Positions 1 to 64,000 of a stretch of 64,000 nucleotides of DNA are shown here, piece after piece; position 1 is the first letter of the stretch; each line of letters starts with the position of its first letter. The DNA is from Brachionus koreanus (taxonomy: Eukaryota; Rotifera; Eurotatoria; Ploima; Brachionidae), in assembly GCA_016987375.1 (NCBI GenBank), contig PJRA01000343.1, forward strand, positions 1,070,234 to 1,134,233. The letters run 5' to 3'. The notes beneath the pieces were generated by a model that was not told where the DNA came from, did not search any database, and was given only the letters and a program-made list of their open reading frames with translations. A program made the translations under genes and the position numbers.

Positions 1-80
1 TGAGGAATAAAGCAAAAATTAGGTTTTTGACATAAATTTAACAAAATTAAACAAATATTTAGTTATAAAAGAGATTAAAA

Positions 81-2279
81 TTAATTTTTAAATGCAATTA
101 CTGCAATGAGACAAACACCTCCAGCAATTAAAGCATGATTCCTTAGATAAAAAAATTCTCAATTTTATCAAGTCTATTATTTAAATTTACCAATTAAATT
201 TTGAAAAATAGATACCATGCTTCCAGAAATTGTAATCACTAATTTCATAATTTTTGTTTTTTATTGGAGATGACTTAAATTTTTCACTTAAAAAAAAATT
301 TAAAAAAAAATATTAGATAATTGCATAATTCTACTAGCAAATATTATCCATAGCAACAGTAGCTATATTTTTTGAGTAAATTTTCAGTTCACACTGACCA
401 TAGGTCGTAAATTCTGCATTTAACTAAAAATACAAATAGCCGGTGACTACAAAATTTAGAAAAAAAAACATTACTTCATGCGGTAAGATTTCCGATTTAC
501 TTTTTATAAAAAGCATTTTTAAATTTAATCTAGACGAGTCTTTGCCATTCAAATTCTAAATAGAAAAAGAAATAATTTAAATATTTTTCTAAAAGTCTAA
601 ATGTCAAAGTTACAATAAAGTCTAACGATGCTCTTATCATCGGCAATTTGTTCACGAACGGCTTCATTATTTGAAAGTAATCATTCATGTTATTTTGACG
701 CAAATTGTATAAATTTTTTGAATCATATGTAACAAGAGCATGAGCCAATTTTAGAAAAGCTAATTGATAATTTAAATTTTTAGATATTATTTTTATTATT
801 CTAAGAACCTAATCCACACATGTAGGCATCGTAGCCAGCTTCATGAGTTCTCATCCTCATTGAATAAGTAGACGAAACCTTGGATGGCTTTACGGATGGC
901 ATGAAGAGAGCACACTTTTTCGGCATCTCTTTATTGAGACTTTGATACAAATTTTCTAAAATTGTTGAATCATACAGATCTCTCATTTGTTTGTTTAACT
1001 AAAAAAATAAACTAATTAGACATGATGAAAAAATAGACTTTTTTAAATAACTCGTTTTGCTTCTATGCTGATAAACTTTGTGTCATATACCAAGGGAAAC
1101 ATTTTGTTTATTTCTTGTTTAAATTTTTTAAGACTATCTTTATTTTATTTAGTGAAAATTTAATTAAAAAAAAAAAAGTTATTCGGAAATTTTACTCGGT
1201 AAAGGCTCATAAAATTTCTCATACAAGTACATCAAATCCATGATTCCATTATGAACCACCAAAGGTTTTTTGTACTGAATTAGCAAGCGAAAAATTTTTG
1301 TAAATCCCAGATAAGGATCGGTCATCCTAATCAAGGAAAAAAATTCAAAAAGTCAAATCAAATCAGTAAATCTACTTGGTCATGTCACTGAACTGGGTGG
1401 CTTCATACTCTGTACGCTTGTCCTGTGTTATTTTCTCAATTAATATTTTATTGCCGTCTTGATGGGTCCAAATAGACGAGAATCTTTTTCTCAATTCATT
1501 GTGTAAAATGGTGTCAGACAGATCCTTGAATCTCTCAATGACGAAAATTTCCTCATCTGAGGCTTGAAGCAGCCAATCGGTTATCGACGAACATATCTTT
1601 TGAATTTTTTTCTCATCAACATCTCTAATTTAATTGCAAGTATCAATAACAATTTACGGTAACAATTGAAAATTACCTTTCAATACCAGCAAAGTAAATT
1701 TGATTCTTAAATTTTTTTTCAAGCATTTTTTCTTGATCATTGTTTAAGTATGTTATACCATTATAATATAATTTGTTAAAATCAAAGTCATTCTTGCATA
1801 AGAATTCAATGCATGATGCCTGGTGAGAATAGTTTTGATCCATTATACCAGATAGTCTTGGGAACAAATAAAAATTATAAGTGTCCGTAATAAACCTAGG
1901 AAAAAAATTCAGACACTTTAACCAACTAGCATTAACTTACGATCTTTGCTCACTACAATATCTAAATGTAGAAATACCAAATTGAACTAGGTTAAATAGT
2001 TGGATGGGTTTTTTTAATTTTTGGTATCGTTCTTCAGCTGAATCATTTAAACTTTTATTCATTTTTAAATAATATTTTATTAAATATTTTAGAAAAAACT
2101 ACCTTGGTCTTAATCCATCAAGGTGTAATCCGGAAAATTCAGTATCAATTGCTTTTATTCAGAGTGTAATTTTAGTATTGAAAGATTGAAAAAAATTTAC
2201 CAATATAATTAGCCTTTTGTAAATTGTAATTAATTTCATGAAATTTAATTTCAAAATTGTCAAAAGTTATATCTCCCAT
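81..2279 (-). CDS. PNLDC1: PNLDC1-like PARN-family 3'-5' exoribonuclease with C-terminal membrane anchor
   Basis: I read 13 exons on the minus strand: 2279-2201, 2151-2103, 2051-1941, 1895-1677, 1624-1376, 1326-1196, 1137-1052, 998-809, 759-614, 555-451, 423-335, 286-191 and 141-81. The phases close to 536 residues. The DEDD nuclease signature is intact: AIDTEFSGL (D29, E31), VVHNGIMDLMY (D266) and HEAGYDAYMCGL (H360, D365). The last 20 residues form a hydrophobic segment (WNHALIAGGVCLIAV) ending in AFKN and a stop. PARN proper is longer (about 640 residues) and has no anchor. PNLDC1/Trimmer is about 520-530 residues, is membrane-anchored on mitochondria and trims piRNA 3' ends, so PNLDC1 is the better call. 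The trimming role is inferred from the family. The donor at 808 is weak (GTTCTT), but the joined frame reads CGLAFLKLAHALV as expected. The start is the first ATG and gives a family-length N-terminus. Confidence 0.87.
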
Positions 2280-3015
2280 TCTAATTCCAATAAATTATTT
2301 TAAATAGATTTTTGATAGACTACTTTGAAATTTGGTAAAATTAAAATAATTTAGTTCTAAATTATTCTTAAAATCTTAATTTATTAAAACGAAATACAGA
2401 TGTAAATTTTTTACAAAATCAAGTAAGATTTTCTGTTTAAAGTTAACTTTTAGGTAAATATTTCTAAAAGATAAAATCTTAAAAGGTATTTTTATTGAAA
2501 ATTAATCTTATTTAGATTAATCTAAAATTTTAGGATTTGATAAAAAAATTTGATATCGATTATTTTTTTTGGAAATTATAAAAGTGTTTTTTATTTTTGC
2601 ATCAAGCCCGATTAGTTGACAACACTTTTTTGGCTTGAAAATTTTATTTTTATTAGTTATTAAGCAAAATTATATAGCACATTTATTTCAAAATAAGCAG
2701 AAAATTTTTTAAAAATTTGAAATCAAAGTTAGAATTTACTTTTAATTTTTAAAATTTTGAATTTTGAATCGAAATAATTCAAATAAAATTAATTTTATTA
2801 CAATGCACTGAAATAACTTAAACTCAAAAACTCATATTTTTCTATTATTTAATAAAAAATTAATTTTAATTCAGTTTGTTTTTATTATTTCTATTTACAC
2901 ACTTAAATTTTATGATAAAATGAATTTTGGTTTAAGTGAATTTTTTTCTATAAGTTTAAGTTTTAAAAGAGAATAAACAATTCAATTATATTCCTATTTT
3001 TTTTTATTTCATATT
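2280..3015. other. AT-rich 5' flank of the PNLDC1-like gene
   Basis: No coding frame, RNA gene or repeat is recognisable here. It probably holds the upstream region of the minus-strand nuclease gene. Confidence 0.4.
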
Positions 3016-3019
3016 TTTA

Positions 3020-3320
3020 TAAATCAACCAACAATAGAAAGGAAACAAAACTCAAACTGTACAATTTTGTAGTAAAAGCAACACTGATGTACAAAAGTGA
3101 ATGTTGGGGAATCTGATAAAAGAAGTTTGAACACCTTCCATACTGGAAGCCTAGGAAGGATTCTGGGGATACACTGGCCTGAGACACTGTCGAATGCTGA
3201 ACTATACAAAAGAACAAATTCAGAGCCAATAATTCAATGCATCGAGAATAAAAGAAAAAAGAATATCAAAAAAGGCTTGGTGTCGACTTCGTCCCCCTTC
3301 CTTATAATTTACCCCTCAAC
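3020..3320 (+). mobile_element. Decayed non-LTR retrotransposon fragment (C-terminal end of the polyprotein)
   Basis: One frame reads KLKLYNFVVKATLMYKSECW, then two stops. A shifted frame continues with SLNTFHTGSLGRILGIHWPE and LSNAELYKRTNSEPI. This order (lytnsvv..vLlYgsEcW, then the fHtk.LRkIL.I.W...isN..Ll.rT...pi block) is the hallmark of the region after the reverse transcriptase in LINE-type elements. The frameshift and stops show it is dead. Only the last third or so of the ORF is present, consistent with 5' truncation plus decay. It is slightly more GC-rich than its surroundings. Confidence 0.75.
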
Positions 3321-3324
3321 TTGA

Positions 3325-6300
3325 AAAGTTGTTTTCTTTAATTTTAACTAATATTAATAGAATTAAAATATAATATAATATTCGAATATTAAACGATTAA
3401 TCACCATTTAAATTTAACTTGTGAATTTTTTTTGGAATCTAATTTGAATTATTTATGGATAGATCTATCAAATAAGCATAAAAATCAAAAGATTTTTTAA
3501 TTAAATTATTTTACTTTGCTTCATTCTATTTCAGTAAGAGTCATTTTTTATACCTTTATATTATCTCGAGATTTTTTAGCAGATAGATTTACCTTTTTGT
3601 AAATATTTATGTCGCCTAATCAAAAGATCTGTTTTTTAGTTCAAAAATTTTTTTTTATGGATTATTTTCTATTTAATTAATTTTGTTATCATTTTTATAT
3701 ATTTCGTTTACTAATAAACTTATTTGCTATAATCGAATTAAAAATTTAGGTTTATTTATGTTATATTGCTTTTAATTCTTCAATAATTAAAAGATTTTGA
3801 TTTTTGATTATTATAATTTTAAAATTCAAATTTATAAGAGAATATTACTTAAATAACATTTTTCAGGAGTTAAATTTTGCGCTATTTAAATAATTTTTAA
3901 ATTAGAAATCCTACAATTTACATTTTTTATCAATAATATATACAATCAATTAATTTTTTTGAATTGATATCTAATGACTTGGTGCCTATTTCAATCAAAA
4001 AAGACTGTTGTTATGTTTATTTAATTAATTAAGAGAAAAAATTTAACCCCTCCTTACCTCATAAACAAATCTTTTAACATGGCGAAGATTTTTTCTCCAG
4101 TACAACCATTGTAAAAAAAAGTAGTTTATAAATATAGATTTGAATAAAAACGAGAAATTTTTTCAAAATTTTAAATTTTTGATAAATTTAATTTAAAAAA
4201 AAATAATAAAATTCCTGTGAATGCTCAGATACTTTAAATTGGTGAAAAAAGAACTTGTGATACATCTAAACTAGTCAATAAAGCTTTATTAAGATAGATT
4301 TGTCTTTAATTCTATATTTTAATTGATTTTGATAAAATAATTTTTTTATTTTATGATAAAAAAATTTTTAATTGAATCTTTTACACTTGATTAATCTAAA
4401 TTTTAGTTTAGTTTATTAAAGATAAGTATGATGGTATTTTGTGTTGTTTTACATTTACTCTATGTTTTTCGATTGCTATTTTTGCCTCGAGCATCTTGTT
4501 GAGCATTCTCCAATTAGTTTTGTTTTTCTACTTTTCGTACCTTCACTATTATTACTCCTCTAGTGTACCTGGCCTAGTTAATCTGTAGAATTCTTGCTTG
4601 TCAAAGTCATATCTTAGAGTTCGTATACATTTTTGTACTATGCTGTCGTTTTAAATCTTTTTCCTCGCTTATTTTGCTCGCATTTATGCTGCAGTTTATA
4701 CTACTACCACTACTACTACTATTTTGTTTCAAACTTCTTATTTTGAAATTTTAAATTGATGTATCAGTATTTTTTTTGATGAAATTTTATTATATTTGGA
4801 AATAAAAATAAAAATATTTTGCTTTTAAATTTTTTTTGAAGATATAATTTTAGATATTCAATGACATAAAAAATACCACCCATTGAGTAATTTAAGCTTT
4901 TGATCAGTTATATTTATAGAACCTAATTGATTCTAATAATGTGTCATGTCGGCCAAATTTATACTTCATTTTGCAATTACTTGATTATTAATATTTTTCA
5001 TTTACTTAAAAAATAAAAAATTCTTTAACTCATAACTGTTAAAACAATAAAAATCTTGACACAAAAATATTAAAATTAAACTAATTTTTGCATTCACAGA
5101 GACATATTCTGAAAACTTACTTATTAAAATATCAAATAAAATTAGGAGACAAAAAAGTTTATGTGTCTAATTATCATGACGTGTTTGTTCCCGTTCAATG
5201 TCCTAAAAAAAAATTCTAATTTAAATTTTAATAGAGAAAAAAGTATTAATATAATTATTAATCCAAATTGATCATTTCAAACATATTTAAAATCTTAAAA
5301 CAAATTTTGAATCACGTATCAAAATCGTGGGTCTAATCAAACATTACAAAAACATTCTCAAATAATATACACAACAAAGAAAAAAAATAGCTTAATCAAT
5401 AAATACTAAATGCATATGCCTAAATGCTAATTTAGACGATGGCCGAAATTTTACTATATATACATAGCCATGAATTTTAAAATACATGAATCCAAGCATT
5501 ATTTTCTCGGTCTAATTTCTTCTCGATTCGACTCGTTTAAAATTTCAAGTGAAATGCAAAAAAAAAATTTTAATTTTGCAACTAAATTTAACTTTTATTT
5601 TACAATTTAATGCACAGGAAAAAAACATCGCCATTCAGTGTTTCTCTAAAACTAAGCTGCGCTTTTTTGCTTAGCAAAATTAAGCATAAACAAGCAAAAA
5701 ATTAACTGGCTCTGCTAGTTTCATTTAGAGTAGTTGTTTACTTTTTTTTCATTTGGCAATGTAACTCTATTACATGAGCTTATAGCAAAATTTCATCCAA
5801 ATTTTTACTTTATCATATTATTAGCAGAAAAAAGTTTTCTCCTTAGACGTAAATTAGAAAACAGAAAATAGAAACAAAGAAATTTTTTTTCAAAATTTAA
5901 GCATATATCCAATTTGGTTCACTTATTTCTCTTGTTTTAGTAATCAAGATTAGAAAAAGCATGACTATTTTTAATCACTAAGAGTTCTAGTTATTAGAGC
6001 ATAATTGAATGATTTAAATTTAGATTATAATCTAGGAGAATGACCCAGGATACTTTTTTAATTTGAACCCGCTTTTTCGAATATCAATTGATAATTTTTT
6101 TGTTTTACTTTTTTTTTTAAATAATTAATTGGTGATGATAATTTGAAATCAAAATCGAGCTACTATAACCAGTTTGCTAAGTTAGTTAATTCTACTGACA
6201 AAATCACGAAGTAAACGAATGTTCTTTTAAGACAAATTTTCATTAAATTTCACACCCTTGTACTCAAGGTAGCAAAAAAATTTCTTTTAATTTAATCGAA

Positions 6301-6527
6301 AAATCATATTTAAATTTTTTTTAATTTTTTCTAACTTATCTTTTTAATTTATTTATTTGTTTTTTTTTTATTAATGGCCTTACTAAACACACCTTATATT
6401 TCAAATGTAAATTTTAATTTTTCAAAGCACATTTTTTTTTAAAAAATATCTCGCATAATTTTAGATAATTCAATCCTGGTACTATTGAAGAGCATTGTTT
6501 TAAACTAATGCTATCAAGATTTCATTT
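3325..6527. other. Long AT-rich intergenic stretch upstream of the SPSB gene
   Basis: There is no supportable gene. A slightly GC-richer patch at 4480-4730 includes a short CTA/CCA trinucleotide run near 4696-4722. TATATA text lies near 5456-5462. The part nearest 6528 may hold promoter and 5' UTR of the SPSB gene, but I see no decisive motif. Confidence 0.35.
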
Positions 6528-7955
6528 ATGAGTAAATTTATTCTGGACGAAGAACGCTTGAATCAAAACTTTAAAACAACAATGGGAAATAAAGTTATTC
6601 AAAATGTGGTCACACAAATAGAAAAATGTGAACGCGACGAGAATAACGAGAGAGTTCGCCAGGAAGAAGAGTCTACTAGCGACCAGGAGAACACAAACAG
6701 CCAAAGTGATTCGGTTTCGGACAACTTGAAACTATCGAGCTCATCATCGGTCTCGACTTCTTCAGCCGGTCCAAAATCAGTGCTAACTCCATCGAACAAA
6801 AAAGACGATTCTGGCTACCTGCACACCGCTTCATCAGATTCACTTTCAAGCCAAACAACACCTGCAAGCAGCTCAAGAGCCAGAAATATGCTTAACGATG
6901 AAGCAACAGTCATTTCCATTTTATCATCAAGCAGCGCTTCGACCTCAGCATCAAGTTCACCTTCCAAATCACCGGTAAAATGTGCCAAAAAATCAGAAAA
7001 TAATTTCGAATCAGTCCAGAGCAAAAGTTCCAAATATGCACCCTTTTCCATTTCATCAATTTCTATAACTCGATCAAACGAGGCGTCTAATGTCACGCCC
7101 CAGAACCGAAAGAAATCCGCTCTTGACGAGGACGTATCTCCTCTATCGGCGCCCTCAACCGGTTTTGGCACATCGATTGTATTCAACAACAATAACACAA
7201 GATTCATGTCTGAATTTCAAATACCAGCCAGATTAGAATACATTTTGGACATGCCAATGGCTAGCTATGAGCTTGCTAGTTTGCACGCATGGAATCCAGA
7301 TGATCGTTCTTTAAACATATTTGTCAAAGAAACTGATCCTTTTACTTTGCACCGTCATCCAGTGGCCCAGTCTACTGATTGTATCCGAACCAAAATAGGT
7401 TATACTAAAGGAATTCATTTATGGGAATTGAATTGGAATTCGCGTCAACGCGGCACTCACGCAATTATTGGAGTGGCCACGGACAAGTCACCATTGCACT
7501 GTGTCGGCTATCAGTCACTCATCGGAAGCAATCCAGAATCGTGGGGATGGGACCTGGGCCGTAATAGAGCATGTCACAACACCAAAGCTACAAATCACCC
7601 GCCGCCAATTTATCCAAAAATGCTCAAACAGGACGAGGTTTTCGTAGTGCCAGACAAGTTCATGATGTGCTTGGACATGGATGAAGGCACCCTGTCATTT
7701 TTAGCAGATGGTCAGTATTTGGGCGTAGCTTTCCGGGGTCTAAAGGGAAGAAAATTGCATCCGATTGTATCTGCTGTTTGGGGCCATTGTGAAATTACTA
7801 TGAGATATGTGAACGGAATGGATCCAAATCCACTGCCCTTGACCGATTTGTGCCGAAGAACTATTCGCCAGTCTGTCGGCAAATCAAGGCTGAATGAAAT
7901 AAAGAAGCTTAATTTGCCAAATTCAATCAAAAATTTTCTACTATTTAAGAGTTAA
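6528..7955 (+). CDS. SPSB: SPRY domain- and SOCS box-containing protein (SPSB1/4, gustavus type)
   Basis: A single-exon frame of 475 residues. Residues about 250-430 form the SPRY domain, with family-specific blocks such as [44 protein letters not shown] and [20 protein letters not shown]. Residues 436-475 are the SOCS box with the elongin-BC contact [12 protein letters not shown]. Such proteins recruit substrates (Par-4, VASA or iNOS in known animals) to an elongin B/C-cullin-5 ubiquitin ligase. The N-terminal 240 residues are a Ser/Thr-rich, probably disordered extension absent from the roughly 270-residue vertebrate proteins. The first ATG is at 6528. An in-frame ATG at 6582 reads MGNKV, matching the MGQKV start of vertebrate SPSB1, so the true start could be 6582 (458 residues). 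Lack of introns contrasts with the neighbouring genes. Confidence 0.93.
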
Positions 7956-9195
7956 TCTATTTTATTCGTTGTTTAGAAATGCCATTTTAAAACTAAATTA
8001 TTATTCAGGGATACAAATTTGATTCAATTTGATTGTAAATAGATAAATTAATTGAAACAAAAAGAAAAGTTGTGTCATAAATTTATAAATGAAGAGAAAA
8101 AATTGATTTTGTATTTTTTTTTTGTTAGAAATGCGTCTAGTTGCTTAAAATGAGGTAACTCTAAAAAAAAATCACAAAACAAAACAAATAGCATACATAA
8201 ATCAATTGACTATTTTTGATGATTAGAAAAAACTTTTTTAGAAATATTTTTTCATACAATTTTGATCAAAAAAATTATAACAACTCTATTTTGTAACATT
8301 TTTTTTCTATTCTTTTTTTTTCAAGCGTTTAAATTTTTTTATATGACAATTTATTGGTGATAATTATTCATTTTAATATATATTTGTATTATGATGACAA
8401 CATTTGATTTTTAATTGTAATTTAAATAAAATTTAAAAATAAATAAATTATATAGATGTAAAGAAAAATCCAAATTTTTTTTTTCTTAAAGTAATTAGAT
8501 TTAAGAAAAAATAAGAAATTTTTGTAATAAAATGCATTTATTTGGCTAACTTCGCTTACATGAAAAAACCGCTTATGCATCCCCCATTTGCAAAAGAATA
8601 CAAATACTAATAATATTCTAAACTCGTTTTTAATAAGCTGCAATTATGAATTACTAAAATATTCCCAACATGCTGGCTGAAAAGAAGGCACTACGCTGTT
8701 CGGAACTGCCAAGAGGAACTTTTTCCTTTAAATTATATTTTAAGTAAAAAATCAATAGTTTCTAAATAATAGTTTTTCAAATAATACAACTTTGTATCGA
8801 ATATTAGCTAATTGATTTTTTTTTTACTTTTTTAACTTAACTATTATTTAATTGACTAAAGAAAACATTCAATTCTTAAAAAACTCTAATTTATTTAGTT
8901 ATTAGCTTAATTTTGTAAAATTCTATAATCTTTTTATAATTTCTAACTTTATATTTTAATTAGCTTTAAATATCCAGTGTTTTATTAATACATTAATAAT
9001 AGGTAAATTCTCTCAAATATTTTTATGGCATAGGATTAATTATAAAAGATAAAAAGATGAAATTTACTAGATATTTCTATTAACTAATACAAAAAAAGAC
9101 AAAACATTATAAAAAAAAATATTTTCAACTAGGTAAAGAAATTATTTTATAGAAAAAAAAATGAAAAAAACTATATAAAATATATGAGTATTTAA
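7956..9195. other. 3' flank of SPSB and AT-rich intergenic DNA
   Basis: Overlapping AATAAA-type signals occur near 8405-8450 and could end the SPSB transcript. A GC-richer patch at 8660-8720 has no recognisable coding frame. Nothing else is seen. Confidence 0.35.
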
Positions 9196-9204
9196 TTTTT
9201 CTTT

Positions 9205-9415
9205 TATTTTGAGCGACTCATGAACACGTTCAGCATCAATTTGATTATTGTTTGAAATAGTTCTCTTGTTTGATTGAATGGTTTGAACATCGTTTACATT
9301 TTTTTTTGGTCTACCACGACCACGGTTGGGTTGAGTTGTTTCTTCACCAACAGGAATTTTTAATTAATTCTTCAACATGGTTTATTTCTAAGAAAGCTTG
9401 ATTTTCATTTAATCA
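9205..9415 (-). pseudogene. Decayed coding fragment with an AT-hook-like RGRGRPKK motif
   Basis: On the minus strand one frame reads NENQAFLEINHVEELIK, and a one-base shift leads into IPVGEETTQPNRGRGRPKKN followed by ERVHESLKIK. The GRGRPKK core matches an AT-hook, a minor-groove binding motif found in chromatin proteins and in the tails of some transposases. The frame break, the absence of splice sites or a start, and its place among element remnants argue for a dead fragment. I do not recognise the family. Confidence 0.35.
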
Positions 9416-9487
9416 TTTTTAAAGTTTAGCTTTTCATTTTTATAGTTTCGATAAAATTTAATATTTATTTTTAGCTAAAAAAAAACA

Positions 9488-9559
9488 AGGGGGCATCCGG
9501 GATTGAACCGGAGACCTCTCGATCTGCAGTCGAATGCTCTACCACTGAGCTATACCCCC
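9488..9559 (-). tRNA. tRNA-Cys (GCA), copy 1
   Basis: On the minus strand the gene begins GGGGGTATAGCTCAGTGGT and has anticodon GCA within ACTGCAGAT, a T-loop GGTTCAATCC and a 3' end ATGCCCCC plus discriminator U. The acceptor stem pairs over seven base pairs with one G-U. Internal A box (TAGCTCAGTGG) and B box are present, and a T-run follows as polymerase III terminator. There is no intron. The 5' and 3' flanks differ from those of copies 2 and 3. Confidence 0.97.
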
Positions 9560-9599
9560 TTACAAATTAAAATATAAAAAAATATTTAGATTACAATTG

Positions 9600-10140
9600 T
9601 TGACAAAGGTTGACTATTCAAAATACAAGCAGCTTCTATAATCCATGCAAATTTTAATTTATATCCGAGGGAATACAATCCAATTCACTAAGTCTACAAT
9701 GACATATTTACTTGCTAAACGCATGACATCATTGCAGTGTGAGACTCTGGACAATTATGTCGAATGAAGTCAGTCTAGAACTACAACAAAAATTTAAACC
9801 CTAAAATTTTGAAAAATTTTTAATTTTAATCTTAATAAAAATTGACTTTAATATGAATAATAAAAAAATACTTGAATGAATGTTTAATCGAAATATACTT
9901 CTCATGTAAGTATAAGTGTTCCTTTCATCTTGACAAAAACCAAGTTTCATGATCCCTTGTAAAAAATGTGACAGTCGAGTATTTGAAATTACATGTCCAA
10001 ATCCAAATCAAATCTTGTTTAGATAAATTATTCTTTTAAAAGTTTAGTACAATTTCGGAAACTTGTATCTAGTAAAAGAATATATATTCAAATATTTTTA
10101 ATTAAATATTTTTTTGTGTAACTTAAATTATGATAAGGTA
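9600..10140. other. Spacer between tRNA-Cys copies 1 and 2
   Basis: No gene is assignable. GC-richer patches at 9690-9790 and 9910-10015 look like decayed coding sequence, but every frame is broken within about 25 codons and I recognise no family. Confidence 0.3.
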
Positions 10141-10183
10141 ATTAAAATGGTCCAAATATTTTTTATTATTTAGCAAAAAATCA

Positions 10184-10255
10184 AGGGGGCATCCGGGATT
10201 GAACCGGAGACCTCTCGATCTGCAGTCGAATGCTCTACCACTGAGCTATACCCCC
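10184..10255 (-). tRNA. tRNA-Cys (GCA), copy 2
   Basis: The mature sequence is identical to copy 1, with discriminator U and a T-run terminator (CTTGATTTTTT). Its flanks are nearly identical to those of copy 3: about 45 bases on one side (10141-10183) and about 35 on the other. Copies 2 and 3 therefore arose by a recent local duplication. Confidence 0.97.
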
Positions 10256-10290
10256 TTATAAATATCGATTAGCTATTTTTATATTATTTT

Positions 10291-10870
10291 TTGACAAAAA
10301 CATTACCTGGTCGATTTATTTTTCTTTTAAAAATCTGTACAAACAAAAATATAATTTATTTTAAATATTTATTAATTTTAATTTTTTTTTATCTACTGTC
10401 AGTGACGTCATTAAAACCTACTTTGATTCTCTTTATTACTTTATCTATCATGCTTCTTCTATGCACTTCATGTAGTTTTTTTTTTAAATAAATTAATATC
10501 TAATTGCAGACCAGAACTTTTAGGTACAGAAGCTGTTGTATCATTAAATATTTATGAAAAAAACAGAAATCAATTAAATATTTTCTTAATACCTGATGAT
10601 AATGTTGCTGGGGAAACTGATATTTTCAAATTTTCACAGACTAATTTTAGTGAAATTCTATACATAAAGTAAATTAAAAAAATTGACTATTTCTATTAAA
10701 TCTTAATAATCTTAATTTTTTTTAAAATTGGTCATGATAATACTGGTAAAAATCAAGACTGGTATTTGGAAAAAATAACAATTGAGGTGGTTGAGAGCAA
10801 AAAGGAATATATTTTTAGGATAGAATCAGAAGTTGAGAAAAATGGCCAAAACTTTCTATTTGCCAAATAG
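10291..10870 (+). pseudogene. PLAT-domain (polycystin/lipoxygenase type) gene fragment with a lost splice acceptor
   Basis: After a consensus acceptor at 10509, 10510-10668 reads PELLGTEAVVSLNIYEKN, IFLIPDDNVAGETDIFKF and SEILYIK. 10726-10870 reads IGHDNTGKNQDWYLEKITIE, YIFRIE and FLFAK, then stop. The order of strands, D-x-F/IF, the HDNTGKNQDWYLEKI block and the Y-x-F strand is diagnostic of a PLAT domain. Phases of the two parts match across an intron starting GTAAAT at 10669, but its 3' end reads TTTTTTAA rather than AG, and read-through meets TAA at once. Upstream, 10291-10491 is an open frame with a hydrophobic stretch (LILFITLSIMLLL). Polycystin-1 has a membrane helix directly before PLAT, so this may be a remnant of such a gene. 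That link is tentative. Confidence 0.6.
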
Positions 10871-10918
10871 AGGAAAATTAAGATGGTCCAAATATTTTTT
10901 ATTATTTGCAAAAAATCA

Positions 10919-10990
10919 AGGGGGCATCCGGGATTGAACCGGAGACCTCTCGATCTGCAGTCGAATGCTCTACCACTGAGCTATACCCCC
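10919..10990 (-). tRNA. tRNA-Cys (GCA), copy 3
   Basis: The sequence is identical to copies 1 and 2, with intact A and B boxes, discriminator U and T-run terminator. See the repeat entry for the shared flanks with copy 2. Confidence 0.97.
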
Positions 10991-11174
10991 TTACAAATAT
11001 CGATTAGCTATTTTCATATTATTTTTTTTGATAAATAAAAAATATAAAAATTATCTATTAATATAGTTGATTTTTATAATAAAACAATTTAAGATTTGAA
11101 TAAATCAAAATAATGAGGGAGATACTTATTTCAACTATTAAATTTAAGTTAAAAAACTAAATGGACTAACAGTA

Positions 11175-11247
11175 GCCGAAATAGCTCAGTTGGGAGAGCG
11201 TTAGACTGAAGATCTAAAGGTCCTTGGTTCGATCCCGAGTTTCGGCA
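11175..11247 (+). tRNA. tRNA-Phe (GAA)
   Basis: The acceptor stem GCCGAAA pairs fully with TTTCGGC. D-arm AGCTCAGTTGGGAGAGC, anticodon GAA in the loop ACTGAAGAT, T-loop GGTTCGATCC and discriminator A are all present. A run of T follows at once as polymerase III terminator. It is transcribed away from the tRNA-Cys cluster, with no intron. Confidence 0.98.
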
Positions 11248-11534
11248 TTTTTTTTCATTATTCAAAATAAATTGAAAATTATTTTAACTTTTTTTAATTG
11301 AATCAGATGACTTTTTTGCTATTTATATTCAGAATTCTAGCAACATGAATTATAAATTCATTTTATAAATATAAAAATCTGAATAATAGAACAAAGGAAA
11401 TTAATAAAAAAGTTTGTTTAAAAACTAGTTCTGTTGATGCAACAAGGTGCATGGTTTTACGAATGTTTTGTTTCTTTCGTCATTAAGAAAATAGTGAACT
11501 CACTTTAAACTACTAATAATTGTTGAAAAGAAAA

Positions 11535-11640
11535 TCAAATTGGTGCATCAACCTCTACGTGAGACCGCAGCCGTCGCTCAAAAGGTTTCCAAAAGAAGCT
11601 GAGTGACTTCCCCAATTATCTTGTTTAATAAAAATTCCTA
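11535..11640 (+). repeat. Dispersed repeat family A, copy 1 (diverged)
   Basis: It contains CCTCTACGTGAGACCGCAGC, CTCAAAAGG, a diverged AAAAGAAGCTGAGTGA block and CTTCCCCAATTAT. The same blocks in the same order occur at 16555-16690 and 48020-48125. This copy is the most diverged of the three. See the findings for the nature of the family. Confidence 0.65.
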
Positions 11641-11658
11641 TTATATGTTGATAGAACT

Positions 11659-11870
11659 ATGAATGAGAATGGAGAGAGATTTGTTGAATTTTGTTTTGAA
11701 TATTGCCCTATATCCACTCAAGGAGATCGACGAACTCACTTATTTATCAATTACCCCGTTAAAGAACATCCGGACAAATTGTTAAATTCGCGATATGCCA
11801 AATATTGAAGGAATTATTGAAGAATGTTCTTATTTGCAGACAAAGAATCATTTCAGCTAAAATTGAACAA
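11659..11870 (+). pseudogene. Short open frame of unknown family, broken after about 50 codons
   Basis: An ATG at 11659 opens MNENGERFVEFCFEYCPIST, then GDRRTHLFINYPVKEHPDKL, and stops near 11808. A shifted frame continues with DMPNIEGIIEEC. Base composition is more balanced than in the surroundings, which suggests former coding sequence. It follows repeat copy 1 immediately, so it may belong to the same element. I do not recognise the protein. Confidence 0.3.
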
Positions 11871-12528
11871 ATCGTATGGATAACAAAAGAATAAAGAAAG
11901 ATATTGTGCAAAGATATTAAGAAAAATAAAATAAATTTTAATATTAACTAAATATTTTTATATTATTGTTTTCCATTTTATTTTTTTATAGAACTATTAT
12001 CCTATATATAAAATTTATAAAATGGATTGAAAAATAATAACATAAGAATAATCCTAGATAACCAAGTCAAACAAATATCATTCGAATTTTTTAAAGAATT
12101 TCAAAATTTATAATGTTTCATTAGAAAATCTTATATTTACATTTAACATTATATAACTAAATTTTTTAAATCAAAACAGATAAGTAATATAATAGTAGTA
12201 CTGCATGGTTTTTACCAAAATATTTCAAATAAATTTGACAAAAATTTTTTTTGAAAATTTTAAATCTTTTTTTAGTTTAGATTTGATAATTTAAAAATTT
12301 TGTCTTATTTTAAAGTTAATCATAATTCTTTGTTCTAGTTTACAAAATTACAAAAAATTTGTAAACAAGCTTAGATAAAAAAATTTAAAATAAAAAGCAC
12401 AGATCATAAATTTGTCTTCATTTAAATTTTTTTTAAATAAAAAAATGAATAAATTAAGTTTAAACTTATAGCTCTTAGAATTAAAATTAAAATTTTATTT
12501 TTTATTTTTACAGTTTTTATTATTTCTA

Positions 12529-15500
12529 ATGAATTGGGAAATTGAAAAAAATAATTATCAAAATGAAGAGGAGTATATTTCGATTAGTCAAAAGAGCTCT
12601 GGCAACGAATCCGAATCTGACGTTTATGCCTCTATTGGCCTGAGCATTCAAAGGTAACAAAAATATATATTTTTTTTTTAATTTATTTTCTTCTAGTCAA
12701 GAAAAAATTTGCGAGTTTCACGAGCTATTGGGCAATGAAAGTCCTGAACAAACAAAGCTTTTTGAAGAGATTCTTTGTTCAGTTTTGCAGGATATCCAAA
12801 ATTACAAAAATGAAGTCGATAGATTAGAATATGTCTACAAAAAGTATACTTTTTAATACTTTTTTAACTTGGATTTTTTTTTAACTTTTTGAAAAAAGTG
12901 AAAAGGATCAAAATCAGCTAACTATTAAAAGCATGATTGATGAAGCTGAAAGACAGTTAAACACAATGATGGAAAAGATTAAATTTGAAGTAAATGGTTA
13001 TAGGTCTTATATTACTATTTGTTAATTCATTTTTCAAAAGGAAAAAAATAGATATTTAAAAATAATTGAAAATTTAAAACAGGAATATTGCCAAGAGATA
13101 GCCAGTTTACAAGAAAGCCTTATCAATACTCGAGAAGTATTACATTATTTTATATCAAAATGAAAAATTAGCAACGTTTTTTTTTAGACTGAAAAAAATT
13201 TGATACAGTGTAAAATAGTCGAAAATACTCAGTTGAAACAACTTAAGATAGAAGTCGAAAATTTAAATTTAGAGAATAGAGATCTGAAAACTCAGCTAAG
13301 AGAATCTCAATCAGAAATTTCGGTCCTACGAAGCGAAATAGCTGAATTGACAAATATATGCAATGAGAAAAATTGTGAAAAGTAATTAGAGTAACTTTCA
13401 AATTTTAAACTTATGTCAATTTAAATTTTTATTAAAGCTATGTTTCAAATGATGTAATTTTAGAATTGTGTAAACTAAAACAAGAAATATCAGCTTTACA
13501 GTATGAAATTTGTATTTATCTTAAATAAGTTTTAAATCAAAATTTTAGCAATGCGAACCAGAAGCTCAATGACTCGAATGATGTACTAAAATCTTTAATT
13601 CAAAAACAGAAAGAAATAAACAATGAAGTAATTTATTGTTATTGATTTTAAGTTTTGATATATTTAAAAAAAAAAGAGAAGAAATCTTTCCCCTTCATTG
13701 CAAAAAGAAAAGTAAAATCTTATAGTAATTGGCAGAATAAAACATAAATTAAATTTTAACTAAATGTGATATGAAAAAATTAAAACCACCATTAATTTTT
13801 TTATAGTATTTTATTATATTTTTAAAAGAAAAAATTAAGAATTTTAGAAAATTTTGAATTTTCAAGCCTTAATAAGACAAAAATGTGTGTTGCAAACAGA
13901 AAATCTTCGAATATTTTTTTTTCAATCATTGATGATCCTATGTTTCGTTCTGCCTTTTATCAATTACAATTAAAAAAAAAATTTTAATATTAAAACTAAG
14001 ATATGTCTATCAAAATGAATGTTTAAATGCAAAACACAATAGCACTCCAAGCTCTTTTTATGATGAAGAAATAGGTAAATGATTTAAAACTAAATAAAAC
14101 CTCTATTATAGATGTAAATGCTAGATAGTGGATATGTTGCTTTAAATAGTGAACTATCAGATTTTCATAATGACACTTTTTTTCCAAATAGTCTGAGCAG
14201 TAATTTTAATTTCGAGTGCCAAAGCATTCCCCTAAGTGATAATGCAGATCAGCAAAATTTTATTGAAAATTTAAATCTAAATGAAAATAAAACTTCCACT
14301 TTGAGAAAATTGAGTAATAAAAAAGGTAAATATTAATTTAAAATTGATGAAAATTAAATATTATTGTTAAATTAAAAAGTAAACAAAAACGAAATCATCC
14401 AAAGCAATGAATTACAATCGAATGATGTATATATTTTTTTTTGTATATTTATTTTTGTAAAAAATTTACTCATTTAAATTCAGAGTTTTTCAAATTCAAA
14501 TCCAGAGAGAGTTTTCAAAATTGTTTTTGCTGGCGATTCGGTATGATTTTTTTTATTTTTTTACACTTAAAAGACTTTTCCGAACATTTAACACATACTA
14601 GAAATTTTAGGTTAAAATTAAAACCCATGATTTTGAGATAATTTATCACTTAATTTAAATGATTAAGCTAAATTTTAATATTTTAATACATTTGAACAAT
14701 TGAAGTATAAAAGCTGTTAATTTTTGTAATTTCAGCTTTTTTTATTTACTTCAAAATTACAATCTTTAATTTTTTTATTTACTAAAAATATAGTTAGGGT
14801 TTTACCCTGGCAGTTTGGAATGGAGCTTAGTTCTTCTTAGTCTTTCTTCTGCTTTGTCTACTTTAAAAAAATGCAATAAGATAAAAATATATGCTATGGG
14901 GAAAATAAATAGAATCAATTTTAGTTAAATTAGAGTTATTTTTTGAGACAAAAATAATTGATTAGATTTTTTTCAAAAAATAATCGATCGAAAAGTCTAT
15001 AAATTATTTTTGAAGTAGATCACTCTTTTAACAATCAAAGTATTAAGATATTTTATTCGAAGGATATTGCCTTTAGATTTATATTTTTTTAATTTTCTAA
15101 TTTTTTCTCTGATAAATACTAGTTTTTTTTTAAATAATTTACACAATAAATGTTGAGCTATAAAAATTTATATATTTTAGAATTCTGTGAAATTATTAAT
15201 TATACTTTTGAATTCATGTCAAAAGCAGTGGCTTATATCTAGGACTAGATGTGAGCTAATAGATAAATTTTTATATAAACATCAATAAGCATCTAACTTA
15301 TGAGGACTAATTTTTGATACTCATTAGGGCCTTTACTCTTTAGTGGAACATTTTTTTTGTGCACAATTTCGAAAATTTATGAATGTCAAGAAATGTTTTC
15401 GGGGGTGACAAATTTAATCTTTATTTGATGACAAAAATAACTAAAAGTGGTGAGAAATCTACTATATTTTATCCGACTACAAAAACTGAAATAGTGACAA

Positions 15501-17581
15501 ATATATTGGATGGTGTGACTATTTAAAAGTTTGTACTTGCAAAATAAACTTATTTAAATGACAAATAATTTTATACACATCTTGTGGTTTAATTTTTTTA
15601 ATTTCATTAACTGGAAAAAAAATTTAGATTAATAGCAAAATAATGAGTAAAATAAAAATATGATTGATAATTTTTTTGATTTTTTTATTTGAGCTGTTGA
15701 TTTCTTTGGCCTTTGATTTTTTCGCTAAATGTAAATTAATAAGAAAACGCCTATACTCTTTTATTTGAGTAGACTCTTTTTCCTCAGATGCTTTCTGAAT
15801 TCGGATTCATTATTTGAACTGTTTAAATTACAAACGTTCTGGTAGAAACAAAGCTGCTTTCTGCTTTTTTGGTCTTTCTCGTTTGAGTTTCTGAGAAAGA
15901 TTAGTTTGTTATTAAATTAGATTATTTGTCAATTAAAATGTTTTTTTGTCTATCAGATCATATTTTTATCAGTCAATTAGTTTAGTTGTCATTTAATGTA
16001 ATTTTTTTGTTGTAACATCAAGTCTTTTGTGTCAGTAAAATATAGTATCATATATAGTGTCATTAAATATTGGTCAATATTTTCTAATCGCTATACAATT
16101 GATAAATCTCTGTTACAAATAAAAAAAAATAAATTAGACTAATTATACAGTTTAAATGTACATTAAAATATCAAAAAAATTATATATGTTTTTATTGTTC
16201 AAAATGTTTTTTTCATTGTTTTTGTATATTGTTATGTACCTCGATCGGTGACAATGATTGATACTATTTAAAATCTACTTTTTTTTTAATTGATCATCCA
16301 TTTTCTTTAATTTTAAAAATAATATTAAAATTTAAAATTAATTTAAGTGAAAATTTTTGATTTCAAGTAATTTAAAGCTCAAAGACACATTTTAAGAAAA
16401 ATAATTGATCAAAAAAATAATTGAAACCTAATTTTTTTGTCAAAATAATTAAACTAACTAATTTACTAATTTATTAGATTTGTAAATATTATCAATCGAT
16501 CGGATAGGTCGATTTCCAGCACTTATAAAAATTTTGTAAGAAAAATGGGGGACCGGTTTCGACTGGGTAAAATTTGCAGTGTAGATGATCGATGAAGTAG
16601 CCTCTGTGTGAGATCGGAGCTGTTACTCAAAAAAGGTACTTGAAAAGGAGATGAGCGCCTCCCCATTATCCACTAAGCTAGAATAGGGTTAAAAAAAAAA
16701 TTAGATGATGATAAAACTTAAAAACATTTGAATTAATTTTAGAAAACAAAATGGCTTTGGGGATAAATTTTTTTACTGAATTAAAGGCTTTTTTACTAAA
16801 AAAATTAAAAATCAAAATAAATTATTGTTTATTATTGAAATTTATTGATTTAAGGGAGTGGGCAAAACAAGTTTTATAACTAGATATTGCAAAGGTCAAT
16901 TTAATCCATCAACAAGCGCTACTATAGGTAAATGTCTACTTTTAAGTTCATTTTTTCTTGAGCTTCTATTTGAATAGGAATCGATCACTACATGAAACTT
17001 CTTGATATTGATGGAAAGCGAATAGCACTACAATTATGGGACACGTAAGTCTATTTAAATAGAAGAAACAAAATTAGAGAAATTTAAATGCATTATTTTT
17101 ATTTTAGTTGTGGACAAGAGCGATTTCGCTCAATAGCAAAATCGTATTTCCGACGAGCAGATGGCGTCGTGCTTATGTACGACTGCACTTGTGAAAAATC
17201 GTTTTTAAACGTGCGTGAATGGATCGAAATCATTAATGATACGAGCGACAAGCGTATTCCGATTGTAATTATCGGAAACAAAATTGACTTGAGAGAAGAC
17301 GAAATAGGAAAAAATAGTCCATTAATTCCTAAAGAGCAGGGTTTCAAATTAGCAAAGCAGTTTAATAGCTTATTTATTGAGACAAGCGCCAAAGATGGAA
17401 GTAACATTGATGAGTCTTTGATTGAAATTTGCAGGTTTATTTGACCTGAAAAAATTTTTTAATTTGGTTCTATTTAAATTTTGTTTTAAGAACAATGAGC
17501 ACAAATCAAGATATAGAACTTAAATCGGACAGAATACGACTTGGCATGAGCTCTTCAGTAAAAAAAAAGACTTGTTGTTAA
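12529..17581 (+). CDS. RASEF: RASEF/Rab45-like large Rab GTPase with coiled coil
   Basis: Exons: 12529-12653, 12697-12843, 12899-12989, 13041-13136, 13188-13381, 13438-13500, 13549-13627, 13677-13711, 14001-14074, 14125-14325, 14380-14426, 14484-14540, 16855-16927, 16978-17044, 17108-17434 and 17491-17581; all phases close to 588 residues. Residues about 35-270 are heptad-rich coiled coil and 270-390 a polar linker. The Rab domain runs from about 393: P-loop GDSGVGKTS (401-409), DTCGQE (449-454), NKID (507-510) and ETSAKDG. The carboxyl end KKKTCC is a double-cysteine geranylgeranylation site. The blocks RFRSIAKSYFRRADGV and CTCEKSFLNVREW match RASEF closely. No EF hands are seen before the coiled coil, although vertebrate RASEF has two. 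DTCGQE replaces the usual DTAGQE. The 2.3-kb intron 14541-16854 splits the P-loop codons and holds repeat copy 2. The tiny exon 13677-13711 is the least certain. Confidence 0.9.
14541..16854 (+). other. Large intron of the RASEF-like gene
   Basis: It is bounded by GTATGA and TTTAAG and falls between the codons for GDS and GVGKT of the P-loop. Apart from dispersed repeat copy 2 near its 3' end it holds nothing recognisable. Confidence 0.7.
16545..16690 (+). repeat. Dispersed repeat family A, copy 2
   Basis: It starts with GGGGGACCGGTTTCGACTGG and runs through AGTAGCCTCTGTGTGAGATC, CTCAAAAAAGGTACTTGAAA and GAGCGCCTCCCCATTATCCA. It aligns over about 90 bases with 48030-48120 with few differences. 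GGTTTCGACTGG resembles a polymerase III B box loosely. It sits in sense orientation within the RASEF-like intron. Confidence 0.75.
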
Positions 17582-20500
17582 ATTTTGTTGCTTTTTTTAA
17601 AATATCAAACAAAAAAATTTCAATTATCTCAAAAAGAAATCGCTATTTACCTTAATTTATTCTGCCTAGTTTTTTTTTTTTTTGATTAATGAAATTATTT
17701 TATGTTTTTCTTTTAACAAATTTTAATATTTTGCCTACAATAAAAGAAATTATCTATAAATTTTTTTTCACAGATACTTTGTTTCAAGAGTGTCGATTTA
17801 TTTTAAATTATTTCTGCTTTTTTAGACCTAAATTCAAATTGAAAACAAAAGAGAAGCGAAATTCCGTTTAAAATAAATTGAAATTTCAATTATCAAGCTA
17901 TTTATGTTTAGTTGTGTTTTTAACATTGACAATTTTTTCTATAAATTCATCTGCAATTTTCAAATATAATATATATTTCGATTTAAATTTTATACCCTTT
18001 TTTTTTAATTAATAATCGTTATTTTTTTTAATTTAGTTACTAAGCTTGATAAATCAAGTATGACTTTGCTTAGCATAAATAACTATGGTTTAAAATAGGA
18101 TTGTTATAAGCAACAGTAAAAGTCTACTTCAACACTCAAATCCAAAGAGGATTTTTTTAGCACTTCATATTACATATTTTTTGTCTTCAGATATATAAAT
18201 ATAAAAATTTTTGATTTTTTTTCAATCAGAAATCTAAAATCAAAATACATTAAAACTAGTTAATTTTTGTCACAAAATAGCTTAATTTCATGGAATAAAA
18301 AGTAAAAAGAAGAGGTAACACAAAAGTTCTAGATTAAAATGACATTTACTGATGCATTTTGACTCATTTGTCATCTAAACTAGTGTTTTAAAAAACAAAT
18401 GAACATTGTGCTATATTTTTTGGAAAATTTTATTTCATCTAAATTTTTGTTATATAAATTTGGTTAGAGATTTTCATCCTTTTGATTTTGATACTTGATT
18501 TTGGTAAAATTTTAGTCAATATTTTTTCTAAAAATTAGTTTAAGTGTATCATTGATTAGACTATGGCCAATATTAGTTTATGTACAAGTATTGATTTTTT
18601 AAAGTTAGAAATATTTAATAGTCAAAACTTGCTGCATTGCTTTTGATAAATAATGGCTTGGAAGTTTTTTCTTTTTCTGAGGCAGAACGTAAACATCGTC
18701 ACCATAGAGAAGTTGAAATTATTGATTTTTTCCGTTATTTGATTGGTTTTAGTTCCTAGCAAAAATTTTCTTTTTTGAAAAAAAAGTGTATTTATTTTAA
18801 GATTTTTTTTTGCTTTTTTGGCATTTATTTCTACACAAGGATATTTAAATAATCGAGTCTAATTGAAAAAAAAGTTTCACTTTTGCTTCAAATTTTCGTT
18901 ATTTAAATTCGATTTTTGTCAAAGCAAATAGATCTTTTAAATCATCTAGTTAATCTTTTTTTTCAAAATCCAAAGGAAATCGAGCATTTAAATCGAGATT
19001 CTTCAAATATCCTTTTTGTTCCGAATTAAGTGGTTAAATTACAAGCAAATATATGTAATGCTTGAAAAGCAAGGACATAAAAGTGCAGTCGAGAATATTT
19101 CTAATTTTTATGGAAATTTAATATTGATTTTTAAATAGAAATTATTGAAGTAAAAAAAGCTAATTACTTTTTTTTTGTTTTATATAGATTTAAAATCACG
19201 TTTAAATTAAAATGATTGTGTAATCGATTTTAAATTTTATTCATTTAAAATTTTGACAATAAATTCAATTTGGAATATGAGAAATATACCGATAGTAGCA
19301 AGTAAGAAATTTCTTTTTTTTTTGAAATTGAAAGAGGGCTTTTTCTAAATTCGTTTTGTTCATACCTTAATAATTTGTAAATGAATTGCTGCTTGCCAAT
19401 TCCAATCACCGAAATTCAACAGCCTCTTTTTCGTTCTCAACTTTGCCTCAACTGAATCAGCATGCTCGAAGCTCCCTACTCTCTCTCATTATTAAGTTAA
19501 CTTAGTTGTTGTCATCTTCATCCTCTCTTGTGGTATTTTTGAAAACCAAAAACTATCATTGATACTCCATTACAACTAAAAAATAAGGTACGACAACATT
19601 TGGCTGATTTACGCACGGAAAGATAGGGCTTTGTCATGGAAAAAGGTGGTTTTGTAAAAATTTTGAATTACCAGTATCATAAATATTTAGTTTAGCACTA
19701 TTAAATAAAATTAAAAAGAAGATGTTCTCTTCCAAATCTTAATTTTTCAATCAAGTCATAAAAACCAAAATCCATTATATATATAAATATTTTATAAAAA
19801 GAAAGGGGATTGGGGTCTCTGGTAAAGAAAGTGAAACTAAATTTTCATGTTTTTTTCCAAATAAAAATGAAGACATCAGTCGAAAATTCTTAAGCAGATA
19901 ATACTTATTTTAATCTAGGAAATTTGGTTTCGTTTTTTAAATTTAATTCAAAATTACATTTGACTTTACTGATCAAACAAGAAGTTGAATAATTTATCTT
20001 TATTAATTCTATTTTACTCTTTTGATTTTTATTTTTAGATCTAAAGATTGTTTGGCAAAATAAATTCTTAACTTTTTAAAAACTAGTATCTAAAATCTTG
20101 TTCAATTGTTCTAAAAAACATGCTAAAGTTGTTTTCTGTTTACAAATAGAAGCGGCAAACATTCTTAACTCTTTTCATGTGTCCGATGGAAGGACTGAAT
20201 TTCAATTCTAACGTGCTAAAATATTTCAAAAAATAAGTTCAAAAGATTCATGATATGTTATTTTTCAAATGACTTGTTAGGGGCATCTAGTGCAAAAGTC
20301 AAAGAAGCATTTGTTAGTTTTGATTTGACATATTTTGTTAAACAGATTAAGACAAATATTCGGTCATTAGTAACATTTGTGAAATTAAATTTAAAAAATG
20401 GTGGGTTCAAGCATTTCATTCATTTTTTGACTGACTTAGCGAGACAATTTGTGTCATTATTAGTCCCGCAATTTTTCTTCAGGTTTGCAATGCATGCACA

Positions 20501-20810
20501 ATTTTAATTAAGAGACAAGTCAATACTGAATTTTTAAATAATTCATCATGGTTTCTTGTTAGATTCAATTGAACCGTAGAAGCAGTCAGTCTCGCTAAGT
20601 CATTCTCAATCTATAGGGATTTAATTCAACAAATTAATTTCAAAATTCGTCTCAATTTTCATAAATTAATCAAAATTAATTTAAATTTTTTTATTTTATT
20701 TTTTAATGGCGTACACTTAGTAATTGCTGATATTCTTTGAGTTTTACCTTAATTTATTTTTGCGAATTTAATTTTAAAAAATATCGATTTTTTTATTTCA
20801 TAGAGAATCG
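17582..20810. other. Intergenic region between RASEF-like and hnRNP K genes
   Basis: No supportable gene. It holds a fragment of the inverted-repeat family B near 18131-18335 (listed separately) and a 14-base inverted repeat (TGACTTAGCGAGAC at 20432-20445 and its complement at 20589-20602) that could fold across about 140 bases. A consensus 3' splice site directly before 20811 implies that a 5' UTR exon of hnRNP K lies somewhere here; I could not place it. Confidence 0.45.
18131..18335. repeat. Inverted-repeat family B, partial copy
   Basis: It starts AACACTCAAATCCAAAGAGG and proceeds through TTTGTCTTCA, AAATATAAAAA, TTTTTTTTCAA and CAGAAAT, ending near AATAAAAAGTAAAAAGAA. The same blocks in order border the copy at 62755-63256. 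The internal GCTAACC-rich section present there is missing here. Confidence 0.6.
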
Positions 20811-23800
20811 ATGATGGAGCAGCAGGCTCATGTCTATGATCAATTTCAAAATATACCCCAGTATCAAACGGCGCCTCTAGTTGCTCCTGAACTTGCGTTT
20901 TCACACCAGTCTGGAGCTAATTTTGACCCCAAGCCAAATGGACAAGGTGATTCCGGCCATGGCCAAAAGCGTCATGCCGATCACAACCAGGGACAATATT
21001 CACAGAAAAGACAGCGCACTGATACCTATCCAAATCAGCAGCACAACAAAACCGGCTTTCAAAACAGGCTGGGCAAAGTTGATCTTAGAATTCTTCTTCC
21101 TAGCAAAGTAATTCAACTTTTTTTTAGTTTCTATGGTATTTATTTAATATTTCTGAAAGGATGCCGGTGCCATAATTGGAAGAGGCGGTACTAACATAAA
21201 GAGACTCAGAGCTGATGTATGTATTTTTTTTTCAAATTGACCACAGGTCCTACTCTACGGCTTAAAAAAGAGTTTATCCCAAAAATAGCAGCAGAATAAA
21301 TCATTAGCATTCTTAATTTAGGTTTAATTAAATATTGATTTTTAAACTGTCATTAAAATAATTTGAATTTCATTGTAAAAGTATTACGTCACTAATGTAC
21401 AAAGTGTTAAAAAAATGCTCTTATATTTACTCAGGCTGGTCAATAGAAACATTTAACAATTTATAGCCCCAAATCCCGCCCAAATTTTAATTCTAAATCA
21501 AATATTTGTTGTTACTAGCCCGTGGCCATCTCCAATCGATCAAGATACTTCAAATCCTATTTGCATTCAAGATTACTTAGATTTTAATTTACCTCAATTA
21601 AAAAGCCTTATCATTAAATTCAAGTTCCGTTTGTTTAAAAAAGTTGCTGCTATTTTAAACTCTTTTTTACTTTTAATTTAATTCTCACCATTTATAAAAT
21701 GTCTTTTTCTCTTTTTTTCATACCATCACCAACACATACAACACCAATTGACCAAATAAATTGTCTCAATATTGTCTTGTCTTTGACCTAAAATAACCAC
21801 TATAAACTCTACTAAACTGACCATTCCAATACTCGACTCAATTTGATTGATTCCATCACTTAATACCAATCGATATCATTTAATTTTTAATACATCTCGA
21901 TTGATAATTATTATTTAATTTATCTAATCTAATAGCACAAGACCATAATACAAGTACCCGATTGCGACGGTCCCGAACGGTAATTTAATACTTTTACTTT
22001 TGGTTACTGGCCTTGTCCATCATTTTTTTAAAATCTGTTATTTTCACTTGATATCATGATAATTTTGCTTTAAATAGACTGCTTTTAATTGGTGGCGACA
22101 CAGAAGCATGTCTCACGACCATTTTGGACGTCATTCCGTTGATTGAAGAAAATGCCAAAAATGCACCTGATCATCCTTTCGAATTCAGACTATTGCTGCA
22201 CCAAAGCCAAGCTGGATGTGTAATTGGACGAGGTGGCGAAAAAATAAAGGATCTACGCACGGTAAATTTTTTCTTTTCTTAAAAATAATGACTAGCTAGA
22301 TTTAAAAAGAAAATTTCCATCAAATCATATTTTTTTTGTAATTTAAAAAAGAGTTTAAAATTATTTAAGATCTTTCTAAAAACACTGATTTATTTTTGTG
22401 CAGAAATACAGTTTGCAAAATTTTTAAAACCCATTTAGTATTAAATTTTGTTTAATTCTAAGACTTAAAATTTTTTTTTATTTTTGGACACCTAACCGCC
22501 AATTGATTCCCATGAGAATAACAAAGATATAGAAAGGTGCTTAAATTGTCTTTGAAAAAAATGGGAACCAGATTAAGTGTAATTTTTGGAAAAAAAATTA
22601 ACAAATTTATTATCAAAAAGTTCGGAGCAAATCGCCCGTTTAAAATTTTTAAAGATAAACAAGGGTCTGTTTATTTTCAGTAGAAGAAACCTTTTCTTAT
22701 TCTACAAAATTAATTAAACAATAGAAATTTAAGGAATATATTTTCTTTTAAGCCGAATATGGAATTTTTTAAAGAAATTTTTTTCTCTATTGAAAACTGA
22801 ATTTAATTTGGATAAAAATTCAATTTTAATTTTTGCTTAATTTTTTAAAGCTTTCAATCAAAAAAATTTTTCTAATTAATATTTCAGATTTTTATACCAT
22901 TGTTTGATAGTTAATCAATCTAAACATATTTATCAGGCAAAATATTAAATTATTGAATTACATGAGCCCTTTTGGTTAGTCAAACTAAAAATTAATGTCA
23001 ATATCAATCTGCGGGTTAAAAACGAATTTTCTAAAAAAAACTCAGATGCAAATAATTAATTTTTTTAGATAATCTTTAAAAGTGCTGGGTACTGTACCGT
23101 GAGTGGCGACTATAGGATCGCCAAAAAATGGCCATGCCCAAAAAAAATTAAAAAAAAATATTATAAAAATTGATAAAAAAAATTGAGTTTAGTTTTTTAA
23201 CAATAAAATTTAGAAAAAAAAGTTTTAACCCTGCGTCCATCAAGACGATCATTTTGAAATTTTTTAAAAAATTTTATTTAAAAAGAATACTAAAAATGCA
23301 TAAAATTAATTTCATTCGAAAATTATTGTTGTTTTTCTAACGGTGAAAAAATTTGAATTTCCAAAATTAATGTCAAATTTTTAAAAAATTTTTAATAAAT
23401 TAATTTTTTTTTGATCAATTTGATAATATTTTTGTCGTTTTTTAGCGTCACAATTTGGACATGAAAGTGTATTCAGAATGCGCACCAATGTCAACTGAGC
23501 GTATTTGTCAAATGAGAGGCAAAGCGCCGGACATAGTGAATTGTTTGCGTGAAACATTGCAGCTTCTTCAAAACGCTCCGCCCAAAGGAGCCAGCCGACT
23601 TTATGACCCGCAAAATTTCAACGAATTTTCGGCGAGTCAGTACGGTGGCTATGTGAGTGAAAAAAAAGCAAGCCAAGGTCCCCCGACTCGGGGTGGTGGC
23701 GGCGGTCCACCTGGAGGTTTTCACCACGGAGGACCACAGGGCGGTCCTCGTTTTGAAAAAGAACACCGTGGTCCTCCCCCTGGTGACCATCGAGGCCGGG

Positions 23801-24189
23801 GTCCTCGCGATGTAGGCGATCGTAGACGTCAGGATCATGCACCAAGAGGCAACGCACCTCGTAACTTCCAGCACAAGGCTCCTCAGAATCCACCGAGACA
23901 CACGTCTAGCTATGATCATGGCTTACAAAACGGCGCTCAAAATGCCACGATACAAAATATCAAGCCCAATGCAATGACTAATCAAGTGACAATACCGAAC
24001 GAGTTAGCTGGAGCTATTATTGGGCCCAAAGGAGCCAAAATTCAGCAAATAAGAGAACAATCTGGAGCTGGCATTACAATTGACAAGCCACAACCTGGTA
24101 ACAATGACCGAGTAATTACAATTACCGGTAGTGCTGAACAAATTCAAAACGCTCAGTATCTACTTCAAATGACGTATGTTCGATTCTAA
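20811..24189 (+). CDS. HNRNPK: Heterogeneous nuclear ribonucleoprotein K (three KH domains)
   Basis: Exons: 20811-21107, 21160-21216, 21936-21979, 22078-22261 and 23446-24189; phases close to 441 residues (human 463). KH1 follows VDLRILLPSK with the GxxG loop GRGG at 106-109 in AGAIIGRGGTNIKRLRAD. KH2 has GRGG at 183-186 in QAGCVIGRGGEKIKDLRT. KH3 (373-441) has GPKG at 387-390 in ELAGAIIGPKGAKIQQIREQ. Between KH2 and KH3 lies a Gly/Pro/Arg-rich stretch with RG and PP motifs. The N-terminus carries a KR...QKRQR basic patch that could act in nuclear import. The protein binds C-rich RNA and single-stranded DNA and acts in transcription, splicing and translation control. The start is the first of two ATGs just after a 3' splice site, so the 5' UTR has an intron. 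Confidence 0.95.
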
Positions 24190-24660
24190 ATTTGCTCTCA
24201 TTTTCTAATAGAACTAGCAATAGAACACGTAGGTTGGAAGACCAGTGATTTTGTGTTCAGATAATTTAAAATAACACAAAACTCTGAGTCTTCGAAACTT
24301 ACGTTTTTAACTAACAACTAACCAAGAATAATGCTGTATCTTTGTGGAAGACTAATGATTTTGTGTTTTGAATAAATTGTTTTTGTTTAATTTAACATGA
24401 AATCTAAGTTTTCCGCATAGTCAGCCTTTACTATCTACTAATAAAATTAGATTTTTTAAAATAGACTTTTTCAAAATTTGAGAAAATAAAAATATTTTTT
24501 TTTAAAGGGTTAAACAATCAGGTTTGTGGCAAGGAAATTGATTGATGTGATGAAAACAGATTGAGACAACTAAATTTTTTTTTTAGCTTATTCTTTCTTG
24601 TTTTACTTATATGTGTTAAGATTTGAATGTTTTACAAATAAATAATTATTAAAGTTGATT
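24190..24660 (+). promoter_or_regulatory. Putative hnRNP K 3' UTR with a duplicated motif
   Basis: TTGGAAGACCAGTGATTTTG at about 24234 recurs as TGGAAGACTAATGATTTTG near 24346, each followed by TGTT and, a little later, TTTAA. AATAAA-like signals occur at about 24370 and 24640. A repeated 3' UTR motif could be a binding site for an RNA-binding protein; this is inference. Confidence 0.35.
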
Positions 24661-25194
24661 AAACAATTATTCATTAAGTCATTTATTTTAAATAATTTTA
24701 AAATAGATTTTTTCTTAATGTAATGTGTGATCAAATCTATATTATATTAGATTGTCATTCAGTTTTTTTTTGTAAATAAAATTTTAAATTAAAAATAAAA
24801 AAATTTAATTTTATCTAAAGATTTTATTTTTGATATTATTGAGCGAAAAGTTCAAAATAACATGTTATCTTATTTGATACAAGAAAATCTTTGATAAGCC
24901 CTGGATAAATTGACTCTTGGACATGATTAAATAGAAGATATGATGGCAAATGTATAGCGTGTCCAACTTTTCTTTCTCATTGTTTGTTAAACTATTACGT
25001 TGAGTGATAAAATTTTGTGAGAAACACTCTCAAATTATTTGGTAAACAAAAATAAAATTAAAAAATTTCTTAAATTGCACAAAAAATCTAAAAATATGAA
25101 AATGTAAAAATATAAGATTATTTTTCATTTAGCCATGCCCGACTCATTGTTTATTTAATTCTAAAATATTTAACAAAATGAAATTTTGGTAATT

Positions 25195-25290
25195 TTATGT
25201 CACTATTGGAAAAAGTTGTTCCTAATGTTTGGTCAGATTTCGATATTCAACGACACATTGAAAATTTCTTCTTGAATGTTGTCTGATTCC
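25195..25290 (+). mobile_element. Fragment shared with the Tc1/mariner-like remnant at 52.9 kb
   Basis: The block TCAGATTTCGATATTCAACG and its flanks (TGTCACTATTGGAAAAAG, CATTGAAA) match 52916-52985 with about a dozen differences over 70 bases. It therefore belongs to the same dispersed element, though no transposase motif is left here. Confidence 0.55.
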
Positions 25291-25339
25291 TCCAGCTGGA
25301 GAGGGGGTGATAAGTTTTTTCTCATATTTTAAATTTTTT

Positions 25340-25600
25340 TAGCTAAATACTAATTTTGTAACTCTTCTTGAAACGAAATGTACAACTGTTTGAATGTATT
25401 TAAGGACCAGCATTTGAAGGCTTCTAATGGTGTCATCTGCAAACAGTTTGATTAAGTTTGTTGCAGCGTTTGGTCCTTTTTTAAAAATTACGAAGAGAAG
25501 AGGTACAAGTACAGCGTTAGCTTTCATACAACTAGATTAGCTAGAAGTGATCTTACTTCTTCCTCATCAAGCCCGCGTTATGTATGACGATCTTTTTTCT
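25340..25600 (-). mobile_element. Non-LTR retrotransposon reverse transcriptase fragment
   Basis: The minus strand reads AVLVPLLFVIFKKGPNAATN directly followed by LIKLFADDTIRSLQ. This corresponds to the reverse transcriptase core GSVLGPLLFVIFINDL...IKLFADDTKL, with the catalytic block recognisable as F-A-D-D. The changed residues and the small size mark it as a fossil. Confidence 0.8.
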
Positions 25601-27978
25601 TTTGATAATCGTATTTTCGTTTAATGGCTCATTTTCTTAAAGGTTGGTTACCAACTAAAATCATAAGTCCAACTAAGAGCATAATGATTTAAAATTTTTA
25701 GGTTAACTAACAATTGCTTTTTTGTTTATTGATAAATTAAAAAAAGAATTTTAACTCATCATAAAAGAATGTGCGGATAAATGATTTGTGTGTTATAGGA
25801 AAAAAATAGATTAAGCTTTTCAAAATAATTTATTAATTTAAATTGAACGAAAAAAAAAATTAAATTTCGAGTTCAAAAATGAAAGTACAATATTATGACT
25901 TAAACTTTTGAATTAGTCTTTAATTAATCCTCAATAAAAATTATATTTGTTCTTGATCCTATTTTTTCAAAAGTTGAAATTTTTAATTTTGATACTAGAC
26001 AATACTGAAAATAAACTTATTTTAAATTTTCTACTCTAAAAAACCATTTTAAAGCTATATTAATAGAAAAATTCAATTTTTGATTGTTTTTAATTTTAAG
26101 CTAATTTTAGCTGTTATCTGATTGCAGTCAACCTTCGATAATCAGATCAGGTACTTTTTAAAAAATTAAAAAGGTCGGATAAAATAATATATTTTTAAAT
26201 TTTTATTCCTAAATTTAATAAATTTTTCTTTAATATCTAGAGTCAAATCTGTAAAATTTCTTTTAACCCCAGTTCATCAATTTTTTGTTTTTAACAATTA
26301 ACTTTTTTGTAAATAAACACTTTAATGCTTTTTATATTATTTATTTTGTATTAGATAAAAGAAAATAAAAACAATTTCAAATAAATTTAACAATTGTTTT
26401 GTTTGAATAGTGAAAAAATTTATGCCTAATTCAGAAATTATTCAGACGTTTACTTTATAATTTATCAAGAAGTAATGGGAAATCAAAATTTAGTCGGAAT
26501 TTCGAGTATTGACTGTATAACTTTTTTGTTGTGAGGAAATTGGCTAACCCAGTTTTAGTTAGCCAAATTTGGCGATTTTGGTCGACAAAGCGTTGGTTAA
26601 CCAACATTACTATACTACTCTCAAATACAATACCTGGTCAACTGGTCGAAGGATTTTAAGACCTTAAAATTGCTAAATATAGCATTGCCACCATGCGTTA
26701 TGTATGAATTTTAGTGCGTTATCTACAATAGCAAAAAGAAAAAATGACATTAAATCTCATTGAGTTTGAAATTAGTTTTTTTAACTTGTTATGGCCCTTT
26801 TAAATCATGTACACATTTTTTTATTTATCAATTTTTAAGTTTCATATCACAAATTTGTTAAAAAGACACAAATATTAAAAACTTTCACAGAAATAATTTT
26901 TTTTTTTAAATTTTATCACAAATTTGTCAGGTTTGCCAAAGAAAATATTTAAATTTTAATATTACACAAAAAAGAATTAAATTGTTGTATTTTGAAAAAT
27001 GTTTTTAGAACTTAAATAAATTTCTTATAAAGTTTAATTTTTTATGTTAATATTTGCTTACAAATGTATTATGAGTTATGGGACAGTTTTGAAAACATAT
27101 TTTTCGGGAAAATCAAGAGCAAAATCTGCAGAACATCTAAAAATTTCTAACTCATTATTAGTTTAGTCTTTTAATAAAAAATTTAAACATATTTTTTTGG
27201 ATTTTACACGTATTTTTAGCAATTTTATTTTGCTTAAAAATAAAAAAAAAGTGGTCCCAACATTTTGTTCAGAATTTTCTCTAGTTTCAGAATCTGTAAA
27301 AATTTATCAAATAAATATGCCAAAATGATTTAATCCTGCCACAACGAACATTAAAATGCTGTGTTACTCAAGTTCGTTGTGTCTCTCTGACAATTTTTAT
27401 TTTTTATTTGAACTATTTGCCGATGACTTTTGTACTTGGTTTATTTTTTTAAAAGTAAAATTATTTTATAATTTTGAAGCAATTTTATTTAGCTGCAATT
27501 AAATATTTTCTTCTAGGGTTTAATTAGTGATAGAAATTTTAAATTTAAAATTTTTTATAAAAAAATTCAAAATAGGTAACTTATTTAAATTAAAAAAAAA
27601 TTCTTAAATTTTATTGTTTTATTTAGGCCATAAATTTATTTTATTTCACTTAAACATTTGAAACAAAAAAAAACAAATATCATTTTTTCCAAATTAACTA
27701 TACATAACATTAAAAACTAAAGGCTAAATCAGGTTATCTTGAACAACCATTTTGATTGCTTGCTTCAGAAACAAGTCTTTACTTATACTAATTTAAAAAT
27801 AACATTTAAGCAAGAAAAATTTACATTCAAAAAATATTGCATTTAAAAATATGTTTAACGCAACGACAACTATCAACAAATACGTCTACATGATAATGAT
27901 CAAAAATTTTTAAACAAATAATTAATTTTTAATTATTTTATTGTCTTTTTTTAAAAAATATATGATGTTTTTTACTTA
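25600..27978. other. Intergenic region downstream of macoilin
   Basis: No gene is seen. A GCTAACC-rich stretch at 26541-26605 is an inverted copy of the core of repeat family B. AATAAA on the minus strand (TTTATT near 27620-27645) could end the macoilin transcript. Confidence 0.4.
26541..26605 (-). repeat. Inverted-repeat family B, core fragment
   Basis: Its complement reads GGTTAACCAACGCTTTGTCG, CCAAAATCGCCAAATTTGGC and TAAC, matching 62891-62945 with only scattered differences. No ends of the element are recognisable here. Confidence 0.6.
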
Positions 27979-30900
27979 TTAGATTTTGGGAAATACATTA
28001 TTAAGTCCCGAGTTGTCTGAATCGAAATTTTGCAAGCTATTTTCATTGCAAGGAGGTGGCGAAAAACTCCCCTGATTCACATCAGTCATACCTGGCGATG
28101 AGCAGCTTAACTTGCGAGATCCTTCACAATTTTGATTGCCATCTATTTGACTCGAGTTAAAATTGTGATTTTGAAGATTAGCTAGCTGATTTGCCAAAAG
28201 CTGACTAATTAAATCCGATTGAGCTGTTTCATTCAACAGGCCATTCGAGAATGAATTGTTTGACAGAGATTGCTTGTACAAAATTGCTTTCAACATATTT
28301 AGCTCAGTGTCTTTGGCATCCAACTCACCTTAAATTAAAAAAATTATTTAAATTATCATTTTTTTATTATTTTTTTAAAATAAATTAATTACGGTTAAAA
28401 AATTCGATTTGTCTCTTGGCTTCACCAAGGGCAGAAAATAAATTCATTTTAAAGCGAGTCTCTTCGCGAAGACTTTCTTGAAGATTGGCAGTTTTTTCTT
28501 CCATGTTTTTCAACTTTTCTTTTAAGGTTTCAACATTTTCGTTCGATTGCACCAAAGTGGACAAATTTTTTATTTGGCTCTCAAGATTGCTAATAGTATC
28601 TTGTTTTTTGTGGCACTGATCTTTGAGCTCTTTGTTTTCACTTTCAAGATGGTTTATTTTTTTCTGGTTCAATTCGCTCACACTTGGTCCATTCGATATG
28701 CTATGAGAACAAGATTTTTTAGCTGCTTGGCTACTCGTTTCTCTAAGTTTCTTCTCTTTGGCCAGTTGAATTTCCAAATCTGTTCGCTTTTTTCGCTCTT
28801 CTTGCAATTGTTTTTCAAACTGTTCTCTTTCCTTTTCCTTTTGGCCTCTCAAATCATTTATCTTTGACTGAAGCGCTTCATTTTCTTGTTTTAATTTTTC
28901 GGAACGATCACATTTTGTGATGTAATTGATTTGATCTCGAAGATATTGTTCTACCTTTTTCTGCTGTTCTATTTCAATCTTGAGCTTTTTCAACTCTTCT
29001 TCAAGGCTTTAATTTTTTAGAATTAAAAATATATCAATTTAAAATTAATTTATTAAATTTTTTATTTATTATTATTTTATTTTGTCATCTGATAAATATA
29101 AATTTTGATTATATTTTGACATTTAAACTTAATTCTTTTGTTTTATTTTAAAAACTATTAGACTTTGCTTGTTTAATGTTTGAACTTTCGCATCATATGG
29201 ATTTGTTTATGTTAAATTTAAATTAAACTAATAAAACAAGTAAACAAATGGTAATAATAATGAAAAAGAAATATTTTTGAAATTTATTTTTCGACTATAA
29301 TTTGACTAAAAATAGTGAATTAGTTTTTGGTACTCGTGGTAAATTTTTTGCGAAAAAATTTTTGAAATTTTATTAAAATTGTTTGGAAATTATTTAATAT
29401 TTTTTGATAATTTAGTAAAATTTTTTTTTAATTTTTCAGAAAATTTAGTTCTTAAATTTTTTCTAATTAAAATAGGTTTTAAATGTAAAAGTTTAAAATT
29501 TTTCCCAGTTGTAAAAAAATTTTGTATATGTCTGATAAGTGCACTTTAGATCAGTTATCAATTTGCATAAATTTAGATTTTAATTTTGCCTAATTTATTT
29601 AAAAAAAAAACAATATCTAAATTTAGTAAAGTATCTTTTTTGTTATAATAAAGTCAAATTTGTGCCTCCATGAATGTATCAGTAAATTTTGTCAAAATGA
29701 ATAATTTTATTGATTTCAGGGGAAAAGGTGAAAATAAATATATCAAAAAAAATTAGCATAATAGCCACTTTTAACAAATAGATATGACAAAATAAATCAT
29801 AAAGTAATGAGATTCCAAAGTAGCTGCAGAATCTGTAATAGTTCAATTAAATAAAATTAAGAAGTAGTGGTATTTGTGTGAGTTGTGAGTGCGGTATAAA
29901 CTTTTAAGAAAGTGCTCACAATTTTCAGTTCACATATCAGACATAAGACAAATTTTTATTTTTAAAAATTAAAAATTAAATTTTGTCAAAAGAAAGTGAA
30001 TTAGTCAGCCGAGTGCATCTTTATTGGCAACATGAAGTATAGTACGATTGTACTGTACGATTCCAGTACTATTCGTGATGAAAAAAACTAACGGTTCAAC
30101 ACATACTTTTTTATATATCCACCCTGAGTACAGCTTAAGAAAAAAATTTTAGACCCTCTTAAAATTTAAAAAAAAAAAACAGTCTTGCTTGAATTCAAAA
30201 ATTGAATATTCAAGTTAAACTTTTTTTTCCTTCAGTAAGATTATGTTTTTGAATAAACTAATTAATTCTGAAAAAAAAAATATTTTTTATTTTTTTATTA
30301 TAATTACTTTGAATAGTAAAAATTTGTACGATTCAAGGGTTATCAAAAATTTGGTACAAAAAATATTGTACATTGTGTACAAACTTCTATTTTAGCAAAA
30401 TAACTTATCGTACTAGTAGTTTATTTAAAAAAAGAAAAAAATTTCAGCCTCTTTATTTGAAACATGAGGGCCCATCAGAATAAAAAATATTTCATTCTAC
30501 CAAAAAAAAACTTCATGTACACTCTGTACATAAATTTGTACATCCGCTGTAAAAAACTCAGCCTGGAAATTAATTTCTAGCCCAATAGTACAATAGTACA
30601 ATCGTACTAAACTTCATGTTGCCATCTTTATTAACTATTTTAGAATAATTTTTAATGATGTTTTTAAATTTCTCATTTTTTTCCGATGTAAAATTTTCAC
30701 CAAACTGCATGGTTAACCAATTATAAGTTTAAAATACAATTTTTCAAGTTTAATTAAATTTTTCTTTGTATATAAGTCTGTCAAAAATCGTTGATTAATT
30801 TAAAAATCTGTTTCTTTAATTAAATTTAAACATTATCTTTGAAAAAGATACTTGTATCATTTATAATTTGGTCAAAAATTTTACTTTGCCTTTATAAAAG

Positions 30901-33900
30901 ACGTCTTATAGTAAAAATTTATTTTTATAAATATGACATTATTTAATTATTTGTTTTTATTCTGTACCTAGCTAATGTCTTTCAGAGTAAAATTAATAGA
31001 AAAATAAATAAAATAGAAAAAAATCAAAATTAGATATACAGATATATACAGTTAGAATTACAAGAGAGTTACAGAATGCATATTTTAAAATTTTTTCTAG
31101 ATTATGAAAAAAAGAATCCGAAGGAAAAATCTATGATAAATCCATTTAGAGATTAATATAGGCTTACTAGTGTGCTAAAATTTACACCATATTTTGTTAG
31201 ATAAATCTTAATTAAGTTTAACCTTGAGTTACAGCGTTATTTAATTTCGTCAACCATTTAATTTAAATTTAAATTACAATCAAATTTGATACCGAATTAG
31301 CTTTTAATTTTATTTCCACATAACTTGAGATCAAAATTAGATGGTTCTTTATTGTATTTGACTAAACCTCTAAGCATGACTTTTCAACTGAAATTTTAAT
31401 TTTCCATTTGAAAAGCCATTTTTCGTTTTTTCTAAATATTTTTTCATTTAACTTTCTAAATTTCCATTTTTTTTCTAATCAAAAAAAGTAACTATTAATT
31501 ATTGATCTCATTTCTTCTAGAAATATCACTGATAAGTATGCTGAACATTGAGGATTTTGAGAAACACCTGCAGTAATTGGATATTCATCATTTTAATAAG
31601 CTTAAACAGTGCAAGTATTTACCGTCCATAGTTGGCCGGTCAACAGTAATGATTTAAATTGACTTATTTTGTGTTAAATAGATTTTTGTCTTTGCTTAAC
31701 AGATTGATGTTTATACGTGACAATTTTTCATTTGCGGAGGACTTATTTGTTATAAAAATAAGAATAGAAATTACCTATTAATCAGTTCTTGTTTGTAATT
31801 GAAATCATTTCTTGCCTCTTCGGATAATTTTCCATTTGACTGCTTTGGATTTGCTATGGCCAAATTTTTATTTTCTTTATTCTTGTTTTTTTTCGAATTT
31901 GAGCTTGTAGTGGAAGTTGTATTGGAATCGCCCGGAGAATTTTGTCGATTGTTATTACTAGTTGCATTCGCTGTAGCTGTTGCAATGGCAGTTGTGTTAA
32001 TAGTCATATTTATATTAATGTTGGTATGACTATTATTGGGTATATAAGAGTTTGATGAGGAACGATTGTGATTAGAACTGTTTTTAGATGAGCCATTGCT
32101 CAAAAGAACAAGACTTCCATTATTATTTACATTAATACCGTTCAGATTTACATTTCCGTTTTGATTTTGAAAATTGTTTTGTGTCAATCCCAATGACTGA
32201 ATTGAAAAAGATGGCAAATTGAGTTCATCAACTTGTTCACTACTTTCAGCATTATTTGTATTATTCAATTGCTTAGTCTGTTTTATGCTACAATTTGAAT
32301 ATTGTTTGGTAGTACTAAAATTAACTTTGCCAAAGTCCACACACTCAGAATTATTAGATTTTTGACTAAAATTTTTTTCACTATTTTTTTTCGTATTTAC
32401 ATTATTTTTTTGTTGAATATAGGGCAAATCATCGGCTGCCACACTGCTGGATGAGCTGCTATTTGGCTGATTGCTGTACAAATAATACGACAACGCAGTA
32501 GAAATAATACTTGTTTTAGAAAATCTACTAATTTTGGAACCAGTTTGAGTGTTTTGTTCCTTAATAGAAATTTCTCGATCATATTCGGCCTCTCTCAGCT
32601 GCAATTCCAAAGGAAGCGCTTTTTTAACCAGTGAATGATAAAATTCGTTTAGTTTTTGAATTTTTTTCTGTTTTTTGAGCCGGTATTTGAAGCTAACGTA
32701 GCTTTTAAAGCCAAAACCGAGGGTTACTATGGGGTAGCCAATACAATGAGCTGCGAGAGGTCGGCAGAGATCAATTGTTCTAAAATTACTTAGTCGAAGA
32801 TACGCTTCTATGTAAACAAATAACAACCATAAGAGAACGGTGGACAAGCACACGCCTCTGTCAGTGTGCCAAACGTACTGCACCCAGACGTATGTGCTTG
32901 CTATAAAGAATAACCAATTGACCGGTAAAAACATATAACATACTAGGTCGGAGAAAAAAGCGATTGATGCAAAAAACACGGCGAAAATCTGTAAAAATGA
33001 GAAAAAAATTAAAAATAAAATTCATTTTATTCTTTAGGCTTTTAATTACAATTCCTTGGTATTTTACAGAGTCATGAAGGCTTCGTAGAAGTAGCCAAAA
33101 CGGCCACAAAAATTCAAACCGAAATTCCAAAAGATAATCAGCAGTTATGATCAGAGCCCATAGAAGCAAAAATTTCAAATAGACAAATGAATTGCTAGAA
33201 AAAATTTAAAAATTAAGTTTCCAAAAATTTCTTAAAAAATTGTGTTAATTTTTTTTAGAAGAAAAAATATTGAAATTTTATCATTTTTTTTTAAATTGAT
33301 GTAGACGACAAAATTCAAATTAAAATAAAATTCACTTTTTAAATTTATTTGAACGCTATAAAACCTTGCAATTTAGTCCAGAAAACTTAGTAATAAAATT
33401 AAAAATGGCATTTAAGAATAAGCTTAAACTTAATTTACATTCGAAAATTTAAATTTACAGAGTCAAAATTAAATCTTTAATTCTTTATTTTCCAATACTT
33501 TAAGATACATTGATATTTTAAAATTAATGAATTCTTATTGAGATATCTAAAGAAAATAAGAAATTTTTGTCATTCAACTAATTTTTGGCGATTTTTTTAT
33601 TTTGCTTTTCACAGATTCAAAAAATTTTTAAATTCGTTCTCTCTCAAATAGAATACCAATATACATATGTTGGTTTAAGTTAGTTGCACTGTTTAGTTCC
33701 GAATGTTGAGAATTATTAAATCAGAGAAAAAGGATTTTGATTGATTTTTTATTTTTTTTTAATTTTAAAAAAAAATTTGTATTGCATCGTGGTCCTGGAC
33801 ATGGAAATTGGTTCTAGAAAATTTTAAGAATCCAATTAACTAAAGTGTCTCAAACCATTAACCATATTATCAAACAAACTTATTTTTAATATTTTTTAAT

Positions 33901-34765
33901 TTTGTAATCAAATTCAATACAGAATTTTTAATAAAAAATGTTCTTTATTAAAATTTTTTAATAAATTTTAATAAAGTATTTTCTTTTACATATTTTTTTG
34001 AAGGCTCTTCGAGAATTCTCTTTCAAACATTATTTAATTATCATCAGAAATAAATTCAACCTCTATGTCCCATTAAAAGGGAAATTTAAGGATTTTAGCG
34101 AAAAAACGTTTCATTATTCTTATTCAAAATTTATAAATGTCTTCATTTTATAGGATATAATGTTGGATTTTGGCCATTTTAAACAAAAAATAGTGAAATC
34201 AGTCAATGAAATGTCTATTGAAACTTGCAAAACTTAGAGATCAAATTTATTTATTTTATTTTATTATTTCTTTCTATATTCAATCACCCCATGGGATTGA
34301 CACTAGTCTTTTTGATTAAATAAACTGATTTTAGTTTATACATTACTCTTAATTTTGGACTTTTTTTGATAAAAAATTCTCAAAATATTTAACCAATCTT
34401 TATCCAAAACCGAAAAAAAATTTTCTAATATTTTAGAAATTAAATTGATTATTATTGAAAAAATTATTAAAAATTTAACCTATTGTTTTGAATTTATAAA
34501 AAAGGAGATTTATAAAAAAGAAAATTCTCAATTTTGCTACGCTATCTTTAAATGTTGAATGTTGAAAAGAATTAAAATCCTTTTTAAATAAAAAAGAACC
34601 AAGTATTAAAATTTGATTTAGTAGATAAAGCATCATATAGAAGACACACCTTTTTGTATATTCAAAGTTAGATACTCACCTTCCATACATTCCTTCTGTA
34701 AATTTACATTTTCTCATTGGAAACTGCTTTCGATGCTTGGTCGAATCGACATTTCTTCTCTTCAT
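27979..34765 (-). CDS. MACO1: Macoilin (multipass membrane protein with C-terminal coiled coil)
   Basis: Minus-strand exons 34765-34680, 33194-33050, 32988-31775, 29006-28393 and 28328-27979; phases close to 802 residues (human 664). The N-terminus MKRRN and the membrane region follow the family closely: LEFRFEFLWPFWLLLRS, NWLFFIASTYVWVQYVWHTD, RGVCLSTV, LCRPLAAHCIGYP and VTLGFGFKSYVS. A long Asn/Ser-rich disordered insert follows in exon 3, then a coiled coil (exon 4: EELKKLKIEIEQQKKVEQYL onwards) ending with the conserved FSALGEAKRQIE. Macoilin sits in the rough endoplasmic reticulum and neuronal membranes and affects neuronal excitability in nematodes; the function here is by family. Exon 5 encodes a Gln/Asn/Ser-rich tail. 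The 2.8-kb intron 29007-31774 holds a 600-bp inverted-repeat element. Confidence 0.95.
29007..31774 (-). other. Large intron of macoilin
   Basis: It is bounded on the minus strand by GTAATTTC and TTAAAG. Apart from the inverted-repeat element at 30025-30624 it is AT-rich text with no coding frame. Confidence 0.7.
30025..30624. mobile_element. 600-bp non-autonomous DNA transposon (MITE) with 31-bp inverted repeats and 7-bp target duplication
   Basis: The left end is TGGCAACATGAAGTATAGTA followed by CGATTGTACT; the complement of the right end is TGGCAACATGAAGTTTAGTA followed by CGATTGTACT, so 30 of the first 31 bases match in inverted orientation. Directly outside each end is TCTTTAT (30018-30024 and 30625-30631), a 7-bp target site duplication. 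The interior is rich in GTAC-containing short palindromes (for example at 30372-30410 and 30510-30540) and has no transposase frame. It is non-autonomous. I cannot assign a superfamily: an 8-bp reading of the duplication (ATCTTTAT) would suit hAT but makes the ends uneven by one base. Confidence 0.88.
33195..34679 (-). other. First intron of macoilin
   Basis: Bounded on the minus strand by GTGAGT and TTCTAG. It is AT-rich and I see no other feature in it. Confidence 0.7.
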
Positions 34766-37741
34766 TATTGTTTCATTAAAACTTCTTTGCTTTGTTAAAT
34801 GAAAGAAAAATTTTCGAAAATGTTTGTTATATGAAAATAATTTATTTATCTATAATTTAAAAAGAGCAAAATTGAATAATTTGAAAATAGTTTTATTAAG
34901 GATGAAAAGTGTAACTTAAATTTTTCATACAACATCATTGCTATCGAGGAAGAAAAAACATACACGCATACATTAGAAAACATAAATGAAAATCGTCTTC
35001 ATAATATTGAAATAATACGAAAATTTGAAAGAAAACAGAGTACATAATTTGCACTATTTTGATGATGTTTAGCTTTTGAATCGAAATTCTTAGCTGACTT
35101 GAGTTAAGGGCAAATAAAATAATTTATGTAAAGTACTTAATTTATTCTAAAAATTTCAAATAATCAAACCGTTAATTAATTTATGAAAAAAATTCAATTC
35201 ATATTGAACAAAATTTAAATTATATTTTTGTATATTTGGCCCGATAATTTCAATTTTTATGTTAGTAATAAATTATCATTATAATTGAAAAAAAATCGTT
35301 AACTTTATGAGTAAAACAACACCTATATATTTATCTAATTGTCCCCAACTTTAAAACGACAAAAGGTTTTCAATAGTGCTCTTTTGTTATAAAATTAAAT
35401 AAAAATTTTAATTAACAAAATGAGTACCATCCAAGATAAGTCTACTAAACCATTGGTTCTACAGAACACACACACACACAAAAAAAAGATAGTTTTTATT
35501 TATAATTTATTTATTTTTCTAAATGAATTGTTTATTTGTTTTATCAAGTATTTAGTGAAAAAAAAATCCAATTGATTTAAGAGGCGGCAATTTTTTTAAA
35601 TCATAAAGATTAGTTTTGATTATAGACCGAAATTTTAGTTGAATTTCTATAAGTTTCTTTAATATTTTCATAGCCTGATTATTTTATTTATTAGTTTTAG
35701 TTATTCAAAACCAAAAAACAAATCCTACTGAGTCAAAAATATTGCATGATAGTTTAGAGATAGAAAAATTATTAATCTTGTCCTAGCATTTTTACTTTGT
35801 GATTTCTTTTAGCAAATTAATTTGAAAAATAAGAAAAGAAAAAGGGTAATTGAAAAAGCCAATAAATTTAGTATTTTATCTTTTGAACAAAATTTTTTGA
35901 TTATTTTGCTAGTATTTTACACTTAAATTTAAAGTTAGCATTATAAAGGTAAGGTTATTGAAAATTGAAGTACTTTTAGAAATGTTCCCGAAAATCCCGA
36001 ATCGTTAATTAAAGTAAATAAAAGTCTCGTACTTAACACTAGAAGCACCAAGCATTTTTTCACTGAAATAAATACTTTTATTTAAATTTTTTCATTTAGA
36101 GTCATTTGACTCGTTTGGTGCTTCTAGTGCTAAAATAAATTTATTATTAAAATAAAATTATATCAAATTGATGATTTACTTTAAAAAAATACTTTTTTTG
36201 ATCAAAATAAAACTTAAGAGACGATTATATCCACAATTTACGAAGATTAAATGACCAACTTTTTGCATGAAGTCGAATGAAGAAAAATTAACTTTTACTC
36301 AAAAATAATATTCATAGTTTTGAGATATAAAAAAAGGCAAATCCCATAGATTAAATTTAAAAGAAAGTTGAATAAAATTTTGTTGAATTTTTGCAGGAGT
36401 TCATTTTAATCAAATAGAAACATTCACTTCTCAAAAGATTAAATGCCCACTAAAGAACTCCACAATATCAATTAAATATATAAATTAGAACGTCTTAAAG
36501 AACACTTTAAGAAAATATACCACGTATTCTGATTTAATTGATTTAGTGTTTAAATAAATTACATTAAAATTTACTTTTTTTTTTATTAAGCTTTATTTGT
36601 TTTAAACTAAATTGAATCTGAATCAATATATAAAATTTTTAAATAATTTAAATATTTCTTACATTTTTTAAATTAATGACTGTTATTTAATTGTTGTAAA
36701 AATTTAGTTTACGGAATACTAATATTTTTTTTTACATGTCAGACTTTAAAACAATCTTTTTGAATACCTTTATTTCACCTTTTTGGAATTATCTTAATTT
36801 TTCAAAAATATTAGCTCTTAATTATTAAAAAAAAAAAGTTTTTTGCTTCTTTATGAACTATATTTAAATTTAATTATAAACACGATCAACAATAAAAATA
36901 TTAAAAAGAAATAAAATAAAATAAAAAATAATCTGACTAATTATGATAAAATTGAAAAAGCTTTTTTTCAAATCAAAAATTATTTTCAAAAAGCTCGTTT
37001 TTATTTTAATCAATTGAAAAATAAAATATTTTAATTTAATATAAAATTTCCGAAAAATAAATTTTCAATTCTGAAAAATGATCACTCTAGATTTCAATGA
37101 CAATAAAAATCTTGATTTCAAAAAATGATTGTGATTTAATGAATATTTATTTATCATTTAATTTTTTAAAAATTTTTAATATTATACTTTTATATAATAT
37201 TTGATAATTAGAAAAAAAAATCTATTTGTCATTTTTCTACACATATTAAAAAGAAATAGACTGATAAAATGTCAGAATTTTTTTTAAATTTAAAAAGAAA
37301 AGTTCGTGAAATCAAATTTATTAATTTGGAAAATAAAACTCATTAGTGATTTATCAAATTGTTTTTATCGAAGCCAAAAAAAATTTTTTAAATAAAATTT
37401 TTATATTGAAACAAATAAACTTAACTTTGAATATAATAAAATTATTAAAATTTTTGTTACTTTAAAAAATCTACATTAAACAGAAATAAATATTAGATTT
37501 TTGTCAATTTTTTATTCAACAATTTTTTTTCTTTTTCATTTTGGAATCAAAAACATCTGAATAAATAAATTAAAACATGAAAATCACGTTTAGTAAATAT
37601 CAAATCTAAAGTATCTTGATAATTAAATTTACGTTTTATCAATATTTAACAGTGAAAAGTTTTGATTATTTTTTATCAAAAACAAAAAATACTAAAAATA
37701 TAATATTTTAATTTTAAGTTAAACAAAAAATTAATAAAAAA
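34766..37741. other. Divergent intergenic region between macoilin and CLN6
   Basis: Both genes read away from it, so it should hold both promoters. An (AC)n microsatellite of about a dozen bases lies near 35468-35480. The TTAA-flanked mini-element at 36037-36129 is listed separately. No other gene or motif is supportable. Confidence 0.45.
36037..36129. mobile_element. piggyBac-like mini-element (93 bp, TTAA target)
   Basis: The left end CACTAGAAGCACCAAGC and the complement of the right end CACTAGAAGCACCAAAC are inverted repeats with one mismatch over 17 bases. The left end is preceded by TTAA (36033-36036) and the right is followed by CTAA (36130-36133), one base away from TTAA. TTAA target duplication with a C-rich CxCTAGA start is typical of piggyBac-type elements. 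At 93 bp it cannot encode anything. Confidence 0.78.
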
Positions 37742-38786
37742 ATGGCAAAAAAAAATAAATCTGAAAAGCCAATTATCAACGATAATCGGAACAAATTTCA
37801 GTGGATTATCTGGACACTTTTTGCTCTTGAAAATTGGATTCTTGACTTTGGCCGTCCTATAGCTATGGTATAGCAATTAAAATATTAAAATTAAAAATTA
37901 ATATTAAATAAATTAAAAAGCTAGTTTCACCTCAAGAATGGTTTCCTTTAAGTATGCCAAGCATTGGTGACTATTTTCACATGGCATACAACGTTATCAC
38001 ACCATTTTGTCTTTATAGTGTAAGTAATATTCATTTAAAAAATTAATTTAGTAAAAATTTAAATTCAAAAAGCTAATGAAAAAAGCGTCGAATAAATCAT
38101 ACCAAATGCTAGTAAATTTGTCAATAATATTTTTTATAATGGGTGCTAGTATTCACTTAGTTGGCGATTCAATAAATCATCGTCTATCTTTAATAGGCTA
38201 TCAGCTGCATTTATCAGTTGAAGATAACCCGATAATGAAAAAATTAGAGCCGAAAGAGCTCGTTAAGTCTTTTGAATTGCTCTATTTTTATGACGAGGTT
38301 CTTGGTCATTACATGTGGTACATTCCGTTTTTCTTTTGCATCAACATTTACTTCGCCAACTCATTTCTTGATCGTGATCTCCCTAATCCAAAATTATGTA
38401 TGCTTCAGAAAATTTTCAAAAATATTCTACTAGTCTTAAGTTCAGTTTATTATTGGTAAAATAATTAAAAATAAATTTTCAGAATATTTATTCCAATAAT
38501 TTTTAGGTATTTGGTTACTGAAGGTCAAATTACACCATTGTTTATATCAAGCCTTGCTTTTATGCATATAGTTTTGGTATACAATAGTTTCCAAATGCGT
38601 AAAATGGATCAGAACGGCAAATTTTTGTTTCATACATTTCAATTAACTTTTATTTTAGTTGCCTTATGGAGCTATTGGCTTTGGAACGACAGTCAATTAA
38701 GAATAAAATATCCAGGACTTATTTATGTACCAGAACCATGGTCAGTTTATTCTTTACATTATAGGGAATATTTTAATTTGTTTTGA
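37742..38786 (+). CDS. CLN6: CLN6 endoplasmic-reticulum membrane protein
   Basis: Exons 37742-37867, 37921-38019, 38073-38455 and 38507-38786; phases close to 295 residues (human 311). Conserved blocks follow the family throughout: [89 protein letters not shown] and [18 protein letters not shown]. Several hydrophobic segments fit a multipass protein of the endoplasmic reticulum. In vertebrates CLN6 works with CLN8 in moving lysosomal enzymes out of the endoplasmic reticulum, and its loss causes neuronal ceroid lipofuscinosis. Introns are all about 50 bases. Confidence 0.96.
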
Positions 38787-41700
38787 GTGAAGCTTGAATT
38801 TTATGATTAAAATACATAAAAAAATTTGATTTTTTTTAATTTTTAATTTATTTAGAATAAAAAAGAATAAATTGCTTTAATTAATCTATGGTCAATCCAT
38901 AATAATTTTTTGTGTATTTTTTAGGTAAAACAAGTTTATTCTAGATTTTTCATTTTGTTTTTTTTTTTTCAAACGATAAAACTACATTTTATCTGTGAGA
39001 CAATCAATAAATTATTTTTTAAAAAATCACTAATTTATACTGTAAATTTATTAGGAGTAAAAAAATCAGGAAAAAAAAAACTATTCCGTTTATCATGAAA
39101 CCTTTTCCTTTTTTAATTGAATTAAAAAAGATACATAGATCATTTTAAATGAATTTATACTTTTAAGAAAGAAGTTCTTCAGGTTCTTTTACATTAATTT
39201 CGAAGAAAACATTTTTAAAATATATATGATATTTTAGGTTTTAAAAAATAGCTCTTCCATCGAATATTTTTCACTTTTTGATTATGTTTTTAATAATGAT
39301 TTATAATGAATTTTGAATCTTCAATACGAAAAAGAAAATTTTTACTATTAAATCTAAATTCATGACTAAATTCATGGTTATAAGAAGATTTTTGCTTAGA
39401 TTCAAATCAATTTTTAGAATATTTGGATAGCTAAATTAAGCATTGCATACTTATAATTAACTTTTTTTTCATAGAAGCTATACTCAAAAGGTTTGCAGTA
39501 TTATATACTACTATTACTTAATAGATCAAATGAGTTTTATTAAATATGACAAAAGTATCAAGAAGAGATGCACTGGGTAAAAAAAAGTGAAAAAAATTTT
39601 ATTTTCAATTTTATACTCAACATTTTTTAAAGTTAAGATGATTTTATTTTATAAAAGAAAAATATTTTTTTTTATGACCAAAGTGAGAGAAACTGACCAT
39701 GGCAATTCGATTCAATACAAAGCTCGTTAAAAGGGAATTGATAAATTTTTTCAAAAAATTATAATATGTTTCAACCTTTTATTAGCTTTATTCTATATTT
39801 TTATTAGCAATGTATTATTTAACTATATCGAAAGAAAACTAGCTTCTGATATAATGAAAACTTTAATTTTTCAATGAATATAATTGATTTTTAAAATTTT
39901 TTAGCTATTAATCCTCATTTATAACAGATAAGAACATAAGTTATAATAATTAGTCAATCTAATTTTTCTAAATGTAAAGAAAATTAATGATAGAAATTTT
40001 TCAAAAAAAATTAAAAATGAATACATCATATTAAACATTTAAAAAACTTAGAATAACTTTGGTTCTTCTTTACCTCTTTAGCATTTGTGCAAACGTTGTG
40101 TATATAACAATTTTCTTAATATAGTTCAAAGGATTTTTACAAAAAAATCGTTTAATTAATTAAGCTGTTTAATTCTTTTAATTGCCTCTTTTATTATAAC
40201 TTTCAAAAATTCAATTTTTAATTTTTTTTTACTAAAAGTTCATTTTTAAATAAAATAATTTAAAATATATTAATTTGGATTAATTTTTTATTATTTTAGA
40301 CAAAATATATGGTTAATTAGACCTTGTGAATAGAATTTTATTCGAAAAATGTTTTAATAGAAAAATTGTTGAAAAAGTGAAAAAGTGCACTCATCAAACT
40401 TTTGATATGAATTTTTTTTTAAATAAAAAATTCCTGAAATCTAACAAAAAATCTTAAAATAAATGATAAAGCATCAAAATCGTAATGTATTTTCGTTTCT
40501 TTATTATTTAAAAAAAATCTAAATTAAAAAAATATTTATTTTTATTTTAGCGTTTAAAAAAATTTAATTACCCTAATATTTGGCCTTTTTTAGTACATCA
40601 AAATCTAAAACAAAAAAACTGTTAAAAATAAATCATTACTTTGAATTGAATAAGTCAAAATTTTTCAATTTTCTTTTTTAATTGATTTTCGTTTATTTAA
40701 ATCTTTCAGTAATTTAAAACAAGATAATAAAATTACGCATTATCTACGCAAAAATTGAGCAAAATTTGTTTAACTAGAACCTCAGAGGTTTCCTTTAATT
40801 TTCGTTAGGATTCAAATTTATTAATTAAATTTTTATTTCTTAACTCTTAAAATTTCGCGAACCAAAAAATTCAATGTAATTAATATATTTTGGCTAAATA
40901 ACGCCATCCTAATCCAAACAGCTTAATCTATATTTTTCTCAATTTCTGATTTTAGCTGAAAGCAGATTTAATTGAAAAATGATACAGTTTTTTCTACTAA
41001 AATTGTGTAGGTAATATTTTATTTCTAATCGGTAGTGATTTGATGAAATAAAGCAAAAGTAAATTAGCTGTTTAAAAATATATTTGTTATTAATAACCGT
41101 ACTGATGGATTAGCCGATTTTAATTTAGGTTAAAGTCTAAATTGTTACTAAAATAAGAAAACAAACATTTCAACTGAAATAAAAGAGCAAGTATCCATTG
41201 ATAAGAAAGTTAAGTAAAAAATTAAAAGGCTATTAGATAAAAACTAAGCCGTAAGCTAACATTAGAAGCTTTGATTTTATGCTTGGTAAAATTAGCATAA
41301 TATCTTTTTGTTTAAGGCTTATCGAAGTGATTTTAGTTTAACATAGTCAACAATAGATACAAAAAAAAACAAATTAAAATTCACCAAGTATTAGGCCATT
41401 TACAAATTTATGATAAAATATAAAAAAAATTATCCATGTAACTTTCTGGTAATTTTAATTTTTTTCATTTGGTCTTATAATTAAAAATCTTCTCATCGAC
41501 GATTTTCCATTATTTTAAGTGCTATTTTTATAAAAAAGAAAAATTATTTTAGTTAAAATTGAAAAATCATTCAAAATCAGCTATCTTGTCAAATTCAATA
41601 AAAATTATCAATAATTTTTTGTCTTTAATCAAAAAGGAATAATCATAAAATCCGAGCTTTTAAATTCTCGTTTTGCTTAGAGAAAAATTTTGCATTCTAA

Positions 41701-44162
41701 TTCGTATTTTAGAGACACTTATTTTTGTTTCAAATGTTTTTTTTTGTTCAATCTATATTTTTAAAATTTTTAATTTTATCATGATTACCAATTAAATAAT
41801 GTACCTGGATAGTAAAGCTGAAAAATCCATAAAACTGTCGATTTTAATTTTACCTTTACACTAATCAATTACGTAATTTGAAGAAAAATTAAATATCAGT
41901 CATGAGCAGAATCCTTTTTGATTTAGACCCGCGTTCATCATTTTACTTCTGTTTTATTAAAACTGGTTTTTATTTTTTTTCTCTAAGTCTATTCTTGAAA
42001 AGATTTCAAATATTTAAAAAATTTTATAGAAAACTCAAAGCCTATCATTAACGATAGAAGTGAGGTAGAATTTTTCAAATATTTTTAACAAAAAAATAGC
42101 TAAATTCTTAATTTTGTTCAGGTAAAGCTAGCTTGATTTTGGCCAAATACAGCTAGAAGAAGCGAAAAATAATCATAAGATGATGGCATTTTGGCAAAAT
42201 TTTTTTTCAAACTTTATAATCGACAGCATTTAAATGTGTACCTTGTATATTTTGTTTTTAAAATAAAATTATATTTAGATTTTTTAACTAACTTAGAAAT
42301 AAATCGTTAGTAATGACTACTATTTAGATATTGTACAATTCATTTAATTTCTACCCACGACTTAACTATTAATACAATGTTATCATAATAAGGATGTCTC
42401 GGTAAAAAAAATTAAGAGAGATGAACTTTTGCTTAGAATAGCATATACAGAAAATAATCAAAAAAATCTATTCAAGATTCAAATAGGCCAAAATGACTTA
42501 TCATATTTTAAGTTTTGATCTATTATATTTAGATTTTCTAAACTATTAAGTACACCTATGTAATGCATTTTTTTCTTCATTTTTTGTTAAAATTCTAAAA
42601 ACAAAATTTTTTTAAATTTTCTCATTCAGAATTTTTTTCTCGCTTATTTATAATTAGTAATTTTTCGATTATTTTTTTTATAAAATTATTCTTGGAGTCG
42701 AAAATATAAATTATCAAGGTTGAAAAATTTTTTAGTTTTTTTTGTTTCATGATGTTGAAAATTAAAATTAATAAAATAAATAAAAAAGCTAGTGGGAATA
42801 TTAAGAATTTATTAAATTTAAAAATATTATTCATTTTAGTTGTTTTTTTCTTCTTTATAATTAGTTCAAACTGCATATTGTGAAAATGTAAATTCTATTG
42901 ACTAAGAATAATTTGGTTTTATGATAGTTTATTTTGAAAGAATAAAAAAAATCAATTTTCGATCAATAGCATGTGTTTACTGTCATGAAAAATACTAATT
43001 TTGAATGATTGCATTAGTCTAGAATTCAAAATTAAAAAAATTGAATGTTTAATTTAAAATAGTCTATCAATTTGATCAAAATCAAATTTTTTCTAAGAAT
43101 ATTTTGTTTGTTTTTAAACATATTTTCTCAAATAATCTAATTTTAATTAATTCAAACAAGTTGAATTTTTTATCAAATTTTTTAAATTTAAATTTTTAAG
43201 CCAAAATATTGGAACACAAAATTGACATGCATCCAGCTAATAATCATATCTTATCGATCAGTTAATTGCTCTAGATTCGTTGAGTTTTGCAAAATGTTCT
43301 CAATTAAGGCCACTGTTTAAAAATACCTGCATAAGCAAAGACATTTGAAAGCGATGAATGCATCATATTATAATATTAAATTTATTTTCTTTGTAAAAAA
43401 TATTATTATTTAATTATTTCATCGACCTAAACACTATACTTAAAGTAGCTTTAGAAGAGAATTTTGTTTTGTCGGTTTATCGAATAGCGCATGGACTCTT
43501 TAAGGGCCCCAGTGCTCTTCTCATTTGCTCTCATTTGAATATTTTTAGCTCAAGTTAATATTCATTTACTTTGCTTTGCTAAAATATACATTTTTGAAGC
43601 AAAAAATGCAAATTATATTCGTATAATTTTCTTATTTTTTTTTATTTTAATAATAGAAAATTTTTCTCGAGAATTTCGAAGCACGCATTTAATTTTCATC
43701 ATTTTTTGGATAACAAAAATACTAGAGTATTATGGGTCTAAGTGAGAGAATGAGAGAGCAAAAGAAAGAGAGAGAGGAGCGAGTGGCAACAATTATGCTT
43801 AATTATTATAAAAAAAACACAGAAGTGAAAAATTTTAATTTTAAAATTAAAAAAAATTAAAATATATCATAAACGGAAAACTTGTTGAAAAACTAATACA
43901 CAATTTTATTTTAGATATGTTATTTATTTAGAGTGCTAATAAATAAAATAAAAATAAAAGAGAAAAAATATTATATTAAAAAAAGAAGAGTTCGTTTAAA
44001 AAAAGAAGCAAAGCCAAATTATTATCATAAGAGGCAGTCTTTTGGACAAATTGGCAAAATTTTTTAAAATAATGTAATTTAAACAATACCATTCATACGA
44101 CTAAAAACACGGAAATACAAATAGAAGAGTAATTGTCAGTCTAATAACAAGCAATTCACACA
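38787..44162. other. Long AT-rich intergenic region between CLN6 and the AF9-like gene
   Basis: I find no supportable gene in 5.4 kb. A minus-strand frame at 42622-42876 is Lys/Ile/Phe-rich low complexity and is probably chance. The last 700 bases are less AT-rich and include the purine tract described separately. Confidence 0.4.
43743..43787 (+). promoter_or_regulatory. GA-rich purine tract upstream of the AF9-like gene
   Basis: GAGAGAATGAGAGAGC and AAAGAAAGAGAGAGAGGAGC form a nearly pure purine stretch about 400 bases upstream of the start codon. In animals such tracts often lie in promoters and can bind GAGA-type factors. The role here is inference. Confidence 0.4.
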
Positions 44163-47100
44163 ATGGCAGAAGTAAATCATTTTTTATTTTTTAAAATTAG
44201 ACGAGCTTGCATAATTTGCTACCACAACCACGGTCAAACCTTAAACTAATCTACCAATTTAGTACAATTCAAGCAATAGTTTTTTTTTTAATTAAAATTT
44301 TTCTATGAACTTAAATTTCAAGTGTCTTTTCTTTCAAATTCGACTCATAAATTGGCGCCTAAGGCTCTTTTTATTTCATTTCACTTACACCAAAGTCTGA
44401 CGACTAGATAGATATAAAAAACAAAAAAAAAAAACATTTTAACTAATTATAAATCAAGTCAAAACTTGAACAAATTCAACCACTGGATTATTTGTTCGTC
44501 TTAATATTAATTTCTCAAAAGATATTAATATAAGAAAGGATAAAAATAACATTAGATTTTTAATTGGAAAAATTTATATGCTTTTTTTTTGTAAATAAAT
44601 TTTTATTCTAAATATTTGATGATTAAACGATGGTTCGGCTAAATTAGCAAAAAAGAAAAAAAAAGAAAAAAATTTTTTTAAATTTATTTGTTTTAAATTA
44701 ATTTTTAATTTTTCAAAAAAGGCTTTACAATTTGTGCTCGAAATAGGTCACAAAGCTAGCACGCTGAAAGAGCCCATAGGCGATTTCATTTATAAGTGGA
44801 ATTTATTTTTGAGATCAAGCGACGAACGGCAGCAAATAGACAAAGTCGTTCAAAAAGTAGTATTCAATCTGCACGAGACATTCAAGAACCCGATACGGGA
44901 ATGCACCCAGCCGCCCTACTGTGTCAAAGAGAACGGCTACGGCGAATTCGAATTTCCCATTGATATCTATTTTAATGGTACAAACGAAAAATACACCATA
45001 AACTACTTTCTCGATCTACCGCCATCGCATTCTCACACGCCTCTGCATAGATTTCGTAAAGAAGCAATAACGTTCGTCGATCCGAATCCCGAATTTCGCA
45101 AATTGTTGATCGAAAGTGGTGCAATTGTAAAAAAAATCTCATCAAATTCTTCAGCGACTACGGGCCTCAAAAAAAAGACAAACTCATCGTCGATACTAAA
45201 CAGCACTTTGAACTCGCCCAACACTTCTGTCAATAGTCCCAATTCCTCGTCATTTGTAAATTTAAACTTGTCCAAAACGAATCAAACTGTAAACGGCTCG
45301 TCATTTCTTGCCTCGCATTCAGCATATCCCAGTGAAAAAAAAAAGCCCACTAGTAAAAAGGTAGGCTGCACATGCTTTCATTTAAATTTGGTTTTGCTTC
45401 ATTAAGCTTTTCAAAAATGATTAATTTGCAAATTTATTTAATTTTTTTTCTATTTTACTTTTTCTTTTTTTCTTTAATTTTTTTTTTATCTCTTCTTTGA
45501 CACTTAATAATAATTGCACCAGTGGCTTTGAGCCGAAATACCAATTTATTTAATTTAACTATATGAAATTTAATATTTTAAGTTATTTGAGGTATTTGAT
45601 TAATAAAATTATTTATATTAGAAAATATTTGTCATCAAGGTTCAGTGAAATATTGGGAGAAAGAAAAAAAATCTCTAGTAAATTTGAATTTTTTCAAACT
45701 CGATTAATAATTTGATTTATTCAAACATCATTTCAAAATTCTTAATTATAAATTTTTGTTTAGAAAAATCGGCCTACTAGGCTTCTCCACTTAAAATAGA
45801 ATTGATTTAAATTGGTTTATCAGAATTAAGGATTTAGTTTTTGAATTATTGTTGAATAAATAGGTTTAGTTTTATGTTTGTACTTAGAAAAATAAAATTT
45901 ATAGGCTTGTGTGTATTATTTTCAAAAGATAAAATGGCGTTTTCACAAAAGACGCCCTTTTTAAAAGTTTATCATCTTTTGGCTTATTTTCAATTGTGTT
46001 TAAAAATTTTTGGACTAATTGTATGTAGTGAAAATTTTCGCCTTTAAGCTTTTTAATTTTTTTGAAATAGAAAAAAAAGTCATACAACTAAAAGATGACT
46101 TGAATCATTTAAATTAATTAAATGATAAACTTTACTTATTCTTTTAAATTTTGTATTTTTCTAAAATAAGTCTTAAAATAAATAATAAATTTTTTTTTCA
46201 TCAATTAGAAAAAAAACAGAACAAATTAAAATTTCAAAAATTGCTTATTTCATTTTCAAAAAAGTCTAAATTATTTTCTTTTATTTCTGAGGATAATTTA
46301 GAAAAGATTTAGAAATAATAATTTCAATTTTTATTAAATAATAATAAATAGGCGGACATGTATTTGTCGTTTTAGATTTAGGTTATACTATTTCATCAAC
46401 CAACTAGATAATAAGCATCTGAGCTAAAAAACACACAATTTGAAAAGCAAAAATATCGAATAACAAAAGTTCAATGTCATCACCATTCTTTTTTTTAGCT
46501 TATTTAAATTGTTTGTAAATAGATTTAAAAAAGAGAGCTAACATATGTTGACCCACTTGAATATATTATACTTTTTATTTTGATAATCAAAATATTGAAT
46601 TTATTATTAAGAAAAACTAAAAACATGATAGAAATGTCCCAAAAATTTAATCTTCATATTAGTTCATAAAATAACATAATAGTTTTTTGGTAAAATTTAT
46701 TATTTAAAAAAAAAAAGGTCCATTTACATTTATTTATGAGGACTTTTTTATTTGAAAAATTAAAAAAAAATTATTTTATTTAAATAAACTTCTAAAATAA
46801 TTTTTTTAAATATTATTTTATTTTTTTTTCTTAAAAAGAATCATAAAATTTTAATCTCTTTAAATTTAACTTGTGATAGCTAAATTTTTATTTTTAACTT
46901 TGGATAGATATGACTTAAAATTACAAGTCTAAAGTTTTCTAAGAATCAGAATAGGTTTTAATTTTGCTTAAAATGACAAAGCCTATGACTGAAAAAAATA
47001 AATTGTAAACTAAATTTTCAAAACAATCTAAGAAATTAGTCATAAAGTACAACTTAGTTTTTTAATCTTAAACTTTGACTTTAGTAAGACAATGTGTTAA

Positions 47101-50100
47101 AAAAGTAATATTATGTTTCTTTTAGATTATTTTTTTAATCATGGGCAAATTTATCAATTTCAAACATCTTTTAACGTAAAAATGTCGCTAAAAATTACAT
47201 AAGATTAGCAAGATAGATCAATAAAGGAAAATTATTTTGTTTAAATTTTTTAACTAATAGAGTTAAGATATAGAACAAGCTGTCAACATTTAATAACTGT
47301 TAGTAAATATTTAACGATAAAAAATTATTTAAATTATTATTCCAAATTATTTATTTTTATTTATTATTAAAATGCAATAAACAGTAACAGTATACATATA
47401 TTTAAATATCTGATGGCTCAAGAAAAAAAGAGGAAAAAGAAAGGTAGCAATTACACAATGGAGTCGGGTATTCGATATATCCTGATTCGAAGCCCGCTTT
47501 GTGCATTCCTCCACCAGTCTGATAATCAATGAAATGGAATGACTCAGTCCTGTCCTAACATATCTCATACTTAATTCAAAATGTCGACACTGTTAGTAAT
47601 TTAAGTTCATAAAAAACCTCGTGATGCATGATATTGGATGGAATATCATATATTAATCTGAGTATAGATCTTACTGCTGTATTCTGAATTGCTTGTAATT
47701 TTTTTTGATATTTTTTCTGAAAATTAATTCAAGCAAGGAAAAGAATAGTCTAGAATTGATCCGGATAAAGATTTAAAAAGGTTTCCTAACGTTTTTTGAT
47801 TAAGATCTCATTTTTTGTTTGACAGTATTTTAATAACATTTAGCTGTGTATTTTAATTACGTTCTTTAATTTTGTTAATAAGTAGATTAAAATTTAGTTT
47901 AGAATCAAATTTAATTAACCTAGAAACTTAAGTTCTTTTTTGTTTTCTATTCTATTTCCATAAATTTTTATATTAAGATTATCACTTTAAAAAAATTTGT
48001 TTAGTCGAGCGGTTTGTGTGTCAATCATGTAAGCAGAGTGAGTAGCCTCTGTGTCAGATATGAACTTTTGCTCAAAAAGGTACTTGAAAAGGAGATTAGC
48101 GCCTCCTCATTATCCACTAGAATAGAATATGCTCAATTATTATTAATTATTATTAGATTATCACTTTTTTCTTGAACTCAGAGAAGACTAGTGAACACTA
48201 GTTTTCAATTGATATCTATGACATTTTCTGATATCTATTAACTTAATTATTATTCCTAAAAGTTTTAACTTTTTTAAAAATGAAGAATAAATTGCACCAA
48301 TTTTTTTATTCTAATTAATAAAAATAAGGCAATGTGTTAAAAAAGATAAATTTAAGATTTTTTTAATTACTTTGTTTTCGGGAAAAATAGTTTTATAATC
48401 AACATAATTAACACTCAAATATATATTTTTATGTTAATGTACAATTAGAGTAGTAAATAATTATAAATAAATAATTATATTAAATTAAAATTATTAAATT
48501 TTGTAATCAGCTTATATGTCTTGTAAGTAGTTGTTTGTCCCCACCAAAATTTTTTTGTCAAAAATTTAATAGAATTTTTTTTTCAAAATTCAGTGTTTAA
48601 ATTCGAAATTTTAATTTTTTTAAATCTATTTCAACTTAATAAATTTTATTTAATTTTGCATGATCACTTAAAGGATTGACTTTGAGAAAAACATGCATAA
48701 TAATCATTTGTTGCTTATCTTTTTGTTAAATATTCAGATTGAAAACAATTTTTGCTAGCTCTTTTTTTTCCTACAGCTTTGATATAATTATTGAATTTCA
48801 AATCTTAACAAAAAAAATTGGCAGACTTTTATTTTTTAAAAATAAAATCAATAATGAGCTCTAAATTTTGATTATTACTTAACTTTTACGGTTTTCGAAG
48901 GAGAAAAAAACCTTGGTCATAAATAACATCAAAAGATTAGTTCCAAAATTTTCAATTTGTTTGAGTAAAAGTATTTAATTAAATTAAATTTAAGTTTTTT
49001 TTTTTAAAAAAAACTCTTTTAGTTGAATTTAGCTTTCATAAAAAAATAAAAAAAAAATTTTAATTTCTTAAAATTATTTAAAAAATAAATTAAACTAGAT
49101 TGAACTAAGCGGACCTAGCGATGTTTAGGTTAGCTAAAATTGTAATTTAAATCTATGCTAAAATCGAGCTTGTTTATTTTAAACCGTAATGGCTAATATT
49201 TGGAATTTTAAGAGTTTGATCCGAAACGACTTGTCCAGTCAAACGCCAAAGCTGCCGAGCAGCCAAAACAGTCCAATAGAGGCCAACTCATCCCTTTCGC
49301 ACCCGATAACTACGCCAAAGAAGCAAAATTTGAACCGGATCATTCCCGATATACAGACCGAAAACAAAGAAGTTGTGCCCAAGGCGAACAGCGGCAAAAC
49401 GCTGGTCAAAACCAAAAGCAAGCTAAACGCCATCACGAACAATGACGAGTTGGATAAGCCAAAAAATGAATTTGACTTGTCCAATTTGTCTGCCGTAAGC
49501 AAAAAACGTCCGTTTGTACAATCAAACGAGTCAATTCATGCCGAAGCAAAATTTGACGAAAATAAGAAAAAAATTCAGTCCGAACCGGAGCTAAAATTCA
49601 AAAAAATAAAGTCTAGCAATAAAATTACAGCTTCATTTGAGCCAAAAAGCACTGAGAATGAGAAAGTTGACTCTAAATTAGTTAATAAAAAATTCAAAAA
49701 CGATTCTGAGAATATTTTGTCCAATTTAAATTCTATAATAACACCGCCACCATCGCACATTACAAACGGAACTACTAGCTGCACGAGCAGTGTAAGCAGT
49801 TCTTGCAATTTTAACACATCGCCTTCATCTTTGTCTTCACTTTGTTTGAACAAGGAGCAAAATAAACTAAAAGCAAAATCAGAATTTGAAAATGTGGAAA
49901 AAATAGAAAAAGAAGAAATGAAAAAAATTCGCCGACGAAAAGATTCGGCATGTTCAGACAAAGAAGAGGATGAATTTCGGAAAGAAAGGGACCGCGACCG
50001 TGACAAGCATCGTCGTTCCTCAAATAGCCATCAAACTAATAGAAGAAATCACAAGCGTAGAAATAGCAATGACTATGAAAACGATTCAGACGCCGACAGC

Positions 50101-50646
50101 TATTACAGCTACAAAAATGGTCATTCAAGACATCAGAGTAAAGATGCTAAGCCAAAAGCGAACCGAAATGGCTGCTTAAACGGCCTGGCGTCCAAATCTA
50201 AGCCGGATGATGACGAAACATCGTCAACAGTCTCCTCAATGTCAAACTCTTCGTCTTCGTCAGGTGAAAAAAATTATAAAAAATATTCCGAGTCAAAGTA
50301 TTCTCAAAACAAACAGGCCACTAATCACAATCGAGATCAGATAAAAGAGTTCAAAAATGACGCCGATTACATAAAAAGAATGCTTAGACTTTATGATAAA
50401 ATTGCATTTGTACAGTCGTCTAAGCAATTTGATCTGTTGGCAAAAATATGTGGCCTAGTCAAACCATTCAGTTTCACCGAGAATAGTCTGTTTAATTTTG
50501 ATCTGTTCACATTGGACATAAGTGTAGTAGAAAAACTGGAAGGACTAGTTATGCAATCGGCTCAAGTGCATTCAATTCAACATAATTCAACATCTAGTTT
50601 AGACACATCTAAAACAAATAAAAAAAATGAACTTGTTAAAACATGA
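44163..50646 (+). CDS. MLLT3: AF9/ENL-type YEATS-domain protein of the super elongation complex
   Basis: Exons 44163-44171, 44722-45360 and 49213-50646; phases close to 693 residues. Exon 1 supplies only MAE. Residues 3 to about 140 form the YEATS domain, which reads acylated histone lysines, with blocks VLEIGHKAST, VVFNLHETFKNPIRECTQPP and GYGEFEFPIDIYF. The middle is Ser/Lys-rich and disordered, with basic KKIRRRK and RDRDRDKHRR clusters. Residues about 599-665 (DYIKRMLRLYDKIAFVQSSK onwards, then LFNFDLFTLD) match the carboxyl-terminal ANC1-homology domain that recruits AF4, DOT1L or CBX8. Exon 3 could instead open at an in-frame ATG at 49189, giving a shorter product without YEATS; the TTTTAAG at 49206-49212 offers the acceptor that joins it to exon 2. 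Drosophila ear is the fly counterpart. Confidence 0.88.
47360..47725 (-). mobile_element. Decayed non-LTR retrotransposon fragment (end of the polyprotein)
   Basis: The minus strand reads KLQAIQNTAVRSILRLIYD, then IPSNIMHHEVFYELKLLTV. After a one-base shift it continues with MRYVRTGLSHSISLIIRLVE. The pattern LQ.IQN.A.R.I.......P......L..L.V......Y is the well-known tail behind LINE reverse transcriptases. A frameshift and missing 5' part show it is inactive. Confidence 0.75.
48005..48130 (+). repeat. Dispersed repeat family A, copy 3
   Basis: GAGTAGCCTCTGTGTCAGAT, CTCAAAAAGGTACTTGAAAA and TTAGCGCCTCCTCATTATCC align with copy 2 at 16590-16680 at high identity. It lies in sense orientation in the AF9-like intron. 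Copies 2 and 3 are more alike than either is to copy 1. Confidence 0.75.
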
Positions 50647-52640
50647 CCAGGAATTTTAAGATTTGAAAAAAAAAACACGAAAAAAAAATAATTTTAAAAA
50701 AATTAACTAAACAAAAATCCAATAATGTTTAGGCTTAAATTAATGCGAGATTGGAAATGTTGAAATGAAAGAATTCTGAACATTTTAAATGTTATCGATT
50801 GCCAAACCGATAATGATTTTCCAATATTTCAAATAGTTTAATTTTAAATTTGGTTAAAACAAAAAGAAAAAAAGCCAAGTGCTTGTATTTAGAATGTAAG
50901 TTTTTTTTTCTATTTACTATTTAAACAATCAAGTCGTAAAATTAAATTGCATCCAATGGCTACGATATTAACTAGCATTGACATGGTCACTGAGATAAAC
51001 GTTAAAATTTCTAAAAATTATTTTATTTGAAAAAAAGCTTATGTATTTAATTTGTCCGTGATATAAATTAAACTCAAAAAATTAAGAAGAAAAATAAAAA
51101 AATTTATAGAAAATTCATTTTAATGATTTAATTCAAAGTTCATTTTTGTCAGTTTATTTTGCGCTCTATATTTTTGAGAATTTTTGTCTGCTCTTTTTTC
51201 GCTTTTTTAATTTTCTCAATAATTTTTTGATTATTTTTCACAGTCAACAATTTTTCAAAGAAATCTTTAATTAATTTAATTTATTTGTTTTTCTGTTCGA
51301 TCATAAGCTCCTTCAGATAAAAAAGGGAAAAGTAAAATTTGAATATTTAAAAAAAAAAAAAACATTTAAAATATTTTAAATTTTGGTTAATAATGTTTCG
51401 TTAATAAAAAAATCTTTGACTTAATTATCAAAATATATAGGTAATATCTAATTGATTTTTCAATCAGGAATTACTCGAAAGAAAACACAATTTCAATCTT
51501 TTGATAAAAGAACTCTATCTTAGTTATTTTTTTTTAATAATTAACTTATTTATTTTACAGTCTCAGAAATTAACTTGTCACATCATATAATCTAATTTTT
51601 CTGATATCAAATAATATGATCTGATATTAAATAAAAGATTTGTTAGCTGATACCAGTTGATATTAATTTAAAAATTAGTATTAGTAAAAAATTTTTGAAA
51701 TTTAAATGATAAATGTATGAATTTAAAATATTTAGTTAAAATAATGTACATGTTGATTTCCGGAACTTTTTTTTTTCACTATAAATTGAAAAAAGGTTTT
51801 ATTTTTCATGAAAAAATTAAAATAAATTTTGTTCAACATTATAGAAAACATAAAATTGGACTTAAAATAAAACTAAATATTTTTTTTTTAGAGTTGTCTT
51901 AATTGAAATGATACCCGGTTTGGATATTTTAGCTTAATTCAAAAATGAAATCAAATTGGAGATAAACTTGTTTTGAATTGATTTAGTGAACAAGACAAAG
52001 CAAAATGTATAAATGATTTTAAATTATTTTAATTTGCTACTACACGTGACTGTTTACTTGGATTATTGTTTGTAATCTTTCATAACGAAGATTATATGAA
52101 GAATAAACTTGCTGTACTTTTCCAAATAAAATAATGTTACACCTTTTTTATAATTATTTAAAATTTGGCCTTTTTAAAAAAGAGTAAAGTTTTAAATAAT
52201 TTTTTAAAATTGTTCTTAAAAACCTCGTTAAATGAACTGAACTAATAAACTCAACTGAGTAATAATACTAAGTTAATTTTTTTTTTCAATTTTTATTGTT
52301 TCAAATTTATTTTATCTATATTTACACATTTTTGATTTTTATTATTAAATTACTTTATAATTGTCTTTAAAATAAAAAGCTCTTGATATTTTCTTTTTTC
52401 AAATTTATACATAAAAAAAACAATTCATAAGGCAAAAATTTATAGACAAAATAAATTTTAAAAAAAGTTAATATTTAATTTTTAATTTAATAATTTTTTT
52501 GACATATTTTAAATTGATTTATGAAATATGTCTCAAGTTAAAAAAAAGTTTGACATTCAAATAATCAGTATTTTTAGGTAACTAAACAATTTGAACAGGA
52601 AAGTTGTGCCATAATAATTTATACGTTAAATCAGCTTGTA
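50647..52640. other. 3' flank of the AF9-like gene and AT-rich intergenic DNA
   Basis: No gene or RNA is supportable. Open frames here are Lys/Phe/Ile-rich low complexity of the kind this composition gives by chance. Confidence 0.4.
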
Positions 52641-52649
52641 TAACTTTTA

Positions 52650-53345
52650 CTCTTTTAGACATTGATAATAAACGTGTTGTAGAAATGAATATGCGAAATG
52701 AATGAGGCTTAATTTTGAATATTTTCATGATGGATGGTTCTGATTATCTAGATTATCGATGTTGATTTGAAACGATACTACGCATGGTTTATCACTATCA
52801 GCTGGTACCTGAATATTTGAATTACACCATTCGCTTAAATCCGAAAAAATTCTTTCTAGGTCCATCAGCTTATATTAAAATTTATAAAAAGAAATTTTGA
52901 GATTTTAGTACTCTTATGTCATTATTGAAAAAAGATGCTCCTCATATTTTGACAGATTTCGATATTCAACGATGCATTGAAATTTGTAGGAAATTACCTA
53001 AAAAAATCATATTGATCATCGGTTTTTCAAATGGAACATTTCTTGTGAAAACAAGTGAATATTTTATCGAAATTATGATAGCAGAAATCAATGATTGAAC
53101 CCATCTGAATCATTCCAAAAGTTGTCAAAAGAGGAGACCTTAATATTACACTTAGAACTGGGTTCAGACGGTCGTGCTGAAACTGAACGAACTTTATTCT
53201 GAACAATTAGAACGAATGTTTGATCCATTTAAAGAAAAATATCGTTCTTTGGTTTATCAAAAGTTAGATTTGTTTATTCAAGATAACGCTAGATTTCATA
53301 CAGCTAAAATAGAACCGGAGGAGATTTAGAGGAGCCGAACAAATC
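52650..53345 (+). mobile_element. Decayed Tc1/mariner-like DNA transposon remnant
   Basis: Near the 3' end a frame reads LYSEQLERMFDPFKEKYRSL, then VYQKLDLFIQDNARFHTAKI. This resembles the second catalytic block of Tc1/mariner transposases (fqQDNAr.HtAk). Upstream, 52916-53098 is an open frame containing ILTDFDIQRCIEICRKLPKK, whose DNA recurs at 25195-25290. Stops and shifts interrupt the rest, and I could not find both terminal inverted repeats. Confidence 0.6.
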
Positions 53346-53614
53346 AGAGGAAAAGCTCTAAACTTCATTTTTTTCTAATTAAAAATTACATTACATTTTT
53401 TAAATTATGTAGTTTAGGCATTATGATTTTAAACGATATACTTTTTATACTTATTTTAAATTAAAATTGTTGAAATATTCATCTATTAAAAATACCATAT
53501 TTAAAATTTAAAAAAACTCTTAAAAAACTTCTTAACAAATTTTTATATATTTTAGGTAATCATTTAATATCAATTAGTGTTTTTTCATCAGAAAAATAAT
53601 CTTATCGTTTTGAG

Positions 53615-54540
53615 TCAGCATGGTTTTGTCCCTAAAAAAAGATGTGTAACCAATCTTCTCAAAATACTGGACATGATAACGAGTGAGACAGCAAAAGGTA
53701 ACAGTATTAACTAGAAACTTTTAGATTACTCTAAAGCTTTTGATAAAGTACCACATAAACGCCTTTTACATTAGCCCCGAGCATATGGTATAGGGAAACA
53801 AATGATAAAATGGTTAGAAGATTTCTTATGTAATCGAACTCAGCGTGTAGTTCTTATATTCTATTAAAACTGGTTTTAAGTGTAGTTCTTCAAGGGTCTG
53901 TTCTTGGTCTAATATAATTCATTCTTTACACAAATCACTTTCCAGTTTGTGTTTCAAATAAGATGTAAATGTATGCTCATGATTCAAAACTATTATCTAT
54001 TGTTAATCAAGTTTATGAATCTTCTGATTTAAATTGAACTGCGTAGGTAAAAAGTGCATGTACAAAAGCTAATAAGATCCTCGGGATGCTTAAGAAAACG
54101 TTCGATAGTAAAGATAAGAACTAATGGGCTATGGTAAGACTTGAATAAAATGAGATTATTTGGAATGGGCCAAACAAAACTGAGTGAGAGGATATTTGAT
54201 TGAAATGTATAAACTAGTTAGTAGACTGGAAACTGCTCAGCTATCTACAGTTTCTTTATCTTTATCAAAAGAGAAAGGGGCCAAATTAAGAGGCATTAGT
54301 ATGAGAATGCACAAGAGAAGTTTTCCTGTAAAATTGAGAAACGATCGACTGCCTGGCATGTTTATTTCTTAAATAGAGTGCTCCCTCAATGGATAGGTTG
54401 CCTGATAGTGTTATTAAATCCAAGTCAACGAAATCTTTGAAGGTTGCGTTGGACAATTTCAATGGATATGACTGCTTCAACTCCATAATGCCAAGCATTG
54501 GGCTCAGATATTCTTGTTAGAATGTCGCAGCAAGAATTAG
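53615..54540 (+). mobile_element. Decayed CR1/Jockey-like non-LTR retrotransposon, reverse transcriptase to 3' end
   Basis: In order: SQHGFVPKKRCVTNLLKILD, LDYSKAFDKVPHKRLL, AYGIGKQMIKWLEDFLCN and RTQRVV, a mutated GVPQGSVLGP block, KMYAHDSKLLSIVNQVY in place of the ADD box, then RGYLIEMYKLVSRLE and the terminal region MHKRSFPVKLRNDRLPGMF. All standard blocks of a LINE reverse transcriptase are collinear over 0.9 kb, but there are many stops and the catalytic ADD is changed (AHD), so it is inactive. It is 5'-truncated. Confidence 0.85.
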
Positions 54541-57500
54541 TAACTAAAAAATTTAATATCCTTTTTATTTATAAAAATAATTACCTTCATATTAAATATT
54601 CAAATAAAACAAATACAACACCATATATGATAAAATTTTAAAGAGAATTAAATTTTATTTTCGAAAATGTAATTTTAAAATTAAAATAAAATAAAAAATT
54701 TAAATTATTGACTTTAAAAAAATTTAAAAAGCAACATGAAATAATTCTGAGAAACGCTTTTGAAATATTTTTATCAACAATAAGAAACTGTCATCTGTGC
54801 TGTTATTTTGCTACGTACGAACTCCAATTGAAGTATTATCAAAAACACTAATAATTAAGTGCTGTCAATATTTCTCTTTTTATAGTATGTCTTGTTGAAA
54901 ATCTGAGCTTAACACTAGAAGCACCAAGCTATTTTCATGTTTTTTTAATTCAAAAATATATAATAAAAATACTATAATAATTTTATAAATTAATATCATT
55001 TTTAAAGAAAATTTTATAATATACATAAATCAGCTACTTTTTTTAACCATTCACTTTAATCTCTTCATTGTGTTAATGGCCTAAACTATTGTAGAGTTTT
55101 GATGTAAATTTGGATTTTATGAAACCTTTTTTTTAATAATATTCATTCTTTCTTGTAAAATATTTTGATTTAAAGATAATTAATCTAATATTTAGAGTGA
55201 CATTCAATCACAAAACAAACGAAATATCCCACTGTCTTAGATCGTTTTAATCAAAGTAAAACAACTTAAAGCAAAAAGAATATTTAGGCCTCCTTCTAAT
55301 AAATTAAAATCTAATTTCCTCGTATTTTCAAATCAAAGCACTTAATTTAATTTATAATTAATATTTAATTTATAATTTTTGACTAAAATTGAGCAATCGG
55401 TTCAATATAGAATTATTAAGAATTAAATCGTTTATTTGAACATAGTTTCGCATCAGCAAACTATCATTCAAATTTATTCAAATGAATGAAATTTATCTAA
55501 TAAATGAGTGTTTTGTCTCGAAGGTTTTTGTCATTTAGCTCCTTTGAGATAAAAAATCTGGAAAAATTTAATCATTAGATTATTTAATGTTTTAGCCTCA
55601 GAGATTCTTAAAAGTATATAAAAGCAAGTTTTTTATTTAATTATATTTATCAAAATTCATTGATAAAGGCAAATAATTCGAATTCATTATAAAAATGTAA
55701 AATTTATTTTCTCCTAAAAGCTTTGATTTTTTTTCATCCGTCGACTTCTTTTTAATTCAGTTTAAAAAAGGCAATTAATTCAATATTTTAATGGTTTCAT
55801 TAAACGCCTGAAAATGATGCATAATGAAATATTTTTTATTTAAATTGATAAATATTTTTATATTTTTAAAATCGATAAGTTAAAAAAATTTCTAGTGTTT
55901 CTGAAACTATTTACGATTCCACAGACCCGATCAATAGTGAAAATAACACTGATAGAAAATTGTATAATGTCAATTAGATGCATTAAATAATGAAACTGAA
56001 AATTAATAAGAATTTCAATTATAAATAAATAACATAGGAAATTAAAAAGAGCATTTCTGAATAGCTAAGCTTTTCATTTTTACTTAAAATTATTTCTAAA
56101 AGTCAAAGAAGGGCAATTTCTCTAGTGATTAATTAAAATTTTATTTCAAATGAAGATTAATTAAATAAATAATTTTTCTAAATACTGTTTAAAAAGCTTT
56201 TAATTTTGAAAAATCCATTATTTTATTTTCGAGAGCACGGTATTAAAATTATTTTGTCAAACTAATTTATTAATCTCATCAAGCAACTGGTTGACTGTTA
56301 TTTTAGAAATTTTCCATTTTTTTTTAATTTTAAATTTAAAATAAAATTGATAAAAATTTTTTAGCTTTTAAGCATTTTAAGATGATAAAATTTTCTAATA
56401 AATGTGAGAATTATTTTTTTAGCATGCAATAATACTGTTCTGAAAATTTGATTAAATTTAATATTTCAATTGATTAAAAAATAAAAGAATATTTTAAATA
56501 ATTATTAATTTAGAAGATCTTTATTTTCAAGTTACATAAACTGGAATAAAATTTAGAAAAAATTTAAAGTATCTTTTTTATTTAAGGTAAATTATTTTTC
56601 TCTTGAAGATTATAGATTAAAAAATTTGAATCCAGTTTAAAATTTATCGTTTAAAAATGACACATACTCGATAAAAAATTGAATTTTTTATTTTAGCATG
56701 CAATTTTTTATAATTTAATAAAATCGATCAATTTGATTAAAGAAACATTTTTTAATTTATCTGTAATTGAATTAGGCAAAACAATAAATTTGAGAATTTT
56801 CATTTTTTGTTAAATTTCATTGAGGAAGCATCCAAACGAAAAAATATTAAATATATCAAATTATTTAATAATTTATATTAAATTGCTGGATAAATAGCTA
56901 TTTTATTTGAAAGAGGTTAATTTCGAAAATTAAGAATTTTTTACAGTATCAGATAAAGCACTTGAAAAGATTTTGCTCAAGAAATCGGATATTGTATCCA
57001 AAGTATTTCATTATTATTTTTCAAGAAAACTATTGAAAAATTAATTTTAAAGTTATACGCTGCGAGTAACTAGGAATTAAAAATTTGGGATCTTCAATCA
57101 ATTTTGAGAGTCTTCCTTCTTTTTTCTTTAAATAAATTTTTCTCAATTGATGCATTGACAACTAAAATTTTAATCAATATATTAATATTGTATTTTTTTT
57201 TTAAATTTAAAAAGAAGCGATAAAATTAATATTTTTTCCAGGCTTAAAAGAAAAATTTATTACTAACATTATTTGAACAAAAGAAAATATTTAAATAATT
57301 AATATCAAGTAAATCCAGATTAGAAAATTTTCATCAAAATATATTAAAATGGCATTAATCATTCCATTAAGAGCCATAAATAATCTAAATTAGTGCCATG
57401 ATTATTTTTTAAAGAATTAAAATTTTAATCATCAAATATTTTTCTTCGATTTTTGGCATCAAAAATTTAGTTACAACAACACTTTTTTGGGTTGTCTGAA

Positions 57501-58429
57501 CAGCACGTCAATTTATCTTTATTTGATTAAGCTAAATGGCTTTTATTTAATTTCCTATTAAAAATATTAAATTTCATCAAATTTTTTTGAAAAATGATTG
57601 CATTAGTTATTACACTTGGCATTAGGCTAAGTCTGCAATCCTATTGTATAATATTAAAACAATAAGATTATAAGCTTTCATTTTTCTGTATATCAACCCA
57701 CTGAATTAGTCATTTTCACTGAAACACTTTGTTTAATAAATCATAAAATAATATTTTACTCTTCGTCGATTCAACCGTTTCCAAGTTCTTTCATGCGAAT
57801 TCATTTTCATTCAATCATTCTCGGATTAGTTCACTTTAATTGCTCATTTAAACTTGAGCAAAATTTTCTATCACATTTTTTTTTAGATTGATATTAAATT
57901 TACTGAATATACACTTTACAACTTTCTAAAAAAATACTTGAAAATTAATTTTTAAATTACAGCATAAAAATTTTCTAATTGTTCTAAATTTAACATTTTT
58001 AAATTGTCTTGAGTGTAATCAACAAGTAAACAGTATTGGTTTTAATTTTTTGGTCTAATAACTGCATCTTTTAGGAATTGATTTTTTTAAAGACGTTCAT
58101 GATTGATTAAAATCTTAGTTTCTTTTTCAAGAACGCATTAAGCATGTTTTCTATTAATCGTTATGAGCGATTATGAACATGCTATCTTTTCTTTTTTTGA
58201 TCAATTATAAAAATTTATGGGCAAGTAATTAAAAGAAAAAGCCAATTTGATTTAAGAGGGAAGTTGATTTCAAACAATTTTCTATGAATCTGACAAAGTC
58301 TAATATTTTTGGCGGAAACAAATTGAATAGTTTTTGTTAAATTGTTTTTTTATATATCTTTAAATAAATTGCTTCTTTTTTTTTCTAGATATTACAAGCT
58401 TTAGTTGAAATTTCGAAAGATCATAAATA
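54541..58429. other. AT-rich intergenic region upstream of the YRFD prohormone gene
   Basis: No gene is seen. A half copy of the piggyBac-like end lies at 54909-54930. A TATATAT box at 58351-58357, about 75 bases before the prohormone ATG, could be its core promoter. Confidence 0.4.
54909..54932 (+). mobile_element. Single end of the piggyBac-like mini-element family
   Basis: TTAACACTAGAAGCACCAAG is identical over its first 20 bases to the left end plus target site at 36033-36052. No matching right end was found downstream, so this copy is truncated or its other end has decayed. Confidence 0.6.
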
Positions 58430-58888
58430 ATGAAAATTTTAATCCAACTATCTGTTTTTGTCATTTTCTGTTATCAGGTAAATTTATGTCTGGTAATTTT
58501 GAATTAACAAAAGCTAATTTATTTTTCAAAGATGAGATTTTCTCATGCTGATGAATTAACCGAACCAAGCTTACAAGCGGACTCAGAAGACTCCAAGTTG
58601 GTCAAGCTTATTGGATACTTGGATAACTTAAAAGAAAAAAACAACGGCGAAATTAAGAATTTAATGAATCAAAAATATCAAATTCCTGATGAGAATGTCG
58701 ATCTTGCAAAAGATCATGACTTGGCCAAAAGATACAGGTACGATAAGCGATATCGCTTTGACAAACGATACAGATTTGACAAGAGGTATCGTTTTGATAA
58801 AAGATACAGATTTGACAAAAAAAGGAGTAATGAAGACAAAATAAACAATTTGTTCGAAAAACTACAAAAAAGATATAGATATGATTAA
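58430..58888 (+). CDS. Secreted multi-copy peptide precursor releasing YRFD/YRYD tetrapeptides
   Basis: Exons 58430-58477 and 58532-58888 join in phase to 134 residues. Residues 1-16 (MKILIQLSVFVIFCYQ) plus a few more form a signal peptide, with the intron at its end, as is common in neuropeptide genes. An acidic spacer follows to residue 81. From 82 the chain is a series of dibasic sites and tetrapeptides: KR-YRYD, then four YRFD each between KR pairs (90-111), KKR, a 14-residue spacer, KR and a final YRYD (131-134) followed directly by the stop. No glycine follows any copy, so the products would carry a free C-terminal Asp rather than the usual RFamide. Copies use different synonymous codons (AGG, CGC, AGA, CGT for Arg; TAC/TAT; GAT/GAC), which suggests selection on the peptide. 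AAATAAA overlaps the stop codon. I know no described family with this peptide; a receptor-acting neuropeptide is inference. Confidence 0.8.
58733..58816 (+). repeat. 18-base tandem coding repeats of the tetrapeptide precursor
   Basis: Five successive units encode YR(Y/F)D followed by a dibasic pair, most of 18 bases. Units 2 and 4 start TATCG and units 3 and 5 start TACAGATTTGAC, an alternating pattern that suggests duplication of a two-unit block. Confidence 0.85.
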
Positions 58889-59720
58889 ATAAACTTCTAA
58901 TCATAATTTCAAAAGCTTTTTTTTCGATTAAGAAGACGAAAACTATCAATTTTCTATCTTTTTGTCATCGTTTTCTTAGTCCATTTCTAATAATTTAAAA
59001 TTACGCTAAGAATTAAATAAAAATTTCATAGAAAATTTAAATAGTCAATGTTATATTGGATTACTTATATTACTTTGTTCAATAAATTTTAAATTCTAGT
59101 CTTTTCTAAATTGTGTATTTTTAAATCTAAATAAAATCTATTCAAAAAAACAATTATCTTTTTATTCACAATAAAAAATGGTTGAACTGAAGAAAAATCC
59201 TCGCCATGTTAAAAGATTTCAATGTGGTTTCAAAGTGTTTAAGTTTTGGCTCTCAGATAAATTCAATAAATTTAAAGTACCATCACATCTCACCATGTCT
59301 TGACCATCATCAATATACATTTCATTCACCGCTTGAAATGCACTTTTTAGAACTTTCGATTTCTTATTTTCTGAATGTAAAATTATATTACTTTTATATT
59401 ACTATTATTATAAATTTATTTTTAACTATTAGTAGCAGGAATATTAAGTAGATATTTTAGTTATCAAACCAAAATTCGATTTACACGGTGTCTCATTAGT
59501 CATCTTCAAAAGAATATATTAATAATTAATATAATAATATAATAATAAATATAATTTTCCTTGAGAAAGAGATATTCAAACAATGATGTAATTGAGGGAT
59601 GAGACCTAAAGTTGCTATTTTTAGGACAATATTTTAATCTGGTCCTCAAGTTTTATTTGCTTTCAATGAGGTTAATTTTTTATGGGATTTTCACTTATCA
59701 CAATATGATCAAAATCATTT
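58889..59720. other. Spacer between the prohormone and protease genes
   Basis: AATAAA signals at 58885 and near 59015 could end the prohormone transcript. The frame at 59206-59451 has no support as a gene. AATAAT repeats lie near 59517-59550. From about 59640 to 59720 a decayed N-terminal part of the protease is readable in another frame (see that entry). Confidence 0.4.
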
Positions 59721-59723
59721 GAG

Positions 59724-61399
59724 CAAAATAATTATTTTAATTCATTTATATGCGGAGGTGTTTTAATAAATAATGAATATGTAATTACTGCTGCTCATTG
59801 TGTTGCTAATTATAACTCGCCACAATTCTACACGATTAAATTAGGTCTTCATTCTCGATCAAAACCTGAGCCTTATTCAATTACGATCACAATATCGCAA
59901 ATTTATGTCCATCCTGACTATAACACAAACAACTTTCATAACGACATAGCATTGCTCAAGTTATCTGTAAGAATAGAAAAAATCTAAAATGATTAAATGT
60001 TTTTTTAATTTTTTTGTTGTCTTTCAAGTCTCCTATTGAATTAAATAATAAAATTTTACCAATTGTTTTGCCAGAACAAGATTTTGACTTCCAAAATCAA
60101 ATAGCATGGACAACTGGATGGGGAAGATTATCTGAAGACGAATTTCAAACAAATACTTCTGATATTCTAATGGAATTAGAAACTTTTATTTCAAATCATT
60201 CTGTTTGGGAAGATCGATACGGTTTTTTTGATCCACCAATTTATAATTCGGAAGTAAATCACTGTGCAGGAGGAAATGGAAAAAGTATTTGCAATGGTGA
60301 TTCAGGTGGTCCATTGGTTGTAAAGCTAGGTGCAAATTATTATCTTGCAGGTATTGCAAGCTGGGTCTTGAGAAATAGCTATTTAGGTAAAAGATGTTAT
60401 GATGGAGGTGTTTTTGCAAAAGCAAGCTCATATATTAATTGGATAAAGGAAAAAACAGAAAGTAAAATTACATCAATTGTTACTTCAAGAAAAGATAGCA
60501 CAGAAACTTCTCAACCTGAAATTCAAATAACAACGAGTTCAGATACATCGGCTTTATATTATAAATCCACATATGTTTCTAACACAGAAGTTACAGTAAC
60601 TGAACAAAAAATCTACTCAAATGCTCATGAATCAACTTCCTCAAGTGTAAATTCAAAAAAAGATAGCACAGAAACTTCTCAACCTGAAATTCAAATAACA
60701 ACGAATTCAGATACATCGGCTTTATCTTATAAATCCACATATGTTTTTAACACAGAAATATTGACTTCCTCTCGTCTTTTAAACTTCAGAATTTTTCTTG
60801 GAAAAATCATAAGAATCTCTTTATTGAATAAACGGTCATTAATTGTTGGTGAAAAAAATTTGACCAATTTGGAATCAAATCTCATTAAAATGATACCAAA
60901 TTCTGTTTTTATTGGCTACATGTATTTTTTTTTCATTTTTTATTTTCGGAATTAATATAATTTTTAAGTGAGTCAAATTTTATTTTTATCGATGCAAATA
61001 TAACAATACAACGTGCTAATCAAGCCGAAATAACTCAATTTATTCAACAAGTGAACGAAGTTTTAATTAAAAACGAAGTTTTTTTAAATGAAGCTATTCC
61101 TTCTGAATTAACTTTATCTATCGAAAAAGATTTTGAAGTAAAAAGTAAGGAATATTTTCAAAATTTTTTTTTTTTATTTTTTAATTTTTATCTTATAATT
61201 AGTTTATCGCATAAGTCAAGATGGATCCGAGCAAGAAATAGATATTGTTGAAAGTACAGAAATCAACTCAAATAGTACTATTCCTTTCACAAAAATTCCA
61301 ATTTCAACTACATTGGATTCATCCCAAAATTCAGCTAACATAATTAAGATTGAATTTTTTTTAATAGGAAATATTTTTACTTTTTATTTCATTTTTTAG
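59724..61399 (+). CDS. Chymotrypsin-fold (S1) serine protease with duplicated Ser/Thr-rich tail; N-terminus uncertain
   Basis: Exons 59724-59966, 60029-60921, 60969-61144 and 61203-61399 join in phase. The triad is complete: ITAAHC, NDIALLKL and CNGDSGGP. The residue at the base of the S1 pocket (six before the active Ser, Asp in trypsin) reads Ser, so a chymotrypsin-like preference is likelier. WTTGWG and the closing GVFAKASSYINWIKEKTES are typical. A Ser/Thr-rich tail contains two copies of KDSTETSQPEIQITT.SDTSA, and further exons add about 190 residues ending in a hydrophobic segment (FFLIGNIFTFYFIF). Before 59724 the expected W-P-F-x-L strand is readable as LWDFHLSQYDQN, but one base out of frame, and no IVGG activation site or signal peptide is clear. 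Either a short 5' exon is unrecognised or the gene is decaying. The family acts extracellularly in digestion or signalling. Confidence 0.75.
60491..60757 (+). repeat. Tandem duplication in the protease tail (period 168 bases)
   Basis: The 99 bases from 60491 recur at 60659 with only about four differences (three in the last half). The near-identity at synonymous sites too points to a recent duplication or gene conversion. Confidence 0.9.
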
Positions 61400-61670
61400 A
61401 CTTATATATTCAGAAAAGTGTTATTTTAGAATATTTAGAATTTAAATTTTTTTAAAATTATGTTTGATTAATTTAAAGTTTAATTCGTTTTTTAAAAATT
61501 TATTTTCGAAAAGTGATTTTCAAAATTCAAAATTTTTCAAAATAATGTCATACAAAAATTATTATCTCTTTAATTTTATTTAATTAGAAAAATTCCTAAT
61601 CAAAAATCAAAAATAACTATTTAGCATTTTTTTAATAATACAACTTAATAACATAATTTTCTTTTAGAGT
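61400..61670. other. AT-rich spacer
   Basis: I see nothing but AT-rich text, ending in a pyrimidine-rich TTTTCTTTTAG that looks like a 3' splice site for the open frame that follows. Confidence 0.35.
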
Positions 61671-62033
61671 TTGTCTCAAGTCCATGGTGTCCATTTTTAT
61701 AAGACGAACATTTTTAATTTAATCGAGAAAGTAGAACCAGAAGCGACAAAAATAATAGTTTACTACGAAAATATCACTGCTCGAAAATCTTTCTTGGAAA
61801 TGTTTAACTTTTTTTTTCTCTTTCTGCGCTATTTGTGGATCTTAAGGGTCATAAGATTTCTTTGAAACTTTTTCGATTATTGAACTGTCGCGTAATTAGC
61901 CCTACGCGCTTGCAGCCGGAAATGAGTGATTTGAACCTTCGACTTCCTGATTGATGTCGGGTGTTCGAATCACGACCACAGGACCGAGGAAATGTTTAAC
62001 TTAACTGATCTCAAAGTACGCTGATTGAGATAA
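61667..62033 (+). pseudogene. Exon-like open frame of unknown function interrupted by a SINE
   Basis: After the acceptor-like TTTTCTTTTAG a frame reads SLSQVHGVHFYKTNIFNLIE, KVEPEATKIIVYYENITARK and SFLEMFN, then enters the SINE at 61810. The frame resumes behind the second target duplication as LTDLKVR and a stop at about 62025. It is more protein-like than the surrounding AT-rich frames, but I recognise no family and find no neighbouring exons. Confidence 0.3.
61795..62002 (-). mobile_element. tRNA-derived SINE with exact 15-bp target site duplication
   Basis: GGAAATGTTTAACTT stands at 61795-61809 and again at 61988-62002. Between them is a 178-base insert. On the minus strand it begins TCGGTCCTGTGGTCGTGATT, has an exact B box GGTTCAAATC about 45 bases further on, and ends in an A-rich tail (AGAAAGAGAAAAAA). 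Head with polymerase III promoter, A-rich tail and direct target duplication are the hallmarks of a SINE mobilised by a LINE. The A box is less clear (TGGTCGTGATTCG). Perfect target copies suggest a young insertion. Confidence 0.85.
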
Positions 62034-63417
62034 GATTCAATTCAATTTTTTGAAATTTTAAGCGGATATGAAACTAGTAAAAAATTTTAATATCGATTTT
62101 TTTTGCTTTTTAATCCGTGGTTTGAAGACTATGGCCTATTGTTGTTCAGCTTAATTTAGATCCCTTGTTTTTATTTTGGGAATCGTCCATCTCTTGTAAT
62201 TTTATCACTCAATCGCTATTTTTGGCTCTCTAAATACTACAAGTTTTAACGACAAATCTTAACTATTTTTTTTTGACTTTCTAGATAAATATATATCCTA
62301 CGATTCTTTTCGAAAAGTAAACGAATCTTTTCAATATTGCTAGCATTTGTTCTTTAATACACTTATTAACATTCTTTAAAGGCTAAACCCATCTTCTCTT
62401 TCTATTTTTTTCCTTAAAAATATCTAACTAGATAAATAACAACTTTTTAATACTAATCATTCTACTTTCTTTGAAATATTAAGATAAATAAATTTTGAAT
62501 AATATAATTGTCTTTTTTAATCAAATTTTTAGTAATAAGATAATTAATAGTTTATTAGTAATTATTTAACTGTTTTGTATTTGATTTAAGAATTTAATTT
62601 GATTAAACCAATCCCATAATCCATATTTTTATACAAATTCTGAAACAGTACAAAATTCAGAACAAGACTTTAAAAAATAGCTTTTTTGGAACATAAGTTG
62701 ACAATAAGGTCAATAGTTGGGTTAAGGGGAAATAAAAATCAGAGTCTTATTTGAAACTCAAAGCCCGGAGGTTTTTTTTTGGAGCATGATGTTACATCTT
62801 CTGTTTGTCTTCAATTAAATAAATATAAAAACTTTTTAATTTTTTTTCAACCAGAAATTTAAAAATAAAAAAATATTTAAATTAGCTAGTAAACCAGCGC
62901 TTGTTCGACCAAAATTGCCAACTTTGGCTAACCCAAATCAGGTAAGCCTTTTTTTTGTTCTTAATTTGGTCTCCAAAAAGAAATAAATTATAATTAAATA
63001 ATCATTAAAATTAGCTCAAAATTAAACCCTAAACCCATGAAAGAGAATAATTCAATTTAGATCAGACATTGGTCGACCAAAATAGTCAACTTGGGCTAAT
63101 CAATTTCTGGTTAACAAAAAACTGGTTAACCAAAAATTGGTTAACCTAAATTGGCTAAACAAGCTCACTCGTAAAAATGCTTATTTTCATGAAATAAAAA
63201 GTAAAAAGAAAAAGAAGCACAAAGGGTCGAAAAAACTCCTTCGGCTTTTGAGTGTTAAATTAAAAAAAAATTAAAAAGATTCCACAATAATTAAAAAAGA
63301 CAAATTGTAAAACTTGGCTAAATTTATTTTTATTTTAAATTTTGAGTCAAACTAAAGTGAAGGCTAAAAGTTTAAAAAAAACTTTAATTTCAAAAACCAA
63401 ATTAATAATTGACTAAA
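62003..63417. other. Upstream region of WDHD1
   Basis: It is AT-rich with no gene. Its second half is largely the inverted-repeat family B element at 62755-63256, leaving about 160 bases of unique DNA before the WDHD1 start codon. Confidence 0.4.
62755..63256. mobile_element. Inverted-repeat family B, longest copy (about 0.5 kb)
   Basis: The left end reads AACTCAAAGCCCGGAGGTTTT and the complement of the right end AACACTCAAAAGCCGAAGGA followed by GTTTTTT, an imperfect inverted repeat. The left end also matches 18131-18160. The core at 62880-63160 has several GGTTAACC, GGTCGACCA and GGCTAACC palindromic motifs, one part of which recurs inverted at 26541-26605. There is no coding frame. It looks like an old non-autonomous DNA element; target duplications are not clear. 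Confidence 0.6.
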
Positions 63418-64000
63418 ATGCACAACACCCGATACGCCCATTGCGATGGATATACAGATATATGCTTGGCCGAGAATGGAAAATTCGTAACATGTGGTGA
63501 AGATGGTGAAGTTCGCATATGGAATGGTTTTGACGATTTAGACAATACATCAATCCAAGTAGGGGACAAATGCTTCGCAATTGCTTATCATACTGGAAAA
63601 ATTTACGTAAGCGATGAGCAAAATGAGCTAAAACGCTACGATCTCGAAACAAATGAGTTCATTGGAGTTGTGACTTCATTCACTTTACCAATAACTTGTA
63701 TAGCAATCAACAAATCAAACACTTTTTTAGTTTGCGGATCATCTGATTTTGACATTCATTTAGTCGATCTAAACACCCTTAAATTCACATCATTTCCTGG
63801 CCATGAAGCGCCCATATTGTCAGTTCTCTTCGATCCACTTGAAAAATATTTTGCATCGTCAAGCTGCGATGGTTCGGTCAAATTTTGGTCTGTGTCAAAC
63901 CTGACCAATTCAAAAACTCTCGCTAATTTACACTCAAAATCAAATGATTTTGTTGACTCATCAAGCTGGGCCAAACTAGCATGGCACAAAGACGGTGGTC
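63418..64000 (+). CDS. WDHD1: WDHD1 / And-1 / Ctf4 replisome adaptor, N-terminal WD40 part (cut by window end)
   Basis: An uninterrupted frame of 194 codons from the first ATG to the window edge. It opens MHNTRYAHCDGYTDICLAEN and carries WD40 repeats ending FVTCGEDGEVRIWNGFDDLD, VCGSSDFDIHLVDL and FASSSCDGSVKFWSVSN, matching the amino-terminal propeller of WDHD1, including GHEAPILSVLFDP. The protein trimerises and links the CMG helicase with DNA polymerase alpha during replication; the C-terminal SepB and HMG parts would lie beyond the window. No introns are seen so far. Confidence 0.92.
   Translation, partial: MHNTRYAHCDGYTDICLAENGKFVTCGEDGEVRIWNGFDDLDNTSIQVGDKCFAIAYHTGKIYVSDEQNELKRYDLETNEFIGVVTSFTLPITCIAINKSNTFLVCGSSDFDIHLVDLNTLKFTSFPGHEAPILSVLFDPLEKYFASSSCDGSVKFWSVSNLTNSKTLANLHSKSNDFVDSSSWAKLAWHKDGG

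What the first reader, a model, noticed from the sequence alone, without database searches (positions are those of the whole stretch)
58430..58888. Candidate new peptide-hormone precursor: repeated YRFD/YRYD tetrapeptides with free C-terminal Asp
The reading frame shows a signal peptide, an acidic spacer and six tetrapeptides (YRYD, four YRFD, YRYD) separated by Lys-Arg pairs. The last YRYD is followed directly by the stop codon, so Asp is encoded as the true C-terminus, and no copy has the glycine needed for amidation. Known animal RFamide and RYamide peptides require that amide; acidic, unamidated tetrapeptides of this type are unfamiliar to me. Synonymous codons differ between copies while the peptide stays constant, arguing for selection. 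A role as neuropeptide or other secreted signal is inference.
Basis: partly seen in the sequence, partly recalled or inferred. Interest (0 to 1): 0.88.

Follow-up and report, generated by a model that had tools for sequence, protein, structure and literature searches.

The report
Rotifer precursor of Asp-ending tetrapeptides
A small gene in what looks like a rotifer genome encodes a secreted-type protein that would be cut into six copies of the tiny peptides YRFD and YRYD, and look-alike genes occur elsewhere, including in another rotifer, so it is probably an undescribed family of peptide messengers whose function is untested.

Summary
The gene (exon 58430-58477, 54-bp GT..AG intron, exon 58532-58888) encodes 134 aa: hydrophobic leader, acidic spacer, then YRYD, 4 x YRFD and YRYD between Lys-Arg sites. 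One detail was missed: the last YRYD follows a linker (KKR-SNEDKINNLFEKLQ-KR). The motif is absent from 100 shuffles and was found only in this gene and its collinear second copy in the 83-Mb genome. Repeat copies differ almost only synonymously (pooled pS 0.91, pN 0.08). The genome looks like a monogonont rotifer close to Brachionus (a published B. manjavacas vasa primer matches, one mismatch, inside a vasa-like gene). Protein searches found 25 similar proteins; the only two with an organism name are from the bdelloid Rotaria sordida, and nine unnamed ones join these by their spacers. In 26 records, 94 of 102 tetrapeptide units end in Asp, 7 in Gly, 1 in Glu. This supports a conserved precursor of unamidated tetrapeptides, most likely neuropeptides or hormones, in an animal that does have amidating-enzyme genes. 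Secretion, cleavage, expression and receptor are untested. The tie between the window's gene and the bdelloid group rests on repeats and layout, not spacers, so convergence is not excluded. Gly-ending units in a few relatives hint at amide-to-acid switching.

The parts
58430..58477 (+). Exon 1: start codon and hydrophobic leader MKILIQLSVFVIFCYQ
   Evidence: best 11-residue Kyte-Doolittle mean 2.80
58478..58531 (+). Predicted 54-bp phase-0 GT..AG intron (no transcript seen)
   Evidence: identical in the C61 copy; P0015 looks like the same intron position read through in frame (my reading)
58532..58888 (+). Exon 2: end of leader, acidic spacer, six tetrapeptides, TAA stop
58550..58726 (+). Acidic spacer, 59 residues (14 Asp/Glu, 7 Lys/Arg), if the leader is cut after FSHA
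   Evidence: counts; cleavage point is inferred
58727..58744 (+). KR + YRYD, copy 1
58745..58762 (+). KR + YRFD, copy 2
58763..58780 (+). KR + YRFD, copy 3
58781..58798 (+). KR + YRFD, copy 4
58799..58816 (+). KR + YRFD, copy 5
58817..58867 (+). KKR + linker peptide SNEDKINNLFEKLQ
58868..58888 (+). KR + YRYD, copy 6, followed directly by TAA

Best explanation
The gene encodes a preprohormone of a rotifer peptide family. The chain enters the secretory pathway by its leader; furin/kexin-type convertases cut at the Lys-Arg sites; a carboxypeptidase removes the basic residues; the animal releases about four YRFD and two YRYD with free C-terminal Asp (plus possibly SNEDKINNLFEKLQ), which act as neuropeptides or hormones, most likely on a G-protein-coupled receptor. 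Shown here: the frame, the repeat constraint, the relatives, and convertase-like and amidating-enzyme-like genes in the genome. Inferred: splicing, secretion, cleavage, release, signalling and receptor type.
For: Repeats with pS 0.908 against pN 0.077. The two collinear copies differ by no base in exon 1 and intron and by 6 of 357 bases in exon 2; the only change inside a tetrapeptide is synonymous. Relatives: 10 proteins at E<=1 among 811 candidates, 23 at E<=1 among 4397, 23 at E<=10 among 5242; P0017 and P0018 are named Rotaria sordida. With tetrapeptides masked, the window's spacer matches P0001 better than all 300 shuffles, and the spacer of P0011 matches 10 other records, both Rotaria proteins among them, better than all 300 shuffles. 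P0011, P0015 and P0020 have a hydrophobic start. Convertase P-domain: 8 exon-level matches in the genome; one of them, L024, is closest in the PDB to furin, E 1.1e-167. Copper-monooxygenase C-domain: 14 exon-level matches; the best, L027, is a dopamine-beta-hydroxylase relative, but L029 and L028 are closest to the amidating monooxygenase (E 8.9e-49 and 1.8e-26). So the lack of Gly is not explained by an animal without such a gene.
Against: No transcript, peptide or expression data could be consulted. Signal peptide judged by hydropathy only. Of 25 records, 21 do not match the window's spacer clearly beyond shuffles and 3 are borderline, so most ties rest on repeats and layout. Between the two collinear copies 5 base changes alter residues (4 residues, all in the spacer) against 1 synonymous change in the whole CDS, so that comparison by itself shows no purifying selection on the spacer. 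No Pfam model matches the window's protein (at E<=0.01; at E<=1). Tetrapeptides with a free acidic end are unusual as messengers (own knowledge). Whether L024, L028 and L029 are expressed or active was not tested.
Confidence: 0.7

Rival explanations
1. Secreted exocrine or defence peptides (antimicrobial, gut, mucus or pheromone-like) made from the same kind of precursor, not neuropeptides.
For: Layout alone cannot tell endocrine from exocrine; the repeat block is strongly basic (sequence). Lineage-restricted secreted peptides are often defensive (own knowledge).
Against: The tetrapeptide core is held nearly constant while spacers diverge between records, which suits a receptor ligand better than a membrane-active peptide; four residues with net charge near zero after trimming are poor membrane agents (own knowledge).
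Confidence: 0.17
2. The repeat chain works uncut, as a basic segment of a secreted matrix or polyanion-binding protein.
For: The KRYRFD repeats make a regular basic block; Lys-Arg conservation would also be expected here (sequence).
Against: In P0006, P0011, P0012 and P0014 the tetrapeptides are scattered between acidic spacers yet keep their dibasic borders; 16 of 26 records end exactly on the tetrapeptide.
Confidence: 0.08
3. Not a working gene: a decayed or chance frame.
For: No expression data; no named Brachionus protein was returned.
Against: Intact in both collinear copies, pS far above pN among repeats, relatives elsewhere including Rotaria.
Confidence: 0.03

Closest known systems
FMRFamide / RFamide and RYamide-luqin precursors
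   Same: Short peptides with Arg next to a C-terminal-side Phe or Tyr, many copies between dibasic sites; FMRFamide and RYamide precursors are reported for Rotifera in PMC6425005 (passages).
   Different: No Gly for amidation in any of the six copies; Asp after Phe/Tyr is the encoded end. A genome-wide pattern for KR[YF]R-x-G-K (x limited by HWN, so Val is not covered) gave 7 matches against 11 for the backwards control, so no amidated sister gene of this pattern stood out in this genome.
Proctolin (RYLPT; recalled) and pedal peptide / orcokinin (recalled)
   Same: Unamidated invertebrate neuropeptides (own knowledge).
   Different: No sequence likeness beyond an Arg-Tyr pair; proctolin is one copy per precursor and pedal peptides are longer (own knowledge; no comparison was run).
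TRH precursors (Pfam PF05438)
   Same: Many copies of a very short peptide between Lys-Arg sites (own knowledge of TRH); one of 15 members of alignment A2 touched the Pfam TRH model weakly, E 0.023.
   Different: TRH is an amidated tripeptide (own knowledge); the window's protein does not match the model.
FCAP-like precursors of Rotaria (PMC6425005)
   Same: Repetitive precursors already described in print from the genus of P0017 and P0018.
   Different: Their peptides have a fixed length of 11 residues in 8 or 9 copies (passage); here four residues in six copies.

Membership tests
Dibasic-processed peptide precursor (general kind) | Repeated peptides bordered by Lys-Arg sites | tested here: met
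   Six copies; constraint
Dibasic-processed peptide precursor (general kind) | N-terminal signal peptide | tested here: inconclusive
   Hydropathy only (best 11-residue mean 2.80); no signal-peptide program was run
Dibasic-processed peptide precursor (general kind) | Expression in neurons or endocrine cells | not testable with these tools
   No transcript or tissue data
RFamide / FMRFamide-like peptides | Gly before the cleavage site giving C-terminal Arg-Phe-amide | tested here: not met
   All six copies have Asp there
RYamide / luqin | Arg-Tyr-Gly amidation signal | tested here: not met
   YRYD ends in Asp and, in the last copy, at the stop codon
Known protein family (Pfam-A) | Match to a curated model | tested here: not met
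   0 families for the window protein
YR[FYL]D precursors (group proposed here) | KR-[YF]R-x-D repeats | tested here: met
   26 records tallied; 94 of 102 units end in Asp, 7 in Gly, 1 in Glu; 16 of 26 records end on the tetrapeptide
YR[FYL]D precursors (group proposed here) | Spacer similarity to other members | tested here: inconclusive
   Window to P0001 yes (0 of 300 shuffles reach it); P0009, P0020, P0022 borderline (6, 4 and 3 of 300); the other 21 of 25 records no

The most novel reading that the evidence does not exclude
Rotifers carry a phylum-wide peptide signalling system whose ligands are unamidated tetrapeptides ending in Asp, which arose from amidated YRL/YRF-type peptides when the amidation Gly changed to Asp (a one-base GGY to GAY step), so that the receptor came to read an acidic carboxylate end in place of an amide. 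P0007, P0021, P0024 and P0025, with one Gly-ending unit among Asp-ending ones, would be traces of that switch or of its reversal.
Probability: 0.2. Interest if true: 0.82.

Novelty: new variant of a known kind. Interest (0 to 1): 0.62.

Why it matters
A 2018 review (PMC5818035, passage) listed Rotifera among phyla whose neuropeptide signalling had yet to be explored; single peptides have been reported since or before (vasotocin-type in PMC3253786, CCAP in PMC6660194, FMRFamide/RYamide/FCAP in PMC6425005; passages). Small peptides with a defined acid end, in a genus where gene editing works (B. manjavacas, PMC10395877, passages), make a testable ligand-receptor pair. A switch between amide and acid ends inside one precursor family would be a rare case for asking how receptors follow such a change. 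Four-residue free-acid peptides are cheap to synthesise and easy to miss in annotation.

Tried and rejected
Rejected: insect or mite origin (my first guess from low G+C and short introns). Published data on monogononts fit (G+C 24.95-31.14% in PMC11954553; B. koreanus assembly 85 Mb in PMC7310846; passages), and the vasa primer match decided for a Brachionus-like rotifer. Against or neutral: the published mlh3 target of B. manjavacas gave no match at up to 3 mismatches; the B. manjavacas vasa reverse-primer and guide sequences match near the vasa gene only with 5 mismatches each, so it is a relative, not that species. The bdelloid spliced leader (recalled letters) gave none, which fits the reported absence of a leader in B. 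plicatilis (PMC1925144, passages) but also fits any other animal.

Rejected: another gene of this kind in the genome. The C54 match is weak (E 0.157, two stops); the wider pattern KR[YF]R-x-D-KR gave 9 matches, 8 in the two known copies and 1 elsewhere with a TAA in the frame, against 2 for the control. C61 was compared with the window over two sampled 9.9-kb stretches: the pieces over 1 kb lie in the same order at 85-93% identity, shorter pieces range from 70 to 96%, and a couple of short pieces lie out of order. I read C61 as the other haplotype or a large duplication.

Amidating-enzyme relatives are there all the same (L029, L028).

Led nowhere: viral contigs (55 pattern stretches, none confirmed), PDB sequences for the precursor (none), COX1 in the genome (none), rRNA search (not completed), Pfam. 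P0019 (YRLG, YRLMG, YRLAG repeats) carries no weight in the argument: it was in the query alignment A2 yet is not listed at E<=10. P0022 is not listed there either, and P0005, where YRFD is part of longer Gly-ending units, has E 2.4. All three were nevertheless counted in the tally.

Full report
What is there. Removing the 54-bp GT..AG stretch 58478-58531 joins a hydrophobic start (MKILIQLSVFVIFCYQ) to MRFSHADELT. The protein has 134 residues: leader, a 59-residue acidic spacer (14 acidic, 7 basic), five tandem KR-tetrapeptide units (YRYD, then four YRFD), KKR-SNEDKINNLFEKLQ, and KR-YRYD at the stop.

Chance and constraint. KRYR[FY]D occurs six times in the window, against none in 100 shuffles. 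In the 83.26-Mb genome the form with a following Lys is listed ten times, all in this gene and its C61 copy; the control pattern gives 1. Among the six copies, pS is 0.908 and pN 0.077 pooled over 15 pairs. Copies 1, 3, 5 share TACAG and copies 2, 4 share TATCG in the core, so the array probably grew by doubling a 36-base pair of units (inference).

The second copy. C61 carries the gene at 97% protein identity over 118 residues. Exon 1 and the intron are identical, exon 2 differs at 6 of 357 bases; four residues differ, all in the spacer, and one change is synonymous, in the first YRYD. Flanking bins of up to 300 bases differ at 2.3-8.4%. C61 follows the window in two sampled 9.9-kb stretches (pieces over 1 kb at 85-93%; a couple of short pieces out of order), so it is probably the other haplotype. 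With 5 base changes that alter residues against 1 silent one, this pair does not by itself show purifying selection on the spacer; it shows only that the peptides were spared.

Whose genome. The vasa HRM forward primer of Brachionus manjavacas (Table 1 of PMC10395877, section 14 read) matches twice with one mismatch, control 0, both times inside an open frame of 886-887 residues with DEAD-box helicase motifs (motif reading recalled). The paper's legend says that the B. manjavacas vasa gene has a single exon (passage). The guide and reverse-primer sites lie close by with 5 mismatches each; the mlh3 target was not found. Size and G+C fit monogononts: B. koreanus 85 Mb and B. calyciflorus and B. 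plicatilis 24.2 and 26.4% in PMC7310846 (passages), 24.95-31.14% in PMC11954553 (passages); the window's 4-kb bins run from 21.0 to 31.2%. I take the window as a Brachionus-like monogonont; the species is not settled.

Relatives. Three protein searches gave 10 (E<=1, 811 candidates), 23 (E<=1, 4397 candidates) and 23 (E<=10, 5242 candidates) proteins, in all 25 distinct ids. Only P0017 and P0018 carry an organism name, Rotaria sordida, a bdelloid rotifer; the other 23 have none, so that they are rotifers is inference. With tetrapeptides masked, the spacer of P0011 matches ten records (P0006, P0007, P0008, P0010, P0012, P0013, P0014, P0016, P0017, P0018) better than all 300 shuffles, so eleven records form a bdelloid-type group. 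The window's spacer matches P0001 (z 7.7, 0 of 300); P0009, P0020 and P0022 are borderline; the remaining 21 of 25 do not stand out. The tie between the two groups thus rests on the repeated motif and the layout. I find homology more likely than convergence, because the same tetrapeptides, borders and terminal position recur, and both placed taxa are rotifers, but the spacer test does not prove it.

Leader and intron. P0011, P0015 and P0020 begin with clear hydrophobic stretches. P0015 reads MKFNVLTFLLVVFCFYK, then 22 residues that look like an intron read through in frame, then VHAISTNN. That is the position of the window's intron and would give a leader ending in VHA, comparable with FSHA here. 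The DNA of P0015 was not seen, so this is a reading, not a test.

The acid end. By a fixed rule (four-residue units after two basic-type residues) one search counted 102 units in 26 records (25 found proteins and the window's): 94 end in Asp, 7 in Gly, 1 in Glu. Longer units, such as those of P0019 and P0021, are not counted by this rule. Three of the seven Gly units are from P0019, whose membership is doubtful. The other four (P0007, P0021, P0024, P0025; one each) sit among Asp-ending units; in P0024 and P0025 the Gly is followed by Gln-Arg or Gln-Lys, not by a dibasic pair, so amidation there is less sure. Sixteen of 26 records end exactly on an Asp-ending tetrapeptide, as the window does; whether each such end is a stop codon or a contig end was not checked.

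Enzymes. The genome has 8 exon-level matches of the convertase P-domain, one of which is closest in the PDB to furin, and 14 exon-level matches of the copper-monooxygenase C-domain. The best of these is a dopamine-beta-hydroxylase relative, but two others, L029 and L028 on contig C25, are closest to peptidylglycine amidating monooxygenase (E 8.9e-49 and 1.8e-26). Both cleavage and amidation thus seem available, so a free Asp looks chosen rather than forced. Activity and expression of these genes are unknown.

How it probably works. Leader, dibasic cleavage, trimming, release of YRFD and YRYD, action on a receptor. The first part is the standard route of peptide precursors (established knowledge); the last is inference. 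A GPCR is the commonest receptor for such peptides (own knowledge). The near-constant core, with Phe, Tyr or Leu at position 3 in most units, suggests a receptor that reads Tyr-Arg-x-Asp.

What is known. Full-text searches for YRFD with neuropeptide (one paper, the motif inside an unrelated firefly venom protein, passage), YRYD with precursor (30 of 127 listed, none on peptide precursors by title) and six longer motif strings (five papers, none on rotifers or neuropeptide precursors by title and abstract) found no description. Searches for rotifer or Brachionus with neuropeptide precursor, tetrapeptide, RFamide, proneuropeptide and related terms (one search listed 15 of 313) led to PMC6425005, where passages report FMRFamide, RYamide and FCAP-type precursors from Rotifera and YRFD does not occur in the main text; its supplements were not open to me, so a listing of this family there is not excluded. 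PMC10730642 (abstract and passages) describes an APGW/AKH precursor of B. plicatilis; its sequence was not compared. The gene is therefore not a member of the RFamide or RYamide families by their defining amide, though it may work like them.

Verdict. A real, conserved rotifer peptide precursor of a familiar general kind with an unusual acid end, not named in what I could search. Interest 0.62.

Noticed in passing
window 9487-9560, 10183-10256, 10918-10991 (-) and 11175-11247 (+): Three tRNA-Cys genes in a row at about 700-base spacing beside a tRNA-Phe.
   Followed up: no
L002 about 2542-2751 and window 61932-62138: A 210-base element at 95.7% identity lies downstream of the gene in the C61 copy and again in the window; it holds GGTGTTCGAATC, like a tRNA B box (recalled), so it may be a SINE-like mobile element. 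ARAGORN found no tRNA in it.
   Followed up: partly
window about 59709-60952 (+): A trypsin-like serine protease gene lies directly downstream of the precursor gene, with a Ser/Thr-rich stretch after the protease domain.
   Followed up: no
L031 and L032 (G000 C2 and C27): Two vasa-like single-frame genes on different contigs with near-identical helicase halves and more divergent repeat-rich N-terminal halves.
   Followed up: no
P0021: A relative mixes FRYD, YRYD, a long Gly-ending unit (YRFRPKAHILKFG) and a terminal YRLG, so amidated and acid ends may be made from one chain.
   Followed up: partly
P0005: Three KR-YRFDKVYDVG/NPG-KR units: here YRFD is the start of a longer, Gly-ending peptide, perhaps another family.
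   Followed up: no
window about 58375-58389: A pyrimidine-rich stretch ending in CTAG just upstream of the start codon could be a 3' splice site of a 5'UTR intron.
   Followed up: no
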